Positions 1-64,000 of a stretch of 64,000 bases of DNA are shown here, piece by piece. The notes beneath the pieces are model-generated. The model did no database searches, had not been told where the DNA came from, and was given only the letters and a program-made list of their open reading frames with translations. Source of the stretch: Sphingomonas lacunae (GTDB taxonomy: Bacteria; Pseudomonadota; Alphaproteobacteria; Sphingomonadales; Sphingomonadaceae). Each line of letters opens with the position of its first letter. Position 1 is the stretch's first letter. The stretch spans positions 1,364,001 through 1,428,000 of the forward strand of contig NZ_CP053015.1 in NCBI RefSeq assembly GCF_012979535.1, written 5' to 3'. The position numbers and the translations under genes are program-made.

Positions 1-62
1 GCCGCATCCTGCGCCAATTTTCTGGCCCGCTCCACCGCTGCCCGACATTTGTATAGTTCCAT
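1..62 (-). CDS. possible 5' part of a gene running off the window edge
   Basis: Reading leftward from an ATG at 62-60, the frame is open to the window edge and gives a helical, charged peptide (MELYKCRAAVERARKLAQDA). A GTG nine bases upstream is an alternative start. A good Shine-Dalgarno-like run (GAGGAG) lies about 20 bases upstream, which is too far to be decisive. The fragment is too short to name. The call rests only on its amino-acid composition. Confidence 0.25.
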   Translation of the reverse strand, partial: MELYKCRAAVERARKLAQDA

Positions 63-209
63 GACCCGGCGCACATGGTTTTCGGATGACTCCTCGTTAG
101 TCGTCGAATGGCAGGTCGGCGCGATGGGTGAGCGGGAGCTCTGGGTTCGAATGTGGAATGGCACTGACTATGTCGAGGTCATTCACGATGTGGTGGGTGC
201 ATCCGACCG

Positions 210-839
210 ATGATCGACCTTTTCATTTCTGCCTTTGTCACACTGTTCGTCATCATCGACCCGCCGGGGTGCGCGCCGATCTATGCCAGCCTGACAACCG
301 GGGCCAATCCGCAACAGCGCCGCAACATGGCGATTCGCGCAACGCTGATTGCCGGTGCCATCCTGCTGTTCTTTGCCCTGTTTGGCGAAGTGTTGCTGGG
401 GGCACTCCACATAGATCTCGACAGTTTCCGGATTGCAGGTGGCATCATGCTGTTTGTCATCGCGCTCGATATGGTGTTCGAAAAGCGCACCGAACGGCGG
501 GAAAAGCGGGCTGAGGAAATACTCGCCACACCACAGGTGGAGGATGTCTCCGTTTTTCCCATGGCTATGCCGATGATTGCCGGGCCGGGGTCTATCGCCT
601 CGGTGATGCTGCTGGTCAGCCAGAATGAAGGGCTCGACCGTGCGATGGTGATTTTCGGCGCGCTGTTCGCCGTACTGGCACTGACACTGGCTGCCCTGCT
701 GGCGGCTGGCCCGATCATGCGCGTGTTGGGTGCAAAGACGGAGGCGGTGATTACCCGCCTGCTCGGTGTGCTGCTGGCGGCTCTCGCCGCGCAATTTGTC
801 ATTGACGGGCTGAGGGCGAGTTTTCCAACGCTGGCCTGA
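210..839 (+). CDS. MarC family integral membrane protein
   Basis: This 209-residue protein has the usual MarC/UPF0056 length and about six hydrophobic segments. It begins with the family-typical start (F-x-T-L-F-V-I-I-D-P-P-G) and has a central loop rich in K/R/E (about residues 90-110). The second half contains the characteristic P-M-A-x-P-x-I-A-G-P-G-S motif. MarC proteins sit in the inner membrane; their substrate is not established and the old link to multiple antibiotic resistance is doubtful. The gene stands alone and is followed by a bidirectional terminator. Confidence 0.88.
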   Translation: MIDLFISAFVTLFVIIDPPGCAPIYASLTTGANPQQRRNMAIRATLIAGAILLFFALFGEVLLGALHIDLDSFRIAGGIMLFVIALDMVFEKRTERREKRAEEILATPQVEDVSVFPMAMPMIAGPGSIASVMLLVSQNEGLDRAMVIFGALFAVLALTLAALLAAGPIMRVLGAKTEAVITRLLGVLLAALAAQFVIDGLRASFPTLA

Positions 840-845
840 ATTGAA

Positions 846-876
846 AGGGGCGCTTACCGTCACCGGCAGCGCCCCT
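846..876. terminator. bidirectional hairpin between marC and the OmpA-like gene
   Basis: A perfect 9-bp stem (AGGGGCGCT / AGCGCCCCT) with a 13-base loop lies between two convergent genes. There is no long T-run, so termination efficiency is uncertain. Confidence 0.6.
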
Positions 877-901
877 CTTCCGTTTCAGCAAATGCGAATG
901 C

Positions 902-1591
902 TCAACCAGCCGCGTTAACGTCGTTCTGGGTCACCGGTGCGATGCGGATTTCAACCCGCCGGTTGCAACGATAGCCTTCCTCGCTGGTTTCCGGGCACTT
1001 TAGCGCCGTTTCGCCATAGCCGCGTGCCGCAATTCGCGCCGTTTGCACGCCCCGGCTCGACAAATAGCTCGACACCGCATTGGCCCGCCGTTCGGACAGG
1101 CCCTGATTATAGACTTCGGACCCGCGCGAATCGGTGTGGCCGTAAATGTCGATATAGGTGCTGGGGTAGTCGCGCAGCGTCGTGGCAACCTGATCGAGCG
1201 TCGACTGGAACTGCGGTTGTACCGTGGCGCTGTCATAATCAAAGGTCACGTCACCGGGCATGTTCAGCACCAGCTGGTCCCCCTGCCTGTCGACAGTGAT
1301 ACCCGTGCCTGCTGTTTGTTCGCGTAGCCGGCGTTCCTGCCGGTCCATATAGGCACCTACTCCGGCCCCTGCCACGGCGCCTATGCCAGCGCCAACGATC
1401 CGTTCGGTCCGGTCCCGCTTGCCACCGACCAGATCGCCCAACAGATACCCGGCGCCAGCGCCAAGCACCCCGCCGATGGCAGCCCGCGATATGGTCCGAT
1501 TTCCGGTTTCGGGGTCGGTGACGCAGCCGGTGGAGCTCAACGCGATCACCGCCGTGCCGAGGGCGATGCCTGCCAATTTCAATCTGTGCAT
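902..1591 (-). CDS. OmpA-family outer membrane lipoprotein with glycine-zipper segment
   Basis: This is a 229-residue protein when started at the ATG at 1591, which has an AAGGA site 7 bases upstream; longer starts would bury the signal peptide. The N-terminus is a lipoprotein signal ending L-S-S-T-G-C. A glycine-zipper-like membrane region (G-A-G-A-G-Y-L-L-G-D) follows. The C-terminal OmpA peptidoglycan-binding domain has the motif IDIYGHTDSRGS and N-x-x-L-S-x-x-R-A-x-A-V. Such proteins anchor the outer membrane to peptidoglycan. It is convergent with marC. Confidence 0.9.
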   Translation of the reverse strand: MHRLKLAGIALGTAVIALSSTGCVTDPETGNRTISRAAIGGVLGAGAGYLLGDLVGGKRDRTERIVGAGIGAVAGAGVGAYMDRQERRLREQTAGTGITVDRQGDQLVLNMPGDVTFDYDSATVQPQFQSTLDQVATTLRDYPSTYIDIYGHTDSRGSEVYNQGLSERRANAVSSYLSSRGVQTARIAARGYGETALKCPETSEEGYRCNRRVEIRIAPVTQNDVNAAG

Positions 1592-1764
1592 CTGTCTATC
1601 CTTCACATTGACAAGACAAGTGTCCGCTTGCCTGCGCACATCGCTTGCCGGACATAATTCCCGAGCCCGGCCATTGTTCCGTTGCATGTCCGAACCAATG
1701 CTGAACGGCTGCGCCATGGCCGGTTCACCACTGTCCCTTGTCGAAAGCCGTCACAGGGCCGTAT

Positions 1765-3126
1765 ATGGGTCCTCGGTCGCCCTGTTCAGGGGAAGGCTTT
1801 GGTCCAGCACAGGCGGAAGAGTTGAACGGATTTCCTTGGGGCGACGTCGCCATCATCCTAGCGCTGGTGGTCGTCAATGGTTTGCTTTCCATGTCGGAAC
1901 TGGCGATTGTCTCAGCACGTCGTCCCCGGCTCGAGGCCATGGTTCGCCGCGGCAAGTCCGGCGCACAGGCCGCGATAGACCTTGCGGCTGATCCTGGCCG
2001 ATTCCTGTCGACAGTCCAGATTGGCATCACGCTTGTCGGTATCATCGCCGGGGCCTATTCCGGCGCCAGTCTGGGTGCGCCGGTGGCCTTGCGGATGGAA
2101 GCATGGTTGGGCGTGAAGCCTGACATTGCGGAAACTCTGGCCTGGGTCATCGTCATTTCGATCACCACCTATCTCTCACTGGTTGTGGGTGAACTGGTGC
2201 CCAAACAATTCGCTTTGCGCTCACCCGAACCGATTGCCGCACTGGTCGCCAAGCCGATGCAGTGGATCGCCCGCCTGACCGCGCCGCTCGTCTGGCTGCT
2301 TGATGGCAGCAGCTCGCTGATCTTTGCCGCCATCGGCCTGAACCGCGAAAGCGACAACAAGGTCACGGCGGAGGAACTGCATCTTGTGGTTGCCGAAGCC
2401 AGCCGCTCTGGCGTGATCGAGGAAAGTGAACGGGCGATCATTTCCGGTGTCGTGCGGCTCGCTGACCGCCCGGTACGTGAAGTGATGACTCCGCGCACCG
2501 ACGTTGACTGGATTGATGCCGATGCCGATGCCGACGCGATCCGCGAACGGTTGATGGCGACCCCGCACACGCGCCTTCCGGTGGGTGCCGGTGCGGTTGA
2601 GGACCTGATCGGGGTCGTCCAGGCGCGCGACATTGCAGTCGCCCTTTTCCGCGGCGAGAGCATTGATCTGCGTCGTCTGGTCCGCCGCGCGACGGTGGTG
2701 CCTGATCAGCTTGATGCGATGGATGCGCTCGAAGCCTTGCGGGTATCAGAAGTGCCCATGCTGTTCGTCCATGACGAATATGGCCATTTCGAAGGGCTGG
2801 TTACACCGGCTGACCTTTTGTCTGCCATTGCCGGCGAATTTGCGTCCGATCAGGATATTGGCAACGATCCGCAACTGGTTGAGCGAGAGGACGGCTCATT
2901 GCTCGTTTCGGGCTCAATGCCTGCAGATGCGCTGGCCGATCGGCTTGGCATCTCTCTCGATGAAGATCGCGATTACGCGACCGTCGCCGGCCACGCCCTG
3001 TACCTTCTGAAACATCTCCCGACCGTCGGGGAGAGTTTTGTCGATCAGGGCTGGCGTTTCGAAATCGTTGACATGGACGGACGCAAGATTGACAAGCTGC
3101 TGGTCAGCGAAGCCGCCGAGGATTGA
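1765..3126 (+). CDS. CNNM/CorC-type hemolysin-family protein with CBS pair
   Basis: This roughly 453-residue membrane protein has an N-terminal DUF21 (CNNM) transmembrane domain containing the typical A-I-I-L-A-L-V-V-V-N-G-L-L-S-M-S-E-L-A and G-I-T-L-V-G segments. Two CBS domains follow (R-E-V-M-T-P-R-T-D, then V-P-M-L-F-V-H-D-E-Y-G) and then a C-terminal CorC/HlyC transporter-associated domain. The family is linked to divalent cation (Mg/Co) homeostasis. The start is uncertain: ATG 1765 has AGGG 6 bases upstream, a TTG at 1738 extends it, and a TTG at 1822 would also give a plausible first membrane segment. Confidence 0.88.
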   Translation: MGPRSPCSGEGFGPAQAEELNGFPWGDVAIILALVVVNGLLSMSELAIVSARRPRLEAMVRRGKSGAQAAIDLAADPGRFLSTVQIGITLVGIIAGAYSGASLGAPVALRMEAWLGVKPDIAETLAWVIVISITTYLSLVVGELVPKQFALRSPEPIAALVAKPMQWIARLTAPLVWLLDGSSSLIFAAIGLNRESDNKVTAEELHLVVAEASRSGVIEESERAIISGVVRLADRPVREVMTPRTDVDWIDADADADAIRERLMATPHTRLPVGAGAVEDLIGVVQARDIAVALFRGESIDLRRLVRRATVVPDQLDAMDALEALRVSEVPMLFVHDEYGHFEGLVTPADLLSAIAGEFASDQDIGNDPQLVEREDGSLLVSGSMPADALADRLGISLDEDRDYATVAGHALYLLKHLPTVGESFVDQGWRFEIVDMDGRKIDKLLVSEAAED

Positions 3127-3156
3127 AGGCGAGCAGCCCCTGCACCGCCCCTTCCC

Positions 3157-3717
3157 TTATTTGTTTTCACTGCCCACCGCGCCAAACCGCGCGGCAAAGC
3201 CGGCATGGTCACCCCGGGCCAGATACCCCGCCTGCTCGACCCAATTGTCACGCGTGATGCGGCCCTTGAACGAACCCAGATATTGATCGACTTCGGCAAT
3301 GTCGGCATCGCTCCATGCGGCAATCTGGTCAAACCGGCTGATGCCAAGTCCGGCTAGCAGCGTCTTCAACTTGGGGCCGACCCCCTTGATCAGCGACAGG
3401 TCATCGGCCTCGCCAACGGCAGGGGCAATCTTGGGTTTGGCGGCGCTCTCACCAGCAGTTGCTGCCGTCACGGCCGGTGTTTCCGCCACAGGCGCCACAA
3501 ACTTCACCGGCTCGGCAACATCGATCACCGGCTTGACCGGTTCCAGCGGCGATGGCGCCGCAGCCGTGGGCTTGCCGATTTTCCCTGCCGGCTCGTCAAT
3601 ATCGGGAAGGTCGCTGGGCGCCGATCTGGTCGGCAGCCATATCCATGCAGCCGTAACAATGCCGATCAGCAGCGCGATCAGGCACAGATACCAATAGTCA
3701 ATGGCCCAGTTGATCAT
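3157..3717 (-). CDS. membrane-anchored helix-hairpin-helix protein
   Basis: This 186-residue protein has one N-terminal membrane helix (residues about 8-28) and a long Pro/Ala/Val-rich linker (about 30-105). A C-terminal helix-hairpin-helix-like domain begins D-L-S-L-I-K-G-V-G-P-K and ends near the terminus. This C-terminal module resembles the one appended to some ribosomal L21 and NuoE proteins in alphaproteobacteria; its function there is not established. It is the last gene of a three-gene leftward run with an OmpA/BON protein and a 31-residue membrane peptide, which suggests an envelope role. Confidence 0.7.
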   Translation of the reverse strand: MINWAIDYWYLCLIALLIGIVTAAWIWLPTRSAPSDLPDIDEPAGKIGKPTAAAPSPLEPVKPVIDVAEPVKFVAPVAETPAVTAATAGESAAKPKIAPAVGEADDLSLIKGVGPKLKTLLAGLGISRFDQIAAWSDADIAEVDQYLGSFKGRITRDNWVEQAGYLARGDHAGFAARFGAVGSENK

Positions 3718-3798
3718 GTCACACTTCCTTGTCGTCGCCGTATCGCGCCATTGCCCCGCCGTGTTCCAGCGTCAATGGAAAAGCGGCGGCCTGACGGT

Positions 3799-3894
3799 TC
3801 AGGCCTCGCGCCGGCCCCACAACAGCCAGCCGATGATGACCCCCAAAAGGTAAAGGCCGAGCAGGACCAGCAACGATTCGATGAACAGGTTCAT
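3799..3894 (-). CDS. 31-residue single-span membrane protein
   Basis: A short gene starts with ATG at 3894, three bases after the TGA of the preceding OmpA-type gene. A GGGGA sequence 8 bases upstream lies inside that gene's end. The product has one hydrophobic helix (L-L-V-L-L-G-L-Y-L-L-G-V-I-I-G-W-L-L-W) and a basic C-terminal tail (G-R-R-E-A), so the likely topology is N-out/C-in. The tight spacing suggests translational coupling. Automated callers often miss genes this short. Confidence 0.7.
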   Translation of the reverse strand: MNLFIESLLVLLGLYLLGVIIGWLLWGRREA

Positions 3895-3897
3895 GGC

Positions 3898-4641
3898 TCA
3901 ATTCCCCGTGGCAGCGGTTGGCGCATTGCTCGCCACCTTGAAGTCGATCCGGCGGTTGGCGGAATCAGCCGCAGCTCCCCGACCCGGTTGCACCGGTTGG
4001 CTGGAGCCATAGCCCTGGGCTACAAGGCGCTGAGCCGGAACGCCCTTGCCGGTCAGAGCGGCAACAATAGCGTTGGCGCGAGCCAGCGACAGGACCTGAT
4101 TGCTGACGGGATTGCCGGAGGCGTCGGTATGGCCCGCTACCTCGACAACCACGCCCTCGCACGGCGCCAGTGCAGTGGCCAAGGCGTCGATCAGCGATTG
4201 CGACTCCGCCTTGATGGTCGCGGCACCGCTGTCAAACTGGATGGCCTTGCCGGCGACCACACTGTCCACCTGTCCCTGACAGGCGTTGACCTCGGCCACG
4301 GTGGCTGCTGACTCGGCCTTCGCGTCGGTCGCCAACGGTACGGCCGACCTCGCATCGGCCCAGTGCGCGTCCTTCATCCCCGGCACCGCGCGCACGGCCG
4401 CCAACAGCCGGTTCCGCGTCGCTTCGTCGGCCTCGCCGGACAGTATCGCTACACGGTTGAGCGCCGGCTCGCGCTCCATGGTCAGATTGATTGTGCCACC
4501 GCCCGCATTGCCCAATGCCGTCTTGGCCCGGCTTTCCAGCCGTTCGACAAAGCCAGCGCCGCTGCCCAGGCCACTGTGCGCCGCCATGGCCAACAGCGAC
4601 GTGGCCACACCGCCGATGACGAATTTGATCAAGCCGTTCAT
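3898..4641 (-). CDS. OmpA-family protein with BON-like domain
   Basis: Started at ATG 4641 (GGGGGG four bases upstream), the protein has 247 residues. It has an N-terminal membrane anchor (I-K-F-V-I-G-G-V-A-T-S-L-L) and a BON-like segment with the pattern N-R-V-A-I-L-S-G-E-A-D. A C-terminal OmpA domain carries the signature VEVAGHTDASGNP, followed by L-S-x-A-R-A-x-A-I and R-R-I-D-F-K-V. Two cysteines (C-Q-G-Q-V and A-P-C-E-G) could form a disulfide. It is probably a peptidoglycan-binding periplasmic protein tethered to the inner membrane and heads the leftward three-gene run. Confidence 0.85.
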   Translation of the reverse strand: MNGLIKFVIGGVATSLLAMAAHSGLGSGAGFVERLESRAKTALGNAGGGTINLTMEREPALNRVAILSGEADEATRNRLLAAVRAVPGMKDAHWADARSAVPLATDAKAESAATVAEVNACQGQVDSVVAGKAIQFDSGAATIKAESQSLIDALATALAPCEGVVVEVAGHTDASGNPVSNQVLSLARANAIVAALTGKGVPAQRLVAQGYGSSQPVQPGRGAAADSANRRIDFKVASNAPTAATGN

Positions 4642-4741
4642 GTTGCCCCCCATAGGCGTTTTTCTGGCGAAGCCTCGCCACCAGACGCCGCATGATAGGA
4701 CTTCGGTCCCCGGGGTGGCAATCGTCCCTTCGCCGGACGGG

Positions 4742-6019
4742 TCAAGCCGTTCCGTTCTCGCGTGCCACTTCGCGCCAGCCAATGTCCCGGCGGCAAAAAC
4801 CGTCAGCAAAATCGACAGCATCCACAGCGGCATAGGCTCTGGCCTGCGCCTCTCTCGCCGTGGGGCCGCGGGCGGTCACGGTCAAAACGCGCCCGCCGCT
4901 TGCGACAATGTCGCCGTCCCGTTCGCTCGTGCCGGCATGAAAGACATGGGCGCCATTGGCTTCGGCGGCCTCGATCCCGCGAATCACGCCGCCCCTGGCC
5001 GGTGTCCCTGGATAACCCTTTGCCGCCATCACCACGGTCAGAGCGGTGTCCTTGCTGAACCGGACCGGGTCCGCCTCCGCCAGCCTTCCCTCGGCGGCAT
5101 GCAGCATCAGCGAAACCAGGTCACCCTCATATCGGCTCATCAGCACCTGGCATTCGGGGTCGCCGAACCGGCAATTATATTCGACCAGCTTGGGCCCTTC
5201 CCCGGTCAACATAAGCCCGCAATAAAGCGTGCCGGTATAGGGCATCCCATCGCGGGCCATCGCTCGGACAGTCGGCTCGATGATCTCGGCAAAGGCCCGT
5301 GCTTCCAGTTCCGGCGTCAAAACCGGAGCAGGCGAATAGGCGCCCATTCCTCCCGTGTTCGGGCCCGTGTCCCCATCGCCCACCCGCTTGTGGTCCTGTG
5401 CTGACCCAAAGGGAATGATGGTTGTGCCGTCGGTGATGGCGAACAGGCTGACTTCCTCGCCACGCATGAACTCCTCGATCACCACTTCGGCGCCGGCATC
5501 GCCAAAACCGCCGCCGAACATATGTTCCAGCGCCGCTGCTGCATCTTGCGCTGTCTCGGCAATCACCACGCCCTTGCCGGCTGCCAGCCCGTCCGCCTTG
5601 ATCACAACCGGCAGGCCGAACCGGCCGATGTCGGCGAGCGCTTCGGCCTTGCTGCGGTGGCGGGCATAGGCTGCTGTCGGGATGTTTTCCCGGGCGCACA
5701 GATCCTTGACGAAGCCCTTGGACCCTTCCAGCTGCGCGGCAGCCTTTGACGGGCCATAGACAGCAAGTCCATGCAAGGCGTCAGCCAGCCCGTCGACCAG
5801 CGGTCCCTCGGGTCCGACCACGACGAGACCGATTGCCTCGGCCTCGCAAAAGGCGCGAACCGCAGCATGATCATTGACATTGATCGGCACCAGTTCCGCA
5901 TGCCGGGCAATGCCGGGGTTGCCCGGCGCGGCGAACAGCGTATCGCACAGCGGTGATTGCGCCAGCTTCCAAGCCAGCGCATGTTCGCGCCCGCCGGATC
6001 CGATCAGGAGAATGTTCAT
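4742..6019 (-). CDS. purD: phosphoribosylamine-glycine ligase
   Basis: This 425-residue GAR synthetase catalyses ATP-dependent ligation of 5-phosphoribosylamine and glycine in purine synthesis. The start [17 protein letters not shown] is diagnostic. ATP-grasp features follow, including [13 protein letters not shown], the V-I-E-E-F-M-x-G-E-E-x-S metal site, and [12 protein letters not shown]. The ATG at 6019-6017 shares its first base pair with the TTG start of the divergent xseA gene, so the two promoters must lie inside each other's coding regions or act from further away. Confidence 0.97.
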
Positions 6020-7455
6020 TGCCGCAATCCGTCCCGTTTGATGATGTGCCCGATGAAAGCGGGCGGCTGGTAGCGCAGCCGCGCGGCGGGGACAATGCCG
6101 CGCCCCTTTCGGTTGGCGAATTGTCGATGGCACTCAAGCGGATGGTTGAGCAGGGGTTCGGCCATGTCAGGGTGCGTGGTGAAATATCCGGCTTCAAGCG
6201 GGCAGCGTCAGGCCATGTCTACCTTGCGCTCAAGGATGCTGACGCGCTGATCGACGGCGTTATGTGGAAAGGGCAAGCGGCGCGCATCCCCTTCCGGGCC
6301 GAAGACGGTCTGGACGTCATCGCGACCGGAAAGCTCACTACCTATCCCGGTCGCAGCAAATATCAGATCGTCATCGACAGCATGGAACTGGCAGGGGAGG
6401 GCGCCTTGCTCGCCTTGCTCGAAAAGACCAAGGCAAGGTTGAAGGCAGAGGGCCTGTTCGATCGCCCACGCAAACGCTGGCCCTACATCCCGCGAGTCAT
6501 CGGCGTCGTCACCTCGCCAACCGGTGCTGTCATCCGGGACATTCTCCACCGCCTTGCCGACCGGTTCCCGACCCGGGTGCTGATTTGGCCGGTCATGGTG
6601 CAGGGTCCCGGCTCGGCCAACCAGATCGCGGAGGCCATTCGCGGATTTGATGCCTTGCCAGCGGAGGGGGCGATTCCGCGTCCGGACCTGGTGATAGTCG
6701 CGCGCGGCGGCGGCTCGATAGAGGATCTCTGGTCATTCAACGAGGAAATCGTTGTTCGTGCCGCTGCCGACTGCTCGATTCCCCTGATCTCCGCCGTCGG
6801 TCATGAAACCGATACGACCCTGATTGACTTCGCGTCGGACCAGCGAGCGCCGACGCCGACAGCAGCGGCCGAGATGGCGGTGCCGGTTCGTGCTGATCTG
6901 GTCGCGACGGTCAACGACCTGTCGGCCCGCGCCGCGCGCGGCTGGGCGCGCATCACGGGGCAGCAACGCGAACGGCTCGACGCCTGCGCCACCCGCCTGC
7001 CCGGGCTTGACCGGCTTGTTGCCCCGCATCGCCAACGGCTCGATGACTGGGGTGAACGATTGCCACAGGCGTTGCGCCTGACCCTCGCTCAAGGGGAGCA
7101 GCGATTCGCGCGCGCCGCCTCCGCCCTGCGTCCCTCGCTGGTGGAACAGCGTATCATGTCCGGCCGGCAACAGCTTGATGGCTTGTGGCGTCTGGCAATG
7201 TCGCTGGATCCGCGCCGTATGCTTGAACGCGGCTATGCGCTTGTCGTGGATGGCAATGGGCATGTGCTGACCAGCGCCGCGAGCGCGCGCGCTGCGGGCA
7301 GCTTGTCGCTTACCTTTGCTGATGGCGATGTGCCTGTCATCATTGCTGAAAATGCGTCCGACGCATCGGCGCCTGGCCACTCCGCTCCCTCGCCCCGGCG
7401 CCCGCGTGGCAGTGGGGGGGCAGGGGTGCCGGGCCAACCGGGGCTATTCGATTGA
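6019..7455 (+). CDS. xseA: exodeoxyribonuclease VII large subunit
   Basis: This 478-residue catalytic large subunit degrades single-stranded DNA together with XseB. The N-terminal OB-fold nucleic-acid-binding domain includes [12 protein letters not shown] and V-R-G-E-I-S-G-F-K. The catalytic domain has [14 protein letters not shown] and [17 protein letters not shown], and a coiled-coil-like C-terminal half ends in P-G-L-F-D. The TTG at 6019 is chosen because AGGAG lies 8 bases upstream (6007-6011). xseB is not in the window. Confidence 0.95.
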
Positions 7456-7534
7456 TCCTGCGGCTGGGCTGCTAGAGCGGCAACATGGTTAGCGCGGCTT
7501 GCAATTCCGTGGCGCGATAGCCAAAATCGGCAGT

Positions 7535-7756
7535 ATGTTGATGTCTTCGGCTTCGCGCCTCGCCAAACTTTTTTACCAACCCGGCAGCTATCGCATGCTG
7601 TCAGCCGGTGACCATGTCGTTTGCGCCTCCTCTGGCGTGAAGATCCCGCTGGACGAATTGCGTTACTGGTCGGCGGATCGGCAGGAAGCCTATGCCAGCT
7701 GTGAACTGGCGGTCCGTGCGTTGACCGGTCGTGGTCCGGCATCGGCCGGGGATTGA
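7535..7756 (+). CDS. DUF2093 domain protein
   Basis: This roughly 73-residue protein contains the DUF2093 core (Y-Q-P-G-S-Y-R-M-L-S-A-G-D-H-V-V-C-A-S-S-G-V, then L-D-E-L-R-Y-W-S-A-D-R-Q-E-A-Y). The family is a small conserved alphaproteobacterial family of unknown function often found near xseA, as here. ATG 7535 or the ATG six bases later is the probable start. It precedes the M23 peptidase gene by three bases, so the three genes probably form one transcript. Confidence 0.85.
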   Translation: MLMSSASRLAKLFYQPGSYRMLSAGDHVVCASSGVKIPLDELRYWSADRQEAYASCELAVRALTGRGPASAGD

Positions 7757-7759
7757 CCG

Positions 7760-8707
7760 ATGGCTGGAGGACGAGCGGGATTCATGTCCGATATGCGTTC
7801 CTCCTCGCTCGCGCTGGGGCTGTTCGGCGTGCCGCTGACGATGGTGCTGGCCAGTTGCATTCCGCCGGTCTCGGCGGCTTCCCCGCCATCTGCGGCCAAC
7901 CCGGCCACCACGCACTCTGCGCCTCCGCCTGCGCGCCCCCAGGTGCAGCCGGCGATCCATCTTGACAGTGCTGCGATCCGCCAGGGGGATCTGGTGCGCG
8001 GTCGCATCGAACCCGCTGACGCCAGCCTTTTGCTCAATGAAGAACGGCTCAGCGTTGCGCCGGATGGTTCGTTCATTTTCGGTCTGGATCGGGACGCGCC
8101 CGCCACCGCCGCGCTGGAGTTGCGCGTGGCGGATGTGGTTGTGGCCCGGCGGGATCTGACTGTGGCGCCCGGCAACTGGTCGATCCAGCACGTCAACGCC
8201 CCCATGCGCGGCGCGGCACGCAGCAATGCCGAATTTGAAAGCCGTCGTCCCGGCGAATTGGCCCAAATGGCCGCCGCGCGGCGGACTGTGGTGACCAGTG
8301 ATGGCTGGCGGCAACAGTTTATCTGGCCGGTGCGCGGCCGTATCTCCGGCGTGTTCGGTTCCCAGCGCGTGTATCAGGGCACGCCGGGCAACTATCACAA
8401 TGGTGTCGATGTTGCCGCCCCCACTGGGACGCCTTTGCTGGCGCCGGCCGACGGCGTCGTCATCCTTGCCGCGACTGAACCCTTCACGCTGGAGGGATAT
8501 TTGCTGATGATCGATCACGGCAATGGCCTGTCGAGCGTCTTTCTCCACAACAGCCGGCTTGATGTGCGCACCGGGGACAGTGTCCGGCAGGGGCAGGTGT
8601 TGGGGGCCGTTGGCATGACCGGTCGGACAACCGGGCCGCACATGCACTGGGCGATGCGCTGGAACGGCCGGAAAATCGACGCGCAACGGGTCGCCGGGCC
8701 AATGTAA
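7760..8707 (+). CDS. M23 family peptidase, probable lipoprotein
   Basis: This 315-residue protein has an N-terminal lipoprotein-type signal (V-L-A-S-C). An Ig-like or linker region follows, then a C-terminal LytM/M23 domain from about residue 195. The zinc-site motifs are visible: H-N-G-V-D-V-A-A-P-T-G-T-P, then H-G-N-G and H-M-H-W-A at the end. M23 enzymes cleave peptidoglycan cross-links, or activate amidases when degenerate; here the ligands look intact. ATG 7760 has GGGGA 7 bases upstream and follows the DUF2093 stop by three bases. Confidence 0.9.
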   Translation: MAGGRAGFMSDMRSSSLALGLFGVPLTMVLASCIPPVSAASPPSAANPATTHSAPPPARPQVQPAIHLDSAAIRQGDLVRGRIEPADASLLLNEERLSVAPDGSFIFGLDRDAPATAALELRVADVVVARRDLTVAPGNWSIQHVNAPMRGAARSNAEFESRRPGELAQMAAARRTVVTSDGWRQQFIWPVRGRISGVFGSQRVYQGTPGNYHNGVDVAAPTGTPLLAPADGVVILAATEPFTLEGYLLMIDHGNGLSSVFLHNSRLDVRTGDSVRQGQVLGAVGMTGRTTGPHMHWAMRWNGRKIDAQRVAGPM

Positions 8708-8846
8708 GCGGGTGCCGCTTGCAGAGAGGCATGGCAAAACCGCTATCACCGCCTTCGTTGCCCGCAAACGGGCCTGCAACTGTCTTGCGCAATAAAATAA
8801 CACCAATCCGGACATGGTTGTAATCTCAATACCCCGCCTGTCCGAT

Positions 8847-8868
8847 GCTGTGGCAAAACGGCCACAGC
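8847..8868. promoter_or_regulatory. palindromic operator upstream of first TonB receptor
   Basis: A perfect inverted repeat, GCTGTGGC-AAAACG-GCCACAGC, lies about 140 bases before the receptor start. A -10-like TAAAAA (8872-8877) lies 17 bases from the left TGTGGC half-site, so the palindrome spans the -35 to spacer region. The core TGTGGC-N6-GCCACA recurs before the second receptor (15037-15062). The remainder of 8708-9005 holds only a small hairpin just after the M23 gene (AAGCGG-GTG-CCGCTT, 8706-8720) and a GC-rich leader. Confidence 0.65.
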
Positions 8869-9005
8869 TGGTAAAAATGGACCCCCGCCAAGGCCCTTGT
8901 CCCTTTACTCCCCCGGCCTGAACGGCCAATCGTGCACGAATCCGGACGACCGCGCTCTGAGCGTGCGCCGTTCAGGGGGAAGTAACCAGACAAAGGAACT
9001 GGACT

Positions 9006-12000
9006 GTGAAGACATCACGCATCGCGCAATTCAAGGCGGGCTCCGCCCCGCTGGTGCTCGGTTTGGCACTCATTGCCTCGCCGGCATTCGCTCAGGATGC
9101 GGCCGAAGACGAATCGAATCAGGACATCGTCGTCACCGGCTCGCTCATCACCAACCCGAACCTTGAGCAGGCTCAGCCTGTCACGGTCGTCGGCGCTGAA
9201 GAAATTGATCTGCAGCAGTCGAACGTCGCCGAAGAACTGCTGCGCGAACTGCCGGGCGTCACCCCGTCGGTCGGCTCGGCCGTTAACAACGGCAACGGCG
9301 GTGCGTCGTTCGTCAACCTTCGTGGTCTCGGCTCGAACCGCAACGTCGTCCTGATTGACGGCTATCGTCTGGCTCCGGCTGAACTGAACGGCCGTTTCGA
9401 CCTTAACAATATTCCGCTGGCCCTGATCGAGCGCGTCGACCTGCTGACCGGTGGTGCTTCGACCACCTATGGTGCCGACGCTGTTGCCGGTGTTGTCAAC
9501 TTCGTCACCCGTCGCAACTTCTCGGGTCTCGAAGTCAACCTGTCGAACCAGCTGACCGAAGAAGGCGACGGCCACACCATCCGTGCTGACGTCACCATCG
9601 GCGCCAACTTCGACGACGGCCGCGGCAATGCCGTGTTCAGCATTGGCTATCAGCAGTCGGACCCTGTCTATCAGGGCGCTCGTGACTATGGCCGCTTCGG
9701 CCTCAGCTCGGCTTCGGGCGGCGGCGGCGGTTCGGGTACGGCTGTGCCTTCGCGCTTCACGCTGGGCACCGGCGGCACCCGTCAGATGCTCGAAGATGGC
9801 TCGGCCTTCTCGGGTGTTTCGCTGTACCGCAACTTCAACTTCAACCCGTACAACGTGTATCAAACGCCGTTTGAGCGTTACAACATGTTCGGCGCTGCCA
9901 ATTATGAAATCAGCGACGCTGTTGAAGTCTACACCCGTGGCATCTTCTCGAAGAACACGGTTGACACCATCATCGCTCCGTCGGGTTCGTTCGGCGTTGC
10001 GGTTCAGGTGCCGATCAACAACCCGTTCCTGACCACGGCCATCCGTAACAGCTTCTGTAACGGCAATGGTATCTCGGCTGCCGACTGCGCCGCCGCTGCC
10101 AACCCGGCCCTGCGTCCGGGCGATGCCGCCTACCGTCAGGTCACTTCGGCTCTGTTCCGTCGTGCCACCGAAGTGGGTCCGCGTATCAGCGAATACACCA
10201 CCACCTACTTCGACTATCGCCTCGGCTTCCGTGGCGGCGTGACCGACACGATCAACTGGGATGTCAGCGGTTCGTACGGCCAGTCGGAAAACCTGCAGCA
10301 GATCAAGGGTTATACCCTGAACTCGCGCGTTCGTGACAGCTTCCTTGCGTCCAACACCACGAGCTGCTTCAGCGGCACGGCTGCTGGCTGCGTTCCGATC
10401 AACTGGTTCGGTCCGGAAGGCAACTCGAGCTGGACGCCTGCGGCTATCGACTTCCTCAATGAAGTTTCGACCGTTCGCACCACTTCGACCCTGGCCCAGG
10501 CCCGCGCCACCCTGAATGGTGACTTTGGCGTCGCCAGCCCGTTCGGCAGCGATCCGATCTCCTTCGCCGTTGGTGGTGAGTATCGCGAATATTCGGCTGC
10601 TCAGAACTCCGACCTCCTGGCCGCCGGTGGCGACCTTGGTGGTGCAGGTGGTGCGGCTCCGAACATCGACGGTGGTTACAACGTCTATGAAGCCATCGGC
10701 GAAGTCATCATCCCGCTGGTCCAGGATCGTCCGTTCTTCCAGGATCTGACCATCGAAGCTGGTATCCGTTACTCGAGCTACAGCATCGACGCGCCGACCA
10801 GCCCGTCGTACAACACCACGACCTGGAAGGTCGCTGGTAGCTGGACTCCGGTCGACGGTATCAAGTTCCGCGGTAACTATGCCCGCGCCGTCCGCGCTCC
10901 GAACATCGCCGAGCTCTTCTCGCCGGTGAACACGGGCCTGACCAACCTGGCTGACGATCCCTGCGCCGTGTTTGACGACGCCGGTGTCCGCATCCGTGCC
11001 AACCCGACCGGTGAACTGCGCGCAGTCTGCTTGGCTCAGGGTGCAACGGCTTCGACCATCGACAGCATCGCCCAGCCGATCGCCGGCCAGGCGAACTCGA
11101 CGGGTGGTGGTAACCTCAACGTTGGTCCGGAAGTCGGCAAGACATGGACCGTCGGTGCGGTGTTCGAACCCGACTTCGTGCCGGGTCTGACCATGACGGT
11201 TGACTACTACAACATCACCATCACGGGTGCGATCACCTCGCCGACCCCGGGTGATGCCATCTCGGCCTGCTTCGGCACCAACCCGACGTCGCCGGCTGCC
11301 GGTGCTTCGGCCACCGACGCCTGCCGCATCATCCGTCGTGACCCGCTGACCGGCGGTCTCAACGGTGACCCGAACACGACCCCTGGTCTGTTCCTGTCGC
11401 TGTCGAACCTCGGCCGTCTGGAAGCCAGCGGCATTGACTTCCAGCTGAACTACACCCGCGACATCGGCTTCGCCGACCTCAGCGTGGCTGGCGTTCTCAA
11501 CTGGCAGGAAACCTCTTCCTTCCAGTCGGCTCCTGGTGGTTATGTCCGTGACTGCGTCGGCTACTTCTCGTCGAACTGCGGTCAGCCGACTCCGGAAATC
11601 CAGTGGTCGGTCCGCACCACCCTGTCGTTCGAATCGTTCGACGTGTCGCTCCTGTGGCGCCACATCGACGGCACGGTCTACGAAGGTCAGGCTGCTGACT
11701 TCGCTGCCCGTGGTTTCGCCGCCAGCGGTCGCGCCCTGTTCAACGGCACGCTGCCGGCTTCGGCTGGTTCGCTCGCCGGCACGCAGGAAAACTTCACCAC
11801 CATCGGTTCGGCTGATTACTTCGACCTGACCGCTCGCGTGAATGTGAACGACAACCTGACCATCGTTGGCTCGGTCCAGAACCTGTTCAACACTGCTCCG
11901 CCGCTGGTGGGTGGTGAAGCCGGTTCGACCTCGTTCAACAGCGGCAACACCTTCCCGTCGACCTACGACTCGCTGGGTCGCCGCTACGTGCTGAGCGCGA

Positions 12001-12014
12001 AGATCCGCTTCTGA
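9006..12014 (+). CDS. TonB-dependent receptor (first of a paralogous pair)
   Basis: This 1002-residue outer-membrane receptor starts at a GTG, with AAGGA 9 bases upstream. A 30-residue signal peptide ends A-F-A-Q, followed by a TonB box (Q-D-I-V-V-T-G). The plug domain includes V-N-L-R-G-L-G-S-N-R-N-V-V-L-I-D-G-Y-R and the beta-barrel ends in the usual aromatic C-terminus (L-S-A-K-I-R-F). It imports an unidentified ligand using TonB/ExbBD energy. Codons are strongly biased (GGT, CGT, TCG, CTG, few rare codons) compared with neighbours, suggesting very high expression. Its own operator and a strong terminator flank it. Confidence 0.95.
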   Translation: MKTSRIAQFKAGSAPLVLGLALIASPAFAQDAAEDESNQDIVVTGSLITNPNLEQAQPVTVVGAEEIDLQQSNVAEELLRELPGVTPSVGSAVNNGNGGASFVNLRGLGSNRNVVLIDGYRLAPAELNGRFDLNNIPLALIERVDLLTGGASTTYGADAVAGVVNFVTRRNFSGLEVNLSNQLTEEGDGHTIRADVTIGANFDDGRGNAVFSIGYQQSDPVYQGARDYGRFGLSSASGGGGGSGTAVPSRFTLGTGGTRQMLEDGSAFSGVSLYRNFNFNPYNVYQTPFERYNMFGAANYEISDAVEVYTRGIFSKNTVDTIIAPSGSFGVAVQVPINNPFLTTAIRNSFCNGNGISAADCAAAANPALRPGDAAYRQVTSALFRRATEVGPRISEYTTTYFDYRLGFRGGVTDTINWDVSGSYGQSENLQQIKGYTLNSRVRDSFLASNTTSCFSGTAAGCVPINWFGPEGNSSWTPAAIDFLNEVSTVRTTSTLAQARATLNGDFGVASPFGSDPISFAVGGEYREYSAAQNSDLLAAGGDLGGAGGAAPNIDGGYNVYEAIGEVIIPLVQDRPFFQDLTIEAGIRYSSYSIDAPTSPSYNTTTWKVAGSWTPVDGIKFRGNYARAVRAPNIAELFSPVNTGLTNLADDPCAVFDDAGVRIRANPTGELRAVCLAQGATASTIDSIAQPIAGQANSTGGGNLNVGPEVGKTWTVGAVFEPDFVPGLTMTVDYYNITITGAITSPTPGDAISACFGTNPTSPAAGASATDACRIIRRDPLTGGLNGDPNTTPGLFLSLSNLGRLEASGIDFQLNYTRDIGFADLSVAGVLNWQETSSFQSAPGGYVRDCVGYFSSNCGQPTPEIQWSVRTTLSFESFDVSLLWRHIDGTVYEGQAADFAARGFAASGRALFNGTLPASAGSLAGTQENFTTIGSADYFDLTARVNVNDNLTIVGSVQNLFNTAPPLVGGEAGSTSFNSGNTFPSTYDSLGRRYVLSAKIRF

Positions 12015-12044
12015 TCCTTCGGACCAGAAACGACCACAATCAGG

Positions 12045-12074
12045 AGGGGCGGACAGCAATGTCCGCCCCTTTTG
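12045..12074 (+). terminator. intrinsic terminator after first TonB receptor
   Basis: A perfect 11-bp stem AGGGGCGGACA / TGTCCGCCCCT with a four-base loop (GCAA) is followed by TTTT. It begins 31 bases after the receptor stop. Confidence 0.9.
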
Positions 12075-12174
12075 GCTTGGTTGAGATTTCAAGGCGGAAA
12101 TGAAACTGACCCGACCGAAAACCGGTCAGCCACAGGCAGCGAAACCTCCTGCCGCACTAGGAAAATGTTGGCCT

Positions 12175-13206
12175 TCAGCTGACCAAGGCGTGTGGCAGGG
12201 TCATCGCAATGCCCGCCCGGTCGGCAACGGCGTGCGCCCAATGTTCGACCTTGTCGATTTCATCACCATGCGCCGCTTCCGCGGCCTGACGCTCGGCGGC
12301 TCGGTCCGCTGCTGAAAACCTCTGCCCGGATTTGCTGTGTCGGGTGAAGGCTGGCCCATCCGCCACTTCCGCCGCCACCTGCGCACCCATCGGCAGGGCA
12401 AACAGCCTCCCCGTCGCCTCGACAACTTCGGCGGTTCGTCCGGTCAACAGGTCAGAATTCAGCGTCGCCATCTGGGCCGGCCCAAATTGTCCGGCAAAAC
12501 GATGAAACATCGCATGCTGGGCCAGCCAACCCACGGCTGCCACTTGCAGGTCAGTCAACCGGAAATAGTCTCGGTCCTCAAATCCCAGCTGCACCGCGCC
12601 CTCACGCAACAGACCCTCCAGCAATTCACGAACCCACAGCCTGCACCACAAGCCCTTGCGTGCGACGGAAGAGAGGAACTGACGCAGGGGGGCGTGCAGG
12701 AGCACCGCCCGACTTTCTGGGCGAAGGGCCATGATTGCCGGGATCAGTCCGTTGACGATGTTCGACGGCTTGATCGCCACCGCATGCGTATCCGGCCAGC
12801 GGCGGCCCAGCAAATGCAACGCATCATCAGCCAGCCTGGCAATGTCGGCCCCGCGCATCTCTGCTCTGCGCCGGATACCCACTATGTCATTCAACAACAC
12901 CGGTTCGGACAGGCTCATCGCAAGGCCGGGCCTGTCCAGTCCTCTGGCCAACAGCGTTGACCCGCAAAAGGCCGAATGAAAAATGAAATGGACCGGGCCC
13001 GACAGGTGCCGCGCAGGTTCCGCCAATGCACTGCGCTCGATCCATTCGCCGGGCCGATCACCGACCAGTTCGTCGGTCAGAAACGGCCCTTGGCTGTGCA
13101 GTTGCTGGGGAACATGGCGAAACAGAAACCGGTCGCTCGAACGGTCATACCGGTGGGCCAGCCAAGTGGAGTCGGCCAGATCGAACGAAGGTGTACCCGC
13201 TGCCAT
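12175..13206 (-). CDS. sulfotransferase-like P-loop protein
   Basis: This roughly 343-residue protein starts at ATG 13206; a GTG at 13278 would extend it to within three bases of the divergent hydroxylase gene. A PAPS-type 5'-phosphosulfate-binding-like loop is seen (F-I-F-H-S-A-F-C-G-S-T-L-L-A-R, about residues 75-89), with downstream S-E-P and A-I-K-P-S-N elements as in distant sulfotransferase-fold proteins. The catalytic residues are not certain and the substrate is unknown. It is divergent from the TPR-hydroxylase and sits between two TonB receptor genes, which suggests a related function. Confidence 0.6.
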   Translation of the reverse strand: MAAGTPSFDLADSTWLAHRYDRSSDRFLFRHVPQQLHSQGPFLTDELVGDRPGEWIERSALAEPARHLSGPVHFIFHSAFCGSTLLARGLDRPGLAMSLSEPVLLNDIVGIRRRAEMRGADIARLADDALHLLGRRWPDTHAVAIKPSNIVNGLIPAIMALRPESRAVLLHAPLRQFLSSVARKGLWCRLWVRELLEGLLREGAVQLGFEDRDYFRLTDLQVAAVGWLAQHAMFHRFAGQFGPAQMATLNSDLLTGRTAEVVEATGRLFALPMGAQVAAEVADGPAFTRHSKSGQRFSAADRAAERQAAEAAHGDEIDKVEHWAHAVADRAGIAMTLPHALVS

Positions 13207-13281
13207 CAGCGCTGCTTGCCGCAGCTTTGCAATACTGGCAAGCCGCTTGGAAACAACGGATCGGAACGATAGAGACACGAT

Positions 13282-14451
13282 ATGGCATCCACACCGCCCC
13301 CAGCAGCCCTAGAGGCAAACAGCCGCGGCCTTGATGCCATGCGCCGTCAAGCTTTTGCCGAGGCAGCCTCCCATTTTCGTAAGGCACTGGAAGCTGACCC
13401 CACGGCCATCGGTCTTTGGGCCAATCTCGCCCATGCCTGCCGCGAAGCCGGGGATCCTGCCGGTGAACAAGCGGCACTGGAATCGGCTCTCGATCTCGAC
13501 CGCCGCAATATTCCCACGCTGATCAGGCTCGCCCAGTTGCATGAACGGTCGGGCCATGGCCGCGAAGCAATGATCCAGTGGGAAGCGCTCCTGCAACTGG
13601 CCAAGGGCATTGACAATCCGTCGTCTGAACTGCTGGCCCTCCTCGACCATGCGCGAAGCTATGTCGATCAGCACAAGGCCACGCTGGAACAGGGGCTTGC
13701 GCGGACCCTGCGCCAAAGCATAGCCGACCTTGACCCGACCGCGCGCCGCCGCGCCACCGCCTTTGTCGACCATTCACTGGGATTGCGGCCCATTTACACC
13801 AATGAATGCGCCGGCCTGTGCTATCCCTTTTTGCCGGCCGACGAATTTTTCGATGAATCCCATTTCCCCTGGTTCGCCGATCTAGCCGCTGCAACCGATG
13901 CCATCCGCGCGGAACTGCGCGCCCTGCTGGCCGATCCGGGCGATGCGCTGCGGCCCTATGTCAAACTCGATACGGGGACGCCGCAAAACAAATGGAGCGC
14001 GCTCGACAATCAGCTCGATTGGGGCGCCTGCTTCCTGTGGGAATATGGCCAACCCAACCAGCCGGTGCTTGATCGGTGCCCGGCCACTGCGGCGGCGCTT
14101 GCTGCTGTGCCTGCGGCGCACATTCCCGGTCGTGCACCCAGTGCTTTTTTCTCGATCCTCAAACCGCACACCCGCATCCCGCCGCATACCGGCGTCAGCA
14201 ACACGCGGGCGATCATCCATTTGCCGTTGATCGTTCCTGACCATTGCGGTTTCCGGGTTGGCGGCGAAACGCGGCCCTGGGTGGAGGGTGTGCCCTTCGC
14301 CTTTGACGACACCATCGAGCATGAAGCATGGAACGAAAGTGACGAAGTCCGTGCCGTTCTTATCTTCGATGTCTGGAACCCGCATCTCAGCCAGGCAGAG
14401 CAAAAGGTCATTGCTGATTATTATGCCACTGTTGATGATCTGGCCAGTTAA
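13282..14451 (+). CDS. TPR-aspartyl/asparaginyl beta-hydroxylase
   Basis: This 389-residue protein has TPR-like repeats at about residues 8-135 (A-x-x-x-F-R-K-A-L-E-A-D-P and W-A-N-L-A-H-A). A C-terminal Asp/Asn beta-hydroxylase domain follows. The two predicted Fe(II)-binding histidines are in P-P-H-T-G-V-S-N (H302) and I-E-H-E-A-W-N (H347), with the 2-oxoglutarate-binding R in V-R-A-V-L-I-F-D-V-W-N-P. Members hydroxylate Asp/Asn side chains in proteins. There is no signal peptide, so it is cytoplasmic. Its neighbours suggest a substrate connected with the adjacent receptors or a peptide ligand, but that is inference. Confidence 0.85.
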   Translation: MASTPPPAALEANSRGLDAMRRQAFAEAASHFRKALEADPTAIGLWANLAHACREAGDPAGEQAALESALDLDRRNIPTLIRLAQLHERSGHGREAMIQWEALLQLAKGIDNPSSELLALLDHARSYVDQHKATLEQGLARTLRQSIADLDPTARRRATAFVDHSLGLRPIYTNECAGLCYPFLPADEFFDESHFPWFADLAAATDAIRAELRALLADPGDALRPYVKLDTGTPQNKWSALDNQLDWGACFLWEYGQPNQPVLDRCPATAAALAAVPAAHIPGRAPSAFFSILKPHTRIPPHTGVSNTRAIIHLPLIVPDHCGFRVGGETRPWVEGVPFAFDDTIEHEAWNESDEVRAVLIFDVWNPHLSQAEQKVIADYYATVDDLAS

Positions 14452-14540
14452 TCGGGCAGAATCATTGCCTATGGCGCTTTGACTTGTTTCCACGCGGCCG
14501 CTGCATTATGGACATCACACACTTGCACCGGAGTCTCCCC

Positions 14541-14846
14541 ATGCGCATCCGCCTGTTGACCTGCCTTGTCCCGGCCATTGCGGCAACATTTGCTGCCGTT
14601 TCGCCAGCCGTTGCCACGGCACAGGCCGCACCAGCCACGCCGGCCAATGCCACGCCCGCCGCCCCCGCGACACCGGCCAATCCGGATGATGTCATTCGCT
14701 GCCGCAGCATGGAAGTGACTGGCTCGCTCGCCCGCCGAGAACGCGTCTGCAAGACTGTTGGCGAATGGCGCCGTCTCGCTGATCGCGGCAACGACACTGC
14801 GCGCGAAATCATCGATCACAGCCGCGGGCGCCCCAGCGGCATGTAA
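14541..14846 (+). CDS. small secreted protein of unknown function
   Basis: A 101-residue product starts at ATG 14541 (GGAG 8 bases upstream). It has a signal peptide ending near A-T-A-Q, then an A/P/T-rich low-complexity stretch (repeats of A-T-P-A-N). A C-terminal module follows: V-I-R-C-R-S-M-E-V-T-G-S-L-A-R-R-E-R-V-C-K-T, with two cysteines that could form a disulfide. The pattern C-R-x-x-x-V-T-G-S-x-x-x-x-x-R-V-C-x-T-x-x-E-W is familiar from small periplasmic alphaproteobacterial proteins. No function is known to me. It precedes the second receptor by 355 bases and has its own terminator. Confidence 0.75.
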   Translation: MRIRLLTCLVPAIAATFAAVSPAVATAQAAPATPANATPAAPATPANPDDVIRCRSMEVTGSLARRERVCKTVGEWRRLADRGNDTAREIIDHSRGRPSGM

Positions 14847-14885
14847 CGTTGAATGGCGGGCGTCTCGCCATGCCCGAATCACGCC

Positions 14886-14914
14886 AAAAAACTGCCATTA
14901 TGGCAGCGTTTTCA
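14886..14914. terminator. intrinsic terminator after the small secreted protein
   Basis: A stem CTGCC / GGCAG around ATTAT is flanked by an A-run on the left and TTTT on the right, so it could act in both directions. It separates the upstream gene from the second receptor's promoter. Confidence 0.6.
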
Positions 14915-15036
14915 GTCGCTTAGCGGGAACGAATTGCTCGTTCACGCAGGGTCAGCCGCGACAGCCGCTGCCTATCCAACTGGTTTAGATTGAAACTTTG
15001 TAACAACTGAACATCGGTTCATGAAATCATGTCACA

Positions 15037-15062
15037 CCAATGTGGCTACTGCGCCACATTGG
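15037..15062. promoter_or_regulatory. palindromic operator upstream of second TonB receptor
   Basis: A perfect 10-bp inverted repeat CCAATGTGGC / GCCACATTGG is separated by TACTGC. It contains the same TGTGGC-N6-GCCACA core as at 8847-8868. A -10-like TAAAAT lies at 15065-15070, 18 bases from the left TGTGGC, so the arrangement relative to the promoter is nearly the same as in the first receptor. The intergenic region 14847-15201 also contains a terminator (14886-14914) and a second inverted repeat. Confidence 0.7.
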
Positions 15063-15070
15063 GTTAAAAT

Positions 15071-15090
15071 ATGGCTTCAGATCAAGCCAT
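15071..15090. promoter_or_regulatory. second inverted repeat in the receptor leader
   Basis: ATGGCTT-CAGATC-AAGCCAT is a 7-bp perfect inverted repeat immediately downstream of the -10-like TAAAAT. It would lie at or just after the transcription start, so it could be an operator or a 5' mRNA hairpin. No equivalent is obvious in the first receptor's leader. Confidence 0.45.
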
Positions 15091-15201
15091 TACACTTTAC
15101 TCCTAACATCAGCGAAAGCACGGTCGCCCCAATCTGTTCCGGTAGGGTCAATTTTGCGTGCCCGGTACAGGGGGGAAGCCTAAAAATTAGGGGAACAAGC
15201 T

Positions 15202-18200
15202 GTGAAAATTTCGCGCATTTCTCGTTTCAAGACGGGCGTCGCTCCGCTCGTGCTTGGCGTCGCTCTGCTCGCCACTCCGACGATGGCTCAGGAAGCCCCG
15301 GCTGATGAAGAGGAAGCGCCTGCCGCATCCGCTTCGGCCGGCAACAACGACATTGTTGTCACCGGTTCGCGAATCCGTCGTCCGAACCTCGAATCAACCG
15401 TGCCGATTACCTCGATCAGCGGTGAATCCTTCATTCAGCAAGGTCAAACCAACATTGGTGACACTCTGAATGATCTGCCACAGCTGCGTAGCACCTTTGC
15501 CCAGCAGAACCCCGGTCTGGGTATCGGTATCGCTGGTCTCAATCTTCTCGACCTTCGCGGCTTGGGCACCCAGCGCACGCTGGTGCTGGTGAATGGGCGT
15601 CGTCACGTTGCGGCAGACATTCTCGCCAACGCTGTGTCGCCAGATATCAACACCATTCCGAACGATTTGATTGAACGCGTTGACATCGTCACCGGCGGCA
15701 ACTCGGCCATCTATGGTTCGGACGCCATCGCCGGCGTCGTCAACTTCGTTCTGCGTCGCAGCTATGAAGGGCTGCAACTGCGCGCTTCGGGTGGCATCAC
15801 CGAACAGGGCTTCGGCGGCAACTATTATGCGTCCGCCATGTGGGGCAAGAATTTCGCTGACGGTCGCGGCAACATCACCCTGCATGGTGAATATGCGCAC
15901 AGCGAACGTGTTTTCGCTTCGGACGTTGATGCTTTCCGCAGCAACGACAACTTCGGGGTTGTGGACACGGACGGCGGTGCGGGCATCGTCTTCGGTGGTG
16001 ACGGCGTGCCTGATCGCCGGTTCTTCCGTAACCTCAGCAGCACCACGATCCATTTCGCCGGTCTGATTCCGATCAACCAGCGCAACATTCCGGGTGCCGG
16101 TGCCTGTGGCAATGCGACCACGCCCAACAATGGCGCCCCCAACAATCTGGGTGCTGCGTTCAACTGCACGTACATTTTTACACCGGAAGGTCGCCTGATC
16201 CAGCAGACTGGCACCCGTTTCGGCACCGGCATCAACAGCGGCATTTATGACAGCAACGGCCAGACCGGTCGTGAAGGCAAGACTGTTTCGGTCCTGCCGT
16301 TCACCGAACGCTACAACTTCAACCTGCTGACGCGCTATGAATTCTCGCCGGCGGCCGAAGTGTTCCTTGAAGCCAAGTGGAACCGCGTCAACGCGCTGGG
16401 CAACAATGCCGGGCCGTCCTTTGTCCAGGGCACGGGCGGCACGGTTGACTTCCGTGAACGTCCCCGTCTCGACAACCCGTTCCTCAACCCGGCCGATCGT
16501 ACCACCCTTGCGAACCTCCTTCTCGCATCGGGTTGTCGCTCTGACTTGCTGGTTACCTGCCCGGCTGGCGGGAACCTGACCGCTACCGATATCACCAATA
16601 TCAACAACGGCAGCTATCGATTCGTTCTTGCGCGCAACCTGCTTGATGTCGGTTTGCGTGATGAGCGGTTCCAGCGTGATACCTGGCGCGTGGTTGGCGG
16701 CATCCGCGGCACGTTCAACACTGATTGGTCGTATGAGGTCTCGGCCAACTATGGCCAGTTCCGTGAAGATGTGACGACGAACGGCTTCATTGATCGTCAG
16801 CGCTTTGCCTTGGCGATGGATGCCGGTCGCAATCCGAATACCGGTCAGATCCAGTGCCGTTCGCAGTTTGACCCGGCATCGGCGGTCCAACTCGTCGGCT
16901 TTGCCGGCTCGGCAGCCACCAATGCTGCCCGTCTGGCTCAGGATATCGCTGCCTGCGTGCCCTACAATCCGTTCGGCACCCAGGACAATTCGGCCTCGGT
17001 CGCCTATTTCGCGCGTACCTTCACAGCCAACTCGGGCCTGTCGCAATTTGTCGGTTCCGCCTTCGTTTCGGGCGATACCAGCGGCTTCTTCAACCTCCCG
17101 GGCGGCCCTGTCAGCTTTGCTGTCGGCGCTGAATACCGCCGTGAAACGGCGTTCTACCGTCAGGATCCGTTTGTCACCGGTGGTTTCACCAATGGCGTCT
17201 CGATCCCTGCCTTTGAACCCCGTGCGTTTGACGTGAAGGAAGCCTATGGCGAATTGCGCGTACCGATCCTTTCGGACGTGCCCTTCTTCCATGAACTGAC
17301 CCTCAGCGGTGCCGCCCGTCTTGCCAAATATCAGGGCAATGTGGGTACGGTCTGGTCATATAATGGTGGTGTCGACTGGGCTCCGGCCGCAGACATCCGC
17401 TTCCGTGCCAACTACAGCCGCGCCGTCCGTGCTCCGAACGTGTCGGAAACCGGCTTCCCGCTGGTGCCGAACTTCTCGAACGGCTTCGTTGACCCGTGCA
17501 ACCCTGACCGTATTGGCACCGGCCTGCGTCAGCAGAACTGCTTGGCAGATATCGGCGCCGCCAATCTGGCGGGCTTCACCAATATCACCCAGTCGCTGCC
17601 GATCGTCAGCGGGTCCAACCCGAACCTGATTTCGGAAGTGTCGGATTCCTACACCATCGGTGTGGTGTTCCAGCCCAGCTTCATTCCCAACTTCAACCTG
17701 TCGGTCGACTTCTATGACATCACAGTGAATAACGTTATCGCGAGCATTGCTCCGAATACGTTGGTCAACCTGTGCTACGACACCCCGCGCCCGAACATCT
17801 TCTGTGGTCAGTTCGAGCGTTGGGCTGGTCCTGGCACGGGTCCGTTGGGTGAGCAGCCTGGTCGCCTTCTCGGCAACTCGCTGATCAATGCGCCGGTCAA
17901 CTTCGCCAAACGGGTCCGTCGCGGTATCGACGTCAACTTCAACTACCGCCGCGATCTCGGTTTCGTCGAGTTCAGCACCGATCTGGTCTACACCCACAGC
18001 CTGATCAACAGCAACTATCAGGACCCGACCCGCCCGAACTTCGAAACCCGTCTTCTGGGTCAGTTGGGCGATCCGAAGGACGAGTTCCGCTGGGACTTCA
18101 ACTTCAGCCGTGGACCGGTCACGCTGGGCTATCGTGCGCGTTACATCGGCCCGATGTTCTTCAACGGTTACAACACCCTGTTCCCGTTGAACGGTCTGGA

Positions 18201-18438
18201 TCCGACCGACGTCGATGCCTTCCCCGACACCAAGTTCCCTGCTGTCTGGTATCACGATCTGCGTATCGACTACGAAATTGACCGTGAAGGTGGCAATTCA
18301 TACCTGCTCTACGCTGGCGTCGACAACGTCCTCGACCGCGGCGTGCCGGCGGGTGCCACCACCGCTACCGGTTCGGGTAGCGCGATCTACTCGTTCCGCG
18401 GCCGAACCTTCTTCGCGGGCATTCGCGCCCGCTTCTGA
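15202..18438 (+). CDS. TonB-dependent receptor (second of the paralogous pair)
   Basis: This 1078-residue receptor starts at a GTG. Its signal peptide matches that of the first receptor at 20 of 30 positions, including F-K-x-G-x-A-P-L-V-L-G. It has a TonB box (N-D-I-V-V-T-G-S-R-I-R-R-P-N-L), a plug with D-L-R-G-L-G-T-Q-R-T-L-V-L-V-N-G-R-R, and an aromatic C-terminus (F-F-A-G-I-R-A-R-F). It belongs to the large outer-membrane receptor group common in sphingomonads. The ligand is unknown. It is flanked by the shared palindrome and a strong terminator. Confidence 0.95.
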   Translation: MKISRISRFKTGVAPLVLGVALLATPTMAQEAPADEEEAPAASASAGNNDIVVTGSRIRRPNLESTVPITSISGESFIQQGQTNIGDTLNDLPQLRSTFAQQNPGLGIGIAGLNLLDLRGLGTQRTLVLVNGRRHVAADILANAVSPDINTIPNDLIERVDIVTGGNSAIYGSDAIAGVVNFVLRRSYEGLQLRASGGITEQGFGGNYYASAMWGKNFADGRGNITLHGEYAHSERVFASDVDAFRSNDNFGVVDTDGGAGIVFGGDGVPDRRFFRNLSSTTIHFAGLIPINQRNIPGAGACGNATTPNNGAPNNLGAAFNCTYIFTPEGRLIQQTGTRFGTGINSGIYDSNGQTGREGKTVSVLPFTERYNFNLLTRYEFSPAAEVFLEAKWNRVNALGNNAGPSFVQGTGGTVDFRERPRLDNPFLNPADRTTLANLLLASGCRSDLLVTCPAGGNLTATDITNINNGSYRFVLARNLLDVGLRDERFQRDTWRVVGGIRGTFNTDWSYEVSANYGQFREDVTTNGFIDRQRFALAMDAGRNPNTGQIQCRSQFDPASAVQLVGFAGSAATNAARLAQDIAACVPYNPFGTQDNSASVAYFARTFTANSGLSQFVGSAFVSGDTSGFFNLPGGPVSFAVGAEYRRETAFYRQDPFVTGGFTNGVSIPAFEPRAFDVKEAYGELRVPILSDVPFFHELTLSGAARLAKYQGNVGTVWSYNGGVDWAPAADIRFRANYSRAVRAPNVSETGFPLVPNFSNGFVDPCNPDRIGTGLRQQNCLADIGAANLAGFTNITQSLPIVSGSNPNLISEVSDSYTIGVVFQPSFIPNFNLSVDFYDITVNNVIASIAPNTLVNLCYDTPRPNIFCGQFERWAGPGTGPLGEQPGRLLGNSLINAPVNFAKRVRRGIDVNFNYRRDLGFVEFSTDLVYTHSLINSNYQDPTRPNFETRLLGQLGDPKDEFRWDFNFSRGPVTLGYRARYIGPMFFNGYNTLFPLNGLDPTDVDAFPDTKFPAVWYHDLRIDYEIDREGGNSYLLYAGVDNVLDRGVPAGATTATGSGSAIYSFRGRTFFAGIRARF

Positions 18439-18463
18439 CGGGTTTTGCGCGGACAAGAACAGG

Positions 18464-18496
18464 AAGGGGCCGGAACGAAAGTTCCGGCCCCTTTTG
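18464..18496 (+). terminator. intrinsic terminator after second TonB receptor
   Basis: A perfect stem AAGGGGCCGGAAC / GTTCCGGCCCCTT with a GAAA tetraloop is followed by TT. It lies between the receptor and the convergent clpB gene, and the flanking A and T bases could let it serve both directions. Confidence 0.9.
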
Positions 18497-18519
18497 CCTG
18501 TCGGTCATGCCGAACGGCT

Positions 18520-21099
18520 TCAGTCTACCACCATCATCAACGCACCATCGCCCTCATCGACCTTGATCGTAGCACCGTCGGGCACCTCGCCTTTCAGGAT
18601 CAGGTCGGCAAGCGGGTCCTGCAGATGACGTTGCACTGCACGTTTCAGTGGCCGCGCGCCATAGACCGGGTCATAACCGACCCGCCCCAGCCAGGCCCGG
18701 GCGCCATCGCTCAGTTCCAGCCTGATCTTGCGATCGGCGAGCAGCTTTTGCACCCGCTCGACCTGGATATCGACGATGCCGCCCATATGCGCCTGCGCCA
18801 GCCGGTGGAACAGGATGATCTCGTCGAGCCGGTTGAGGAATTCGGGGCGGAAATGCCCCCGCACCACATCCATCACCTGCTGCTCGACCTTGTCGACATC
18901 CTCATCTTCGCCAAGGCCGGCGATGAACTGGCTGCCGAGGTTGGAGGTGAGCACGATGATCGTGTTGGTGAAATCGACAGTGCGGCCTTGACCATCCGTC
19001 AGCCGCCCGTCGTCGAGCACCTGCAACAGGATGTTGAACACATCGCCATGCGCCTTCTCGACCTCGTCGAACAGCACGACCTGATAGGGGCGCCGCCGTA
19101 CTGCCTCGGTCAGCACGCCACCTTCCTCATAGCCGACATAGCCGGGAGGGGCGCCGATCAGCCGGGCGACGCTGTGCTTTTCCATGAACTCCGACATGTC
19201 GATACGGACCATCGCCGTGTCGTCATCGAACAGGAATCCGGCCAACGCCTTTGTCAGCTCGGTCTTGCCGACACCGGTCGGGCCGAGGAACAGGAAACTG
19301 CCGAGCGGCCGGTTCGGGTCCTGCAATCCGGCGCGTGAGCGGCGTACCGCCTTGGCAACCGCATCGACCGCATCCTTCTGACCGATCACCCGGCCACCGA
19401 TGATCTCTTCCATGCGCAGCAGTTTCTCGCGCTCGCCGGTCAACATCCGCTCCATCGGGATGCCGGTCCATTTGGCGACCACGGCGGCAATGTCATCGCC
19501 GGTCACTTCCTCGCGCAGCATCGCGCCTGCGGCTGCGCCTGCGGCCTCGGCCAGTTGCTTTTCGAGCTGGGGAATGCTGCCATATTGCAGCTCGCCGGCG
19601 CGGGCCAGGTCGCCGCTGCGTTGCGCCTGTTCAAGCGCCACCCGGGCGGCATCCAGTTCGGCCTTCAACGAGGCCTCGCCGGCAATCTTGTCCTTCTCGG
19701 CCTGCCAGCGCGTGGTCAGCTCGGCCGATTGCTGCTCCAGATTGGCGAGGTCGGCGCGCAAGGCGTCGAGCCGGTCCTTTGACGGCTGGTCGCTTTCCTT
19801 GGCCAGCGCCATTTCCTCGATCTTCAGCTGGATGATCCGCCGGTCGAGGACCTCAATTTCCTCGGGTTTGGATTCCACTTCCATGCGGATGCGGCTGGCC
19901 GCCTCGTCCATCAGGTCGATGGCCTTGTCGGGCAGGAAACGGTCGGAGATGTACCGGTTGCTCAGCGTCGCCGCCGCGACAATCGCCCCATCGGTGATGC
20001 GCACGCCATGGTGCAGCTCATATTTCTCCTTGAGGCCGCGCAGGATGCTGATCGTGTCCTCGACCGTCGGCTCGCCGACGAATACCGGCTGGAACCGCCG
20101 CTGCAACGCCGCGTCCTTCTCGACATATTTGCGATATTCGTCGAGCGTCGTCGCGCCAATGCAGTGCAGTTCACCACGGGCGAGCGCGGGCTTCAACAGG
20201 TTGCCGGCGTCCATCGCGCCTTCCCCCTTGCCCGCACCGATCAGCGTGTGCATTTCGTCGATGAACAGGACAACGTCGCCCTCGGCCGCCTTGACCTCGT
20301 CAAGCACGCCCTTGAGCCGTTCCTCGAACTCACCGCGATATTTTGCCCCGGCAATCAGCGCGCCCATGTCGAGCGCCATCAGGCGGCGGCCCTTCAACGT
20401 GTCGGGCACGTCGCCATTGGCGATGCGCAGCGCCAGTCCCTCGGCAATCGCCGTCTTGCCAACGCCGGGGTCGCCGATCAGCACCGGGTTGTTCTTGGTT
20501 CGCCGGGCGAGGATCTGCACGGTGCGGCGGATTTCCTCGTCGCGACCAATGACGGGATCGAGTTTGCCGCTCTCCGCCGCCTCGGTCAGGTCACGGGCAT
20601 ATTTCTTGAGCGCGTCATAGCGGTCCTCGGCGCCCGCCGTATCGGCGGTGCGGCCCTTGCGCAGATCGTTGATCGCGGCGTTGAGTGCTTGGGCGGTCAA
20701 GCCTGCTTCGGTCAGGATTTTGGCAACCGCCGTCCCCGACGCCATCAGCATGGCCAGCAGCAACCGCTCGACGGAGACAAAGCTGTCGCCCGCCTTTTCC
20801 GCGACCTGCTCAGCCTGATCGAGCAGGCGCACCAGATCATTGTCGACGCCGGGGCTTGCCTGTGCGCCACTGCCGCTTACCGCCGGCACCTTGGCCAGGG
20901 CGGCATCGACGCCCGCGAGCGCCATCCTGGCATTGCCGCCAGCCTTGGTGATCAGGCCTGCGGCCATGCCCTGCTCATCGTCAAGCAGTGCCTTGAGCAA
21001 ATGCTCCGGGCTGATCCGCTGGTGGTTCATGCGGATGGCAATGGTCTGGGCGGCCTGCAGAAAGCCCTTCGCGCGGTCGGTCAGTTTCTCGAGGTTCAT
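18520..21099 (-). CDS. clpB: ATP-dependent chaperone ClpB
   Basis: This 859-residue disaggregase reactivates aggregated proteins together with DnaK. It begins [18 protein letters not shown] with the Clp N-domain repeats. AAA domain 1 has Walker A G-D-P-G-V-G-K-T and Walker [11 protein letters not shown] coiled-coil M-domain lies at about residues 400-530, and AAA domain 2 has [12 protein letters not shown] and [11 protein letters not shown]. The length is normal. A sigma-32-like promoter is suggested upstream. Confidence 0.98.
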
Positions 21100-21160
21100 G
21101 TGTCAGTCCTGTCTTCCTGTCCCCTGCGCCTGCTCATCGAATGTAGGCGCGACTTGCGGC

Positions 21161-21190
21161 CTAGGTAGTGTTGCATTTGTGCAACACAAG
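21161..21190 (-). promoter_or_regulatory. possible heat-shock promoter of clpB overlapping a 20-bp palindrome
   Basis: On the minus strand CTTG (21190-21187) is followed after 18 bases by CTACCTAG (21168-21161), a loose match to alphaproteobacterial sigma-32 promoters. The spacer is almost entirely a perfect palindrome GTGTTGCA-N4-TGCAACAC (21168-21187). The palindrome may bind a repressor or activator. It also lies about 180 bases before the divergent TonB receptor, so it could control either gene. Confidence 0.45.
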
Positions 21191-21368
21191 GGGGTGCAGG
21201 GCAGTGGCGCGCATCAAAGTCTTCAAAACGTAATCGCCAGGCCACCGAACTGTCGCGGCTTTGGCAGGCTGGCTGTCACATACGGATCCTAGTGCGCTCG
21301 CAACCGGGCGGACGCCAACAGGTCGCTCCCGGTCGATTCACTCCAGAACCTGACAGGGGGTCTCCCAC

Positions 21369-23639
21369 ATGAAATTGTCGTTCGCATCCTTGCTGCTGAC
21401 CAGCTGCGCAGCTTTCTCTGTCCCCGCCTATTCCCAGGCCGTTGCCATACCGGCGGACGAAATGGCTGAAGCCGTCACTGATGACATTGTCGTTTTTGGT
21501 CGCGGCGAAACCCGGCAAGTTCAGGAAATCAGCGCGCAGGACGTCACCATCCTCGCGCCGGGCACCAGCCCGCTTAAGGCGATTGAGATGTTGCCGGGGG
21601 TCAATTTTCAGTCGGCCGATGCGTTCGGCACCTATGAATGGTCGCAGCGCATTTCGATCCGCAGCTTCAACCAGAATCAGCTCGGCTTCAATTTTGATGG
21701 CGTGCCGCTTGGTGACGGCAGCTACGGCAATCACAATGGCCTGCACATTTCCCGCGCGATCATCGCCGACAATGTCGGATCGGTCCGCGTGTCACAGGGT
21801 GCAGGTTCGCTCGGAACGCAGGCGACCAATAACCTCGGCGGCACGATTGAAACCTTTTCGTCGGACCCGCTGGGGGAAAGCGCCCTGCAAACCAATCTGA
21901 CCTATGGCAGCAACGAAACACTCAGAGGCTTTGTCCGGGCCGATTTCGGCAGTGACAATGGCGCATCGGGCTATGTCTCTGGTCTGTTGGGCAACAGCGA
22001 CAAATGGAAGGGTTTCGGCGAGCAGAACCAGCGCCAGGTCAACGCAAAACTGGTCGTGCCAGTTGACAACGTCAATCTTGATGCATGGTACAGCTTCTCC
22101 TTCCGCGCGGAGCAGGATTATCAGGATCTCTCGCTCGAACAGATTGGCCGTCTGGGCTATGACTGGGACAATTTCGGCGTCAATCAATATGATCTTGCAC
22201 TGCGCGTTGCAGATATCGCCAACAACCGTGGTGACACTGGCGCACCGGTCAGTAACGCTGCTGCCGGTACGGTCTATCCCGGTGCCATCATCAGCGTCGA
22301 TGACGCCTATCTGGATGCCGCCGGTATTCGCCGGGACCATCTCGCCTATGTCGGCGCCCATGGCGACATCGGTTCCAATGGTTCTTTCCTGCTCCGTGGC
22401 TATTATCACAACAACAAGGGGCAGGGCCTGTGGGGAACACCCTATGTGCCCAGTCCGTCGGGCGTGCCTTACTCCATCCGCACGACCGAATATGACATGG
22501 ATCGCACCGGAATTTTCGGTACATTGACCCTGCCCTTGGCCATGACCGAACTCACCGTGGGCGCATGGTATGAGAACAATGATTTTCGTCAGGCTCGCCG
22601 CTTCTACGGCCTGACCAGCCGCACGGACATTGGACGGAGCTTTCAGGAGTTCCAGGAAAATCCCTTCTTCACCCAGTGGGAATATGAGTTCAACACCGAG
22701 ACCCTCCAATATCATGTCGAAGACAAGATTGATCTCGGTGCATTGACGATCAACCTCGGCTGGAAGGGTTTCAGCGTCACCAACACCGCGACGCCTGTTG
22801 TTGCCGGCAATCTCGCGTCGGGCACGGTGAAGGTCGAAGACTGGTTCCAGCCGCATGTGGGCTTTGCCTTGGAACTGGGTGCCAATGCTGAACTCTTCGG
22901 CGGCTTTACCCAAGTCACCCGCGCTTTCGCTTCGGCGAGCACAACCGGACCCTTCGCGACGACTCAGGCCGGTTTCAATGCCATCCGCACGACATTGAAA
23001 CCCGAGGAATCGGATACCTATGAAGCCGGCATCCGCTACAATAGCGGTGCGTTCAACGGTGTGCTGGCGGCCTATTATGTCGACTTTCGCAACCGTCTCC
23101 TCGGCTTTGCCAGCGGAGCCGGCATCGTCGGCAACCCCGCTGTTCTCCAGAATGTGGGTTCGGTGCGTGCTGTCGGATTTGAAGCGGCTGGTGAAGTACG
23201 CCTTGGGGGTGGTTTCCGCCTTTATGCCTCTTATGCCTACAATGACGCGACCTATCGCAACGATGTCCGGAACGCTGCGGGCGTCCTGATTGCCGCGACC
23301 AATGGCAAGCGGGTTGTTGACTCGCCCGAACATATGCTCCGTGCAGAGCTTAGCTATGACTCGGATCTGCTGTTTGGCCGGATCGGTGCCAACCATATGT
23401 CGGAACGCTTTTTCAACTATGAAAACGACCGGTCGGTTGGCGCCCGTACGATCGTCGATGCAACGTTGGGCGTTCACCTCAGCGACCGGATCGAGTTCCA
23501 GTTGAACGTCACCAACCTGTTCGACGAAGAATATGTGGGGACCGTCGGGTCGAACGGCTTTGGTTCGCGCGGCGACAATCAAACCCTGCTCGCTGGCGCC
23601 CCGCGCCAGATCTTCGGCACGATCAAGGTCGGCTTCTGA
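21369..23639 (+). CDS. TonB-dependent receptor paired with PhoD-like phosphatase
   Basis: This 756-residue receptor starts at ATG 21369 with AGGGGG upstream. The signal peptide is followed by a TonB box-like D-D-I-V-V-F-G. The plug (I-S-I-R-S-F-N-Q-N-Q-L-G-F-N-F-D-G-V-P-L-G) and the barrel, ending I-K-V-G-F, are intact. It is a different subtype from the two larger receptors and lacks their signal-peptide motif. Its stop is two bases before the PhoD-like gene, so the pair is almost certainly cotranscribed. This points to uptake of a phosphorylated compound or its product, by context only. Confidence 0.94.
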   Translation: MKLSFASLLLTSCAAFSVPAYSQAVAIPADEMAEAVTDDIVVFGRGETRQVQEISAQDVTILAPGTSPLKAIEMLPGVNFQSADAFGTYEWSQRISIRSFNQNQLGFNFDGVPLGDGSYGNHNGLHISRAIIADNVGSVRVSQGAGSLGTQATNNLGGTIETFSSDPLGESALQTNLTYGSNETLRGFVRADFGSDNGASGYVSGLLGNSDKWKGFGEQNQRQVNAKLVVPVDNVNLDAWYSFSFRAEQDYQDLSLEQIGRLGYDWDNFGVNQYDLALRVADIANNRGDTGAPVSNAAAGTVYPGAIISVDDAYLDAAGIRRDHLAYVGAHGDIGSNGSFLLRGYYHNNKGQGLWGTPYVPSPSGVPYSIRTTEYDMDRTGIFGTLTLPLAMTELTVGAWYENNDFRQARRFYGLTSRTDIGRSFQEFQENPFFTQWEYEFNTETLQYHVEDKIDLGALTINLGWKGFSVTNTATPVVAGNLASGTVKVEDWFQPHVGFALELGANAELFGGFTQVTRAFASASTTGPFATTQAGFNAIRTTLKPEESDTYEAGIRYNSGAFNGVLAAYYVDFRNRLLGFASGAGIVGNPAVLQNVGSVRAVGFEAAGEVRLGGGFRLYASYAYNDATYRNDVRNAAGVLIAATNGKRVVDSPEHMLRAELSYDSDLLFGRIGANHMSERFFNYENDRSVGARTIVDATLGVHLSDRIEFQLNVTNLFDEEYVGTVGSNGFGSRGDNQTLLAGAPRQIFGTIKVGF

Positions 23640-23641
23640 TC

Positions 23642-24730
23642 ATGCGGCGTGATGTTTCGCGCCGCGCTGTCATCGCAGGGGCGGCAGCCAGTGCCGCCCT
23701 TGCCACTACCCCCTTGGCAGCGGCGCTGCCGGGGGGGCGCGCGCTTGCGGGCGAAGGGCGGGCACTGACCCGCATCGCTTTTGGTTCCTGTGCCCGTCAG
23801 GATAAGGATCAGCCCATTTGGGACGTGGTCAATGCCTGGCATCCTGACCTGTTCATCTTTCTTGGTGACAATATCTACGGCGATACCGAGGATATGGCTG
23901 TCATGCGGGCCAAATATGACATGCTCGCCGCCAAGCCCGGCTTTCGCACTTTGCGCCGCCAGAGCATGGTGATCGCGACGTGGGACGACCATGATTATGG
24001 CGTCAATGACGGTGGCAGCGAATATCCCAAAAAGGTGGAAAGCGCCGCGCTGTTCCTCGATTTTTGGGGTGTGCCGGCCGGGCATGAACGCCGCAGCCAT
24101 CCCGGCATCTATGGCAGCTACATGTTCGGACCAGAGGGGCGCCGGGTTCAGGTCATCCTGCCTGACAACCGCACCTTCCGAACGCCTTTGCTCGGCTATA
24201 GTGTCGAACCTGAGGACAAGGGCGGCTATGTCGTCAACCCAGATCCGCACGCGACGATGCTCGGTCAGGCGCAGTGGGACTGGCTTGAAACCGAACTGCG
24301 CCGGCCTGCTGATCTGCGCATTCTTGCCTCGTCGACCCAGGTCCTTCCTGACGCACCGGGTTATGAGGCGTGGATCAACTATCAGGCGGATCACCAGCGG
24401 CTGCTGGACCTGATCGATTTTGCTGCGGTCGACAATCTGGTCATCATTTCGGGTGACACCCATTATGCCGAACTGTCGCGGCTAGAGGAGCGTATGCCAT
24501 ATCCGCTCTTTGAACTGACCTCGTCCGGCCTGACCGAAGTCTGGCCGGTTTTTGGTCCCAATCGTCATCGCATGGCGCAGGCTCCATTGGCACCCAATTA
24601 CGGCCGCCTGACAATCGAATGGGACAGCATCGACCCCAAAATTATCATGGAAGTACAGATGCTTGATGGCAGCATCGCGATCCAGCATGCGGTCCCGTTC
24701 AGTGCCCTCAAGCAGGGGGCAGGTCGTTGA
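23642..24730 (+). CDS. PhoD-like metallophosphatase, Tat-exported
   Basis: This 362-residue protein has a twin-arginine signal (S-R-R-A-V-I-A-G-A-A). The PhoD-like metallophosphatase fold is indicated by A-F-G-S-C-A-R-Q-D, F-I-F-L-G-D-N-I-Y-G-D, A-T-W-D-D-H-D-Y-G-V-N-D and V-I-I-S-G-D-T-H-Y-A-E-L. These are the metal and nucleophile-bearing motifs of the family. It probably hydrolyses phosphomonoesters or phosphodiesters in the periplasm. It follows the TonB receptor stop by two bases and is likely translationally coupled to it. Confidence 0.92.
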   Translation: MRRDVSRRAVIAGAAASAALATTPLAAALPGGRALAGEGRALTRIAFGSCARQDKDQPIWDVVNAWHPDLFIFLGDNIYGDTEDMAVMRAKYDMLAAKPGFRTLRRQSMVIATWDDHDYGVNDGGSEYPKKVESAALFLDFWGVPAGHERRSHPGIYGSYMFGPEGRRVQVILPDNRTFRTPLLGYSVEPEDKGGYVVNPDPHATMLGQAQWDWLETELRRPADLRILASSTQVLPDAPGYEAWINYQADHQRLLDLIDFAAVDNLVIISGDTHYAELSRLEERMPYPLFELTSSGLTEVWPVFGPNRHRMAQAPLAPNYGRLTIEWDSIDPKIIMEVQMLDGSIAIQHAVPFSALKQGAGR

Positions 24731-24832
24731 TTCAGCGGGCTTTTGCTTGCGCCACAAGCCCCGGCGGCATAGCCTGACCCCAACAGCAAATACCCGCTCT
24801 GACTGGGTATCACTTTCGGGGGAGAAACGGCC

Positions 24833-27019
24833 ATGCGCCGCTGGTTCAAACGCGTCGGATTCAGTCTCCTCGCGCTGCTCATCATCACCGCCATCGGCCT
24901 CGCCGTGTGGGAACCACTGACCGCCCGCGCACCCGCCGCTGTCGCTTATACCCCCACCGACATTCGGATCGCTCGCGACAGCTATGGCGTGCCCCACATC
25001 TTTGGCGAGACCGACGCCGACGTCGCCTATGGCGTTGGCTACGCTCATGCCGAGGACGACTTTTCGACGCTGCAAGAGGTGCTCGCCATGACCCGCGGCC
25101 GCCTCGGCGCCATGACGGGTGAGGACGGAGCAAAAGTTGATTTCGCTGCCTATGTCATCGACGGTCGCGGTACCACCGATCGGCAATATGACAGCCTGCC
25201 CGCTGACGTGAAGTTGCTGTTCACCGCCTATGCCGCCGGTCTCAACCGCTACGCCGATAAACATCCTGAGGAAGTGCGCCTGACGGGCCTCTTCCCTGTG
25301 ACGCCGCAGGATGTGGTTGCCGGCTTTGTGATTCGCTCGCCCTTTTTCTTTGGGCTCGATGGCGTGCTTGGCAGTTTGGTGGAAGGTAAGCCGCTCCCGC
25401 GTGAAGGCGGTCCCGCCATTCCCGGTTTTCCGGCGCCCACGTCCAAAACTGCAGCGTCGACCTTTTTTGATCAAACCCTGTTCGGCAACCGGGAGCAGGC
25501 CAATGGTTCAAACGCCTATGCAGTCGCACCTTCGCGCACGACCGATGGGTCGACTTGGCTCGTGTCCAATTCGCATCAGCCCTGGCGCGGGGGTGTTGCT
25601 TGGTATGAGTTGGTCGTCCACTCCAATCAGGGTTGGGACTTTGCCGGCGCAAACTTCCCCGGTTCGCCCTATCCTTTTCTGGGCCACAACCGGAACCTTG
25701 GCTGGACCAACACCGTCAACCGGCCCGATCTGATCGATATCTACCGGCTGACTATTGATGACAGCGGCTCCCGCTATCGCTTCGACGGGCAATGGCGTGA
25801 TCTGGAAAGCAAACGCGTCTGGCTTCGCGTGAAATTCGGACCGTTCACCCTGCCTGTACCCCGCACAGTCTATCGCTCGGTCCATGGCCCGGTGATCATC
25901 AACGACGAGGGCGCCTTTGCCATCCGTTATGCCGGCATCGACCAGATTGACATGGTCACCCAATATTACCGCATCCAGAAAGCCCAGAGTTTTGATGAGT
26001 GGCGCACCGCCATGAGCGGGCAGGGCGTACCGGCGACCAATTTCATCTACGCCGACCGGGAAGGGAATATCGGCCTTTTCTACAACGCCATGATTCCGGA
26101 TCGCCCGGCCGGCCATGACTGGCGGACGGTTCTGCCCGGAGACAGTAGCCGCAACCTGTGGACCCGCACCTTGGCGTTTGACCGACTGCCGCAACTGGTC
26201 AATCCGGGGTCCGGCTACGTCATGAATGCCAACAACACACCGTTTACTGCTGCCGGGCCGGGAGACGAACTGGACCCGGCCGCATTTGACCCACGCATGG
26301 GTGTGGAGCTTGACGAAACCAACCGGTCGCTGCGTTCCATCGCGCTGTTTGAAGCCGCCGGACTGATTGACGAGGCAGGCCTCAAGCGCATCAAGTTCGA
26401 TACCGGCTATGAACGCGCGGGTTATGCCGGTGCCTTCATCAATCGCCTGCTCGCCTTGCGGACTGACGATCCGCAATTGCGGCAGGCCCAGGCCATTCTG
26501 GCGCGATGGGACTGGACACTGGATGGCCTAGGGCAGGGTGACGCACTCGCCTTGATGGTGCTCCGTCCTGCGAACCGCGCCCATTATCTGCGCAATGGCG
26601 AAGTCCCGGATGCGCTGGCCATCCTCGCTGAATCGGCATCGCACCTCCAGCGCCACTTTGGCACGCTTGATCCGCCGCTCGGCAACGTCCTCCGGTTACG
26701 TCAGGGGGAGGGCGCGACCCGCGTCGATCTCCCGCTCGACGGCGGCAATGACACCATCCGGGCCTCGACCCTGTGGGATGTTGACGATGACGGCCGGCTG
26801 TCGGTCCGTCACGGCGACAGCTTCCTGATGTTTGTCCGGTGGGATCGCGACGGGACCTTGCGCAGCGAATCCATCCAGCCGTTCGGCGCTGCCACCACCC
26901 GCGTCAATTCGCCTCACCACACTGATCAGGCCCGCTTGTTCGTCCAGCATCGCTTGAAACCGGTGCTGTTCGACCGGGCCGCCTTTCTGGCCACCGGTCC
27001 ACGCTTCTATAGACCTTGA
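24833..27019 (+). CDS. penicillin acylase family Ntn hydrolase (AHL-acylase-like)
   Basis: This 728-residue precursor has an N-terminal membrane anchor or uncleaved signal (residues 10-25). The alpha chain includes D-S-Y-G-V-P-H-I-F-G and Y-A-H-A-E-D-D-F. The likely autocleavage site is A-N-G|S-N-A-Y-A-V, giving Ser226 as the beta-chain N-terminal nucleophile, followed by L-V-S-N-S-H-Q-P-W. This pattern matches acyl-homoserine-lactone and aculeacin-type acylases better than narrow penicillin G acylases, but the substrate cannot be told from sequence. A GGGGGAG site precedes the start. Confidence 0.88.
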   Translation: MRRWFKRVGFSLLALLIITAIGLAVWEPLTARAPAAVAYTPTDIRIARDSYGVPHIFGETDADVAYGVGYAHAEDDFSTLQEVLAMTRGRLGAMTGEDGAKVDFAAYVIDGRGTTDRQYDSLPADVKLLFTAYAAGLNRYADKHPEEVRLTGLFPVTPQDVVAGFVIRSPFFFGLDGVLGSLVEGKPLPREGGPAIPGFPAPTSKTAASTFFDQTLFGNREQANGSNAYAVAPSRTTDGSTWLVSNSHQPWRGGVAWYELVVHSNQGWDFAGANFPGSPYPFLGHNRNLGWTNTVNRPDLIDIYRLTIDDSGSRYRFDGQWRDLESKRVWLRVKFGPFTLPVPRTVYRSVHGPVIINDEGAFAIRYAGIDQIDMVTQYYRIQKAQSFDEWRTAMSGQGVPATNFIYADREGNIGLFYNAMIPDRPAGHDWRTVLPGDSSRNLWTRTLAFDRLPQLVNPGSGYVMNANNTPFTAAGPGDELDPAAFDPRMGVELDETNRSLRSIALFEAAGLIDEAGLKRIKFDTGYERAGYAGAFINRLLALRTDDPQLRQAQAILARWDWTLDGLGQGDALALMVLRPANRAHYLRNGEVPDALAILAESASHLQRHFGTLDPPLGNVLRLRQGEGATRVDLPLDGGNDTIRASTLWDVDDDGRLSVRHGDSFLMFVRWDRDGTLRSESIQPFGAATTRVNSPHHTDQARLFVQHRLKPVLFDRAAFLATGPRFYRP

Positions 27020-27150
27020 GCGGCAATTTGTTGCTGTTGCAACGGGTCGCGCTTGCCAAGTGCGGCTGTGCCGTCATAAACCCTTCCTATGGCTGCGCCT
27101 TCCCCCCGGTCCGTGCGCGCCCTGACCCAGAATATAAGGGATCTGCCTCT

Positions 27151-30120
27151 ATGCGTCTTGTCGCTCTCCGCCTGTCTCTGCTTGCCCTGGCTTCAACTAC
27201 CATGCTCACCTCGGTGTCGACGGCCACGGCACAGGATCGTTCGACTGCGGCGGCCACTGCGGCGCTGGTCGAAAGGATCAATATTCCATACGAGCGCTTC
27301 ACGCTCGACAATGGCCTGACGGTCATCGTCCATACTGACCGCAAGGCGCCGGTTGTCGCCGTGTCGGTCTGGTATGATGTGGGATCCAAAGACGAGCCGG
27401 CCGGCAGCACAGGCTTCGCGCACCTGTTCGAACATCTCATGTTCAATGGCAGCGAGAATGCGCCGGGAGACATCTTCACCTATCTTCAGGATATGGGCGC
27501 CACCGATACCAATGGCACCACCAATCCTGACCGCACCAATTATTTCCAGACTGTCCCGACCGGTGCGCTGGACAGGGCCCTGTTCCTTGAAGCCGACCGC
27601 ATGGGTCATCTGCTCGGCGCGGTAACGCAGGAAAAGCTCGATAATCAGCGGGGCGTTGTCCAGAACGAAAAGCGTCAGGGCGACAATCAGCCCTTTGGTT
27701 TGCTGCGCTACTACATCTTTGAAAATCTGACCCCGCGCGGCCACCCCTATCATCACAGCACAATTGGCTCGATGGCCGATCTCAATGCCGCCAGTCTGGA
27801 AACGGTGCACAGCTGGTTCCGCAACAATTATGGGCCCAACAATGCCGTCCTTGTCCTGGCGGGTGACATAGATGCCGCTACCGCCCGTCCGATGGTGGAG
27901 CGTTGGTTCGGCGGCATCCCGCGCGGTCCCGATGTGGTCGAACGGCCAATCGAAGTGCCGACGCTGCCAGCCCCGTTGGCCCGGGAAGTGACTGACCAGA
28001 TTGCCACGACGCGCATTTTCCGCATGTGGGCGGTACCGGGCTGGACCAGTGAAGATTCGCCCACCCTCGAAGCGGCGGCATCGATTCTCGGCGGTTTGTC
28101 CTCGTCCCGGCTCGATAATGCGCTGGTGCGTGACGAACAGATTGCTCTCAGCGTTTCGGCCGGTTCCCAGCCTTTTGAGGACATGGGCCTGTTCATCATC
28201 TCAGCAGACGTCAAGCCGGGTGTTGACCCGGCGCTGGTCAGTCGGCGGCTGGATGAAATCACCAACCAGTTCCTCACCGAAGGTCCCACGGCTGACGAAG
28301 TGCAGCGGGCTGTGATGTCGGGCCTGTCTGGCGAAGTGGATGGACTGGAATCGGTTGGCGGTTTTGGCGGCAAGGCTGTCGCCTTGGCTCAGGGTCAGCT
28401 TTACACTGGCGATCCAGCCTTTTTCCGCACCCAAATTCAGCGTTTCGCTGCCTCGACGCCGGAAAGCATCAGGGCAACCGCCCAGCGCTGGCTTTCGCGT
28501 CCTGTCTTTTCACTGACCTATCGCCCCGGTCCTCGCACTGACAGCGGTGATGGGCGTGGCGGTGCTGCCGTCGGGGCGGATGCGGCGGTCGCCGCTGCCG
28601 TCAGCGGCAACTATTATCGTGCACCGACCAGCGCGACCGAACGTCTGATGGCATCGCCCGGCGGACTGTTGCGCTTTAGCACCCAGCCCGCGCCTGAACC
28701 TGTGGCGCCGCCTGCGCAACCGGCGGCCGACCCGGCACCTGCGCGTCCGGCCATCGCTATGCCCGACCTTCGCCCTATCGGCGATCTGGACTTTCCGGAG
28801 ATTGAACGGGCCACGCTGCGCAACGGCATTCGCGTCTTTTTTGCTCGCCGTTCCGCGGTTCCCGTGATCAGGGCTCTGGTCAGCTTTGATGCAGGCGCCG
28901 CGGCCGATCCTCGTGATCGCATGGGTACGCAGACGCTGATGCTCAATCTGATGGAAGAGGGTACGACCAGCCGCGATTCACGGGCGCTGGCGGAGGCCCA
29001 GGAACGGATTGGTGCCAATATATCGACCAGCTTTGACAGTGATCGGACCAACGTTGGCCTCTATACACTGTCGACCAATCTTGGTCCGGCGCTTGATTTG
29101 CTGGCTGATGTTGTACGCAACCCCGCCTTTGCGCCAACCGAGATAGAAAGGTTGCGCACCCGTCAATTGGCGGGGATCGCCCAGGAACTGAACAGCCCCA
29201 ATGGCCTTGCCGGGCGGGTGACAGCCCCGACCCTCTATGGGCCCAATCACCCTTATGGGGCGATCGCGGGTTCGGGCACCGTGTCAACCGTGCGCGCTAT
29301 CACCCGCGACGATCTCGTCAGCTTTCACCAACGCTGGATCAGGCCGGACAACGCCACCATCTATGTGGTGGGCGATACTTCGCTGCGCCAGGTTGTGCGG
29401 CAACTGAACCGCAGCTTCGGTGATTGGCGTGCGCCGGCAGTGCCCGCTGGTTCGCGGGACTTTAACGTCCCAATCCCTGAACAGACCCCGCGTATCCTGT
29501 TCGTCAATCGTCCCAATTCGCCGCAGTCGGTGGTGATCGCCGCCCAGGTGCTCGGCGTGCGCGGCCGTGACGATCTGCTTGCCCTGCGCGCGGCCAATGA
29601 TGTGCTGGGCGGTAACTTCCTGTCACGTATCAACATGAACCTGCGCGAGACCAAGGGTTGGTCCTATGGCTCGCGCAGCGCCATCGGTGGCCAGGAAGAC
29701 AGGGTCAGCTTTCGCGTGATCGCGCCGGTTCAGGCGGACCGGACTGCTGATACGATCCGTGAAATTCAGTCGGATGTAAGCGCCTTTCTGACCGATCGCG
29801 GCGTCAGCAGCGAAGAGTTGGCACGCACGGTCAATGGCAGCATCCGCGAATTGCCGGGCGAATTTGAAACGGCCGGTTCGGTGCTTGGCGGCATTCAGGC
29901 GATCGTCCAGCTGGGTCGCCCCGATGATTATTATGAACAGCTGGCAGCCCGCTATCGGGCCATGACGCCCGCCGATCTTGACTCTGCGTTGCGCGCGCAG
30001 GTTGATCCTGCGCGTTTCGTCTATATTGTCGTGGGCGATGCCACTGTCGTTCAGCCCCAGCTGGCCGGTCTCGGTCTTCCGGTGGAGACTGTCGATCCGG
30101 CAACGCTGGGTGGACAATAA
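27151..30120 (+). CDS. M16 family zinc protease, tandem-domain
   Basis: This 989-residue protein has a signal peptide ending near T-A-T-A-Q. The ATG at 27151 has AAGGG 10 bases upstream. The N-terminal pitrilysin domain has the inverted zinc motif H-L-F-E-H (residues 91-95) with the distal glutamate in V-V-Q-N-E-K-R. A second half of similar fold follows a Pro/Ala-rich linker (about residues 520-570) and lacks HxxEH, as is usual for the inactive partner domain. It probably degrades peptides in the periplasm. Confidence 0.93.
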   Translation: MRLVALRLSLLALASTTMLTSVSTATAQDRSTAAATAALVERINIPYERFTLDNGLTVIVHTDRKAPVVAVSVWYDVGSKDEPAGSTGFAHLFEHLMFNGSENAPGDIFTYLQDMGATDTNGTTNPDRTNYFQTVPTGALDRALFLEADRMGHLLGAVTQEKLDNQRGVVQNEKRQGDNQPFGLLRYYIFENLTPRGHPYHHSTIGSMADLNAASLETVHSWFRNNYGPNNAVLVLAGDIDAATARPMVERWFGGIPRGPDVVERPIEVPTLPAPLAREVTDQIATTRIFRMWAVPGWTSEDSPTLEAAASILGGLSSSRLDNALVRDEQIALSVSAGSQPFEDMGLFIISADVKPGVDPALVSRRLDEITNQFLTEGPTADEVQRAVMSGLSGEVDGLESVGGFGGKAVALAQGQLYTGDPAFFRTQIQRFAASTPESIRATAQRWLSRPVFSLTYRPGPRTDSGDGRGGAAVGADAAVAAAVSGNYYRAPTSATERLMASPGGLLRFSTQPAPEPVAPPAQPAADPAPARPAIAMPDLRPIGDLDFPEIERATLRNGIRVFFARRSAVPVIRALVSFDAGAAADPRDRMGTQTLMLNLMEEGTTSRDSRALAEAQERIGANISTSFDSDRTNVGLYTLSTNLGPALDLLADVVRNPAFAPTEIERLRTRQLAGIAQELNSPNGLAGRVTAPTLYGPNHPYGAIAGSGTVSTVRAITRDDLVSFHQRWIRPDNATIYVVGDTSLRQVVRQLNRSFGDWRAPAVPAGSRDFNVPIPEQTPRILFVNRPNSPQSVVIAAQVLGVRGRDDLLALRAANDVLGGNFLSRINMNLRETKGWSYGSRSAIGGQEDRVSFRVIAPVQADRTADTIREIQSDVSAFLTDRGVSSEELARTVNGSIRELPGEFETAGSVLGGIQAIVQLGRPDDYYEQLAARYRAMTPADLDSALRAQVDPARFVYIVVGDATVVQPQLAGLGLPVETVDPATLGGQ

Positions 30121-30158
30121 GCAGCATTCATCAACTACGCTTTGGAGAGGACTAGAAC

Positions 30159-30458
30159 ATGTCGATTGATGGCAAGTGGGACTGCATTACCAAGACCCCG
30201 ATGGGCGACCAGAAGTCGGTCCTTACCCTGACGACCAATGGCAACACCTTCACCGGCGTCAACGCCGGTGCCATGGGTTCGATGGATATCGAGGAAGGTC
30301 AGATTGACGGCAACACCCTCACCTGGAAAATGGAAATGAAGGTGCCGATGCCGATGACACTCAAGGGCACCGCCACGATTGACGGTGACACGCTGACCGG
30401 TTCGGTCAATGCCGGGGCCTTTGGCAATATGGCTATGACCGGCACCAAGCAGGCCTGA
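30159..30458 (+). CDS. small conserved hypothetical protein
   Basis: This 99-residue protein has no signal peptide. It starts M-S-I-D-G-K-W-D-C and consists of alternating short beta-strand-like segments with a repeated G-x-T-F-T-G / G-D-T-L-T-G-S-V-N-A-G pattern, suggestive of a small beta-barrel. The start is supported by GGAGAGG upstream. It follows the M16 protease by 38 bases and ends in its own terminator, so cotranscription with the protease is likely. Function unknown. Confidence 0.8.
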   Translation: MSIDGKWDCITKTPMGDQKSVLTLTTNGNTFTGVNAGAMGSMDIEEGQIDGNTLTWKMEMKVPMPMTLKGTATIDGDTLTGSVNAGAFGNMAMTGTKQA

Positions 30459-30480
30459 AGCACCCGCCAAGACCAGTTTG

Positions 30481-30522
30481 AAAGGCGCCGCTTCCGCATT
30501 GTCGGGGGCGGCGCTTTTTTTT
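30481..30522 (+). terminator. intrinsic terminator after the small hypothetical gene
   Basis: The stem GCGCCGC (30485-30491) / GCGGCGC (30508-30514) is followed by eight Ts (30515-30522). Confidence 0.85.
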
Positions 30523-30766
30523 CTAAACCGGCCGCGCCAACAGCCGTTCTTTTGCTTGTCCTGTCTCGGGGGACGGGAAAGGAGCAAGCAAGGTGCAGCA
30601 GTGGAGGTCCCTCCCTGCGGCCGGGGCGGCGCATGACCGGTGCGCAGTCACGGGCCGCCGAACTGTGTCTGACCATGGTTGTGATAGGGTGCAGACCGAT
30701 ACTGGCCGCGCCCTATCCGCTTTGCCAACCGGCCTGTCCCCTGATGCGGCCGCCCGACCCGGCGCC
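30523..30766. other. intergenic region without recognisable gene
   Basis: Between the terminator and the next gene I see only GC-rich sequence with no convincing coding frame, hairpin or promoter. The reading frame of the following gene is open upstream, but its composition there does not look like protein. Confidence 0.5.
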
Positions 30767-31075
30767 ATGGCACGCCTCATCCTGCGCCGGGTCGGCATTA
30801 CCCCCTTGCTGTCCCTGCTGGCCGGATCGCTTCTGGTCATTCTCCCCGCTCATCCGGCGAGCGGGCAAACCATGGCAGCCCACGCCCTTGCCCGGGTGGT
30901 GGTCCTGCCCCATGCCGTCCGGCTGCAACGGGGACAGGTCACGATCATGCGGCAGGGCCAGCCTGCAACGATCACGCCGCCGGAGTTGTCCCTCCCGGTC
31001 GCTCGGCCCTGCCTGATTGATCGGGATCAACTGGTGAATGGCTCCTGTCGCATGGTCATCGTTGATCTTCCCTGA
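30767..31075 (+). CDS. small secreted protein of unknown function
   Basis: A 102-residue product is read from ATG 30767. It has a clear signal peptide (basic R-L-I-L-R-R, hydrophobic L-L-S-L-L-A-G-S-L-L-V-I-L, cleavage near A-S-G-Q). The mature part is about 68 residues, with two cysteines (R-P-C-L-I-D and G-S-C-R-M) spaced to form a disulfide. Longer starts upstream would add a Cys/Arg-rich stretch unlike a real N-terminus. No strong ribosome site is visible, so the start is uncertain. It precedes the ABC exporter. Confidence 0.55.
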   Translation: MARLILRRVGITPLLSLLAGSLLVILPAHPASGQTMAAHALARVVVLPHAVRLQRGQVTIMRQGQPATITPPELSLPVARPCLIDRDQLVNGSCRMVIVDLP

Positions 31076-31128
31076 TCATCCTGCGTTCCGGCCTTTCTTT
31101 GCGCGCCGGGACAGCCTATCTGGCCCGG

Positions 31129-32955
31129 ATGCCGCCGGATCACCCCTCAACTTCCGCGACGCTGCCCAGCGCCGATCCTCCGGCGATGGAGACGCTGCGC
31201 CGGTTTCTTCCCTATCTCTGGCCCAAGGGTGAGCCGCGCCAGCGGTTGCGCATAGTCGGTGCAGGCATGCTGGTGCTCGCCTCCAAGGCGGTTCAGCTGT
31301 CGATGGGCTTTCTCTACGCGGCGGCCATCAACCGGATGCAGCCCGGCATGGAGCCGTCGGTCGCCCTCGCTATCGGTTTGGTTGTGGCCTATGCGGGCGC
31401 CCGCTTTGGTGGAGTGTTGTTCGACAATCTCCGCAATACGGTGTTCGAAAGGGTCGGGCAAAACGCCACGCGTCATCTTGCGGAGACGGTCTTTGCCCAT
31501 CTGCACCGGCTCAGCCTGCGTTTCCACCTCTCCCGCCGCACCGGGGAAGTCACAAAGATCATCGAACGGGGCACAAAGAGCATCGATGTGATGCTTTACT
31601 TCATGCTCTTCAACATCGCCCCGACCGTCATCGAACTCGCTGCGGTGCTGGTCATCTTCACGCTCAAATTCAGTTGGGGGCTGTCATTGGCCACAGCCGC
31701 CATGGTCGGCGCCTATCTTATCTTCACCCGCAAGGTCACCGACTGGCGCAATGCCCTGCGCGTCCGGATGAATGATCTCGACACGCTGACCATCGGTCGT
31801 TCGGTCGACAGCCTGCTGAATTATGAGACGGTGAAATATTTCGGCGCCGAAGAGCGAGAGGTGGCTCGCTATTCCGCGGCCGTCCGCCGCTATGCCGACG
31901 CCGCGGTCAAATCGGAAAACTCGCTCGCCTGGCTCAACATTGGCCAATCCTTGATCACCAATGTGATGATGGCCGGCGCCATGGCCTATACCGTCTGGGG
32001 CTGGTCGCGCGGTCAATTTTCGACCGGCGATGTAGTACTGGTCAACACGCTGCTGGCCCAGCTGTTCCGCCCGCTCGACATGCTCGGCATGGTCTACCGT
32101 ACCATCCGTCAGGGGCTGATCGACATGAGCGCCATGTTCCGCCTGATCGATACACAGGCCGAAATCGCTGACGCGCCCGACGCACGCCCGCTTGCCGTGC
32201 GCGGGGCCGAACTGGTCTTCGATGATGTCCGCTTTGCCTATGATCCAGAGCGGGAAATCCTCAAGGGCGTCAGTTTCCGTGTGCCCTCCGGCGGCACCCT
32301 TGCCATCGTCGGTCCCTCGGGTTCGGGCAAATCGACCATCGCCCGGCTGTTGTTCCGCTTCTTTGATGTCTCGTCGGGCCGCATCCTGATCGACGGTCAG
32401 GATATCCGCACCGTCACCCAGTCCAGCCTGCGTGCAGCCATCGGCATCGTTCCGCAGGACACGGTGCTGTTCAACGACACGATCGGTTACAATATCGCCT
32501 ATGGCCGCGAAGGGGCGGATGAGGCTGCCGTCCGCGCCGCCGCCCATGGTGCCGCCATCGGCAGCTTCATCGAAAGCCTGCCCGAAGGCTATGCCAGCGA
32601 AGTCGGCGAACGCGGCCTGAAACTCTCCGGAGGGGAAAAGCAGCGCGTCGCCATAGCCCGCACCCTGCTCAAAAATCCGCCATTGCTGATCCTTGATGAG
32701 GCGACCAGCGCGCTCGATAGCCGCACCGAGACCGAAATCCTCGACACGCTCGAAAGCATCGCCGCCACCCGCACCACCATCACCATCGCCCACCGGCTCT
32801 CGACCATCGCCGGGGCGGATCAGATCCTCGTGCTCGATGGCGGCGAAGTGCGCGAAATCGGCACGCATGAAGAGCTGCTGGCAAAAGGCGGCCTCTACGC
32901 CGAAATGTGGGCACGTCAGGCGGTTGAGCAGGGTGAGACGGTGGATCCTGCATGA
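31129..32955 (+). CDS. ATM1/HMT-type ABC exporter (fused permease-ATPase)
   Basis: This roughly 608-residue half-transporter has about six membrane segments (up to residue 320) and a C-terminal nucleotide-binding domain. Walker A is G-P-S-G-S-G-K-S-T, the signature L-S-G-G-E-K-Q-R and Walker B L-L-I-L-D-E-A-T-S-A-L-D. The sequence L-N-Y-E-T-V-K-Y-F-G-A-E-E-R-E is typical of ATM1/HMT1 relatives, which export glutathione-linked or metal-related compounds. The start is uncertain (TTG 31099, ATG 31129 or ATG 31186). Its stop overlaps the recQ start by four bases (ATGA). Confidence 0.93.
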   Translation: MPPDHPSTSATLPSADPPAMETLRRFLPYLWPKGEPRQRLRIVGAGMLVLASKAVQLSMGFLYAAAINRMQPGMEPSVALAIGLVVAYAGARFGGVLFDNLRNTVFERVGQNATRHLAETVFAHLHRLSLRFHLSRRTGEVTKIIERGTKSIDVMLYFMLFNIAPTVIELAAVLVIFTLKFSWGLSLATAAMVGAYLIFTRKVTDWRNALRVRMNDLDTLTIGRSVDSLLNYETVKYFGAEEREVARYSAAVRRYADAAVKSENSLAWLNIGQSLITNVMMAGAMAYTVWGWSRGQFSTGDVVLVNTLLAQLFRPLDMLGMVYRTIRQGLIDMSAMFRLIDTQAEIADAPDARPLAVRGAELVFDDVRFAYDPEREILKGVSFRVPSGGTLAIVGPSGSGKSTIARLLFRFFDVSSGRILIDGQDIRTVTQSSLRAAIGIVPQDTVLFNDTIGYNIAYGREGADEAAVRAAAHGAAIGSFIESLPEGYASEVGERGLKLSGGEKQRVAIARTLLKNPPLLILDEATSALDSRTETEILDTLESIAATRTTITIAHRLSTIAGADQILVLDGGEVREIGTHEELLAKGGLYAEMWARQAVEQGETVDPA

Positions 32956-34742
32956 CGATAGCCCAAACCGGCGTTGCCGATCCCCATGAAACATTGCACC
33001 GCGTCTTTGGTTTCCCCGCCTTTCGCGGGATGCAGCAGGCTGTGGTCGACCGCGTGCTCGCCGGGCGGCATACGCTCGCTGTCATGCCGACGGGCGCGGG
33101 CAAGTCGCTGACCTATCAGTTGCCGGCAGTCACCTTGCCCGGCACCGTCGTCGTCATCTCGCCGCTGATCGCGCTGATGCATGATCAGTTGCGCAGCGCT
33201 GAAGCGGTCGGCATCCGCGCCGCCACATTGACCAGTGTCGATACCAACCGGGCGGAGACGGTCGACCGGCTGCTCGCGGGGGAGCTTGACTTGCTCTACG
33301 TTGCGCCCGAACGCGCCTCGCAACCCGGCTTCCGCGATCTCATCGCCCAGGTGCAACTCGCCCTGTTCGCCATTGATGAGGCGCATTGCGTCAGCGAATG
33401 GGGGCATGATTTCCGGCCCGATTACCGCCTGTTGCGGCCGCTGCTCGATCATTTCCCCGACACGCCGCGCCTCGCACTGACGGCAACGGCGGATGCGCAC
33501 ACCCGCGCCGATGTGCTGACCCAGCTCGGCATAGCGCAGGACGGCCTGATCGTAGCCGGGTTTGATCGACCCAACATCCAATACACTATCCATCCCCGTC
33601 AGGGGATGACCCAGCAGATTGCCGATGTCGTCGCCCGCATTCCCGGCCCCGGCATCATCTATGCCCAGACCCGCGATGGCACCGAACGGCTTGCGGCCTC
33701 GCTCGCCCGCTCGGGCCGCCCGGTGCGCATCTACCACGCCGGCCTTACCCCGGAACAGCGTGCCGCCAATCAGGCTGCCTTTGTTGCCTCCGAAGACATG
33801 GTGATGGTCGCCACCATCGCCTTTGGCATGGGCATCGACAAGCCCGACGTGCGCTTTGTCGCCCATGCCGGCCTGCCCAAATCGATCGAGGCCTATTATC
33901 AGGAAACCGGGCGCGCGGGGCGGGACGGTGATCCGTCAGAGGCCATCATGTTCTGGGGCGCGGAGGATTTCTCCCGCGCCCGGCAGCGCCTTTCCGAAGT
34001 GCCGGAGGAACGCCGCGCCGGGGACCGGGCAAGGCTCAACGCCCTCGCCGCGCTGGTGGAATCGCCCGGCTGCCGTCGCGCCATCCTGCTCCGCCACTTT
34101 GGCGAAAGCCCGCCCGCTGAGTGCGGCAACTGCGACAATTGCCTCAACCCTCCGCAACGCATCGACGCCTCGGTCCTGGCACAAAAGCTGCTGTCCGCCG
34201 TCTATCGCACGGGTCAAAATTACGGCATCGGCCACATCGTCAATGTTTTGACCGGCGCCGATGATGCCAGGGTGCGGGATCGTGGCCATGACCGCCTCTC
34301 GGTCCATGGCATTGTCAACGCCGCGGAGGCACCGCTGCTCCGCCCCCTTGTCCGCACCCTGATGGCACAGGATGTGCTGGCCGAAACCGAGCATAAGGGC
34401 TTGGCATTCGGGCCTGCCGCCCGACCGGTGCTAAAGGGGGAGGCACCCGTTCTGCTGGCGATCCAGCCCAAACGCGAACGGCGCCGTCGCGGCAGCGCGG
34501 CGGGCGCCACGCCCAATCCGGTCGGCAATCCGCTGTTCGAGGCCTTGCGCGCCCGCCGCCGCGAGCTGGCTGAGGAGATTGGGGTGCCACCCTATGTCAT
34601 CTTCCACGACAGCGTGTTGCGCGACATGGCCGGCCTCAAGCCGCAGACCCTCTCCGCCTTGGGCGAACTCCCGGGCGTTGGCGCGCGCAAGCTGGAGGCC
34701 TATGGCGACGCCTTCCTGACGGTCATACGGCAGGCCGGCTGA
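32952..34742 (+). CDS. recQ: ATP-dependent DNA helicase RecQ
   Basis: This 596-residue 3'-5' helicase acts in recombination and repair. Motif I is M-P-T-G-A-G-K-S-L-T-Y-Q-L-P and motif II D-E-A-H-C-V-S-E-W-G-H-D-F-R. The RecQ zinc-binding cysteines are seen in G-C-R-R-A-I-L-L and E-C-G-N-C-D-N-C. An RQC winged-helix region (G-I-G-H-I-V-N-V-L-T-G) and a C-terminal HRDC domain (near residues 515-590) complete the canonical architecture. Its ATG overlaps the upstream exporter stop. Confidence 0.96.
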   Translation: MTIAQTGVADPHETLHRVFGFPAFRGMQQAVVDRVLAGRHTLAVMPTGAGKSLTYQLPAVTLPGTVVVISPLIALMHDQLRSAEAVGIRAATLTSVDTNRAETVDRLLAGELDLLYVAPERASQPGFRDLIAQVQLALFAIDEAHCVSEWGHDFRPDYRLLRPLLDHFPDTPRLALTATADAHTRADVLTQLGIAQDGLIVAGFDRPNIQYTIHPRQGMTQQIADVVARIPGPGIIYAQTRDGTERLAASLARSGRPVRIYHAGLTPEQRAANQAAFVASEDMVMVATIAFGMGIDKPDVRFVAHAGLPKSIEAYYQETGRAGRDGDPSEAIMFWGAEDFSRARQRLSEVPEERRAGDRARLNALAALVESPGCRRAILLRHFGESPPAECGNCDNCLNPPQRIDASVLAQKLLSAVYRTGQNYGIGHIVNVLTGADDARVRDRGHDRLSVHGIVNAAEAPLLRPLVRTLMAQDVLAETEHKGLAFGPAARPVLKGEAPVLLAIQPKRERRRRGSAAGATPNPVGNPLFEALRARRRELAEEIGVPPYVIFHDSVLRDMAGLKPQTLSALGELPGVGARKLEAYGDAFLTVIRQAG

Positions 34743-34758
34743 CCTGCCTTCTTTGCGG

Positions 34759-35649
34759 CTACGACTGGCGCCCGGCTTTCAGCTTATGCCCTGGTCTGAT
34801 GCGGTGCTTGACCGTTCGGGCGATATGATAGCTCAGCTGTGGCAACTGCCGTACAACTGTCATCCGGTGCGCTTTCCACGCTTCCTGCAACAGCTTGCAC
34901 CGGAAGGTAAGCGTATCGGCGCGCAATTGCACCATCAGCGCGCGCGCGCGCAACTCAGGCTCACCAATCAACTGGGTTTCCCTCAGGATCAGCCGCGCGA
35001 CCAGACTCTTGATGCGCTTCATGCGCGTGTCGGTCATGCTCGCGGCATGGCGACGGTAGAGGTACAGATCCTGATGGACCGGGGTCATGGTGAACTGCCG
35101 CGCAGCCCGCAGCCAGAAGTCATAGTCTTCCGCCCCGCTCAGCGTCTCGTCATAGCCGCCCAGTGCCCGGGTGACCTCGCGCCGGTACAGGAAGGCGGCG
35201 CCGACAGGATTGGTGAACAGCCTCTCCTCGGGATTGGCCGGGGGCTGATAGCGGATGAAGCGGCCCTGGGCATCAATCACCGTATAACCGGCATAGACAA
35301 TGTCGCTGTCCGGCTTGGACTTCAGCGCCTCGACCAGCGTAGCCAGCATGTTCGGGCGCAGCATGTTGTCGTCGCTGGTCCAGCTGTGCAGATGACCGAC
35401 GGCTTCGGCAAAACCTCGGTTAAGGGCTGCCGGCAATCCTGCATTCGGCTGGGTGACGATTCGGATTCGGCAATCGCGCTTGGCCATCGCGGCCAGGATG
35501 CGGGGTGAACGGTCTGTCGATCCATCATCAACACAGATCAGCTCAAAGTCGGTAAAACTCTGACGCAAAACGGAATTGATGGCTGACTTCAAATAGGTCT
35601 GGCCGTTGTAAACGGGCATGACGATCGAAACGCTTGGCCGCCAGGGCAT
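34759..35649 (-). CDS. family 2 glycosyltransferase
   Basis: This 296-residue GT-A-fold enzyme starts V-S-I-V-M-P-V-Y-N-G, then D-F-E-L-I-C-V-D-D-G-S-T-D and the nucleotide-sugar/metal region S-W-T-S-D-D-N. Further on, G-G-Y-D-E-T-L-S-G-A-E-D-Y-D-F-W-L-R contains the catalytic-base-type E-D-Y-D-F-W. The acceptor and donor are unknown. No other polysaccharide genes are adjacent. It is convergent with recQ, only 16 bases away with no terminator in between. Confidence 0.9.
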   Translation of the reverse strand: MPWRPSVSIVMPVYNGQTYLKSAINSVLRQSFTDFELICVDDGSTDRSPRILAAMAKRDCRIRIVTQPNAGLPAALNRGFAEAVGHLHSWTSDDNMLRPNMLATLVEALKSKPDSDIVYAGYTVIDAQGRFIRYQPPANPEERLFTNPVGAAFLYRREVTRALGGYDETLSGAEDYDFWLRAARQFTMTPVHQDLYLYRRHAASMTDTRMKRIKSLVARLILRETQLIGEPELRARALMVQLRADTLTFRCKLLQEAWKAHRMTVVRQLPQLSYHIARTVKHRIRPGHKLKAGRQS

Positions 35650-35767
35650 GTCCGGTCCTCAGTCTAGCGATATCCCCTCTGTGCCCTTCATAGCATGGAC
35701 GATTGTCTATTCCGTAAATTCCGAGTCTCACTTAAGGACATCGTCACTTTGAAGGGATCGCATTCCG

Positions 35768-36202
35768 ATGTTCCGAACGATCGATACGCATTTCCTCGCC
35801 GCGCCGCAGATCAGTGTGGACGATGTCGCCGCCGCCGCCACACTGGGGGTGACACTCATTGTCAACAACCGCCCCGATGGTGAGGAACCCGGCGCCCCTC
35901 AGGGGGAGGATATTGCCGCCGCCGCCGCGGCGCATGGCATTGCCTATGTTGCCATACCAGTGACCCATGCCGGCTTCAGCCATCCACAGATTGACGCGCT
36001 CGCCGCGGCGATGGAGCAGGCGGGAGATGGCACCATCCTTGCCTATTGCCGCTCCGGTACCCGCTCGACAAACCTGTGGGCGCTGACCCGTGCCCGGCTT
36101 GGTGACAATGTGGATGATCTTTGCGCCAAGGCGGCGGCCGGCGGCTATGATCTCTCTGGGATCCGGCCGACGCTGGATGCGCTGGCTGCGGGAGCGCAAT
36201 GA
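35768..36202 (+). CDS. DUF442 / Blh-type phosphatase-fold protein (TIGR01244 family)
   Basis: This 144-residue protein has a dual-specificity-phosphatase-like active-site loop C-R-S-G-T-R-S (residues 94-100) and the typical beginning V-D-D-V-A-A-A-A-x-x-G-V-T-L-I-V-N-N-R-P-D-G-E. The family includes the beta-lactamase hydrolase-like phosphatases and proteins annotated as sulfur transferases. In other bacteria such domains sit next to a rhodanese or persulfide dioxygenase, which is not seen here. It overlaps the next gene by four bases. Confidence 0.87.
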   Translation: MFRTIDTHFLAAPQISVDDVAAAATLGVTLIVNNRPDGEEPGAPQGEDIAAAAAAHGIAYVAIPVTHAGFSHPQIDALAAAMEQAGDGTILAYCRSGTRSTNLWALTRARLGDNVDDLCAKAAAGGYDLSGIRPTLDALAAGAQ

Positions 36203-36636
36203 GCCTCGACGCGTTTTTCCCCCGGTTACTGGCACTCGCGCCCGAACTGCTGCCGCTGATCGGTTCGCTGATCGCCATCCTGCTGCTCGCCCGGACCGCG
36301 CGGTGGATGGGTTTGGGCACAGAGTATCGCCGCATCCGCGATGAAGACCACGCCATCCGTCTCGCCGAAGAGGCCGAGTGCGGCTTTGGCGGTGTCGCCG
36401 CCGATGTCGACGCCGCCGGCTATGGCGCGATTGTCCGCAATGCCGCCGGGTCCATGATGCTGGTGCGCATCCACGGCAACCGCTATGTCGCCCGCCGACT
36501 GGACCGTAGCTTCACGACCCGGCTTGACCGCAACCGCCTCCACCTCGTCAGCAGCGAACCCACGTTCGGCAGCGTCGATCTCGACTTCGGTGATCAGGCC
36601 GGCGTTATCGCCAGCCGCATGCGGACCCTTGCCTGA
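36199..36636 (+). CDS. membrane-anchored hypothetical protein
   Basis: This 145-residue protein has one N-terminal hydrophobic helix (L-L-P-L-I-G-S-L-I-A-I-L-L-L-A) followed by a soluble part of about 110 residues with alternating beta strands (A-A-D-V-D-A-A-G-Y-G-A-I-V; M-L-V-R-I-H-G-N-R-Y). I do not recognise the family. It overlaps both neighbours (ATGA with the phosphatase-like gene upstream, TGATG with the desaturase-type gene downstream), so it is translationally coupled within a three-gene operon. Confidence 0.8.
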   Translation: MSLDAFFPRLLALAPELLPLIGSLIAILLLARTARWMGLGTEYRRIRDEDHAIRLAEEAECGFGGVAADVDAAGYGAIVRNAAGSMMLVRIHGNRYVARRLDRSFTTRLDRNRLHLVSSEPTFGSVDLDFGDQAGVIASRMRTLA

Positions 36637-37541
36637 TGCCCACCCTGCCCAACCCCATCGACTATGCCGTCCCTGGCTTTGTCCTGCTTGTCCTGTTTGA
36701 AATGTGGTTGTCGCGCCGTCGGGACCGCTCCGCCTATGAACCGCGCGATACGCTTACCTCGCTCGGCCTGGGTCTCGGCAGCACTGTCGCCGGCCTCGCC
36801 ACAGGAGCGGTCGTCGTAGCGCTGGCCTTTGCCGTCAGCCGCCATGCCATCTTCAATATCGGTTGGCAGTGGTGGGCCTGGGCTGCCTGCTTTGTGCTCG
36901 ATGACCTCGCCTATTACTGGTTCCACCGCACCGCGCATCGCGTTCGCTGGTTCTGGGCCAGCCATGTCATCCACCACAGCAGCCAGCATTACAATCTGTC
37001 GACCGCCCTCAGACAGACATGGACCGGCTTTTTCAGCCTCGCTTTCGTCTTTCGCCTGCCGCTGTTCCTTATCGGCTTTGAACCGGCGATGGTCTTCTTC
37101 TGCGCCGGGCTCAACCTCATCTACCAGTTCTGGATCCACACCGAAGCGATCCGCCGCCTGCCCCGCTGGGTAGAGGCGGTGATGAACACACCGTCGCATC
37201 ACCGCGTCCATCACGGCGTCAATCCGCGCTATCTCGACACCAACTATGCCGGCGTCTTCATCATCTGGGACCGCCTGTTCGGCACCTTCACGCCCGAGCG
37301 GGATGATGACCCTGTCCGTTATGGCATCATCAAGCAGCTGGGAAGTTTCAACATCCTGTGGGCGGCCTTCCACGAATGGGTTGGCATCGCCCGCGATGTC
37401 TGGTCGGCGCCATGGCGCGCCAAACTCGGCTACATCGTCATGCCCCCCGGCTGGAGCCATGATGGCAGCCGCGACACCAGCGACAGCATAAAGGCCCGCT
37501 GGCAGGAGCGGCAGCCACCGGCTCCGGGCCAACAGGATTGA
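36636..37541 (+). CDS. sterol desaturase / fatty acid hydroxylase family protein
   Basis: This 301-residue integral membrane di-iron oxygenase has the histidine clusters H-R-T-A-H, H-V-I-H-H-S-S, and H-H-R-V-H-H-G-V-N, plus Y-W-F-H-R. Such enzymes hydroxylate or desaturate lipids such as fatty acids, sterols, hopanoids or carotenoids; the substrate is not predictable here. The first base of its ATG is the last base of the upstream TGA, giving TGATG coupling. Confidence 0.9.
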   Translation: MPTLPNPIDYAVPGFVLLVLFEMWLSRRRDRSAYEPRDTLTSLGLGLGSTVAGLATGAVVVALAFAVSRHAIFNIGWQWWAWAACFVLDDLAYYWFHRTAHRVRWFWASHVIHHSSQHYNLSTALRQTWTGFFSLAFVFRLPLFLIGFEPAMVFFCAGLNLIYQFWIHTEAIRRLPRWVEAVMNTPSHHRVHHGVNPRYLDTNYAGVFIIWDRLFGTFTPERDDDPVRYGIIKQLGSFNILWAAFHEWVGIARDVWSAPWRAKLGYIVMPPGWSHDGSRDTSDSIKARWQERQPPAPGQQD

Positions 37542-37626
37542 CGCATCTCCCGGCTTGCACTCCTCGCTAATGACATCCATGTAAGCGGCGAGTGACCGCT
37601 GAAGCGGCAGACCGGGAGAGTGAAGC

Positions 37627-39216
37627 GTGGATCAGTTTGACATCATCGTCGTCGGTGGCGGTTCGGGCGGCAGTGCCGTCGCTGGTCGCCTGTCGGAAGA
37701 TCCCGCGCTCAGCGTCTGCCTTCTCGAAGCTGGTGGAGACAATAACAAGGTCACGGTCAAGACGCCGGGGCTCATGCCGTTCATCGGCGAAAAATCGAAC
37801 TGGCGCTACGAAACCGTGCCGCAACCCGGACTCAATGGCCGCACCGGCTATCAACCGCGCGGCAAGGGGCTCGGCGGTTCCTCGGCGATAAACGCCATGC
37901 TTTATGTGCGGGGCAACCGCTTTGATTATGACCAGTGGGCCAGCCTGGGCGCGTCCGGCTGGAGCTATGATGATGTGCTGCCTTACTTCAAGCGGTCTGA
38001 AGGCAATTGCCGTGGCGCTGACGAGTATCATGGCGGTGATGGCCCGCTGAGTGTCAGCGATCAGCATTGGTCGAACCCCACCAGCAACCGCTTCATCGAA
38101 AGCGCTGCCTCGCTGCAACTGCCACACAATGCCGATTTCAACGGCGCCACGCAGGATGGTTTCGGTCTTTACCAGACCACCCAGCGCAACGGGGAACGCT
38201 GGTCAGCCTCACGCGCTTATGTCGACCCGGCACGCTCGCGGCCCAATTTCACCGTCCGCACCGGGGTATCGGTGGACCGCTTGCTGATCGAACAGGGCAG
38301 GGTGACGGGCGTTGTCGTCCGCCGCGGTCGCGACACACAGGTCCTGCGCGCCCGCGCCGGTGTGATCCTTGCGGCCGGTGCGTTCAACACGCCGCAATTG
38401 ATGATGCTCTCTGGCCTCGGTCCGGCGGCGCATCTCGCTTCGGTCGGCGTCTCACCGCTGGTCGATTTGCCTGGCGTCGGCGAAAATCTCCAGGACCATA
38501 TCGACTATGTGGTCAGCTATCAGACCGAGTCAAAGGATGCGATTGGCGACTCCCTCGCCGGCACTTTCCGCATGGCAAAGGCGATCATCGAACATCGTTT
38601 TCGCCGCACCGGCATCATGACGACGCCCTATGCCGAAGCCGGCGGTTTCTGGCGCACCACATCCGACGCACCGGCACCCGATGTCCAATATCATTTCGTC
38701 CCGGCGATGCTGGAGGATCATGGCCGGGAAAAGGTGAAGGGCCATGGCTACAGCTGCCACACCTGTGTGCTGCGTCCCGAAAGCCGGGGCACTGTCCGCC
38801 TGCGCAGCAGTGACCCCGCGGCCGCGCCGCTGATTGACCCGGCCTTTTTCAGTGACGAACGCGATCTTGCGGTTATGCGTGCCGGGGTGCGGTTCCTCGA
38901 TCGGATCATGACGTCGCCGCCGCTCAGCGACTATAATCCGGTCAATCGCCATCCCGTCGACATGCGGGATGATGCTGCGCTTGATCATGAAATCCGCAGC
39001 CGCGCCGACACTGTCTATCACCCGGTCGGCACCTGCCGCATGGGCAGTGACGATGGCGCGGTGGTTGATCCGACGCTCAAGGTTCGCGGTCTCGAGGGAC
39101 TGTGGATTGCCGATGCCAGCATCATGCCACGGCTTGTCAGTGGCAACACCAATGCCCCCAGCATCATGATCGGTGAACGCGCTGCCGATTTTGTGAAGAT
39201 GGCCCTGCGGGCCTGA
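37627..39216 (+). CDS. GMC family oxidoreductase (choline dehydrogenase type)
   Basis: This 529-residue FAD enzyme has the dinucleotide-binding motif [10 protein letters not shown] and the GMC signatures [14 protein letters not shown] and [15 protein letters not shown]. The C-terminal active-site histidine is seen in [10 protein letters not shown], and the late A-S-x-M-P motif (W-I-A-D-A-S-I-M-P) is present. It oxidises an alcohol, possibly choline or an aliphatic alcohol. It starts with GTG preceded by a GGGAG run. There is no betaine aldehyde dehydrogenase nearby, so a role in glycine betaine synthesis is not supported. Confidence 0.93.
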
Positions 39217-39365
39217 CAGCAGGGCGTCCTGGTCCCCGTTTCACCGCCGTCTGTCCGCCGATTCCGCTCCCGGGAATCGCTCGGGATGAGGTCTGTCGTG
39301 CTGGTCACTGTGGCGAATCAGCCCTCAGACCCGCGGAGTAGATTCGGCTGATCCGGGCTCCTGAT

Positions 39366-39382
39366 CCGACATATTATGTCGG
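39366..39382. promoter_or_regulatory. 17-bp palindrome, possible operator
   Basis: CCGACATA-T-TATGTCGG is a perfect dyad with one central base. It lies in AT-richer surroundings inside the non-coding region. No adjacent start codon identifies the regulated gene. Confidence 0.45.
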
Positions 39383-39479
39383 CAATTCCGCCCAGAACGT
39401 CCTTTTCGCACGTGCAGCAAATGGCGGAATATCGGGATTTTGGGCATTTGATTGGCTGCCGCTCACCCGGATCACGGAC

Positions 39480-39517
39480 AAAAAAACGGGCCGGAGGCGC
39501 ATGACGCTCTCCGACCC
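39480..39517 (-). terminator. minus-strand intrinsic terminator of an unassigned transcript
   Basis: Read leftward, a GC-rich hairpin (arms 39517-39505 and 39500-39488, TCAT loop, one bulge) is followed by seven Ts. No minus-strand gene ends nearby, because amtB already has its own terminator at 39672-39704. This is therefore evidence for a separate short RNA. Confidence 0.7.
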
Positions 39518-39600
39518 AGCCTTCCGGGCTCTCCCCTCCCGAAACTCGTGATGATCTTATGGCGCGCTTCGTGGCGTTAGAAAAGAGAAAAATTACACCC
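39480..39600 (-). ncRNA. candidate small RNA with intrinsic terminator
   Basis: The minus strand between the two terminators has no good ORF. It contains a hairpin TTTCGGG / CCCGGAA whose nine-base loop AGGGGAGAG is Shine-Dalgarno-like (39544-39522), then the terminator hairpin and T-run. The 5' end is unknown; TAATTTTT (around 39594-39587) could be part of a promoter. I do not recognise an Rfam family. Confidence 0.4.
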
Positions 39601-39671
39601 AGATGAACAGGGACGCAGCGCGTCCGGCGAAACCCGCGCAATTCCTACCGTTTCACTATTGATATGATTGC

Positions 39672-39704
39672 AAAAAATGGCCGGAGCGAAATGCGCTCCG
39701 GCCA
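39672..39704 (-). terminator. intrinsic terminator of the glnK-amtB transcript
   Basis: A perfect 11-bp stem TGGCCGGAGCG / CGCTCCGGCCA with a five-base loop is followed on the minus strand by six Ts (39677-39672). It lies about 155 bases after the amtB stop codon, leaving a long structured 3' untranslated region. Confidence 0.92.
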
Positions 39705-39851
39705 GTGGGTTCGCAGGAGGAACCTGGGTGGGGACCGCTCCCGCCTTCCCGGGAAGGGAGAGGAGAGGGAGGGTGGCAACGGTCCCGAGAGGGTCTGCCT
39801 GGGGGTGGCGTCTCTTGTTTGTATCCGGCCGGGCCCCCCGACCCGGCCGGA
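39672..39851 (-). ncRNA. structured amtB 3' UTR, possible 3'-derived small RNA
   Basis: After the amtB stop the transcript would contain in order a 10-bp GC stem (TCCGGCCGGG / CCCGGCCGGA, 39851-39824) and a long nested element closed by GGGACCG / CGGTCCC (39786-39731) with CTTCCCGGGAAG inside. A hairpin GGTTC / GAACC with loop CTCCTGC (39724-39708) and the terminator hairpin follow. A CU-rich anti-Shine-Dalgarno loop before a terminator is typical of regulatory sRNAs of alphaproteobacteria. Whether it is an independent RNA is inference. Confidence 0.45.
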
Positions 39852-39859
39852 CATGTCGG

Positions 39860-41251
39860 TCAATAGTTGTAAGCCCGCTCGCCATGGTCGGTGAGGTCGA
39901 GACCTTCGCGCTCGCCCTCTTCGGTCGGGCGCAGACCAATGGTCAGCTTGGCGGCATAGAGGGCGATAGCTGTGCCGATTGCAGCCCAGATGACCGTGGT
40001 CCCAACCGCATAGAGCTGGATGAGCAGCTGTTCGCCGATCGCTTTGCTGCCATCTCCCGGGCCGCCGAACTGGGGTGCAAAGACCACAGCCGTGCCGAGC
40101 GCGCCGACGATGCCGCCTACGCCGTGGATGCCAAAGGCATCGAGCGCATCGTCATACTTCAGCTTGGTCTTGAGCCAGGTGACGGCATAGTAGCAGATCA
40201 CTGAAGAGACGGCGCCGAGGATGATGGCTCCGAACGGTCCGCTGTTGCCGGCAGCCGGGGTTACCGCGACGAGCCCGGCGATGATGCCCGAACAAAAGCC
40301 CAGAGCCGAACCCTTGTGGCCATTGACGCGCTCGGTCAGCATCCAGAACAAGCCCCCGGCAGCGGTCGCCACAAAGGTATTGATCATCGCCAGACCGGCC
40401 GAGCCATTGGCTTCCAGTGCAGAGCCGGCGTTGAAACCGAACCAGCCCACCCACAGCAGACCGGTGCCCACCAATGTCAGCGTCAGCGAGTGCGGAGGCA
40501 TGATTTCCTTGCCATAGCCGATGCGCTTGCCAAGGATGACCGCGGCCACCAGTGCGGACACGCCGGCATTGATGTGGACGACCGTTCCGCCGGCAAAGTC
40601 CAGTGCGCCCATCTCGAAGAACAGGCCGCCACCGGCCCACACCATGTGGGCAATCGGGAAATAGACGATGGTCAGCCAGATTGCCGTGAACAGCATGACA
40701 GCCGAAAATTTGATGCGTTCAACCATCGATCCCAGAACCAGTGCTGCCGTGATTGCCGCAAAGGTCATCTGGAAACTGATGAACACATACTCAGGGATTT
40801 CGACGCCCTCAGAGAAGGTCGCGGCCTGGCTTGACGCATCCACGCCAGCCAGGAACCATTTACCCCAGCTGATATAGGCATTTCCTTCGGGGCCAAAGGC
40901 CAGGCCATAGCCGTACATCACCCAGATGATCATGGCGAGACAGGCGACAGCGCCCACCTGCGTCATGACCGACAGCATGTTCTTGGTCCGGGCCAGGCCG
41001 CCATAGAAAAGCGCCAGTCCGGGCAGGATCATGAGCAGGACAAGAACCGTGGACGTCATCATCCAGGCCGTGTCGCCCTTGTCTACCGTGGCGACAACTG
41101 CTTCTGCCGCTGCCGGAGCAGCTGCGGCAGCAGCGTCTGTGGCGGTCGCAGCGACAGCCTCCGCCGCCTCCTGCGCCCAGGCGCCGACGCTGGTGGCCAG
41201 CGCCGCTGCGGCGCCTCCCCAGGCGGCGGTTCGTGCGAGCAATCGCTGCAT
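39860..41251 (-). CDS. amtB: ammonium transporter
   Basis: This roughly 463-residue transporter has a signal peptide (A-T-S-V-G-A-W-A-Q), an Ala-rich linker and eleven predicted membrane segments. Amt signatures include D-T-A-W-M-M-T-S-T-V-L-V-L-L-M, P-G-L-A-L-F-Y-G-G-L-A-R-T-K-N, D-F-A-G-G-T-V-V-H-I-N-A-G and C-S-G-I-I-A-G-L-V-A-V-T-P-A-A-G, followed by D-A-F-G-I-H-G-V-G-G. It moves ammonium and is gated by GlnK. ATG 41251 fits the signal peptide; a GTG at 41305 overlapping the glnK stop (GTGA) is an alternative that would add 18 residues. Confidence 0.95.
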   Translation of the reverse strand: MQRLLARTAAWGGAAAALATSVGAWAQEAAEAVAATATDAAAAAAPAAAEAVVATVDKGDTAWMMTSTVLVLLMILPGLALFYGGLARTKNMLSVMTQVGAVACLAMIIWVMYGYGLAFGPEGNAYISWGKWFLAGVDASSQAATFSEGVEIPEYVFISFQMTFAAITAALVLGSMVERIKFSAVMLFTAIWLTIVYFPIAHMVWAGGGLFFEMGALDFAGGTVVHINAGVSALVAAVILGKRIGYGKEIMPPHSLTLTLVGTGLLWVGWFGFNAGSALEANGSAGLAMINTFVATAAGGLFWMLTERVNGHKGSALGFCSGIIAGLVAVTPAAGNSGPFGAIILGAVSSVICYYAVTWLKTKLKYDDALDAFGIHGVGGIVGALGTAVVFAPQFGGPGDGSKAIGEQLLIQLYAVGTTVIWAAIGTAIALYAAKLTIGLRPTEEGEREGLDLTDHGERAYNY

Positions 41252-41301
41252 TCCCCTTGTTCCTTTCTTGTCGCTTGTCGCGATGGCGTTGCTATTTTCG
41301 G

Positions 41302-41640
41302 TCACAGCGCGGCCTCCCCGGTTTCGCCGGTGCGGATGCGCACCGCTTCGGCGACGTCGAGGACAAATATCTTGCCGTCGCCGATGTTGCCGGTTCCGGC
41401 AGCCTGCTGGATCGTCTCGACCGCACGAGCGGCGATGTCGGTGTCGCAAACCAGTTCAATCTTCACCTTGGGCACCATGTTGGTGGCATATTCGGCACCG
41501 CGGTAAATTTCGGTCTGGCCCTTTTGGCGGCCGAACCCCTTGACCTCGGAAACAGTCATGCCGGTGACGCCCAATTGGGTCAGCGCCTCGCGGACCTCGT
41601 CGAGCTTGAACGGTTTGATGATGGCGATGATAAGTCGCAT
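41302..41640 (-). CDS. glnK: PII nitrogen regulatory protein
   Basis: This 112-residue PII protein starts M-R-L-I-I-A-I-I-K-P-F-K-L-D-E-V. The T-loop has the uridylylated tyrosine Y51 in G-A-E-Y-A-T-N-M-V-P-K, and the C-terminus ends R-T-G-E-T-G-E-A-A-L. It senses 2-oxoglutarate and ATP/ADP and inhibits AmtB when ammonium is plentiful. An AAGGGGGG ribosome site precedes ATG 41640. A sigma-54 promoter lies about 40 bases upstream, and amtB follows directly. Confidence 0.97.
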   Translation of the reverse strand: MRLIIAIIKPFKLDEVREALTQLGVTGMTVSEVKGFGRQKGQTEIYRGAEYATNMVPKVKIELVCDTDIAARAVETIQQAAGTGNIGDGKIFVLDVAEAVRIRTGETGEAAL

Positions 41641-41678
41641 GCGCCCCCCCTTGCAGTTGTGTGGCATGATCATGCCTC

Positions 41679-41693
41679 GCAAGGAGCGTGCCA
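41679..41693 (-). promoter_or_regulatory. sigma-54 (RpoN) promoter of glnK-amtB
   Basis: The minus strand reads TGGCAC-GCTCC-TTGC, an exact match to the -24/-12 consensus TGGCAC-N5-TTGC, with the invariant GG and GC correctly spaced. Transcription should start near 41667, giving a leader of about 27 bases. NtrC sites would be expected upstream (higher coordinates); I could not identify a clear one. Confidence 0.9.
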
Positions 41694-41836
41694 GTTCAGG
41701 ATTCCGGTCGCTTTGGCGAGTCTTGTACCTTTTACGGGTAGTGCGCGCCCGTTTTTCGTGCGTTGCCGGAATGATGCTGCCCGAATTTCAGGCACATGCC
41801 TGGCTCATGCCCGGGCACTGGGCGGCCGTTCCCCGA

Positions 41837-42556
41837 TCAGGGCGTCAATCGCGCCCAGACGGGCAGATGGTCTGAAGCCACGGCGGCTGTGGCGCTGTGA
41901 TGCACGGCGCATTGTTCTACGCTGATGTCCGGGGAAATGATGATGCGGTCCAGCTGTGCAACCGGCCGCCGGGCATGGAAACTGCGACCTGGCGCCAACA
42001 CTTCATGGCTGCCGGCAAATTCGCGCAGCGCACCGCCGACCGGGGACCATTCGTTGAGATCCCCCATCATCACTGTCGGGCAGGGAGCCGGACAGGCCCG
42101 CAGATGGGCCAGTATGGCACGGATCTGGTGACGCCGGCGGATGCCTGACAGGTCCAGGTGCATACCAACCACGCGTAACCGGCGGGCTCCGGCTTGCAGC
42201 TCGACGCAGATCGCGCCCCGTGGCTCAAGCGTGGGCAACGGGACCGCCTCGGCGCCCAGCACCTCCAGCCCCTTGCGGACCAGCATGGCATTGCCGTGCC
42301 AGCCGATGCTGTCTGGCCGGGTGTTGAGCGGTACGGCCCGCCAGGGACTTTCATCAATCAGGCCCAGGGGCAGGGCGGTGATGCGCCGGCCAAAGCGCCG
42401 GTCGGCTTCCTGCAGGGCGATCACATCCGCGTCGATCTCATGCAGCACGCGCATGATCCGCTCGGGGTCGCGCCGCCGGTCGAGGCCCACCGCCTTGCGG
42501 ATGTTGTAACTGGCAAAGGTCAGCGCAGCGCCGCCGTCCGGATTGCCCGCCGACAT
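41837..42556 (-). CDS. endonuclease/exonuclease/phosphatase family protein
   Basis: This 239-residue EEP-fold protein has the motifs F-A-S-Y-N-I-R-K (N), A-L-Q-E-A-D (catalytic Glu), G-M-H-L-D-L, M-G-D-L-N-E-W (D/N pair), and the terminal S-D-H-L-P-V (His). These are the metal and catalytic residues of the DNase I/sphingomyelinase/phosphatase superfamily. No signal peptide is visible. It follows the DUF924 gene by three bases in a leftward run with tldD. Confidence 0.9.
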   Translation of the reverse strand: MSAGNPDGGAALTFASYNIRKAVGLDRRRDPERIMRVLHEIDADVIALQEADRRFGRRITALPLGLIDESPWRAVPLNTRPDSIGWHGNAMLVRKGLEVLGAEAVPLPTLEPRGAICVELQAGARRLRVVGMHLDLSGIRRRHQIRAILAHLRACPAPCPTVMMGDLNEWSPVGGALREFAGSHEVLAPGRSFHARRPVAQLDRIIISPDISVEQCAVHHSATAAVASDHLPVWARLTP

Positions 42557-42559
42557 GGC

Positions 42560-43147
42560 TTACCAGTCGGCTCCGGCGGCAATTGCCTCGGCTTCGCCGG
42601 GACGGTCTGGACGGCCCAAAGCGGCGTTACGGTGCGGAAACCGCCCGAACCGCTTGATGACCTCAAAATGCCTTTGCGCATAATCACTTAGGTCAGGACG
42701 ACCAAGGTCACCTATGTGCTTTAGTGCCTCTAGCTGGTCCTCTATCCGCTCGCTGTGTTCAAACGGCAGATAACAAAACAACCTCTCATCCACTGACAGT
42801 CCGTGATCGAATCCGGCGGCAACAATGCCCCGCGCAATGGCCAGTGCCAGTGCATCCGTGGCAAAGGCCTCCGCATTGCCGCGATGGACGTTGCGCGGCA
42901 CCTGATCGAACAGGATCACAGCCGCCAGCGCTGTCTGCGCGTCACCCAGAAAATGCTCCGGCAGCCGATGGCGCAGGGCCTCCCTCCAAGGTTCAAACTG
43001 CGCAACCTCGGCATCAAATGCTGGTCCTCCTTTGAACCAGTGACTCTGATCATGATCGACAAACCAGAAACCCAGCAACCGTTCGAACCAGTTCGCTGGC
43101 ACTGTAAAGGCTGCCGCATCGCCCCAGTCCTGCGGGTCTCCGCTCAC
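42560..43147 (-). CDS. DUF924 family protein
   Basis: This 195-residue alpha-helical protein has a GTG start (43147) overlapping the tldD stop (GTGA). It contains the DUF924 hallmarks L-L-G-F-W-F-V-D-H, W-F-K-G-G-P-A-F-D, I-L-F-D-Q-V-P-R-N-V-H-R and C-Y-L-P-F-E-H-S-E. The family resembles TPR-type folds and its biochemical role is unknown. The overlap shows cotranslation with tldD. Confidence 0.92.
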   Translation of the reverse strand: MSGDPQDWGDAAAFTVPANWFERLLGFWFVDHDQSHWFKGGPAFDAEVAQFEPWREALRHRLPEHFLGDAQTALAAVILFDQVPRNVHRGNAEAFATDALALAIARGIVAAGFDHGLSVDERLFCYLPFEHSERIEDQLEALKHIGDLGRPDLSDYAQRHFEVIKRFGRFPHRNAALGRPDRPGEAEAIAAGADW

Positions 43148-44598
43148 GCGGCCGTTCCGCCGACAGTGATCCCGTCGATCAACAGCGTCGGCTGACCGAC
43201 TCCGGCCGGCACGCTCTGCCCGCCCTTGCCGCACATGCCAATGCCTTCGTCGATCGCCATGTCGTTGCCAATTCCCGTTACCCGCGTCAACACACTCGGT
43301 CCGTCACCGATCAGGGTTGCGCCCTTTACGGGAGCGATCTTCTTTCCGTTCTTCACCCGCCACGCTTCGGTACAGGAGAATGTGAACTTGCCCGAGACGA
43401 TGTCCACCTGCCCACCACCAAAGCTGGTGGCATAAATGCCATCCTTGATCCGCGACAACAGTTCTTCCGGGTCATCTTTGCCGCCGCGCATAAAGGTATT
43501 GGTCATACGAGGCATTGGCGCGTGGGCAAAGCTCTCGCGCCGGCCATTGCCGGTCGGTTCGACGCCCATCAGTCGGGCATTCAGCCGGTCCTGCATATAG
43601 CCTTTCAGGATTCCATCCTCGATCAGCACTGTCTCGCTTGTCGGTGTGCCCTCATCGTCGATGCTCAGCGATCCGCGGCGACCGCCCGATACAGGGGAGG
43701 CGAGGCTGCCGTCATCAATCACTGTCACGCCCGGCGCCGCCACCCTCTGGCCGATGCGGCCGGAAAAGGCGCTGGTGCCCTTGCGGTTGAAATCACCTTC
43801 GAGGCCGTGGCCGACTGCTTCATGCAGAAGCACGCCGGGCCAGCCAGGGCCCAGCAGCACCGTCATTTCTCCCGCCGGTGCATCGACCGAGGCGAGGTTG
43901 GTCAGTGCCTGCTTCAGTGCCTCGTCAATTGCTCTGTTCCAGGTGGCCGGCTCGAGCAGATCATCATAGAGACGCCGCCCGCCAATGCCGAATGACCCGC
44001 TTTCGCGCCGGCCATTTTCCTCGGCGACGATGCTCACATTCAACCTGACCAGCGGGCGGACGTCGTTGGCGGTAAAGCCATCCGCCCGGACAATCTCGAT
44101 CACCGACCAGCTGCCAACAAGACTCACTGAAACCTGCACGACACGGGGGTCACGCGCCCGAGCTGCTGAATCGATCATCTGGCATAGTGTCACCTTGTCG
44201 GTAAACGGCACCAGATCGAGCGGATTGGCATCGGTGTACAGGTGCCGGTTGGTGCGCGGCGGTGGCGCGGTATGCGCTTGCTTCGCCGGATCGATCAGCC
44301 GCAAAGTCGCCATCGATCGGCGGATTGCTGCCGCACTGATTTCGCCAGCATGGGCAAATCCGGTCATCTCTCCAGAAACCGCCCTCAGGCCAAAGCCACT
44401 GTCTGTCGAATAATCTGCTGTCTTGAGTTGCCCGTCGTCAAAGCCCAGCGATTCGCTCACCCGATATTGCAGGTAAAGCTCTCCGTCTTCCGCTGCAGCT
44501 AGCGCCTCCGCAGTGAGGTGCCGCGCATCGTCAGGATCAAGTAGGCCCGGACGATAAAGAAGGGAGCGTGTATCGGAATGCAGTGTCATGCCGATCAT
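43144..44598 (-). CDS. tldD: metalloprotease TldD
   Basis: This 484-residue subunit of the TldD/TldE (PmbA) protease carries the zinc motif H-E-A-V-G-H-G-L-E-G-D and the C-terminal G-M-C-G-K-G-G-Q-S-V-P-A-G-V-G-Q-P-T. TldD/E degrades unfolded peptides, processes microcins and supports CcdA turnover in enterics. The partner PmbA is not in this window. A second ATG three codons in (44589) is an alternative start. Confidence 0.96.
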   Translation of the reverse strand: MIGMTLHSDTRSLLYRPGLLDPDDARHLTAEALAAAEDGELYLQYRVSESLGFDDGQLKTADYSTDSGFGLRAVSGEMTGFAHAGEISAAAIRRSMATLRLIDPAKQAHTAPPPRTNRHLYTDANPLDLVPFTDKVTLCQMIDSAARARDPRVVQVSVSLVGSWSVIEIVRADGFTANDVRPLVRLNVSIVAEENGRRESGSFGIGGRRLYDDLLEPATWNRAIDEALKQALTNLASVDAPAGEMTVLLGPGWPGVLLHEAVGHGLEGDFNRKGTSAFSGRIGQRVAAPGVTVIDDGSLASPVSGGRRGSLSIDDEGTPTSETVLIEDGILKGYMQDRLNARLMGVEPTGNGRRESFAHAPMPRMTNTFMRGGKDDPEELLSRIKDGIYATSFGGGQVDIVSGKFTFSCTEAWRVKNGKKIAPVKGATLIGDGPSVLTRVTGIGNDMAIDEGIGMCGKGGQSVPAGVGQPTLLIDGITVGGTAA

Positions 44599-44651
44599 AT
44601 AGTCGGCCAGTGGGCCATTGCGATAGGGGCGCTTGTGCTTAAACGGTGCAA

Positions 44652-44894
44652 TCAGGCTTTTGCTGTATGCGCCCTGTCATGCCCGTCATCGGAGATTACG
44701 CTTTGGCCAAGATCGGCAGGGCCACCGGCAAGGATAAAGCGGCGGTCGCAATAACCACAATCAGCGTAGCCGATCGCCGAATCAATCTGCAGCCACACCC
44801 GCGGGTGACCTAACGCGGTCCCGGCGACATCACTGGCGCCCATGCACGCGACACGTGGAGAGTTGGTGCGGGATGTTTCAGGTGGTTGAGTCAT
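44652..44894 (-). CDS. zinc-finger domain protein (zf-CHCC)
   Basis: This 80-residue protein contains the CHCC zinc site: C17 (V-A-C-M-G), H30 (G-H-P-R-V-W-L) and C46/C49 (Y-A-D-C-G-Y-C-D). The module is homologous to the small NDUFS6-type subunit of respiratory complex I, and in alphaproteobacteria it usually occurs as a standalone protein. The C-terminal 25 residues after the finger look unconserved. Confidence 0.88.
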   Translation of the reverse strand: MTQPPETSRTNSPRVACMGASDVAGTALGHPRVWLQIDSAIGYADCGYCDRRFILAGGPADLGQSVISDDGHDRAHTAKA

Positions 44895-44950
44895 GGCACG
44901 AAGCGATTAGCAGTGCCGGCCGCCACCTGCAATGGCGGCGTCTATTGTGA

Positions 44951-45439
44951 CTATTGATAATCGACTGTCAGTGAAAAACTTCCGGAATAGCTGCCTTCGG
45001 CCTGGTTTCCAGCCACCGCCAATACGCCCCCGACGCCAATGACCGACTCGCCGTTGGCGTCAAACTGGCGCGTAGTGGGTCCATCAATCATCAACGACGA
45101 TATTGTGAGGGTCCCTCCGCTTCCATTGGTCAAGGTCGCACCGCCATCATGGCTGATGGAATAAGTCCTGTTGGGCGTGCCGGATGCAAGAAATTGAGCG
45201 GGATGATGGTTCCCACCTGCGCCGCTCACACCACCGCTGACGGATCGACCACTGCCGTCCGCTGCAATCGTAACCTGACCGGCGATTGAGCCGCGTGAAA
45301 TTGTGCCGAAGTCAAGATCAGCAGTGTTGACCGCGCTGATCTGTTGCAGGACTTCGGCCCGGGCTGTCGCAGTCGCGGTGGCTTGATCTTCGACAAATGC
45401 GGTGGAAGCCAACAGCAGGCCGGTAAATCCCGTCAGCAT
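44951..45439 (-). CDS. DUF4402 secreted protein
   Basis: This 162-residue protein has an N-terminal hydrophobic signal (L-T-G-F-T-G-L-L-L-A-S-T-A-F). DUF4402 features follow: L-D-F-G-T-I-S-R-G, A-A-D-G-S-G-R-S, H-H-P-A-Q-F-L-A-S-G, G-G-V-L-A-V-A-G-N-Q-A-E-G-S-Y-S-G-S-F-S-L-T-V-D-Y. The closing beta-strand pattern resembles pilin- and fimbrial-type Ig folds. No chaperone or usher is nearby. It follows a second DUF4402 gene on the same strand. Confidence 0.85.
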   Translation of the reverse strand: MLTGFTGLLLASTAFVEDQATATATARAEVLQQISAVNTADLDFGTISRGSIAGQVTIAADGSGRSVSGGVSGAGGNHHPAQFLASGTPNRTYSISHDGGATLTNGSGGTLTISSLMIDGPTTRQFDANGESVIGVGGVLAVAGNQAEGSYSGSFSLTVDYQ

Positions 45440-45577
45440 GTTCTAACTCCTGGGTCGCGCTGAACCTGATCGAGCGCAGTCCCGTCAAAAGCCTCATCCA
45501 ATGAGCAGACCATGATTGTCATAGCTGTGGCTCCAAAGCACGACATGCGGCATCGTTGGCATTTCACCGAGCCACTA

Positions 45578-45594
45578 TCACCTTAGCAAGGTGA
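45578..45594. promoter_or_regulatory. inverted repeat between the two DUF4402 genes
   Basis: TCACCTT-AGC-AAGGTGA is a perfect 7-bp hairpin 139 bases upstream of the 44951-45439 gene. No T-run follows, so it may be an operator or a hairpin rather than a terminator. A weaker GGTCC / GGACC pair (45646-45661) lies close to the end of the upstream gene. Confidence 0.4.
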
Positions 45595-45668
45595 CCTGAA
45601 ACTTTAGATACATGGTTAAGTGAATGATCAATCGGTAGAATCTTCGGTCCTGCTGCGGACCTGCCAAT

Positions 45669-46244
45669 CTACAGATAATTGAGAGTGATTACGAAAGTCC
45701 CGGCATAAGTGCCAGCCGCCTGATTGGCATTCACCGCCAGCCGTCCACCAATGGGGAAGTTAAAGATGCCAGTTGTCGAAGCAATGCGGAAGCGCAGCGG
45801 GGTTGTGGTCAAGATGGCTGTAGGCGTCGACCCGATCTCAAACTGGCTAAGCGTCATGGGCGCGCCAGGACCGGTCAGCTGGATGCTATTCGCAGAGACT
45901 GATATGTCGACCTGGCGATTGAAGGTGCCCAGTCCCGCAAATCGCGCGGGCTGATGATTTGCGCCGACTAGTGTGATTGAGCCAGTGGCCGTGCGGGTTC
46001 CATTTGGGAGGACTCGCACAACTCCGCCAGTTGCACCGGGCACAAAATCGCCAAACTCCAGATCCTGGACCCGAAAGAAGGATAGCGGCCGCAAGATGAT
46101 CGCTTCGGATCGTGCAGCCTCGCTATCGCCAGCTGTTTGCGCTTGCGCAGGGGCAGCCAGTGCGAATGGAACGAACACTGACGCCATCGCGGCGCTGATC
46201 GACATTGAGACATGTCGCATAAATGGCAAAAGGCTGGTCCCCAT
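45669..46244 (-). CDS. DUF4402 secreted protein (second copy)
   Basis: This 191-residue protein has a signal peptide ending A-Q-A-Q. It shows the same architecture as the neighbouring gene: V-Q-D-L-E-F-G-D-F-V-P-G, then N-H-Q-P-A-R-F-A-G-L-G-T-F-N-R, and G-G-R-L-A-V-N-A-N-Q-A-A-G-T-Y-A-G-T-F-V-I-T-L-N-Y at the C-terminus. Shared motifs indicate an old duplication. These may be surface or fibre subunits, but no assembly genes are present, so the role is open. Confidence 0.85.
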   Translation of the reverse strand: MGTSLLPFMRHVSMSISAAMASVFVPFALAAPAQAQTAGDSEAARSEAIILRPLSFFRVQDLEFGDFVPGATGGVVRVLPNGTRTATGSITLVGANHQPARFAGLGTFNRQVDISVSANSIQLTGPGAPMTLSQFEIGSTPTAILTTTPLRFRIASTTGIFNFPIGGRLAVNANQAAGTYAGTFVITLNYL

Positions 46245-46353
46245 GCTTCCGTTCTAACTGCCATCACTTGCGATACCGTACACTGGCATGGTTACTAGGG
46301 TATTTACCGACTTTTGGCTTTGGCTATGCCCCTTCAGGGATTAAGCGATCAAA

Positions 46354-47289
46354 ATGAGCGATCAAATTGCAATCCGTATCGATGGCCTTTCGAAGACATA
46401 TGAAGGTGGCAAGCGGGCCCTGGACAATGTCAGCCTTTCTGTGCCTCGCGGCATGATCTATGGTTTGCTGGGTCCCAATGGTGCCGGCAAGTCGACGCTG
46501 ATCAACATTCTCTCAGGCATGGTTCGCAAGTCGGGCGGCAGGGCCAGTATCTGGGGATTCGATATTGACGAGCACCCACGCAACGCCAAGGCATCGATTG
46601 GCATCGTCCCGCAGGAGATAGTCTTCGACCCCTTTTTCACACCCTTAGAGACGCTGGAAATCGTTGCCGGCCTCTATGGTGTGCCTAAGGGCAAGCGCCG
46701 CAGTATGGAACTGCTGCGCGCCGTCGGCCTAGAGGACAAGGCCAATGCCTATGCCCGTACCCTGTCAGGGGGCATGAAGCGCCGCCTGCTGGTGGCTAAG
46801 GCGATGGTCCATTCCCCACCGATCATCGTCCTTGATGAGCCGACCGCCGGCGTTGACATCGAATTGCGCCAGCAATTGTGGGATTATGTCCGCTTGCTCA
46901 ACCGGCAGGGTGTCACAGTTGTCCTCACCACCCACTATCTCGAAGAAGCCGAGGAACTGTGTGACCGCATCGCCATCATCAACCATGGCAAGGTCATTAC
47001 CGATCAGCCGACCCGGGAACTCGTCGGCATGGCGCGGGAAAAGGCGGTGGTGCTGACGCTCGGCGAAGATGTTGCGACGCTGCCGCACCACGCCAGCTTC
47101 GAAAAGGTCGAACAGACCGCTCCCCGGGAAATCACCATCAGCTACAACAAGGACCGCGCCAACGCTGGGGACGTGCTGGCGGCTGCCCAGTCGGCGGGCC
47201 TCAGCATCATAGACGTGTCGACTCGTGAGGCTGATCTTGAGGATGTGTTCGTCCAGCTGACCAGTTCTGCCAAGGCCGTCCCAACGTGA
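46354..47289 (+). CDS. ABC transporter ATP-binding protein (NatA/YadG type)
   Basis: This 311-residue ATPase has Walker A G-P-N-G-A-G-K-S-T, the Q-loop V-P-Q-E, signature L-S-G-G-M-K-R-R and Walker B I-I-V-L-D-E-P-T-A-G-V-D, plus H-loop T-T-H-Y-L-E-E-A. Its C-terminal extension (D-L-E-D-V-F-V-Q-L-T) is typical of exporters that use a separate ABC-2 permease, as in YadG/YadH. No permease gene lies next to it. It is followed by nadB after 22 bases. Confidence 0.9.
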   Translation: MSDQIAIRIDGLSKTYEGGKRALDNVSLSVPRGMIYGLLGPNGAGKSTLINILSGMVRKSGGRASIWGFDIDEHPRNAKASIGIVPQEIVFDPFFTPLETLEIVAGLYGVPKGKRRSMELLRAVGLEDKANAYARTLSGGMKRRLLVAKAMVHSPPIIVLDEPTAGVDIELRQQLWDYVRLLNRQGVTVVLTTHYLEEAEELCDRIAIINHGKVITDQPTRELVGMAREKAVVLTLGEDVATLPHHASFEKVEQTAPREITISYNKDRANAGDVLAAAQSAGLSIIDVSTREADLEDVFVQLTSSAKAVPT

Positions 47290-47311
47290 GTCTGTCCATC
47301 GGAGGGCTCAG

Positions 47312-48913
47312 GTGACTGGCCACGACGTCATCATCATCGGCTCCGGCGCGGCAGGTCTCACGGCTGCGCTGACGTTGGCCGAACGGCACAAGGTGCTGGT
47401 GCTTGCCAAGGGCGCGTTGAGTGATGGTTCGACAGCATGGGCACAGGGCGGCATCGCTGCGGTGCTGGACGCCGGGGACACGTTCGAAAGCCATATCGAG
47501 GACACGATGGTGGCCGGTGCGGGCCTCAACCAACGTGATGTGGTCGAATTTGTTGTCGAAAACGCGCCTGCCGCCATCGAGCGGCTGGCTGAACTTGGTG
47601 TGCCGTTCAATGCCGGGGAGGAAGGAAATAACCTGAGCCTTGGCGAACGGTGGCACCTGACCCGCGAAGGCGGCCACAGCCACCGCCGCATCGTCCATGT
47701 CGATGACGCGACCGGCGCGGCGGTGCAGCGGGCACTGGAAAAGGCGGCGGCAGCCAACCCCAATATCACGCTCAAACCTGACATGGTTGTCGTCGACCTG
47801 ATTACCGGAAGGCATCAGGAACACTATAGCGGCGCCGGCCATGTCTGGGGCGTCTATGCTTATGACCGCGCCACGCAAAAGGTTGAGGCGTTCACCGCTC
47901 GCGCCACCATCCTCGCTACCGGCGGGGCAGGACGGACCTATCTCTTCTCGACCGCCCCACGCGGCGCGACCGGGGACGGCATCGCCATGGCCTGGCGGGC
48001 GGGAGCGCGCGTCGCCAACATGGAATTCATGCAATTCCACCCGACCTGTCTCTACAATCTCGAGGTCAAGAATTTCCTGATTACAGAGGCGGTTCGCGGT
48101 GAGGGCGGCCAGCTGAAACTGCCGACCACCGGCGAGCGTTTCATGCCACGCTTTGACCCGCGTGAGGAATTGGCCCCGCGTGATGTTGTCGCCCGCGCCA
48201 TCGACCACGAGATCAAGCGGCTGGGCCTTGATTATGTGCATCTCGACATCAGCCACAAACCTGCCGACTTTGTGAAACAGCATTTCCCGAACATCCATGA
48301 CAAGCTGCTCGGGCTCGGCATCGACATCACCAAACAGCCGATCCCCGTGGTCCCCGCCCAGCATTATACGTGCGGCGGCGTGGTGGTGGACAAGGCAGGC
48401 CGGACAGACCTGCCGGGCCTCTATGCGGCTGGCGAAGTGACCATGTCGGGCCTGCACGGCGCCAACCGTCTCGCTTCCAACTCCCTCCTCGAATGCTTTG
48501 TTTACGGCGAAGCGGCCGCGCGGGACATCATCGCCAATTTCACCAGTCTCCCCGAACCACCGCCGATCCGACCGTGGGATGAAAGCCGCGTTACCGAAAC
48601 GGACGAGGAAGTTATCGTCCAGCACAATTGGCGCGAAATCCGCCGCTTCATGTGGGACTATGTCGGCATTGTCCGCACCACCAAGCGGCTTGAACGGGCG
48701 ATGCACCGCGTCAATTTGCTGGCGCAGGAAGTCGACGATTATTACGGCCACTTCCGCGTCACGCCCGACCTGATCGAGCTCAGAAACCTGCTCGAAGTCG
48801 CCCGCCTCATCGTTCGCAGCGCGCTGGCCCGCAAGGAAAGCCGGGGCCTGCACTATACTACCGACTATCCCATGACCCTGCCCGAGGCGCGCGATACGGT
48901 GCTTGTTCCTTAA
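47312..48913 (+). CDS. nadB: L-aspartate oxidase
   Basis: This 533-residue FAD enzyme oxidises L-aspartate to iminoaspartate in NAD synthesis. Motifs are I-I-G-S-G-A-A-G-L-T-A-A-L, S-T-A-W-A-Q-G-G-I-A-A-V, the H-S-H-R-R-I-V-H-V-D-D-A-T-G region, and T-C-G-G-V-V-V-D with G-L-H-G-A-N-R-L-A-S-N-S-L-L-E. GTG 47312 has GGAGGG 6 bases upstream. nadA and nadC are not in the window. The last four bases overlap the convergent M20 gene. Confidence 0.96.
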   Translation: MTGHDVIIIGSGAAGLTAALTLAERHKVLVLAKGALSDGSTAWAQGGIAAVLDAGDTFESHIEDTMVAGAGLNQRDVVEFVVENAPAAIERLAELGVPFNAGEEGNNLSLGERWHLTREGGHSHRRIVHVDDATGAAVQRALEKAAAANPNITLKPDMVVVDLITGRHQEHYSGAGHVWGVYAYDRATQKVEAFTARATILATGGAGRTYLFSTAPRGATGDGIAMAWRAGARVANMEFMQFHPTCLYNLEVKNFLITEAVRGEGGQLKLPTTGERFMPRFDPREELAPRDVVARAIDHEIKRLGLDYVHLDISHKPADFVKQHFPNIHDKLLGLGIDITKQPIPVVPAQHYTCGGVVVDKAGRTDLPGLYAAGEVTMSGLHGANRLASNSLLECFVYGEAAARDIIANFTSLPEPPPIRPWDESRVTETDEEVIVQHNWREIRRFMWDYVGIVRTTKRLERAMHRVNLLAQEVDDYYGHFRVTPDLIELRNLLEVARLIVRSALARKESRGLHYTTDYPMTLPEARDTVLVP

Positions 48914-50121
48914 ACCCCCAACCCTTCGTTCAGGAAGCGTTCTGCCACCGCAGCGTGCCAGGCCGCGCCGCGGGCCATGACGCTGTCGTCGAGGACCATG
49001 TGGTTCGAGTGGAGGCCGCAGCATGCACGCCAATCGTCCCCTTCGTGGCTCGCGCCGAGGAAGAACATCGCGCCCGGCACCTTTTCGAGGACATAGCTGA
49101 AATCTTCGGCACCCATGACAGGGGCGTCCATCAGGCGCCATGAGGCTGCGCCAAAGGTATCGCGTACCACGTTGGCCCCGAAGCGCACGGCCCGGTCATC
49201 GCACACCGTCACGGGAAAGCCCTCGATAATCTCAATCTCTCCGGTGCAGCCATGGGCGGCGGCAATGGCGGGCACCAGCTGGCGTAACTCCCTGGCGACA
49301 GCCGCGCGCTGATGCGCCGAAAGGGTACGGATCGTCCCCTCCATATGCGCGACTTCGGGGATGATATTGTTGGTCGTCCCCGCGACGATCTTGGCGATGG
49401 TCACCACGGCGGGATCGAACACCGAGACGCGCCGCGTCACCATCATCTGGATGGCAGAGACAATGGCGCAGGCGACCGGGATCGGATCGACCGCGTCATG
49501 CGGCATGGAGGCATGGCCGCCCGCGCCCCGGACGGCAATCTTGATCACATCGGATGAGGCCATTAGCGGCCCGCCGCGCCCGGCAAACAGGCCATGCGGC
49601 GCGTTGGGCATGACGTGGAGGGCAAAGGCTGCGTCGGGCAGCGGGCTGATGATGCCATCATCAAGCATATAGCGCGCGCCATGATGCCCCTCCTCACCCG
49701 GCTGGAACATGAACTGGATGGTGCCCGACAGCTGGTCACGACGGGCACAGAGCAGCTTGGCCGCGCCGACCAGCATGGCGACATGTGTGTCATGGCCACA
49801 GGCATGCATCGCGCCGTGCGTCTCGCTGGCATAATCAAGGCCGGTTTCCTCGATCAGCGGCAGCGCGTCCATGTCCCCGCGCAGTAGCACGGTGCGGCCA
49901 TTGCCGCCGCCGCCACAGCGCAGCGTCGCGACAATGCCGGTGGTCGACGGCCCTTCGGCCAGTTCAAGCGGCAGGCCGGCGAGCGCCGCCTTGATCTTGT
50001 CTCGCGTTTTCGGGTTGTGCAGGCCCAGTTCGGGCTCACGGTGAATGGCGCGGCGCAGCGCCACAAGATCAGGCAGCAAAGCCTCTGCTTCGGCAACAAG
50101 GGGGGCGGGCTGCACGGTCAT
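48910..50121 (-). CDS. M20 family amidohydrolase (hippurate hydrolase/AbgB type)
   Basis: This 403-residue metallo-amidohydrolase begins R-R-A-I-H-R-E-P-E-L-G-L-H. Metal ligands are seen in M-H-A-C-G-H-D-T-H-V-A-M-L and E-E-G-H-H-G-A-R, and the C-terminus has G-A-E-D-F-S-Y. It removes acyl groups from N-acyl amino acids or related amides. It is convergent with nadB (four-base overlap) and upstream of a TetR gene on the same strand. Confidence 0.93.
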   Translation of the reverse strand: MTVQPAPLVAEAEALLPDLVALRRAIHREPELGLHNPKTRDKIKAALAGLPLELAEGPSTTGIVATLRCGGGGNGRTVLLRGDMDALPLIEETGLDYASETHGAMHACGHDTHVAMLVGAAKLLCARRDQLSGTIQFMFQPGEEGHHGARYMLDDGIISPLPDAAFALHVMPNAPHGLFAGRGGPLMASSDVIKIAVRGAGGHASMPHDAVDPIPVACAIVSAIQMMVTRRVSVFDPAVVTIAKIVAGTTNNIIPEVAHMEGTIRTLSAHQRAAVARELRQLVPAIAAAHGCTGEIEIIEGFPVTVCDDRAVRFGANVVRDTFGAASWRLMDAPVMGAEDFSYVLEKVPGAMFFLGASHEGDDWRACCGLHSNHMVLDDSVMARGAAWHAAVAERFLNEGLGV

Positions 50122-50252
50122 CTCTCACTCCAGGGGTCGCTTGTCTTGCGCAGCATGATGGCTGGTGCAGCAGGGCTTGTCGAGAGACTGGCTGTGGGGG
50201 TGAATCAGCGCACTTTGTAAAGGTTGGTGATCGTCAATGTGCCCGGTGGCGG

Positions 50253-50870
50253 TTACGCATCAATCAAATGTTCGATGGCCCGCAACAAGGCGTCGCGGCC
50301 AGCAATGCCGGGCAAGGAGGGCCAAGCGGGGCGTGAGCGACCAATGGTGATCCAGGCACCAATGCTCATGGTCAGGATTGCGAGGGCGCGGCCTCGACAG
50401 GTAGTCCCATCAAGCTCTGGCCTGATTGCGCCGAGCAAGGCGGCATAATGATCGGTAATCCAGTGATACCAGCCGCTTTGCCGGGCGAGCAATTCGGCAT
50501 TGTCGACGTAGTGAGCGAAGGATTGCAGTGCGACGCGATCACTTTCGCTGACGACATAGTCGAGATGCAGTTCGCACAGCATCAGCAGGCGCTGGCGCGG
50601 ATCATGTCCTGGTTCGAGTAGAACACGCTCCGCCGAGAGGTAGAAGCCACTAAAGATATGGTCGAAGATCGCGTCGAACATGCTTTCGCGCGTCGGAAAA
50701 TGGTGGCGAAGCGCGCTTTGCGTAATGCCGACGCGGCGTGCCACGGCGTCTTGCGAAATGGCGTGGATGCCAACCTCGTCGATCATCGACTGTACCTCGG
50801 CCATGATTCGCCGCCGGGTCCGCCCACCCTTTGATTCGCGTTCGATGTCCAATGCCTCGGTGACTGCCAC
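50253..50870 (-). CDS. TetR family transcriptional regulator
   Basis: This 205-residue regulator has an N-terminal helix-turn-helix (about residues 20-65: T-R-R-R-I-M-A-E-V, I-S-Q-D-A-V-A-R-R-V-G-I-T-Q-S-A-L-R-H-H-F-P-T-R-E). The GTG start has AGGAG 7 bases upstream. It is divergent from the TauD/MFS operon, with an inverted repeat in the gap, so it most likely represses those genes. The ligand is unknown. Confidence 0.92.
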   Translation of the reverse strand: MAVTEALDIERESKGGRTRRRIMAEVQSMIDEVGIHAISQDAVARRVGITQSALRHHFPTRESMFDAIFDHIFSGFYLSAERVLLEPGHDPRQRLLMLCELHLDYVVSESDRVALQSFAHYVDNAELLARQSGWYHWITDHYAALLGAIRPELDGTTCRGRALAILTMSIGAWITIGRSRPAWPSLPGIAGRDALLRAIEHLIDA

Positions 50871-50930
50871 GCCTGTGCTCCTGTCGCGCGATAGGTGCGT
50901 TGATTGGCGTCCATGCTAGCCTTTCAGCGG

Positions 50931-50969
50931 ACCACTTGTCACGATAATTAAAACCACTTGTTAAGTGGT
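50931..50969. promoter_or_regulatory. TetR operator array
   Basis: A perfect dyad ACCACTT-GTT-AAGTGGT occupies 50953-50969. A further half-site ACCACTT (50931-50937) sits exactly 22 bases upstream, two helical turns, in the same orientation. The array lies between the divergent TetR gene and the dioxygenase gene and would overlap both promoters. Confidence 0.75.
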
Positions 50970-51012
50970 AAAATTGGGCTACTCTGTCTGCAAGAGAGAT
51001 GAGGAGAGAGCG

Positions 51013-51843
51013 ATGTCCTTGAACGTGCAGAACATCACACCAGTGATTGGCGCCGAGGTTTCCGGGATTGATCTGGCCAAGATTGACGATCTGACCGCCG
51101 TCACCCTGCGTAAGTTGCTGGCGGATCGCGGCGTGCTGGTATTTCGGGAGCAACAGCTTGACCATGCGGCGCACAAGCGCGCTGCAGCCTGTTTCGGCAC
51201 GGGTGAATTGCACCACCACCCCTTGGCAGCGACGGCGGGCGGTGCCGATCCGGCGGTTTTGCCGATCAGGACAACAGCACAATCAGCCTATGCTGCGGGC
51301 GATGGCTGGCACACCGATGTGTCCTGCGACACAACGCCGATCCGCGCATCATTGCTGTATATGCACCAAGTGCCTGACTGCGGCGGCGGTGATACTGTGT
51401 TCGCCAGCATGACCGAAGCCCATGCCCTGTTGTCCGAGCCAGTGAAGGAACTGATCGGCAAGTTGCGTGCGGTGCACGACGGGGCGCTGCCCTGGCGGCA
51501 GGGTTATGGCAAGGAGCCGCCAGTCGGCACCGCCTATAATCGCAACGCTCACCCGATGGTGATTGTCCACCCTGACAATGGCAAGCCGTTGTTGTGGGTC
51601 AATCGCGGATTCACCACGCATATCGAGGGTCTCAGCAGGTTGGAAAGCCGGGCGTTGTTGGAAATGCTGTTCCAGCACATTGAATCGACGCCCCGCATTC
51701 AGTGCCGGGTGCGGTGGGACGCCCAGACGCTGGTTATCTGGGATAACATCGCGACCCAGCATCACGCCGTGTGGGACTATTTCCCCCATACCCGCCATGC
51801 CGAACGCGTGTCGGTTATCGGCGGCTCGTTACAGGCGGCTTGA
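51013..51843 (+). CDS. TauD/TfdA-family Fe(II)/2-oxoglutarate dioxygenase
   Basis: This 276-residue enzyme has the iron ligands H-T-D (W-H-T-D-V-S) and a distal H (A-T-Q-H-H-A-V-W-D-Y). The arginine for 2-oxoglutarate is near R-H-A-E-R-V-S-V. The family hydroxylates taurine, alkyl sulfates or 2,4-D-like compounds and many other substrates. ATG 51013 has GAGGAGAGAG directly upstream. It forms an operon with the MFS gene and is divergent from TetR. Confidence 0.92.
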   Translation: MSLNVQNITPVIGAEVSGIDLAKIDDLTAVTLRKLLADRGVLVFREQQLDHAAHKRAAACFGTGELHHHPLAATAGGADPAVLPIRTTAQSAYAAGDGWHTDVSCDTTPIRASLLYMHQVPDCGGGDTVFASMTEAHALLSEPVKELIGKLRAVHDGALPWRQGYGKEPPVGTAYNRNAHPMVIVHPDNGKPLLWVNRGFTTHIEGLSRLESRALLEMLFQHIESTPRIQCRVRWDAQTLVIWDNIATQHHAVWDYFPHTRHAERVSVIGGSLQAA

Positions 51844-53148
51844 TTGGCACTCGCGCAAGGTGGCCAGCGCAGCCCCTACCTGCTGCTAGGCTTTTTCCTG
51901 TTGTTACATGTACTCAATCAGGTTGATCGTAATCTGATTGCAGGATTTGGACCGGAAATCGTGCGCGATCTGGGCCTCAGTCGCACCCAGTTTGGTATCG
52001 TAGCGGGTATCGCCTTTACCGCGTTTTACGCGGTAACGGCTCTGGCGGCGGGCGTTCTGGCAGACCGCTTTGGCCGGGTGCGGATATTGGCGCTAGGTCT
52101 GGCCACATGGAGTGCATTCACGGCCCTGTCAGGTCTGGCGCGGGGCTTTCTCTCTCTGGTCGCCATGCGACCACTGGTCGCCACGGGCGAGGCGACGCTT
52201 ATCCCGGCGGCGACAGCTATCCTGTCTGAACGATTTTCGCCGCAACGGCGGGCGTCAGCTATCGGCATCTTTTTCATGGGCGTGCCGCTGGGCGTAGGAG
52301 CCAGCTTTTTTCTGGCGGGGCAGCTCGGCCCGATACTAGGCTGGCGCGGCGTTTTTGTCTTGCTAGGCCTGCTGGGCCTGATCTTGGTGCTGGCCCTGAA
52401 GCTGCTGGTTGATGAAAATGCCACATCGCGCTCCCTTTCGGATGCAACACAAGATGAGGCACAGCCGTCCCCGTCACGATCGGCTACTGCCGTCCTGGCT
52501 GATCTGGGCCGAGAATTGCGGACCAATGCCGACCTGCGGCTTGCCATATTGGGGTCGGTCCTCATGCATGTCTATTTGGCAGGCGGGCCGTTTGTGAAGA
52601 TTTGGCTGTTGGAAGAGCGCGGCTTTGATGGCAATGGCATTGCCATGACCTATGGTCTTGCGTTGCTTGTTTTCGGCGTAATCGGCGCGGTCGCTGGGGG
52701 CACTTTGGCAGACCTTTATGCAAAGCGGTTTCCTGGCGGTAGAGCGATGTTCCTGGCGCTCTTTGTCACCGCGCTGGCGCCGCTGATCATGGCGTTCCGC
52801 TTGGCCGATGCTGGATCGATCCTGTTTTACGTCGGAATGGGAGCCGGTATCCTGTTCTTTTCGTCTTTTTATGGGCCGGCGTTTGCAGTGATGCAGTCGG
52901 TATCGCCAGCGCGGCTCCATGCCTCAGTCACGGGGCTGGCGATGCTGCTTGTCAACGTATTGGCGCTCGGCATCGGCGGCGTCCTCATCGGCGTTGTCAG
53001 CGATGTATTGGTGGCACAAGGCCGCCATGATGCTCTGAGCCTGCCGCTGATCATTGCCGACATAATCTCGCTGCTCACTATATTTTGCTTCGCCCGGATC
53101 GGTTGGCGCGAATGGCGCAACAGCGCGCAATCAGTGGCTGGGGCGTGA
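51844..53148 (+). CDS. MFS transporter
   Basis: This 434-residue protein has twelve predicted membrane segments and the MFS motif A-G-V-L-A-D-R-F-G-R-V-R in the loop after TM2. The N-terminal N-Q-V-D-R-N-L pattern resembles anion:cation symporter and other organic-acid uptake members. It starts with TTG immediately after the dioxygenase TGA, so it is translationally coupled. It probably imports the dioxygenase substrate. Confidence 0.88.
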   Translation: MALAQGGQRSPYLLLGFFLLLHVLNQVDRNLIAGFGPEIVRDLGLSRTQFGIVAGIAFTAFYAVTALAAGVLADRFGRVRILALGLATWSAFTALSGLARGFLSLVAMRPLVATGEATLIPAATAILSERFSPQRRASAIGIFFMGVPLGVGASFFLAGQLGPILGWRGVFVLLGLLGLILVLALKLLVDENATSRSLSDATQDEAQPSPSRSATAVLADLGRELRTNADLRLAILGSVLMHVYLAGGPFVKIWLLEERGFDGNGIAMTYGLALLVFGVIGAVAGGTLADLYAKRFPGGRAMFLALFVTALAPLIMAFRLADAGSILFYVGMGAGILFFSSFYGPAFAVMQSVSPARLHASVTGLAMLLVNVLALGIGGVLIGVVSDVLVAQGRHDALSLPLIIADIISLLTIFCFARIGWREWRNSAQSVAGA

Positions 53149-53194
53149 AACAGTCGGCCGGGGATGTGAGGCGCGTCTGAGCGGTTGAGCCTGC

Positions 53195-53530
53195 TTAGCG
53201 CTTGCGCGCCTTTCGCGCCGCGTAGCGCGCGTCGCGTTCGGCCTTTTTCTCGGCTTCGCTCTTGTTGGCGTTGATTTCGCGCGCGGCTGCATCCTGTTCT
53301 GCAGCTTCCTTGGCGGCGGCCTTTTCAGCCTTGGCGGCTTCGATAGCGAGGCGGCGTTCTTCGCGCTTGGCAGCGGCGGCTTCTTCGCGGCGGGCTTGCG
53401 CTTCGCGGCGGGCGGCGATGGTGGCTTCGTCCATCACCGGCTTGGCTTGGAATTTGCTGAGGGCCTTCAGCCGCGCCTCTTTTGCGAGGGCGGTGCGTTC
53501 CTGAAAGCTGGGGTCTTTGTAGCTCGCCAT
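53195..53530 (-). CDS. DUF6481 family Ala/Lys/Glu-rich protein
   Basis: This 111-residue protein is almost entirely one charged, alanine-rich helix. It starts M-A-S-Y-K-D-P-S-F-Q-E-R-T-A-L-A-K-E-A-R and continues with repeated A-R-R-E-A-Q-A-R-R-E-E and K-A-E-K-A-A-A-K-E. The N-terminus fits the DUF6481 family. The role is unknown, and it may be a cytoplasmic coiled-coil. No strong ribosome site precedes ATG 53530. It lies downstream of the csp terminator. Confidence 0.85.
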   Translation of the reverse strand: MASYKDPSFQERTALAKEARLKALSKFQAKPVMDEATIAARREAQARREEAAAAKREERRLAIEAAKAEKAAAKEAAEQDAAAREINANKSEAEKKAERDARYAARKARKR

Positions 53531-53595
53531 AAAGGGGATCAAGTCTCGTCTATGCGTGGACACGCGGGGTGCGGGGCCGCTGGGGGATCAGGCAG

Positions 53596-53643
53596 AAACG
53601 ACAATGCGGGCGACCATGTTCCAGGCCGCCCGCATTGTCGTTT
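53596..53643. terminator. strong terminator downstream of the cold-shock gene
   Basis: A perfect 17-bp inverted repeat (arms 53596-53612 and 53627-53643, core CGACAATGCGGGCG) has AAA/TTT ends. On the minus strand it forms a textbook terminator just after the csp stop. The flanking As and Ts also permit use from the other side. Confidence 0.92.
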
Positions 53644-53651
53644 ATTCGGGC

Positions 53652-53858
53652 TTATGCAGCCTGAAGGTTGACCGCGCTGGTCTTGCCGCGCTGGTCGGTT
53701 TCCAGCTCGTACGAAACGCGCTGGTTCTTGTCGAGCGTACGCATTCCGGCGCGTTCAACGGCCGAGATGTGAACGAAAGCGTCGTTGCCGCCATCTTCAG
53801 GCGCAATAAAGCCATAGCCCTTGTCGGCATTGAAGAATTTTACGGTTCCGGTGATCAT
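53652..53858 (-). CDS. cold-shock domain protein
   Basis: This 68-residue CspA-family RNA chaperone carries RNP1 (K-G-Y-G-F-I) and RNP2 (A-F-V-H-I) and starts M-I-T-G-T-V-K-F-F-N. It binds single-stranded RNA and melts structure at low temperature or in stationary phase. The start at 53858 has AAGGA 9 bases upstream. That site lies within a long-range stem in the leader, and a strong terminator follows. Confidence 0.95.
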   Translation of the reverse strand: MITGTVKFFNADKGYGFIAPEDGGNDAFVHISAVERAGMRTLDKNQRVSYELETDQRGKTSAVNLQAA

Positions 53859-53867
53859 GTTGGGTAT

Positions 53868-53942
53868 CCTTTGTCCCAAGTAATGACGGGCATGCGCCAA
53901 CGCGACGCATCCCGGCTTCGGCAGACTGGAAAGGGACAAAGG
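53868..53942 (-). promoter_or_regulatory. Shine-Dalgarno-sequestering leader structure of csp
   Basis: In the csp leader a 10-base sequence CCTTTGTCCC (53942-53933) is perfectly complementary to GGGACAAAGG (53877-53868), which contains most of the ribosome-binding site ending 9 bases before the ATG. The 55-base loop holds a second hairpin (CGGGATGCG paired with CGCAT-G-CCCG). This could be an RNA thermosensor or autoregulatory structure, as known for cspA leaders in other bacteria. Confidence 0.6.
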
Positions 53943-54090
53943 GGGGCAAAAGAGTCGCCCGATATCCGTCGCACAGGACGTCAGCGCGTCATGCTATACG
54001 CCAACTCGCGGCCAATAGCAAAAACGCTTGCGCCGGGCGGGCCACAGGCCAGCAATGCGGCCCGACCGGCTGGCATGCGAGGGTTTCTAT

Positions 54091-55263
54091 TCAGCGCCCA
54101 CCGAACAATTGTCGCCCGGCGAGATCAAGCATGATTTCCTCGCTGCCGCCGCCGATCGCGTTGACGCGCACTTCGCGATAGATGCGCTCCACCTTGCTGC
54201 CGGTGATATAGCTGGCACCGCCGAGAACTTGCGCAGCTTCGCGGGCGACATGTTCGAGCATCTGCGTTGCCTGCACCTTGAGCATGGCGAAGTCGGCCGG
54301 GCGGTCGCGGCCTTCCTTGACCTGCCAGGCGCACAGATCGACCCACGCCTGTGTCGCGTCGATGCGCTGTGCCATGCCGGCGAGCTTGATGCGGATCGCC
54401 TGATGCCCGACCAGCGTCTTGCCAAAGGTTTCGCGTTGCTGGGCCCAGTCTACCGCTTCGGCCAGGCAGACGCGGGCATAGGCACAGCATCCCATCGCCA
54501 TGCCGAGCCGTTCGCTGTTGAAATTGCGCATGATGCCGATGAAGCCGCCATTTTCCGGGCCGATCAGGTTGGCGGCGGGGACACGGACGTCCTGAAAATA
54601 GATGGCCGCCGTGTCACTGCACCGCCAGCCCATCTTGTCCAGCCGGGTGCGGGAAACGCCGGGTGCATCCATGTCGATGAGCAGCAGCGAGACGCCGGCC
54701 GCTCCGGGGCCACCGGTCCGTACGGCGCAGGTCAGCCAGTCGGCACGCATGCCGCTGGTGATGAACATCTTGGTGCCGTTGACGATATAATCGTCGCCAT
54801 CGCGGACGGCGCTGGTCTTGAGGTTGGCGACGTCCGATCCGCCCGATGGCTCGGTAATGCCCAGCGCGATGATCTTTTCCCCCGCCAGCACGGGCGGTGC
54901 GATGCGGCGTTTTTGTTCCTCGCGGCCCAGTGCCAGCACCGGCGGCAGGCCGATGCCATGGGTCATCAGCGAGGCACCCAGCCCACCCGCGCCGACTGCC
55001 GCCAGTTCCTCGGTCAGGATCAGGCCGTGGAAAATATCGAACCCTTCGCTGTGCCCGCCATATTCTTCCGGATAGCGCAGGCCGAGGATGCCGGCGTCAG
55101 CGGCCTTGCGGTGAAGATCGCGCGGCAACTCGCCATCGCGTTCCCACTGGTCGATGAAGGGTGCGATTTCGCGCTCGACAAAACGGCGGACGCTCATTGC
55201 AAGCGCTTCATGCGTTTCGTTGTAAAAAGGGGAGCGGGCGCGCCAGTCATCGAAATGGGTCAT
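54091..55263 (-). CDS. acyl-CoA dehydrogenase family protein
   Basis: This 390-residue flavoprotein has I-T-E-P-S-G-G-S-D-V-A-N (substrate/FAD loop) and the mid-domain S-D-T-A-A-I-Y-F. The usual catalytic C-terminal motif (E-G-T) is replaced by I-G-G-G-S-E-E-I-M. The alternative glutamate seen in isovaleryl-CoA and long-chain dehydrogenases (F-N-S-E-R-L) is present instead. It oxidises an acyl-CoA. No thiolase or hydratase is adjacent, so the pathway is unknown. Confidence 0.92.
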   Translation of the reverse strand: MTHFDDWRARSPFYNETHEALAMSVRRFVEREIAPFIDQWERDGELPRDLHRKAADAGILGLRYPEEYGGHSEGFDIFHGLILTEELAAVGAGGLGASLMTHGIGLPPVLALGREEQKRRIAPPVLAGEKIIALGITEPSGGSDVANLKTSAVRDGDDYIVNGTKMFITSGMRADWLTCAVRTGGPGAAGVSLLLIDMDAPGVSRTRLDKMGWRCSDTAAIYFQDVRVPAANLIGPENGGFIGIMRNFNSERLGMAMGCCAYARVCLAEAVDWAQQRETFGKTLVGHQAIRIKLAGMAQRIDATQAWVDLCAWQVKEGRDRPADFAMLKVQATQMLEHVAREAAQVLGGASYITGSKVERIYREVRVNAIGGGSEEIMLDLAGRQLFGGR

Positions 55264-55485
55264 CTCTCTCCCTCATCGCGCCTGTCCTATGGCGTTCCTC
55301 TCGTGTTCACGAGTGACAGGATAAGGCGGTAAGAGGCAAGCCGCGACTTGTGGCAGCGGGTGAAATCTGGCTGATCGACGGCGTGTTGCAACGTTCTGTC
55401 GCGCATCAGGACTCGTTCGTCGCAATATGGGTGCAGTGGGCGCCGCTGTGGCGGCATGGCAAGGGCGGGGGTAAGGCAGGGCGTG

Positions 55486-56634
55486 ATGGGTAAACGGGGT
55501 ATCCGCATGGGTGATGGTCGATCGATAAGGGTCTGGGCCTTGGCTGCGGCTACTCTGGCGCTGGCGGCCTGTGCAGGTACCGTGCCGGAGCCACGCACGA
55601 CAGCCAATGGCCCGGGTGATAGGCCTTGGTCTCCAAGCGGGCTGCCCTTGCCACAGGCGCGTCCGCCCGCGACGGTACCGGCCCGTATCGATCCCGGCAT
55701 CAACCGCCCGCCGCCGGGGCTGGAGCCTGTCATCCACGAGATCTGGCGCACCTTTCCCGGTCGCACCGGCATCGCTATCCGCAGGATCGATGGCAATTGG
55801 TCGCTGGCACGCCGTGGCGACGAGTTTTTTCCCCAGCAGAGCGTTTCCAAGACCTGGGTAGCCATGGCTGCGCTCGATGCACTCGACCGGGGTCAGATTG
55901 CCTTGACCGACAGGGTCAGGATTACCCCGGACGACCTGACTCTGTTCCATCAACCCTTGGCAGGGCGGGTCCAGCGCGAAGGCAATGTCGAAATGACCGT
56001 GGCCGAGCTGCTCGAAACCGCGATTACCGGCAGTGACAATACGGCCAACGACAGCCTGCTCCGCCATATCGGCGGGCCGGATGTTGTGCGCCGCTATGTG
56101 GAGCGCCATTCTCTGGGCCGCATCCGCTTTGGTCCGGGCGAGCGTCTGTTGCAGAGCCGGATTGCCGGGCTTGAATGGCAGCAGCGCTATTCGGTCGCCC
56201 GCAATTTCCAGGTGGCGCGTGAACAGGTGCCGATGTCGGTTCGGCGCATGGCGCTTGAACGCTATGTTGCAGATCCCGATGATGGTGCCAGCCCGCTGGC
56301 GATTGTCGATGCGCTGACGCGGTTGGCGCGCGGGGAATTGCTGTCGCCTGCCTCCACCCGGCTGATGATCGAGACAATGGGCCGCACCCGCAGCGGGCCG
56401 CAACGTTTGCGGGCTGGCGTGCCAGCCGGCTGGTCAGTGGCGCACAAGACAGGGACGGGTCAGGAACTGGCCGGTACAGCCACCGGTTATAATGATATTG
56501 GCATTCTGACAGCGCCGGATGGCACGCGCTATGCCGTGGCTGTGATGCTCGCCAGCACCACCGCTTCCATCCCGCAGCGCATGGCGATGATGCAATCAGT
56601 CAGCCGGGCGGTTGCCACCTATCACGGTCAGTGA
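55486..56634 (+). CDS. class A beta-lactamase-like serine hydrolase
   Basis: This roughly 382-residue protein has a lipoprotein-type signal (L-A-L-A-A-C). It contains the class A motifs S-V-S-K (residues about 119-122), S-D-N (about 183-185) and K-T-G (H-K-T-G-T-G-Q). The omega-loop E-x-x-L-N that activates water for deacylation is not recognisable between S-D-N and K-T-G. It may be a weak enzyme, a penicillin-binding-like protein or a divergent beta-lactamase. The start is uncertain (ATG 55456, 55486 or 55507). Confidence 0.75.
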   Translation: MGKRGIRMGDGRSIRVWALAAATLALAACAGTVPEPRTTANGPGDRPWSPSGLPLPQARPPATVPARIDPGINRPPPGLEPVIHEIWRTFPGRTGIAIRRIDGNWSLARRGDEFFPQQSVSKTWVAMAALDALDRGQIALTDRVRITPDDLTLFHQPLAGRVQREGNVEMTVAELLETAITGSDNTANDSLLRHIGGPDVVRRYVERHSLGRIRFGPGERLLQSRIAGLEWQQRYSVARNFQVAREQVPMSVRRMALERYVADPDDGASPLAIVDALTRLARGELLSPASTRLMIETMGRTRSGPQRLRAGVPAGWSVAHKTGTGQELAGTATGYNDIGILTAPDGTRYAVAVMLASTTASIPQRMAMMQSVSRAVATYHGQ

Positions 56635-56645
56635 AGGGCCGGAAC

Positions 56646-56737
56646 AGCACCGTTGCCTCGGTGCTTGCCCCCCGCGCGGCTTCGCGCTAGGGGAAAGGCC
56701 AATAGTCCGGCCGCTCCGTGAAGGGGCGGCCCTTTTT
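56646..56737 (+). promoter_or_regulatory. structured leader with terminator hairpin upstream of trcR
   Basis: Three consecutive hairpins are visible: AGCACCG / CGGTGCT (56646-56665), GCGCG / CGCGC closed by CCCC / GGGG (56669-56693), and an intrinsic terminator GGCCGCTCC / GGGGCGGCC followed by TTTTT (56709-56737). The terminator ends four bases before the trcR ribosome site. It may simply end the upstream gene, or it may be an attenuator or the 3' end of a small RNA. Confidence 0.55.
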
Positions 56738-56753
56738 ATGCAGGAGAACGGGC

Positions 56754-57413
56754 ATGGCCCAGCCGCTGATGCCGCACGCGACCGCCGCCTGGCTGGTCGA
56801 CAATACCGGCCTTACCTTTCAGCAGATCGCGGACTTCTGTGGCCTGCACATCCTTGAGGTCCAGGCGATTGCCGACGATACCGCCGGCACCAAGCTGACC
56901 GGCCGCGACCCGGTTCGCGCCCACGAATTGACGATGGACGAGATCGAAAAGGGTCAGGCCAACCCCGCATACCGCCTGCAGATGATCAAGGGTCCGGAAC
57001 AGGTCCGCCGCACCAAGGGGCCGCGCTACACACCGGTGTCCAAGCGGCAGGACAAGCCCGATGGCATTGCCTGGCTGATCCGCCACCATCCGGAAATTTC
57101 GGATGCTGCGATCGGCAAGCTGATCGGCACGACCCGCACGACCATCGAGGCGATCCGCGACCGCAGCCACTGGAACATCGCCAACATCGTGCCCAAGGAC
57201 CCGGTAACACTCGGCCTGTGCTCGCAGCGTGAGCTCGACGCACTGGTTGCCAAGGCGGCCAAGAAGGCGGGTATCGCCGCCCCTGTCGATTCGCGTCTTG
57301 ATGGTGATCGCGCCGCTCTGATCGAAGAGCTGAAGGCTGAGCGCACCGCTGCCCACGCCGCGGCCGAAGCCGCTGCCGCGGCAGAAGCCGCCGCCAGCGA
57401 GGGCGATGACTGA
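56754..57413 (+). CDS. trcR: cell-cycle transcriptional regulator TrcR (DUF1013)
   Basis: This 219-residue protein has an N-terminal helix-turn-helix-like region (A-A-W-L-V-D-N-T-G-L-T-F-Q-Q-I-A-D-F-C-G-L). A conserved central block follows (I-G-K-L-I-G-T-T-R-T-T-I-E-A-I-R-D-R-S-H-W-N) and then an Ala/Glu-rich tail of the variable type. DUF1013 proteins are restricted to alphaproteobacteria, where they are reported as cell-cycle regulators. AGGAG lies 7 bases before ATG 56754. Confidence 0.9.
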   Translation: MAQPLMPHATAAWLVDNTGLTFQQIADFCGLHILEVQAIADDTAGTKLTGRDPVRAHELTMDEIEKGQANPAYRLQMIKGPEQVRRTKGPRYTPVSKRQDKPDGIAWLIRHHPEISDAAIGKLIGTTRTTIEAIRDRSHWNIANIVPKDPVTLGLCSQRELDALVAKAAKKAGIAAPVDSRLDGDRAALIEELKAERTAAHAAAEAAAAAEAAASEGDD

Positions 57414-57418
57414 CGGTC

Positions 57419-58588
57419 ATGACAGCGGGCGACACAGGCGGCTCCGGCCACAGCGGCGCAGCCGCGCGGGCTGATGCCGCGCTCGCCGGGCAGGTCGCGT
57501 CGCCTGACGCATCGCTGACCGCTGACGATGGCCTGATTGCCACCAGCGCCGCCGGTTTGACCTATCCCTGGGGCAAGGCCGCGCCCGGCAAGGGCGAGCT
57601 GCTCCAGGTGTCGGAGAGCGTCCATTGGGCCCGCATCCCGATGCCAGGATCGCTCGGGCACATTAACAGCTGGCTGATCGAGGATGGCGATGATGCCGTC
57701 CCCGCCTATGTCGCGGTCGATACCGGGCTCATGCTGCAGGATTGCAGTGATGCATGGAAGGCGCTGTTTGCTGGCGCACTGGCTGACAAACGGTTGAGCC
57801 GGGTGGTCTGCACGCACCTCCATCCCGACCATATTGGCCTCGCCGGCTGGCTGGCAAAGCGCTTTTCAGCGCCGATCCTGATGACCCGCGGTGAATGGCT
57901 ACAGGCGCGGTACATGATCGCCGATGTGCGCGACGAGCAACCTGCCGAGGTCACGGTCATGCAGCGTGGCTGTGGCTGGGACGACGAAGCCATAGAGGCA
58001 GCCAAGGCCGCCGGCTGGAGCCGCTTCGGCCGGATGGTTGCCCGCCTGCCTTTTGGATACCAGCGGCTGATTGATGGTCAGCGACTGAGCATTGGCAAGG
58101 GCGAATGGCGGATTGTTACTGGTTCGGGCCACAGCCCTGAACATGCCTGTCTGCTCAATGAGGCGGAAGGCGTACTGATTTCCGGCGACCAGGTGCTGCC
58201 TCGCATCAGTTCCAACGTCTCGTCCAATGCCGGGGAGCCTGACGCTAATCCGCTCGGCGAATGGCTGGCGTCGATCGACAAGTTGTTGCGGCTGCCGGCT
58301 GACCTGTTGGTCTGTCCGGCGCATGGCGAACCTTTCCGCGGCCTGCACACGCGCCTGATTGCATTGCGCGACGAGCATCATGAACGGCTTGATGCTGTGG
58401 CAGCGGCGCTGGCCGAAGCCCCGCGCAGGGTGATCGATTGCTTTGGCCTGTTGTTCCGGCGCGAAATCGGGGCTGATCATATCGGTCTGGCGACCGGTGA
58501 GACGCTGGCTCACCTGCGCTATCTGGAACAGGCGGGACGGGTCCGCCGCGAAGATCGCGACGGCGTATGGTGGTGGACAGCAGCCTGA
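57419..58588 (+). CDS. metallo-beta-lactamase fold hydrolase
   Basis: This 389-residue protein has the zinc motif T-H-L-H-P-D-H, then G-S-G-H-S-P-E-H and I-S-G-D-Q-V-L-P, completing the di-zinc site. A winged-helix-like segment (about residues 340-389) closes the protein, as in LACTB2-type hydrolases. It may act on thioesters, phosphodiesters or lactones. It follows trcR by five bases and could be cotranscribed. The first 60 residues are Ala/Gly-rich and of doubtful significance. Confidence 0.88.
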   Translation: MTAGDTGGSGHSGAAARADAALAGQVASPDASLTADDGLIATSAAGLTYPWGKAAPGKGELLQVSESVHWARIPMPGSLGHINSWLIEDGDDAVPAYVAVDTGLMLQDCSDAWKALFAGALADKRLSRVVCTHLHPDHIGLAGWLAKRFSAPILMTRGEWLQARYMIADVRDEQPAEVTVMQRGCGWDDEAIEAAKAAGWSRFGRMVARLPFGYQRLIDGQRLSIGKGEWRIVTGSGHSPEHACLLNEAEGVLISGDQVLPRISSNVSSNAGEPDANPLGEWLASIDKLLRLPADLLVCPAHGEPFRGLHTRLIALRDEHHERLDAVAAALAEAPRRVIDCFGLLFRREIGADHIGLATGETLAHLRYLEQAGRVRREDRDGVWWWTAA

Positions 58589-59269
58589 CTATTCTCCGGC
58601 GGGGACCAGTTCGATCACATCGACGATGCTTTCGAAAGCCGGGCGCGGCATAACAAGGCGCCAGCGGTTCGGGCCAATGCGTTCGATCAACCCGGCCACA
58701 TCGCGCTGCGGGTCCGAGCCATAATCGAGCGCACGCACCTCATCCCCCAGCATTAGCGTGCCCAGAAAAATCTTTTGCCGGTCATCATCATCAAAAATCA
58801 GGCCAACCTGGCGTTGAGAGCCGGTCAGTTTGGTGAAGCTGAAAATATCCTGTTCGGCTTCGACCCGGCAGCGGAAACGGGGATAAGCGACATAGCTGAG
58901 CCCCTGCGCCGACTGGGCACCGACCTTGATCGTCCGGCACAGATAGTCGCCGGGTGGGAGGTGCGGATTGGGCAGCGCCGCGTCGGGCGCCAGCAGCGCG
59001 CCTTCGGCAGCGACGGCCGCACCATGGCCACCGGCCCGCGCGCTAGCCAGCGCATCGCGCCAGGCGGTCCACCAGCCGCGAATGCGCTGCCGGTCCGCTT
59101 CGGTCGCCACATCGTGCCAGTCGTCAGTGCCGATCGCTTCCTGACGGCTGATACTGCCAGTGGGTGCATCGATCATCGCACAGCCGGGTAACACGATGAG
59201 CAAGCTGGCCGACATTATCGAAGCAACAAGGCGTCTGTGTCGCATAGAGCGTGAAAAGCGATGGGGCAT
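58589..59269 (-). CDS. DUF4893 domain lipoprotein
   Basis: This 226-residue protein has a lipobox (I-V-L-P-G-C). The DUF4893-like body includes D-W-H-D-V-A-T-E-A-D-R-Q-R-I-R-G-W, C-R-T-I-K-V-G and Y-P-R-F-R-C-R-V-E. ATG 59269 has GGAGAGG 7 bases upstream. The family is small, periplasmic and uncharacterised in sphingomonads. It is convergent with the MBL hydrolase and downstream of the hydroxybutyrate dehydrogenase. Confidence 0.85.
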   Translation of the reverse strand: MPHRFSRSMRHRRLVASIMSASLLIVLPGCAMIDAPTGSISRQEAIGTDDWHDVATEADRQRIRGWWTAWRDALASARAGGHGAAVAAEGALLAPDAALPNPHLPPGDYLCRTIKVGAQSAQGLSYVAYPRFRCRVEAEQDIFSFTKLTGSQRQVGLIFDDDDRQKIFLGTLMLGDEVRALDYGSDPQRDVAGLIERIGPNRWRLVMPRPAFESIVDVIELVPAGE

Positions 59270-59312
59270 CGACGACCTCTCCGGCCCTAACGGGCCTTGT
59301 TGGGCAGCCAGC

Positions 59313-60107
59313 CTATTGCGCGGTCCAGCCCCCGTCCATCGAAACATTGGTCCCGGTCATGCCGCTTCCCGAGTCACTTGCCAGATAAAGCGCCATCGAC
59401 GCGACCTGTTCCACGGTGACGAACTGCTTGGTCGGCTGGGCGGCAAGCAGAACGTCGTTCATCACCTGCTGGCGGGTCAGGCCGCGCGCCTTCATCGTGT
59501 CAGGAATCTGGTTTTCGACTAGCGGGGTCCAGACATAGCCGGGGCTGATCGCGTTGACGGTGATGCCATCGCGCGCGACCTCAAGCGCGACGGTCTTGGT
59601 CAGGCCGGCGATGCCGTGCTTGGCGGCGACATAGGCTGCCTTGTTGGGGCTGGCGACAAGGCTGTGAGCCGAGGCGGTATTGATGATGCGACCCCATCCC
59701 TTGGCCTTCATCCCCGGCACGGCAAGGCGGATGGTGTGGAAAGCCGCGGTCAGGTTGAGCGCGATGATCCTGTCCCATTTGTCGACCGGAAATTCATCGA
59801 TCGGGGCGACATGCTGCATCCCGGCATTGTTGACGAGGATGTCGATGCTGCCAAATTGGGCCAAGGCTTCGCCCATCATGGCTTCAATTGCGGTCGCGTC
59901 AGTCAGATCGTGCGTCGATACCGTGGTCTGCGGTGCGCCGAGGGCCACGAGCGCCGCCCGCTCGGCTTCGATCGCGGCGGCGTCGCCAAAGCCGTTGACA
60001 ATGATGTTCGCCCCTTGCGCGGCATAGGCTTTGGCAATGGCTAGACCAATGCCGCTGGTTGATCCGGTGATGAGGGCGGTTTTTCCGGAGAGGCCAAGGG
60101 TCATCAT
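59313..60107 (-). CDS. 3-hydroxybutyrate dehydrogenase
   Basis: This 264-residue short-chain dehydrogenase has G-S-T-S-G-I-G (NAD binding), N-N-A-G-M-Q-H-V-A and the catalytic Y-V-A-A-K-H (Y-x-x-x-K). The tail G-T-N-V-S-M-D-G-G-W-T-A-Q is typical. The sequence F-P-V-D-K-W-D and A-H-S-L-V-A-S-P-N-K-A fit D-3-hydroxybutyrate dehydrogenases of PHB turnover. ATG 60107 follows AAAGGA. No PHB depolymerase or acetoacetyl-CoA transferase is adjacent. Confidence 0.9.
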   Translation of the reverse strand: MMTLGLSGKTALITGSTSGIGLAIAKAYAAQGANIIVNGFGDAAAIEAERAALVALGAPQTTVSTHDLTDATAIEAMMGEALAQFGSIDILVNNAGMQHVAPIDEFPVDKWDRIIALNLTAAFHTIRLAVPGMKAKGWGRIINTASAHSLVASPNKAAYVAAKHGIAGLTKTVALEVARDGITVNAISPGYVWTPLVENQIPDTMKARGLTRQQVMNDVLLAAQPTKQFVTVEQVASMALYLASDSGSGMTGTNVSMDGGWTAQ

Positions 60108-60277
60108 GACTATCCTTTGATTGGGGTGCGGGGCATTTGAGATGTGGCGCGGGAGAGGGCCGTATAGCCATGCCTTTCCCCAGTGACCGCTATCAGTCAA
60201 TCAGTGGTGATGATCATGGTTCATTTTGCAGGCCTGGTGGGTTATGCCAGCGCAGGACCACCAGAAAGGCCGAGCCA

Positions 60278-61207
60278 ATGCGCCTAGACGATTTTGACCC
60301 CAGCTCGAACACCCGTGACCTCGGCACCAGCGGCGGTGGCGGGTTCAGCGTGGGTGGCGGTGGTGGTGGCGGTCTTGGCGGCATACTCTTTGCCCTGCTG
60401 CCCATGCTCTTCGGTCGCAAGATGGGCTGTGGTACCATCGTGTTGATCGGTGGAGCCCTGCTTTTGTTCAGCATGATGTCCGGTGGTGGTGGTCAGATGG
60501 TGGCAGGCGATGCCGCTTCAGGAACCGGCGCGCCTGCGGCCAGTGGTGGACAGGCATGCGACACCGAAGCTGAACTTTTTTCATGCCGTGTGCTCAGTTC
60601 CACCGAACAGGTGTGGGGACAGATATTCCAGGGCGAGGGTGAGAGATATCCGCCGCCGACCCTCAATTTCTATACGCGGGAAAATCAGTCGGGCTGTGGT
60701 GCGGCACAGGCAGCGATGGGGCCTTTTTATTGCCCGGCCGATCAGGGCATCTATCTCGACACTGATTTCTTCAACGACTTGCGGACCCAATATGGGGCAG
60801 CAGGCGATGCGGCCCAAGCCTATGTCATCGCGCATGAAGTCGGGCACCATATCCAGACGGTGACTGGTATTTCCCGTCAGGTCCGGGAGGCACAAAGCCG
60901 TGCCGGCGAAGCCGAAGCCAATCAATGGCAAGTGCGCATGGAGTTACAGGCAGATTGCTATGCCGGGGTATGGGCGGCAACCGCCCGGACGCCATCGGGC
61001 CAGCCTGTGATCGAACCCGGTGATGTCGAGGAAGCCATGACTGCTGCCCATGCGATCGGCGACGATACGCTGATGCGCGGCGCCGGACGGACACCGGTGG
61101 AAAGCATGTTCACCCACGGCAGCAGCGAACAGCGGATGCGTTGGCTCAAGCGAGGTCTCGATACTGGTGACTGGCGTCAGTGCGACACGTTCAACGGACG
61201 GGTCTGA
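60278..61207 (+). CDS. neutral zinc metallopeptidase (KPN_02809/YpfJ family)
   Basis: This 309-residue protein starts M-R-L-D-D-F-D-P-S-S-N-T-R-D-L, followed by a Gly-rich stretch and one membrane segment (I-V-L-I-G-G-A-L-L-L-F). The peptidase part has the zinc motif H-E-V-G-H-H-I-Q and the downstream E-L-Q-A-D-C-Y-A-G-V-W. It is an inner-membrane-anchored protein exposing its domain to the periplasm. The physiological substrate is unknown. Confidence 0.93.
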   Translation: MRLDDFDPSSNTRDLGTSGGGGFSVGGGGGGGLGGILFALLPMLFGRKMGCGTIVLIGGALLLFSMMSGGGGQMVAGDAASGTGAPAASGGQACDTEAELFSCRVLSSTEQVWGQIFQGEGERYPPPTLNFYTRENQSGCGAAQAAMGPFYCPADQGIYLDTDFFNDLRTQYGAAGDAAQAYVIAHEVGHHIQTVTGISRQVREAQSRAGEAEANQWQVRMELQADCYAGVWAATARTPSGQPVIEPGDVEEAMTAAHAIGDDTLMRGAGRTPVESMFTHGSSEQRMRWLKRGLDTGDWRQCDTFNGRV

Positions 61208-61250
61208 TTAGGGTTCGGGCCTGAACGGCCGTGCAGGGGAACAGAAGGGA

Positions 61251-61919
61251 ATGTGGGGCATCATTACCGGCCTGCCCGAAGAGGCCGATGCCTTTGCCCC
61301 TGATCTGGGCAAGCGCAGCCAACATGGCACCATCGCCTTGCGTCAGTTGGAGTGGCGCGGCCTATCTGTGACATTGGCCTGTGGCGGCATCGGCAAGGTG
61401 GCGGCAGCGACGGCAGCGACCCTTTTGGCCAGTCACGTCGGAGCGACACGATTGATGGTGATCGGCACGGCCGGGGCTCTTCTCGCGACGGATGGCGCGC
61501 CGCTGTGGTTACGGGGCGCAATACAGCATGATTATGGCGCAGCCCGGCCCGACCGCTTTGCCCATTATGAGGCCGGAGAATGGCCGCTGGGCCCCGACGG
61601 TGCCTCCGGCCTGATCGCCATGCCCCAGCCTGCGGGGCTGGGCCTAGGCGAGGCGGTGATTGCCAGCGGCGATTGCTTCGTCGAATGCGGGACGCGCGCC
61701 GGGCTGATCCGCGATGCGCTGGGCGCCACGCTGGTGGATATGGAAACGGCGGCGGTGGCGCAGGTGGCGGACATCCTTGGTCTGCCCTGGTGCGCGATCA
61801 AGGCCGCGACCGATGAAGCTAATGCCGCCAGCGCCGGCGACTTCCACGCCAATCTCGCCGTGGCGGCACGGCGCGCGGCCGAGGCGGCGGAGCGGGCGGT
61901 GCGGCTGATGGCTGGTTGA
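61251..61919 (+). CDS. 5'-methylthioadenosine/S-adenosylhomocysteine nucleosidase-type phosphorylase
   Basis: This 222-residue protein of the PNP/UDP family has I-I-T-G-L-P-E-E, C-G-G-I-G-K-V-A-A-A, a G-T-A-G-A-L loop, and the V-D-M-E-T-A-A-V-A-Q-V motif (catalytic Glu/Met). A later D-E-A (A-T-D-E-A-N) is consistent with the proton-donor Asp. It cleaves a nucleoside-type N-glycosidic bond; MTA/SAH is the best guess, but related HpnG-type phosphorylases cannot be excluded. Confidence 0.82.
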   Translation: MWGIITGLPEEADAFAPDLGKRSQHGTIALRQLEWRGLSVTLACGGIGKVAAATAATLLASHVGATRLMVIGTAGALLATDGAPLWLRGAIQHDYGAARPDRFAHYEAGEWPLGPDGASGLIAMPQPAGLGLGEAVIASGDCFVECGTRAGLIRDALGATLVDMETAAVAQVADILGLPWCAIKAATDEANAASAGDFHANLAVAARRAAEAAERAVRLMAG

Positions 61920-61969
61920 ATGGGCACGGGCAGTTTATCCATGCGGTGATAAAGCGGCCCGTGACGAGT

Positions 61970-62206
61970 TCATCGCTCGGTATTTTCCGTTTCTGTCAAC
62001 GCTGAGCCATCAAAGCGGAGCAAGTCGCCGGGCTGGCACTCCAGCGCCAGGCAGATGGCATTGAGGGTAGAAAAGCGGATTGCCTTGGCCTTGCCGGTCT
62101 TGAGGATCGACAGGTTGGCCAGGGTGATGTCCACCTTTTCGCTCAGTTCGGTCAATGTCATGCGGCGTTGCCACAGCAGGTCGTCCAGATTGACGCGGAT
62201 TGCCAT
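61970..62206 (-). CDS. small XRE-family DNA-binding protein (YozG-like)
   Basis: This 78-residue single-domain HTH protein starts M-A-I-R-V-N-L-D-D-L-L-W-Q-R-R-M-T-L-T-E and continues with L-S-E-K-V-D-I-T-L-A-N-L-S-I-L-K-T-G-K-A-K-A-I-R-F. This matches the YozG/XRE group that accompanies DUF2975 membrane proteins. Its ATG overlaps the DUF2975 stop codon (TGATG), confirming translational coupling. Confidence 0.93.
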   Translation of the reverse strand: MAIRVNLDDLLWQRRMTLTELSEKVDITLANLSILKTGKAKAIRFSTLNAICLALECQPGDLLRFDGSALTETENTER

Positions 62207-62721
62207 CACACGGTTCCTTCCAGCTCATCGCGCATCGCCGCGCCTTCACGGAATACCTGAGCGAGGATGAAGAGCATCAGCGCGGCCAGCCAGCCGGTGA
62301 GGCTGAAGGTCCATTCGAAGGGACTGGCACCATCACCTGCGCTGAAATCGGCCCACATTGCCACCGCGCCATAGGCCAGATCGAGCAGGTTGATACCGAT
62401 CAGCGCCCAAGCGATGGTTCGCAACCTATCGGCGTTGACCAGACTGAGGGCGTTGCCGCCCGGGACCGAGTCGATCATCGCGATCAGTCGCGTGAACAGA
62501 ATATGGACCAGCAGGATGATGGGCGCCGTAATGATGACCACCCAACGCAGCGCAACCAGGAGAGTCTCGGCAGACAGGGCGGGATCAGAGCGGCTCAGTG
62601 AGTCTGCCATTTGGCTCGGGAAGACAAAGGCAAGAGCGCCCAAAGCGAGGAGGATAGCAATGCCCGCTATCCAGTTCAGCATATTCATGATCCGCAGGAT
62701 CCAGCGGCTGGTCGTCAACAT
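62206..62721 (-). CDS. DUF2975 membrane protein
   Basis: This 171-residue protein has four hydrophobic segments (about residues 12-30, 55-75, 95-115 and 130-150), the DUF2975 pattern. ATG 62721 has AAGGAG 9 bases upstream. With the coupled XRE gene it forms the widespread DUF2975-XRE pair, thought to be a membrane-linked regulatory module of unknown signal. The AT-rich promoter carries candidate operator repeats. Confidence 0.9.
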   Translation of the reverse strand: MLTTSRWILRIMNMLNWIAGIAILLALGALAFVFPSQMADSLSRSDPALSAETLLVALRWVVIITAPIILLVHILFTRLIAMIDSVPGGNALSLVNADRLRTIAWALIGINLLDLAYGAVAMWADFSAGDGASPFEWTFSLTGWLAALMLFILAQVFREGAAMRDELEGTV

Positions 62722-62739
62722 GGTCCATCTCCTTTTCTG

Positions 62740-62778
62740 ATATGCAATATATGACATATTGAAAAACAATATGCAATA
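62740..62778. promoter_or_regulatory. AT-rich operator region of the DUF2975-XRE operon
   Basis: A direct repeat ATATGCAATA occurs at 62740-62749 and 62769-62778 (29-base period). Between them is an inverted repeat CATATTG-AAAAA-CAATATG (62755-62773). The region is much more AT-rich than its surroundings and lies 19 bases upstream of the first gene, where an XRE autoregulator would be expected to bind. Confidence 0.6.
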
Positions 62779-62930
62779 CAATGAAAAACGATGTTTGCGT
62801 AGGCCTTGCGATGCAAGCAACCAATTGAACGTCAATACGAAAATCCGCGATCGGGGTTCTTCCCTTTGATTGCGGTCAATGCGCGCTGGCTGGGAACCGG
62901 CTCAAAAGCAGGTCGCAGAGGAGAGGTGGA

Positions 62931-63281
62931 ATGAAGGCGATTCTCGGGGTTATGGCGGCTGGACTTGCGCTGTTTGCAGCGGCCGAAGGTGCATCTGCCC
63001 AGTCGGCCGACAGCTGTGTCAGCAATTGTCTGGCACGCATGCGGCAATGCGGCGCGACGGAAGAGTGTGCGGCAGAAGCACGCAGCTGCTCGCAACGCTG
63101 CACTGGCGATACGGCAGCTCGCACCTTCTATTGCCGGGCGGAGGGGCATAATGCCTATAATGATGGCATGTGCCTTGGCGACGCCGGAGACACTCTGGAA
63201 GAGCAGCGCCGCGCATGTGTCCGCCGGTTCACCAGCCAGACAGGAGGGTCGCCATCGAGCGTGACCTGCACACCACAATGA
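62931..63281 (+). CDS. secreted cysteine-rich protein
   Basis: This 116-residue protein has a signal peptide ending G-A-S-A-Q, leaving a mature part of about 92 residues with ten cysteines, all probably oxidised. The cysteines sit in a C-x3-C-x6-C-x5-C-x6-C-x3-C start (S-C-V-S-N-C, R-Q-C-G, E-E-C-A, R-S-C-S-Q-R-C). GGAGAGG lies just before ATG. I do not recognise the family. It overlaps the next gene by four bases. Confidence 0.8.
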   Translation: MKAILGVMAAGLALFAAAEGASAQSADSCVSNCLARMRQCGATEECAAEARSCSQRCTGDTAARTFYCRAEGHNAYNDGMCLGDAGDTLEEQRRACVRRFTSQTGGSPSSVTCTPQ

Positions 63282-63835
63282 GCGCGCGCAGGCTTTTTGC
63301 CTTGGTGGGCTGCAGCCTTGCCTCCACAGCCTGCGCCCACGCGCAGGTACCGGAACCGGTGCAAGGCGAGCGAACTGTCTATGAGTTGCGGGTCACCGGC
63401 TATGGCTCACGCAGTCAGGGCGTCCGTGGCGTCCTGTTTGACGCCGCCGGGCAGGAAATCGCTGAAGATGGGGCTGGCCAGTCTGTCGATACGCCGGTCG
63501 GCCGTTTCCGCTATGTAGAATGCCGTCATCTGTGGTCGGTTTGCGGTTACTTCCGCGAGGCGGCAACTGTACCAGCCTATCCCGGACCGCCTGTCGACCC
63601 GCAAAAACATGAGGTCGTGGTCTGGCGGCTGACGGTGACGGGAATGCCCGCGCCGAACCGCTGGCAAGCCTATCTGTTCGATGATCGCATGGTTGCCGTC
63701 GGGGCACCGGAGGGCGGCATCGTTCTTGAGACACCGCTCGGCCTGTTCCGGACTCAATCAGTGTCCTTTGGCGCGGTCGGTGGCGCCGGGCCGTTGCCCG
63801 AAGAGTGGGTCAACGGGGCTCCCGCGCAACCTTGA
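63278..63835 (+). CDS. secreted protein of unknown function
   Basis: This 185-residue protein starts with an ATG overlapping the upstream TGA. It has a signal peptide that ends C-A-H-A-Q, or a lipoprotein cysteine in A-S-T-A-C. The mature part has the repeated segment V-R-x-V-L-F-D-A-A-G-Q / W-Q-A-Y-L-F-D-D-R-M and a cysteine pair (V-E-C-R-H-L-W-S-V-C). This suggests a two-lobed beta fold. Its operon partner is the cysteine-rich secreted protein, so both likely work in the periplasm or at the surface. Confidence 0.75.
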   Translation: MSARRLFALVGCSLASTACAHAQVPEPVQGERTVYELRVTGYGSRSQGVRGVLFDAAGQEIAEDGAGQSVDTPVGRFRYVECRHLWSVCGYFREAATVPAYPGPPVDPQKHEVVVWRLTVTGMPAPNRWQAYLFDDRMVAVGAPEGGIVLETPLGLFRTQSVSFGAVGGAGPLPEEWVNGAPAQP

Positions 63836-63885
63836 CTGTCGATTGCGCCGGTGAGCAATCGGATATGGGTCAAGCCGCTCCATGT

Positions 63886-63914
63886 TTGACATGAAGGGCG
63901 GTTTTCCCTAACAG
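63886..63914 (+). promoter_or_regulatory. sigma-70-like promoter
   Basis: TTGACA (63886-63891) and TAACAG (63909-63914) are separated by 17 bases. The -35 is a perfect consensus, the -10 is weak. It would drive the reading frame starting at 63969 or a later gene. Confidence 0.5.
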
Positions 63915-63968
63915 CTAGCCCGTCCAGCCTGATCGGGACAGGGGTGCCGTCGCGCAGCATCCTCTCGC

Positions 63969-64000
63969 ATGGATCAGGAAACACAGGACTTTCGCGACCG
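63969..64000 (+). CDS. possible start of a gene running off the window edge
   Basis: An ATG at 63969 opens a frame reading M-D-Q-E-T-Q-D-F-R-D to the edge, downstream of the TTGACA promoter. There is no clear ribosome site. It is too short to name and may be a chance ORF. Confidence 0.3.
   Translation, partial: MDQETQDFRD

Follow-up and report, generated by a model that had tools for sequence, protein, structure and literature searches.

A predicted common operator of outer-membrane genes and clpB in Sphingomonas lacunae and related Alphaproteobacteria

An 18-bp inverted repeat, which is found in front of outer-membrane genes and of clpB, is probably the site of one common dimeric regulator of these genes, as predicted from sequence comparison. 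The repeat was analysed in a window, i.e. the whole stretch of 64,000 nucleotides from Sphingomonas lacunae. We establish here the sequences and locations of the sites, their conservation and enrichment, and their distances to neighbouring elements. The relevant features of the window are:

8849 to 8866, no strand assigned: operator copy 1, TGTGGC-AAAACG-GCCACA, beginning 157 nt upstream of TBDR1
8904 to 8910, plus strand: promoter-like element TTTACTC of TBDR1, 37 nt after operator copy 1
9006 to 12014, plus strand: TBDR1, TonB-dependent receptor of 1002 aa, GTG start
15041 to 15058, no strand assigned: operator copy 2, TGTGGC-TACTGC-GCCACA, beginning 161 nt upstream of TBDR2
15096 to 15102, plus strand: promoter-like element TTTACTC of TBDR2 (TBDR1-type promoter), 37 nt after operator copy 2
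15202 to 18438, plus strand: TBDR2, TonB-dependent receptor of 1078 aa with a GTG start and a TBDR1-type signal peptide
18520 to 21099, minus strand: clpB, 859 aa
21163 to 21168, minus strand: -10-like element CTACCT in the clpB promoter, directly adjoining operator copy 3
21169 to 21186, no strand assigned: operator copy 3, TGTTGC-ATTTGT-GCAACA, between clpB (minus strand) and TBDR3 (plus strand)
21187 to 21190, minus strand: -35-like element CTTG in the clpB promoter, directly adjoining operator copy 3 at its other end
21369 to 23639, plus strand: TBDR3, TonB-dependent receptor of 756 aa, starting 200 nt from the beginning of operator copy 3

Inverted repeats in the window

A preliminary description of this DNA had reported two perfect inverted repeats with the common 18-bp core TGTGGC-N6-GCCACA, and both are present as described: site 1, GCTGTGGC-AAAACG-GCCACAGC, spans positions 8847-8868 with arms of 8 bp, and site 2, CCAATGTGGC-TACTGC-GCCACATTGG, spans positions 15037-15062 with arms of 10 bp. 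A third such palindrome, TGTTGCATTTGTGCAACA (21169-21186), had been overlooked. It is common to the divergent genes clpB and TBDR3; TBDR3 may or may not be one of its targets. Sites 1 and 2 are the only exact core matches in the window, where matches with at most two mismatches number 7 (5.2 expected). They are also the only exact copies in the genome of 2.98 Mb (reversed control: 0). No Rfam family matched the window at the gathering threshold.

All three window sites have the spacing TGT-N12-ACA of Fis-type boxes, which is a statement on geometry alone. Most sites consist of the half-site TGTTGC, and the half-sites overall follow TGT[T/G][G/A]C. A site of CRP/FNR type would likewise be an inverted repeat that ends in TGTG and CACA. 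However, the CRP site, TGTGA-N6-TCACA, comprises 16 bp and the operator is two base pairs longer (18 bp), which supports the earlier statement that the core is not a CRP site and leaves this assignment with hardly any probability. Site types resembling those of Fur, CtrA or sigma-54 were also considered and were not adopted.

The signal peptides of TBDR1 and TBDR2 are identical at 20 of 30 positions, and the left half-site is 17 and 18 nt away from the sequences TAAAAA and TAAAAT; a manual count confirmed both observations. The proposal that these sequences are the -10 elements of the receptors was discarded, because the motif is not conserved among orthologues. In 26 of 27 loci with TBDR2 homologues the signal peptide differs from that of the TBDR2 studied here, which is TBDR1-like and is preceded by TTTACTC at 37 nt from the operator. 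Judged by sequence, promoter and signal peptide of TBDR2 seem to have been swapped for the TBDR1 type; the common palindrome would thus also reflect common descent. The same observations could be explained without any regulator, if the palindrome merely stemmed from a 5' cassette duplicated between TBDR1 and TBDR2. This explanation is contradicted by independent promoters carrying the operator, since it is present both at TBDR2 homologues with their own promoter and at unrelated genes in other families; we regard it as very improbable.

Conservation and distribution of the operator

By comparison of the sites, the core of the window is a variant of a wider putative operator, TGTTGC-N6-GCAACA, which has 4 copies in the S. 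lacunae genome (reversed control: 0). The form TGT[T/G]GC-N6-GC[A/C]ACA occurs at 6 sites, every one upstream of an outer-membrane gene; these genes encode four TonB receptors, one Gcw_chp protein and one OmpA protein. The pattern TGTNGC-N6-GCNACA is found at eight places, six of which are the sites just mentioned, and the two further matches appear to fall within reading frames. A looser definition, TGTNRC-N6-GYNACA, was rejected, as this genome shows no enrichment of it (13 places versus 20 for the control). Among the 36 plug-bearing receptors of the genome, 30 have no site with at least 11/12 matches within 500 nt upstream; therefore, the operator is not a general receptor switch.

At the family level, TGTTGC-N6-GCAACA was found in 236 of 298 genomes and in 83 of 96 genera; the control matched 14 of the 298 genomes. 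The exact form is absent from the genera g2 (6 genomes), g66 (5), g77 (5) and g24 (3). In 30 family loci inspected by eye, the gene beside the site is clpB in 14, of TonB-receptor type in 10 and another outer-membrane protein gene in 2 cases; Pfam, which was run on 11 of these 26 loci, agrees for all 11. At the class level, 103 of 289 genomes contain the operator (control: 19 of 289). Here, 30 loci were inspected by eye and the nine plausible ones were sent to Pfam, which identified six outer-membrane genes (Porin_4 in L266, L278, L282 and L283; OMP_b-brl in L268; Plug in L273) and one clpB (L291); two loci gave no match.

The literal core TGTGGC-N6-GCCACA behaves differently. It occurs in 22 of 60 genomes of the genus, as does the reversed control (22 of 60); these control-genome counts, like those for the 298 family and 289 class genomes, were tallied by hand from tables. 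In 5 of the 21 other genus loci with an exact core, the core lies 126-157 nt upstream of an outer-membrane gene. Four of these genes encode Plug receptors, among them a TBDR2 homologue in genome G329, and one a Gcw_chp protein; in most of the remaining 16 loci the core lies within long reading frames. Among the receptor loci compared, the literal core is present only at the two of the window. As forward and control counts are equal, the literal core was dropped as the signature of a regulon and is retained as a minority variant. In contrast, the proposal of a common regulator for both receptors gained support, although both the site and the set of genes are broader than had been claimed.

In order to follow the operator at orthologous genes, sites with at least 11/12 matches were counted. 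All 20 TBDR1 loci and 22 of 27 loci with TBDR2 homologues possess such a site, which compares with 0.5-0.7% of shuffles in both cases. The set of 20 leaves out L138, whose contig extends only 123 nt upstream, and L145, which is a 48% relative and lacks the site; with L136 (11/12 at -172) and L145 included, the tally is 21 of 22. In L082, the nearest relative of TBDR1 (82% identity), the operator position is occupied by a decayed site only. The partial receptor matches L130, L140, L142-L144, L146, L175 and L176 do not enter these counts.

Distances to promoter elements and the clpB spacer

The distance of 37 nt between operator and TTTACTC is kept in 19 of 21 TBDR1 orthologue loci. In loci with TBDR2 homologues, the distance to a promoter-like element is 47 nt in 16 of 19 cases, 57 nt in two (a shift by 10 bp) and 48 nt in one; MKLKYLL-type loci have 68 nt in 6 of 8 cases. 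In S. lacunae itself, 17 nt separate the operator of ompA from a promoter-like element, and for the site of receptor 766659- a helical phase with a promoter is not obvious. Distances were taken for 19 of the 27 TBDR2 and 8 of the 9 MKLKYLL-type loci, without L155, L166-L168, L170-L172, L174 and L237 (near-identical to L236). Because the elements were picked by eye and the set of loci is incomplete, the argument from phasing is suggestive only; to this extent, the constant distances would fit an activator bound upstream of outer-membrane promoters.

At clpB the arrangement is different. The site occupies the spacer of a CTTG-N18-YYANNT promoter: CTTG immediately precedes the palindrome in 15 of 16 clpB loci, and YYANNT immediately follows it, i.e. 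after exactly 18 bp, in 16 of 16. Promoters of RpoH type, to which that of clpB may belong, have the consensus CTTG, 17-18 bp, and a -10 element similar to CTATNT. In named relatives, a 12/12 (loose) site was found upstream of the clpB start in only 5 of 10 loci. The exact fit of the palindrome into this spacer could point to a dedicated repressor, for instance one of MerR or TetR type, with the outer-membrane genes as secondary targets; operators within promoter spacers are a placement known for MerR-type sites, and in one family locus (L257) a TetR gene adjoins the site. However, across the 30 family loci no gene for such a regulator is repeatedly a neighbour of the site, and the outer-membrane sites are located far upstream at constant distances, which suits an activator. 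Thus, we consider a dedicated repressor rather unlikely.

Candidate regulators and proposed regulation

Among the candidates for the common regulator, NtrX leads; this Fis-type response regulator, which belongs to the NtrYX envelope system, would bind the palindrome as a dimer and also control ntrYX itself. The evidence goes both ways, and we propose the assignment tentatively. According to the available parts of the literature, NtrX resembles the expected regulator in its envelope role and its autoregulation, and it was found in the alphaproteobacterial genomes checked for it; in S. lacunae, a motif-like sequence precedes ntrY. The geometry TGT-N12-ACA is also that of PpsR, as far as the source describes it. 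The TyrR box, TGTAAA-N6-TTTACA, has the same spacing, and both PpsR and TyrR are Fis-type DNA binders. The operator shares with the boxes of these proteins (PpsR/CrtJ, TyrR) the TGT/ACA ends, the N12 spacing and the length of 18 bp, but differs in the inner bases TGC/GCA and in its targets, outer-membrane genes and clpB.

In S. lacunae, the gap between ntrC and ntrY contains the near-match TGTTGCCGCGATGGCACA (shuffle p 0.007). Among 21 ntrY upstream regions, TTG-N8-CAA, i.e. the inner spacing of the operator, occurs in 9 (1.0 in shuffles) and is the most frequent among the spacings 2-14 tested; GCA-N9-TGC, the form published for R. sphaeroides, is also found in 9 of 21 (2.0 in shuffles). However, CAA-N8-TTG is just as frequent (9 of 21), the nine regions with TTG-N8-CAA stem from three genera, including g2 and g66, where no exact operator is found elsewhere, and the ntrY region of S. 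lacunae lacks TTG-N8-CAA. The envelope is regulated by NtrYX in R. sphaeroides (PMC7240162), where the NtrX site is given as GCA-N9-TGC in the part of that report available; for Brucella and S. meliloti the corresponding text gives CAA-N3-5-TTG (PMC9223101). The TTG-N8-CAA of the operator agrees with neither form, as the order of the half-sites is reversed and the spacing is different.

Two comparisons of genomes bear on NtrX. Its recognition helix is identical in site-rich (6 of 7 loci readable) and site-free (12 of 13) genomes, which argues against NtrX; this comparison leaves out G210 and G001, two of 20 loci. On the other hand, NtrX is the sole Fis-type protein seen in the porin-site genomes G500 (79% complete) and G570 (84%), both of them reduced; G602 has NtrX plus a Fis. 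As G369, which belongs to the same genus as G500 and is 91% complete, contains two Fis-type proteins, the apparent uniqueness of NtrX in G500 may be due to a gap.

The half-sites would also suit ChvI or a different envelope response regulator of OmpR type: according to the available text, the ChvI motif of Caulobacter crescentus, TTGC-N3-GCAA, has the same half-sites as the operator, and the top target is the TonB receptor promoter chvT (PMC9731502). The main text of that paper names neither clpB nor a porin. The three window sites have a spacing of N6 and not N3, so that TTGC-N3-GCAA is absent from them. Moreover, the sites of OmpR-type regulators are generally direct repeats. We therefore judge this candidate improbable. 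CenR, for example, uses the direct repeat TGA-N8-TGA (PMC9275681). Together with UzcR (CATTAC-N6-TTAA; PMC8963506) and HigX (ATGTTASC-GSTACCAT; PMC13384398), it belongs to the alphaproteobacterial regulators of the envelope or of TonB receptors, which resembles the targets of the operator, but as far as these sources describe them, all three sites are unlike it in sequence and geometry. RtrC is described as binding a pseudo-palindrome (PMC9648850, available part).

An IclR-type regulator like PheR was also considered. Its host, Sphingobium sp. SHPJ-2, is a sphingomonad as well; PheR requires GCAACG, which is close to the half-site GCAACA, and in a PheR mutant tonB, exbBD and several TonB receptors are up about sevenfold (PMC13273656, available text). 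However, the PheR site is a single GCAACG element in a protected stretch of 44 bp, its main target is a catabolic operon, and the accessible part of the report contains no link to clpB or a porin (PMC13273656). The half-sites of the window are GCCACA and GCAACA, and not GCAACG. As PheR serves phenanthrene catabolism and a class-wide spread of a catabolic regulator is unlikely, we give this candidate very little weight. Five literal spellings of the operator motif had no match in the text of 5.39 million open-access papers, which is a weak test, as sequence logos are not searchable text.

For the common regulator we propose the following mode of action. Its binding, its action as a dimer, the sign of its effect at a given promoter and the choice of promoter elements are inferred here. 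A dimeric transcription regulator would bind TGTTGC-N6-GCAACA across the family. At outer-membrane genes, it would likely act as an activator from upstream, because the distances between operator and promoter-like element are constant and all place the site on about one helix face. At clpB, binding would likely block or reshape the promoter, because CTTG and YYANNT directly flank the site, which takes up the whole 18-bp spacer. The predicted outcome is a coupling between the production of outer-membrane proteins and the amount of the disaggregase ClpB. It is conceivable, if speculative, that this regulon extends across the Alphaproteobacteria, with NtrX or an undescribed regulator activating porins, OmpA proteins and TonB receptors from upstream and repressing clpB from within the spacer of its heat-shock promoter. 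A common transcriptional switch for OmpA, porins and part of the receptors would account for a coordinated remodelling of the outer membrane, and the operator offers a defined handle on an apparently class-wide outer-membrane regulon for genetics and pull-downs. The arrangement at clpB would tie the state of the envelope to cytoplasmic protein rescue; if this is true, a single envelope signal would set both the outer-membrane load and protein disaggregation.

A proposed general operator behind two receptor palindromes

The preliminary description placed two palindromes with a common core at the promoters of the TonB receptors TBDR1 and TBDR2. Both were found at the proposed positions:

8849-8866, operator copy 1, core TGTGGCAAAACGGCCACA, begins 157 nt 5' of the TBDR1 GTG
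9006-12014, TBDR1, GTG start
15041-15058, operator copy 2, core TGTGGCTACTGCGCCACA, begins 161 nt 5' of the TBDR2 GTG
15202-18438, TBDR2, GTG start

In the 2.98-Mb genome, the exact spelling TGTGGC-N6-GCCACA occurs at these two places only; the reversed pattern, which served as control, gave 0. The core is present in 22 of 60 genus genomes (control 22 of 60, counted from the printed table) and in 86 of 298 family genomes (control about 70, likewise counted from the printed table). As genomes with the core are about as numerous as those with the control, the core as spelled is not enriched; it is a variant of a general operator, TGTTGC-N6-GCAACA. Even so, in 5 of 21 other genus loci examined (one per genome) the core lies 126-157 nt 5' of an outer-membrane gene, encoding Plug receptors (L061, L067, L073, L075) or a Gcw_chp protein (L063); in most of the remaining 16 it lies inside long reading frames.

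Upstream of TBDR1 and TBDR2 orthologues, related sequence occupies the same position as the window palindromes: TGTTGCAAATACGTCACA some 172 nt 5' of the TBDR1 orthologue starts, and TGTTGCGAAAATGCAACA-like sites about 130 nt 5' of the matched stretch of TBDR2 homologues. Scored against TGT[T/G]GC-N6-GC[A/C]ACA, a match of at least 11/12 was found in 20 of 20 TBDR1 loci (shuffled upstreams 0.7%) and 22 of 27 TBDR2 homologue loci (0.5%). Outside the scored TBDR1 set, L136 has the site and L145 (48% identical) does not; L082, the nearest TBDR1 relative, has only a decayed version.

In the own genome, the loose form TGTNRC-N6-GYNACA is not enriched, because it occurs at 13 places versus 20 for the control. 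The symmetric subset TGT[T/G]GC-N6-GC[A/C]ACA gives six sites, all 5' of outer-membrane genes. Three precede TBDR1, TBDR2 and TBDR3, and the one at TBDR3 begins 200 nt upstream and is common to clpB. The remaining three lie 108 nt from the receptor at 766659-, 186 nt from a Gcw_chp gene and 107 nt from a gene of the OmpA family. Sites matching at 11/12 precede the receptors at 932430- (-166) and 1069958- (-151); 30 of the 36 plug-bearing receptors have no site of at least 11/12 within 500 nt upstream. Three TGTGACA copies with 11-bp spacing at 1732322-1732350 (L298/L299) are not part of the operator regulon.

Several named relatives share the neighbours TBDR1, a 367-aa protein, an Asp/Arg hydroxylase-TPR protein and clpB. 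No TBDR2 lies between hydroxylase and clpB in L082, L083, L084, L088 and L093; L092 has a TBDR2 homologue between TBDR1 and clpB. At 26 of the 27 loci with a TBDR2 homologue the signal peptide is of another type; in this genome, TBDR2 carries a TBDR1-like signal peptide (15202-15291) and a TBDR1-type promoter (14950-15201). Identity between TBDR1 and TBDR2 is 42% across roughly the first 272 residues and 28% in a later stretch of 653 residues. On the simplest reading of these sequences, a 5' cassette was probably exchanged between the distant paralogues, which would be why their promoters are alike.

Promoter architecture

At outer-membrane genes, the distances from the operator to promoter-like elements, which were selected by eye, are constant while the DNA between diverges. 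TTTACTC follows at 37 nt in both window receptors and in 19 of 21 TBDR1 loci; of the other two, one has it at 38 nt and one lacks it. For TBDR2 homologues the distance to TTGTG is 47 nt in 16 of 19; one locus has 48 nt, and two have 57 nt, their spacer being 10 bp longer. MKLKYLL-type receptors have TTGTCA-N17-nTACT at 68 nt (6 of 8), and the own ompA has TTGCAC-N17-TAAGGC at 17 nt. The distances 17, 37, 47, 57 and 68 lie close to one helical face, a pattern that would suit a regulator acting here as an upstream activator. The site of receptor 766659- shows no obvious fit to the series.

The geometry at clpB differs, in that the site lies within the spacer of a putative promoter and not upstream:

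21163-21190, own clpB unit of palindrome and putative promoter (clpB on the minus strand)

Across 16 clpB loci, namely the own one, one from the class sample and 14 from the family, the palindrome forms the entire 18-bp interval from CTTG (15 of 16) to YYANNT (16 of 16), an arrangement which we take to resemble the RpoH promoter consensus. Since the site fills this interval, a bound regulator would clash with polymerase. Among ten named-relative loci containing the clpB start, five have a 12/12 operator (loose half-sites) 5' of it.

The TBDR1 5' untranslated region (8885-9010) contains a long hairpin, TTACTCCCC...GGGGGAAGTAA, with a predicted fold of -48.8 kcal/mol (z -2.5 versus shuffles); the TBDR2 leader is unremarkable (z -1.0). 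In TBDR2 homologue loci L150-L153, L160 and L161, a CTGTCAGAAAATTTACATCA-like sequence, presumably Pho-box-like, lies between operator and promoter; none was seen in the window. A PhoD-like phosphatase gene (23642-24730) follows TBDR3.

Candidate regulators

TGT-N12-ACA is a geometry of Fis-type regulators, e.g. PpsR and TyrR. An HTH_8 search found proteins in 28 of 28 genomes. In G500 and G570, reduced, incomplete genomes with porin sites, NtrX, the Fis-type response regulator of NtrYX, was the only HTH_8 protein found; G602 has NtrX and a Fis, and G369, which shares its genus with G500, has two HTH_8 proteins. We regard NtrX as a possible, if rather doubtful, regulator of the operator. The own ntrC-ntrY gap contains TGTTGCCGCGATGGCACA, and in 21 ntrY upstreams matrix scores exceed those of shuffles (combined p 7e-15, uncorrected for shared ancestry); the commonest score is reached by 2% of 356 control windows. 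TTG-N8-CAA, the commonest spacing, occurs in 9 of 21 (1.0 expected), but CAA-N8-TTG is equally frequent in the same upstreams. Moreover, genera without operator sites retain NtrX with an identical recognition helix. According to two published reports, NtrX sites are CAA-N3-5-TTG (PMC9223101) or GCA-N9-TGC (PMC7240162), unlike the operator; the former occurs in 4 of 21 ntrY upstreams (2.75 expected), the latter, the published R. sphaeroides form, in 9 (2.0 expected). None of the ChvI, CenR, UzcR, HigX, PheR and NtrX sites in the publications covered matches the operator. In L344 and L348-L351, two TTG-N8-CAA copies, 22 bp apart, lie directly 5' of ntrY and apparently overlap its core promoter.

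Distribution in family and class

TGTTGC-N6-GCAACA is present in 236 of 298 family genomes, spread over 83 of 96 genera; the reversed control occurs in 14 of 298. Beside the site in 30 family loci were clpB (14), TonB-receptor-type (10), Gcw_chp (1), Porin_O_P (1) and other genes (4: L239, L253, L257 (TetR), L264). For the 26 clpB and outer-membrane loci, 15 calls were made by eye and 11 were run against Pfam, which agreed with the by-eye call in 11 of 11: receptors or their beta-barrels (L237, L242, L246, L249, L261), ClpB domains (L240, L254, L256, L263), and further agreement at L258 and L259. At L264 (genome G251), judged by eye, the operator is flanked by a histidine-kinase-like gene and by an ECF-type sigma gene resembling a general stress sigma factor.

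Text searches of the literature with five literal motif spellings gave no match. In the class sample, the operator occurs in 103 of 289 genomes (control 19 of 289). Nine of 30 class loci, picked by eye, were submitted to Pfam, yielding Porin_4 (L266, L278, L282, L283), OMP_b-brl (L268), Plug (L273) and ClpB (L291); L272 and L276 gave no hit. The operator and its proposed regulon are apparently class-wide.
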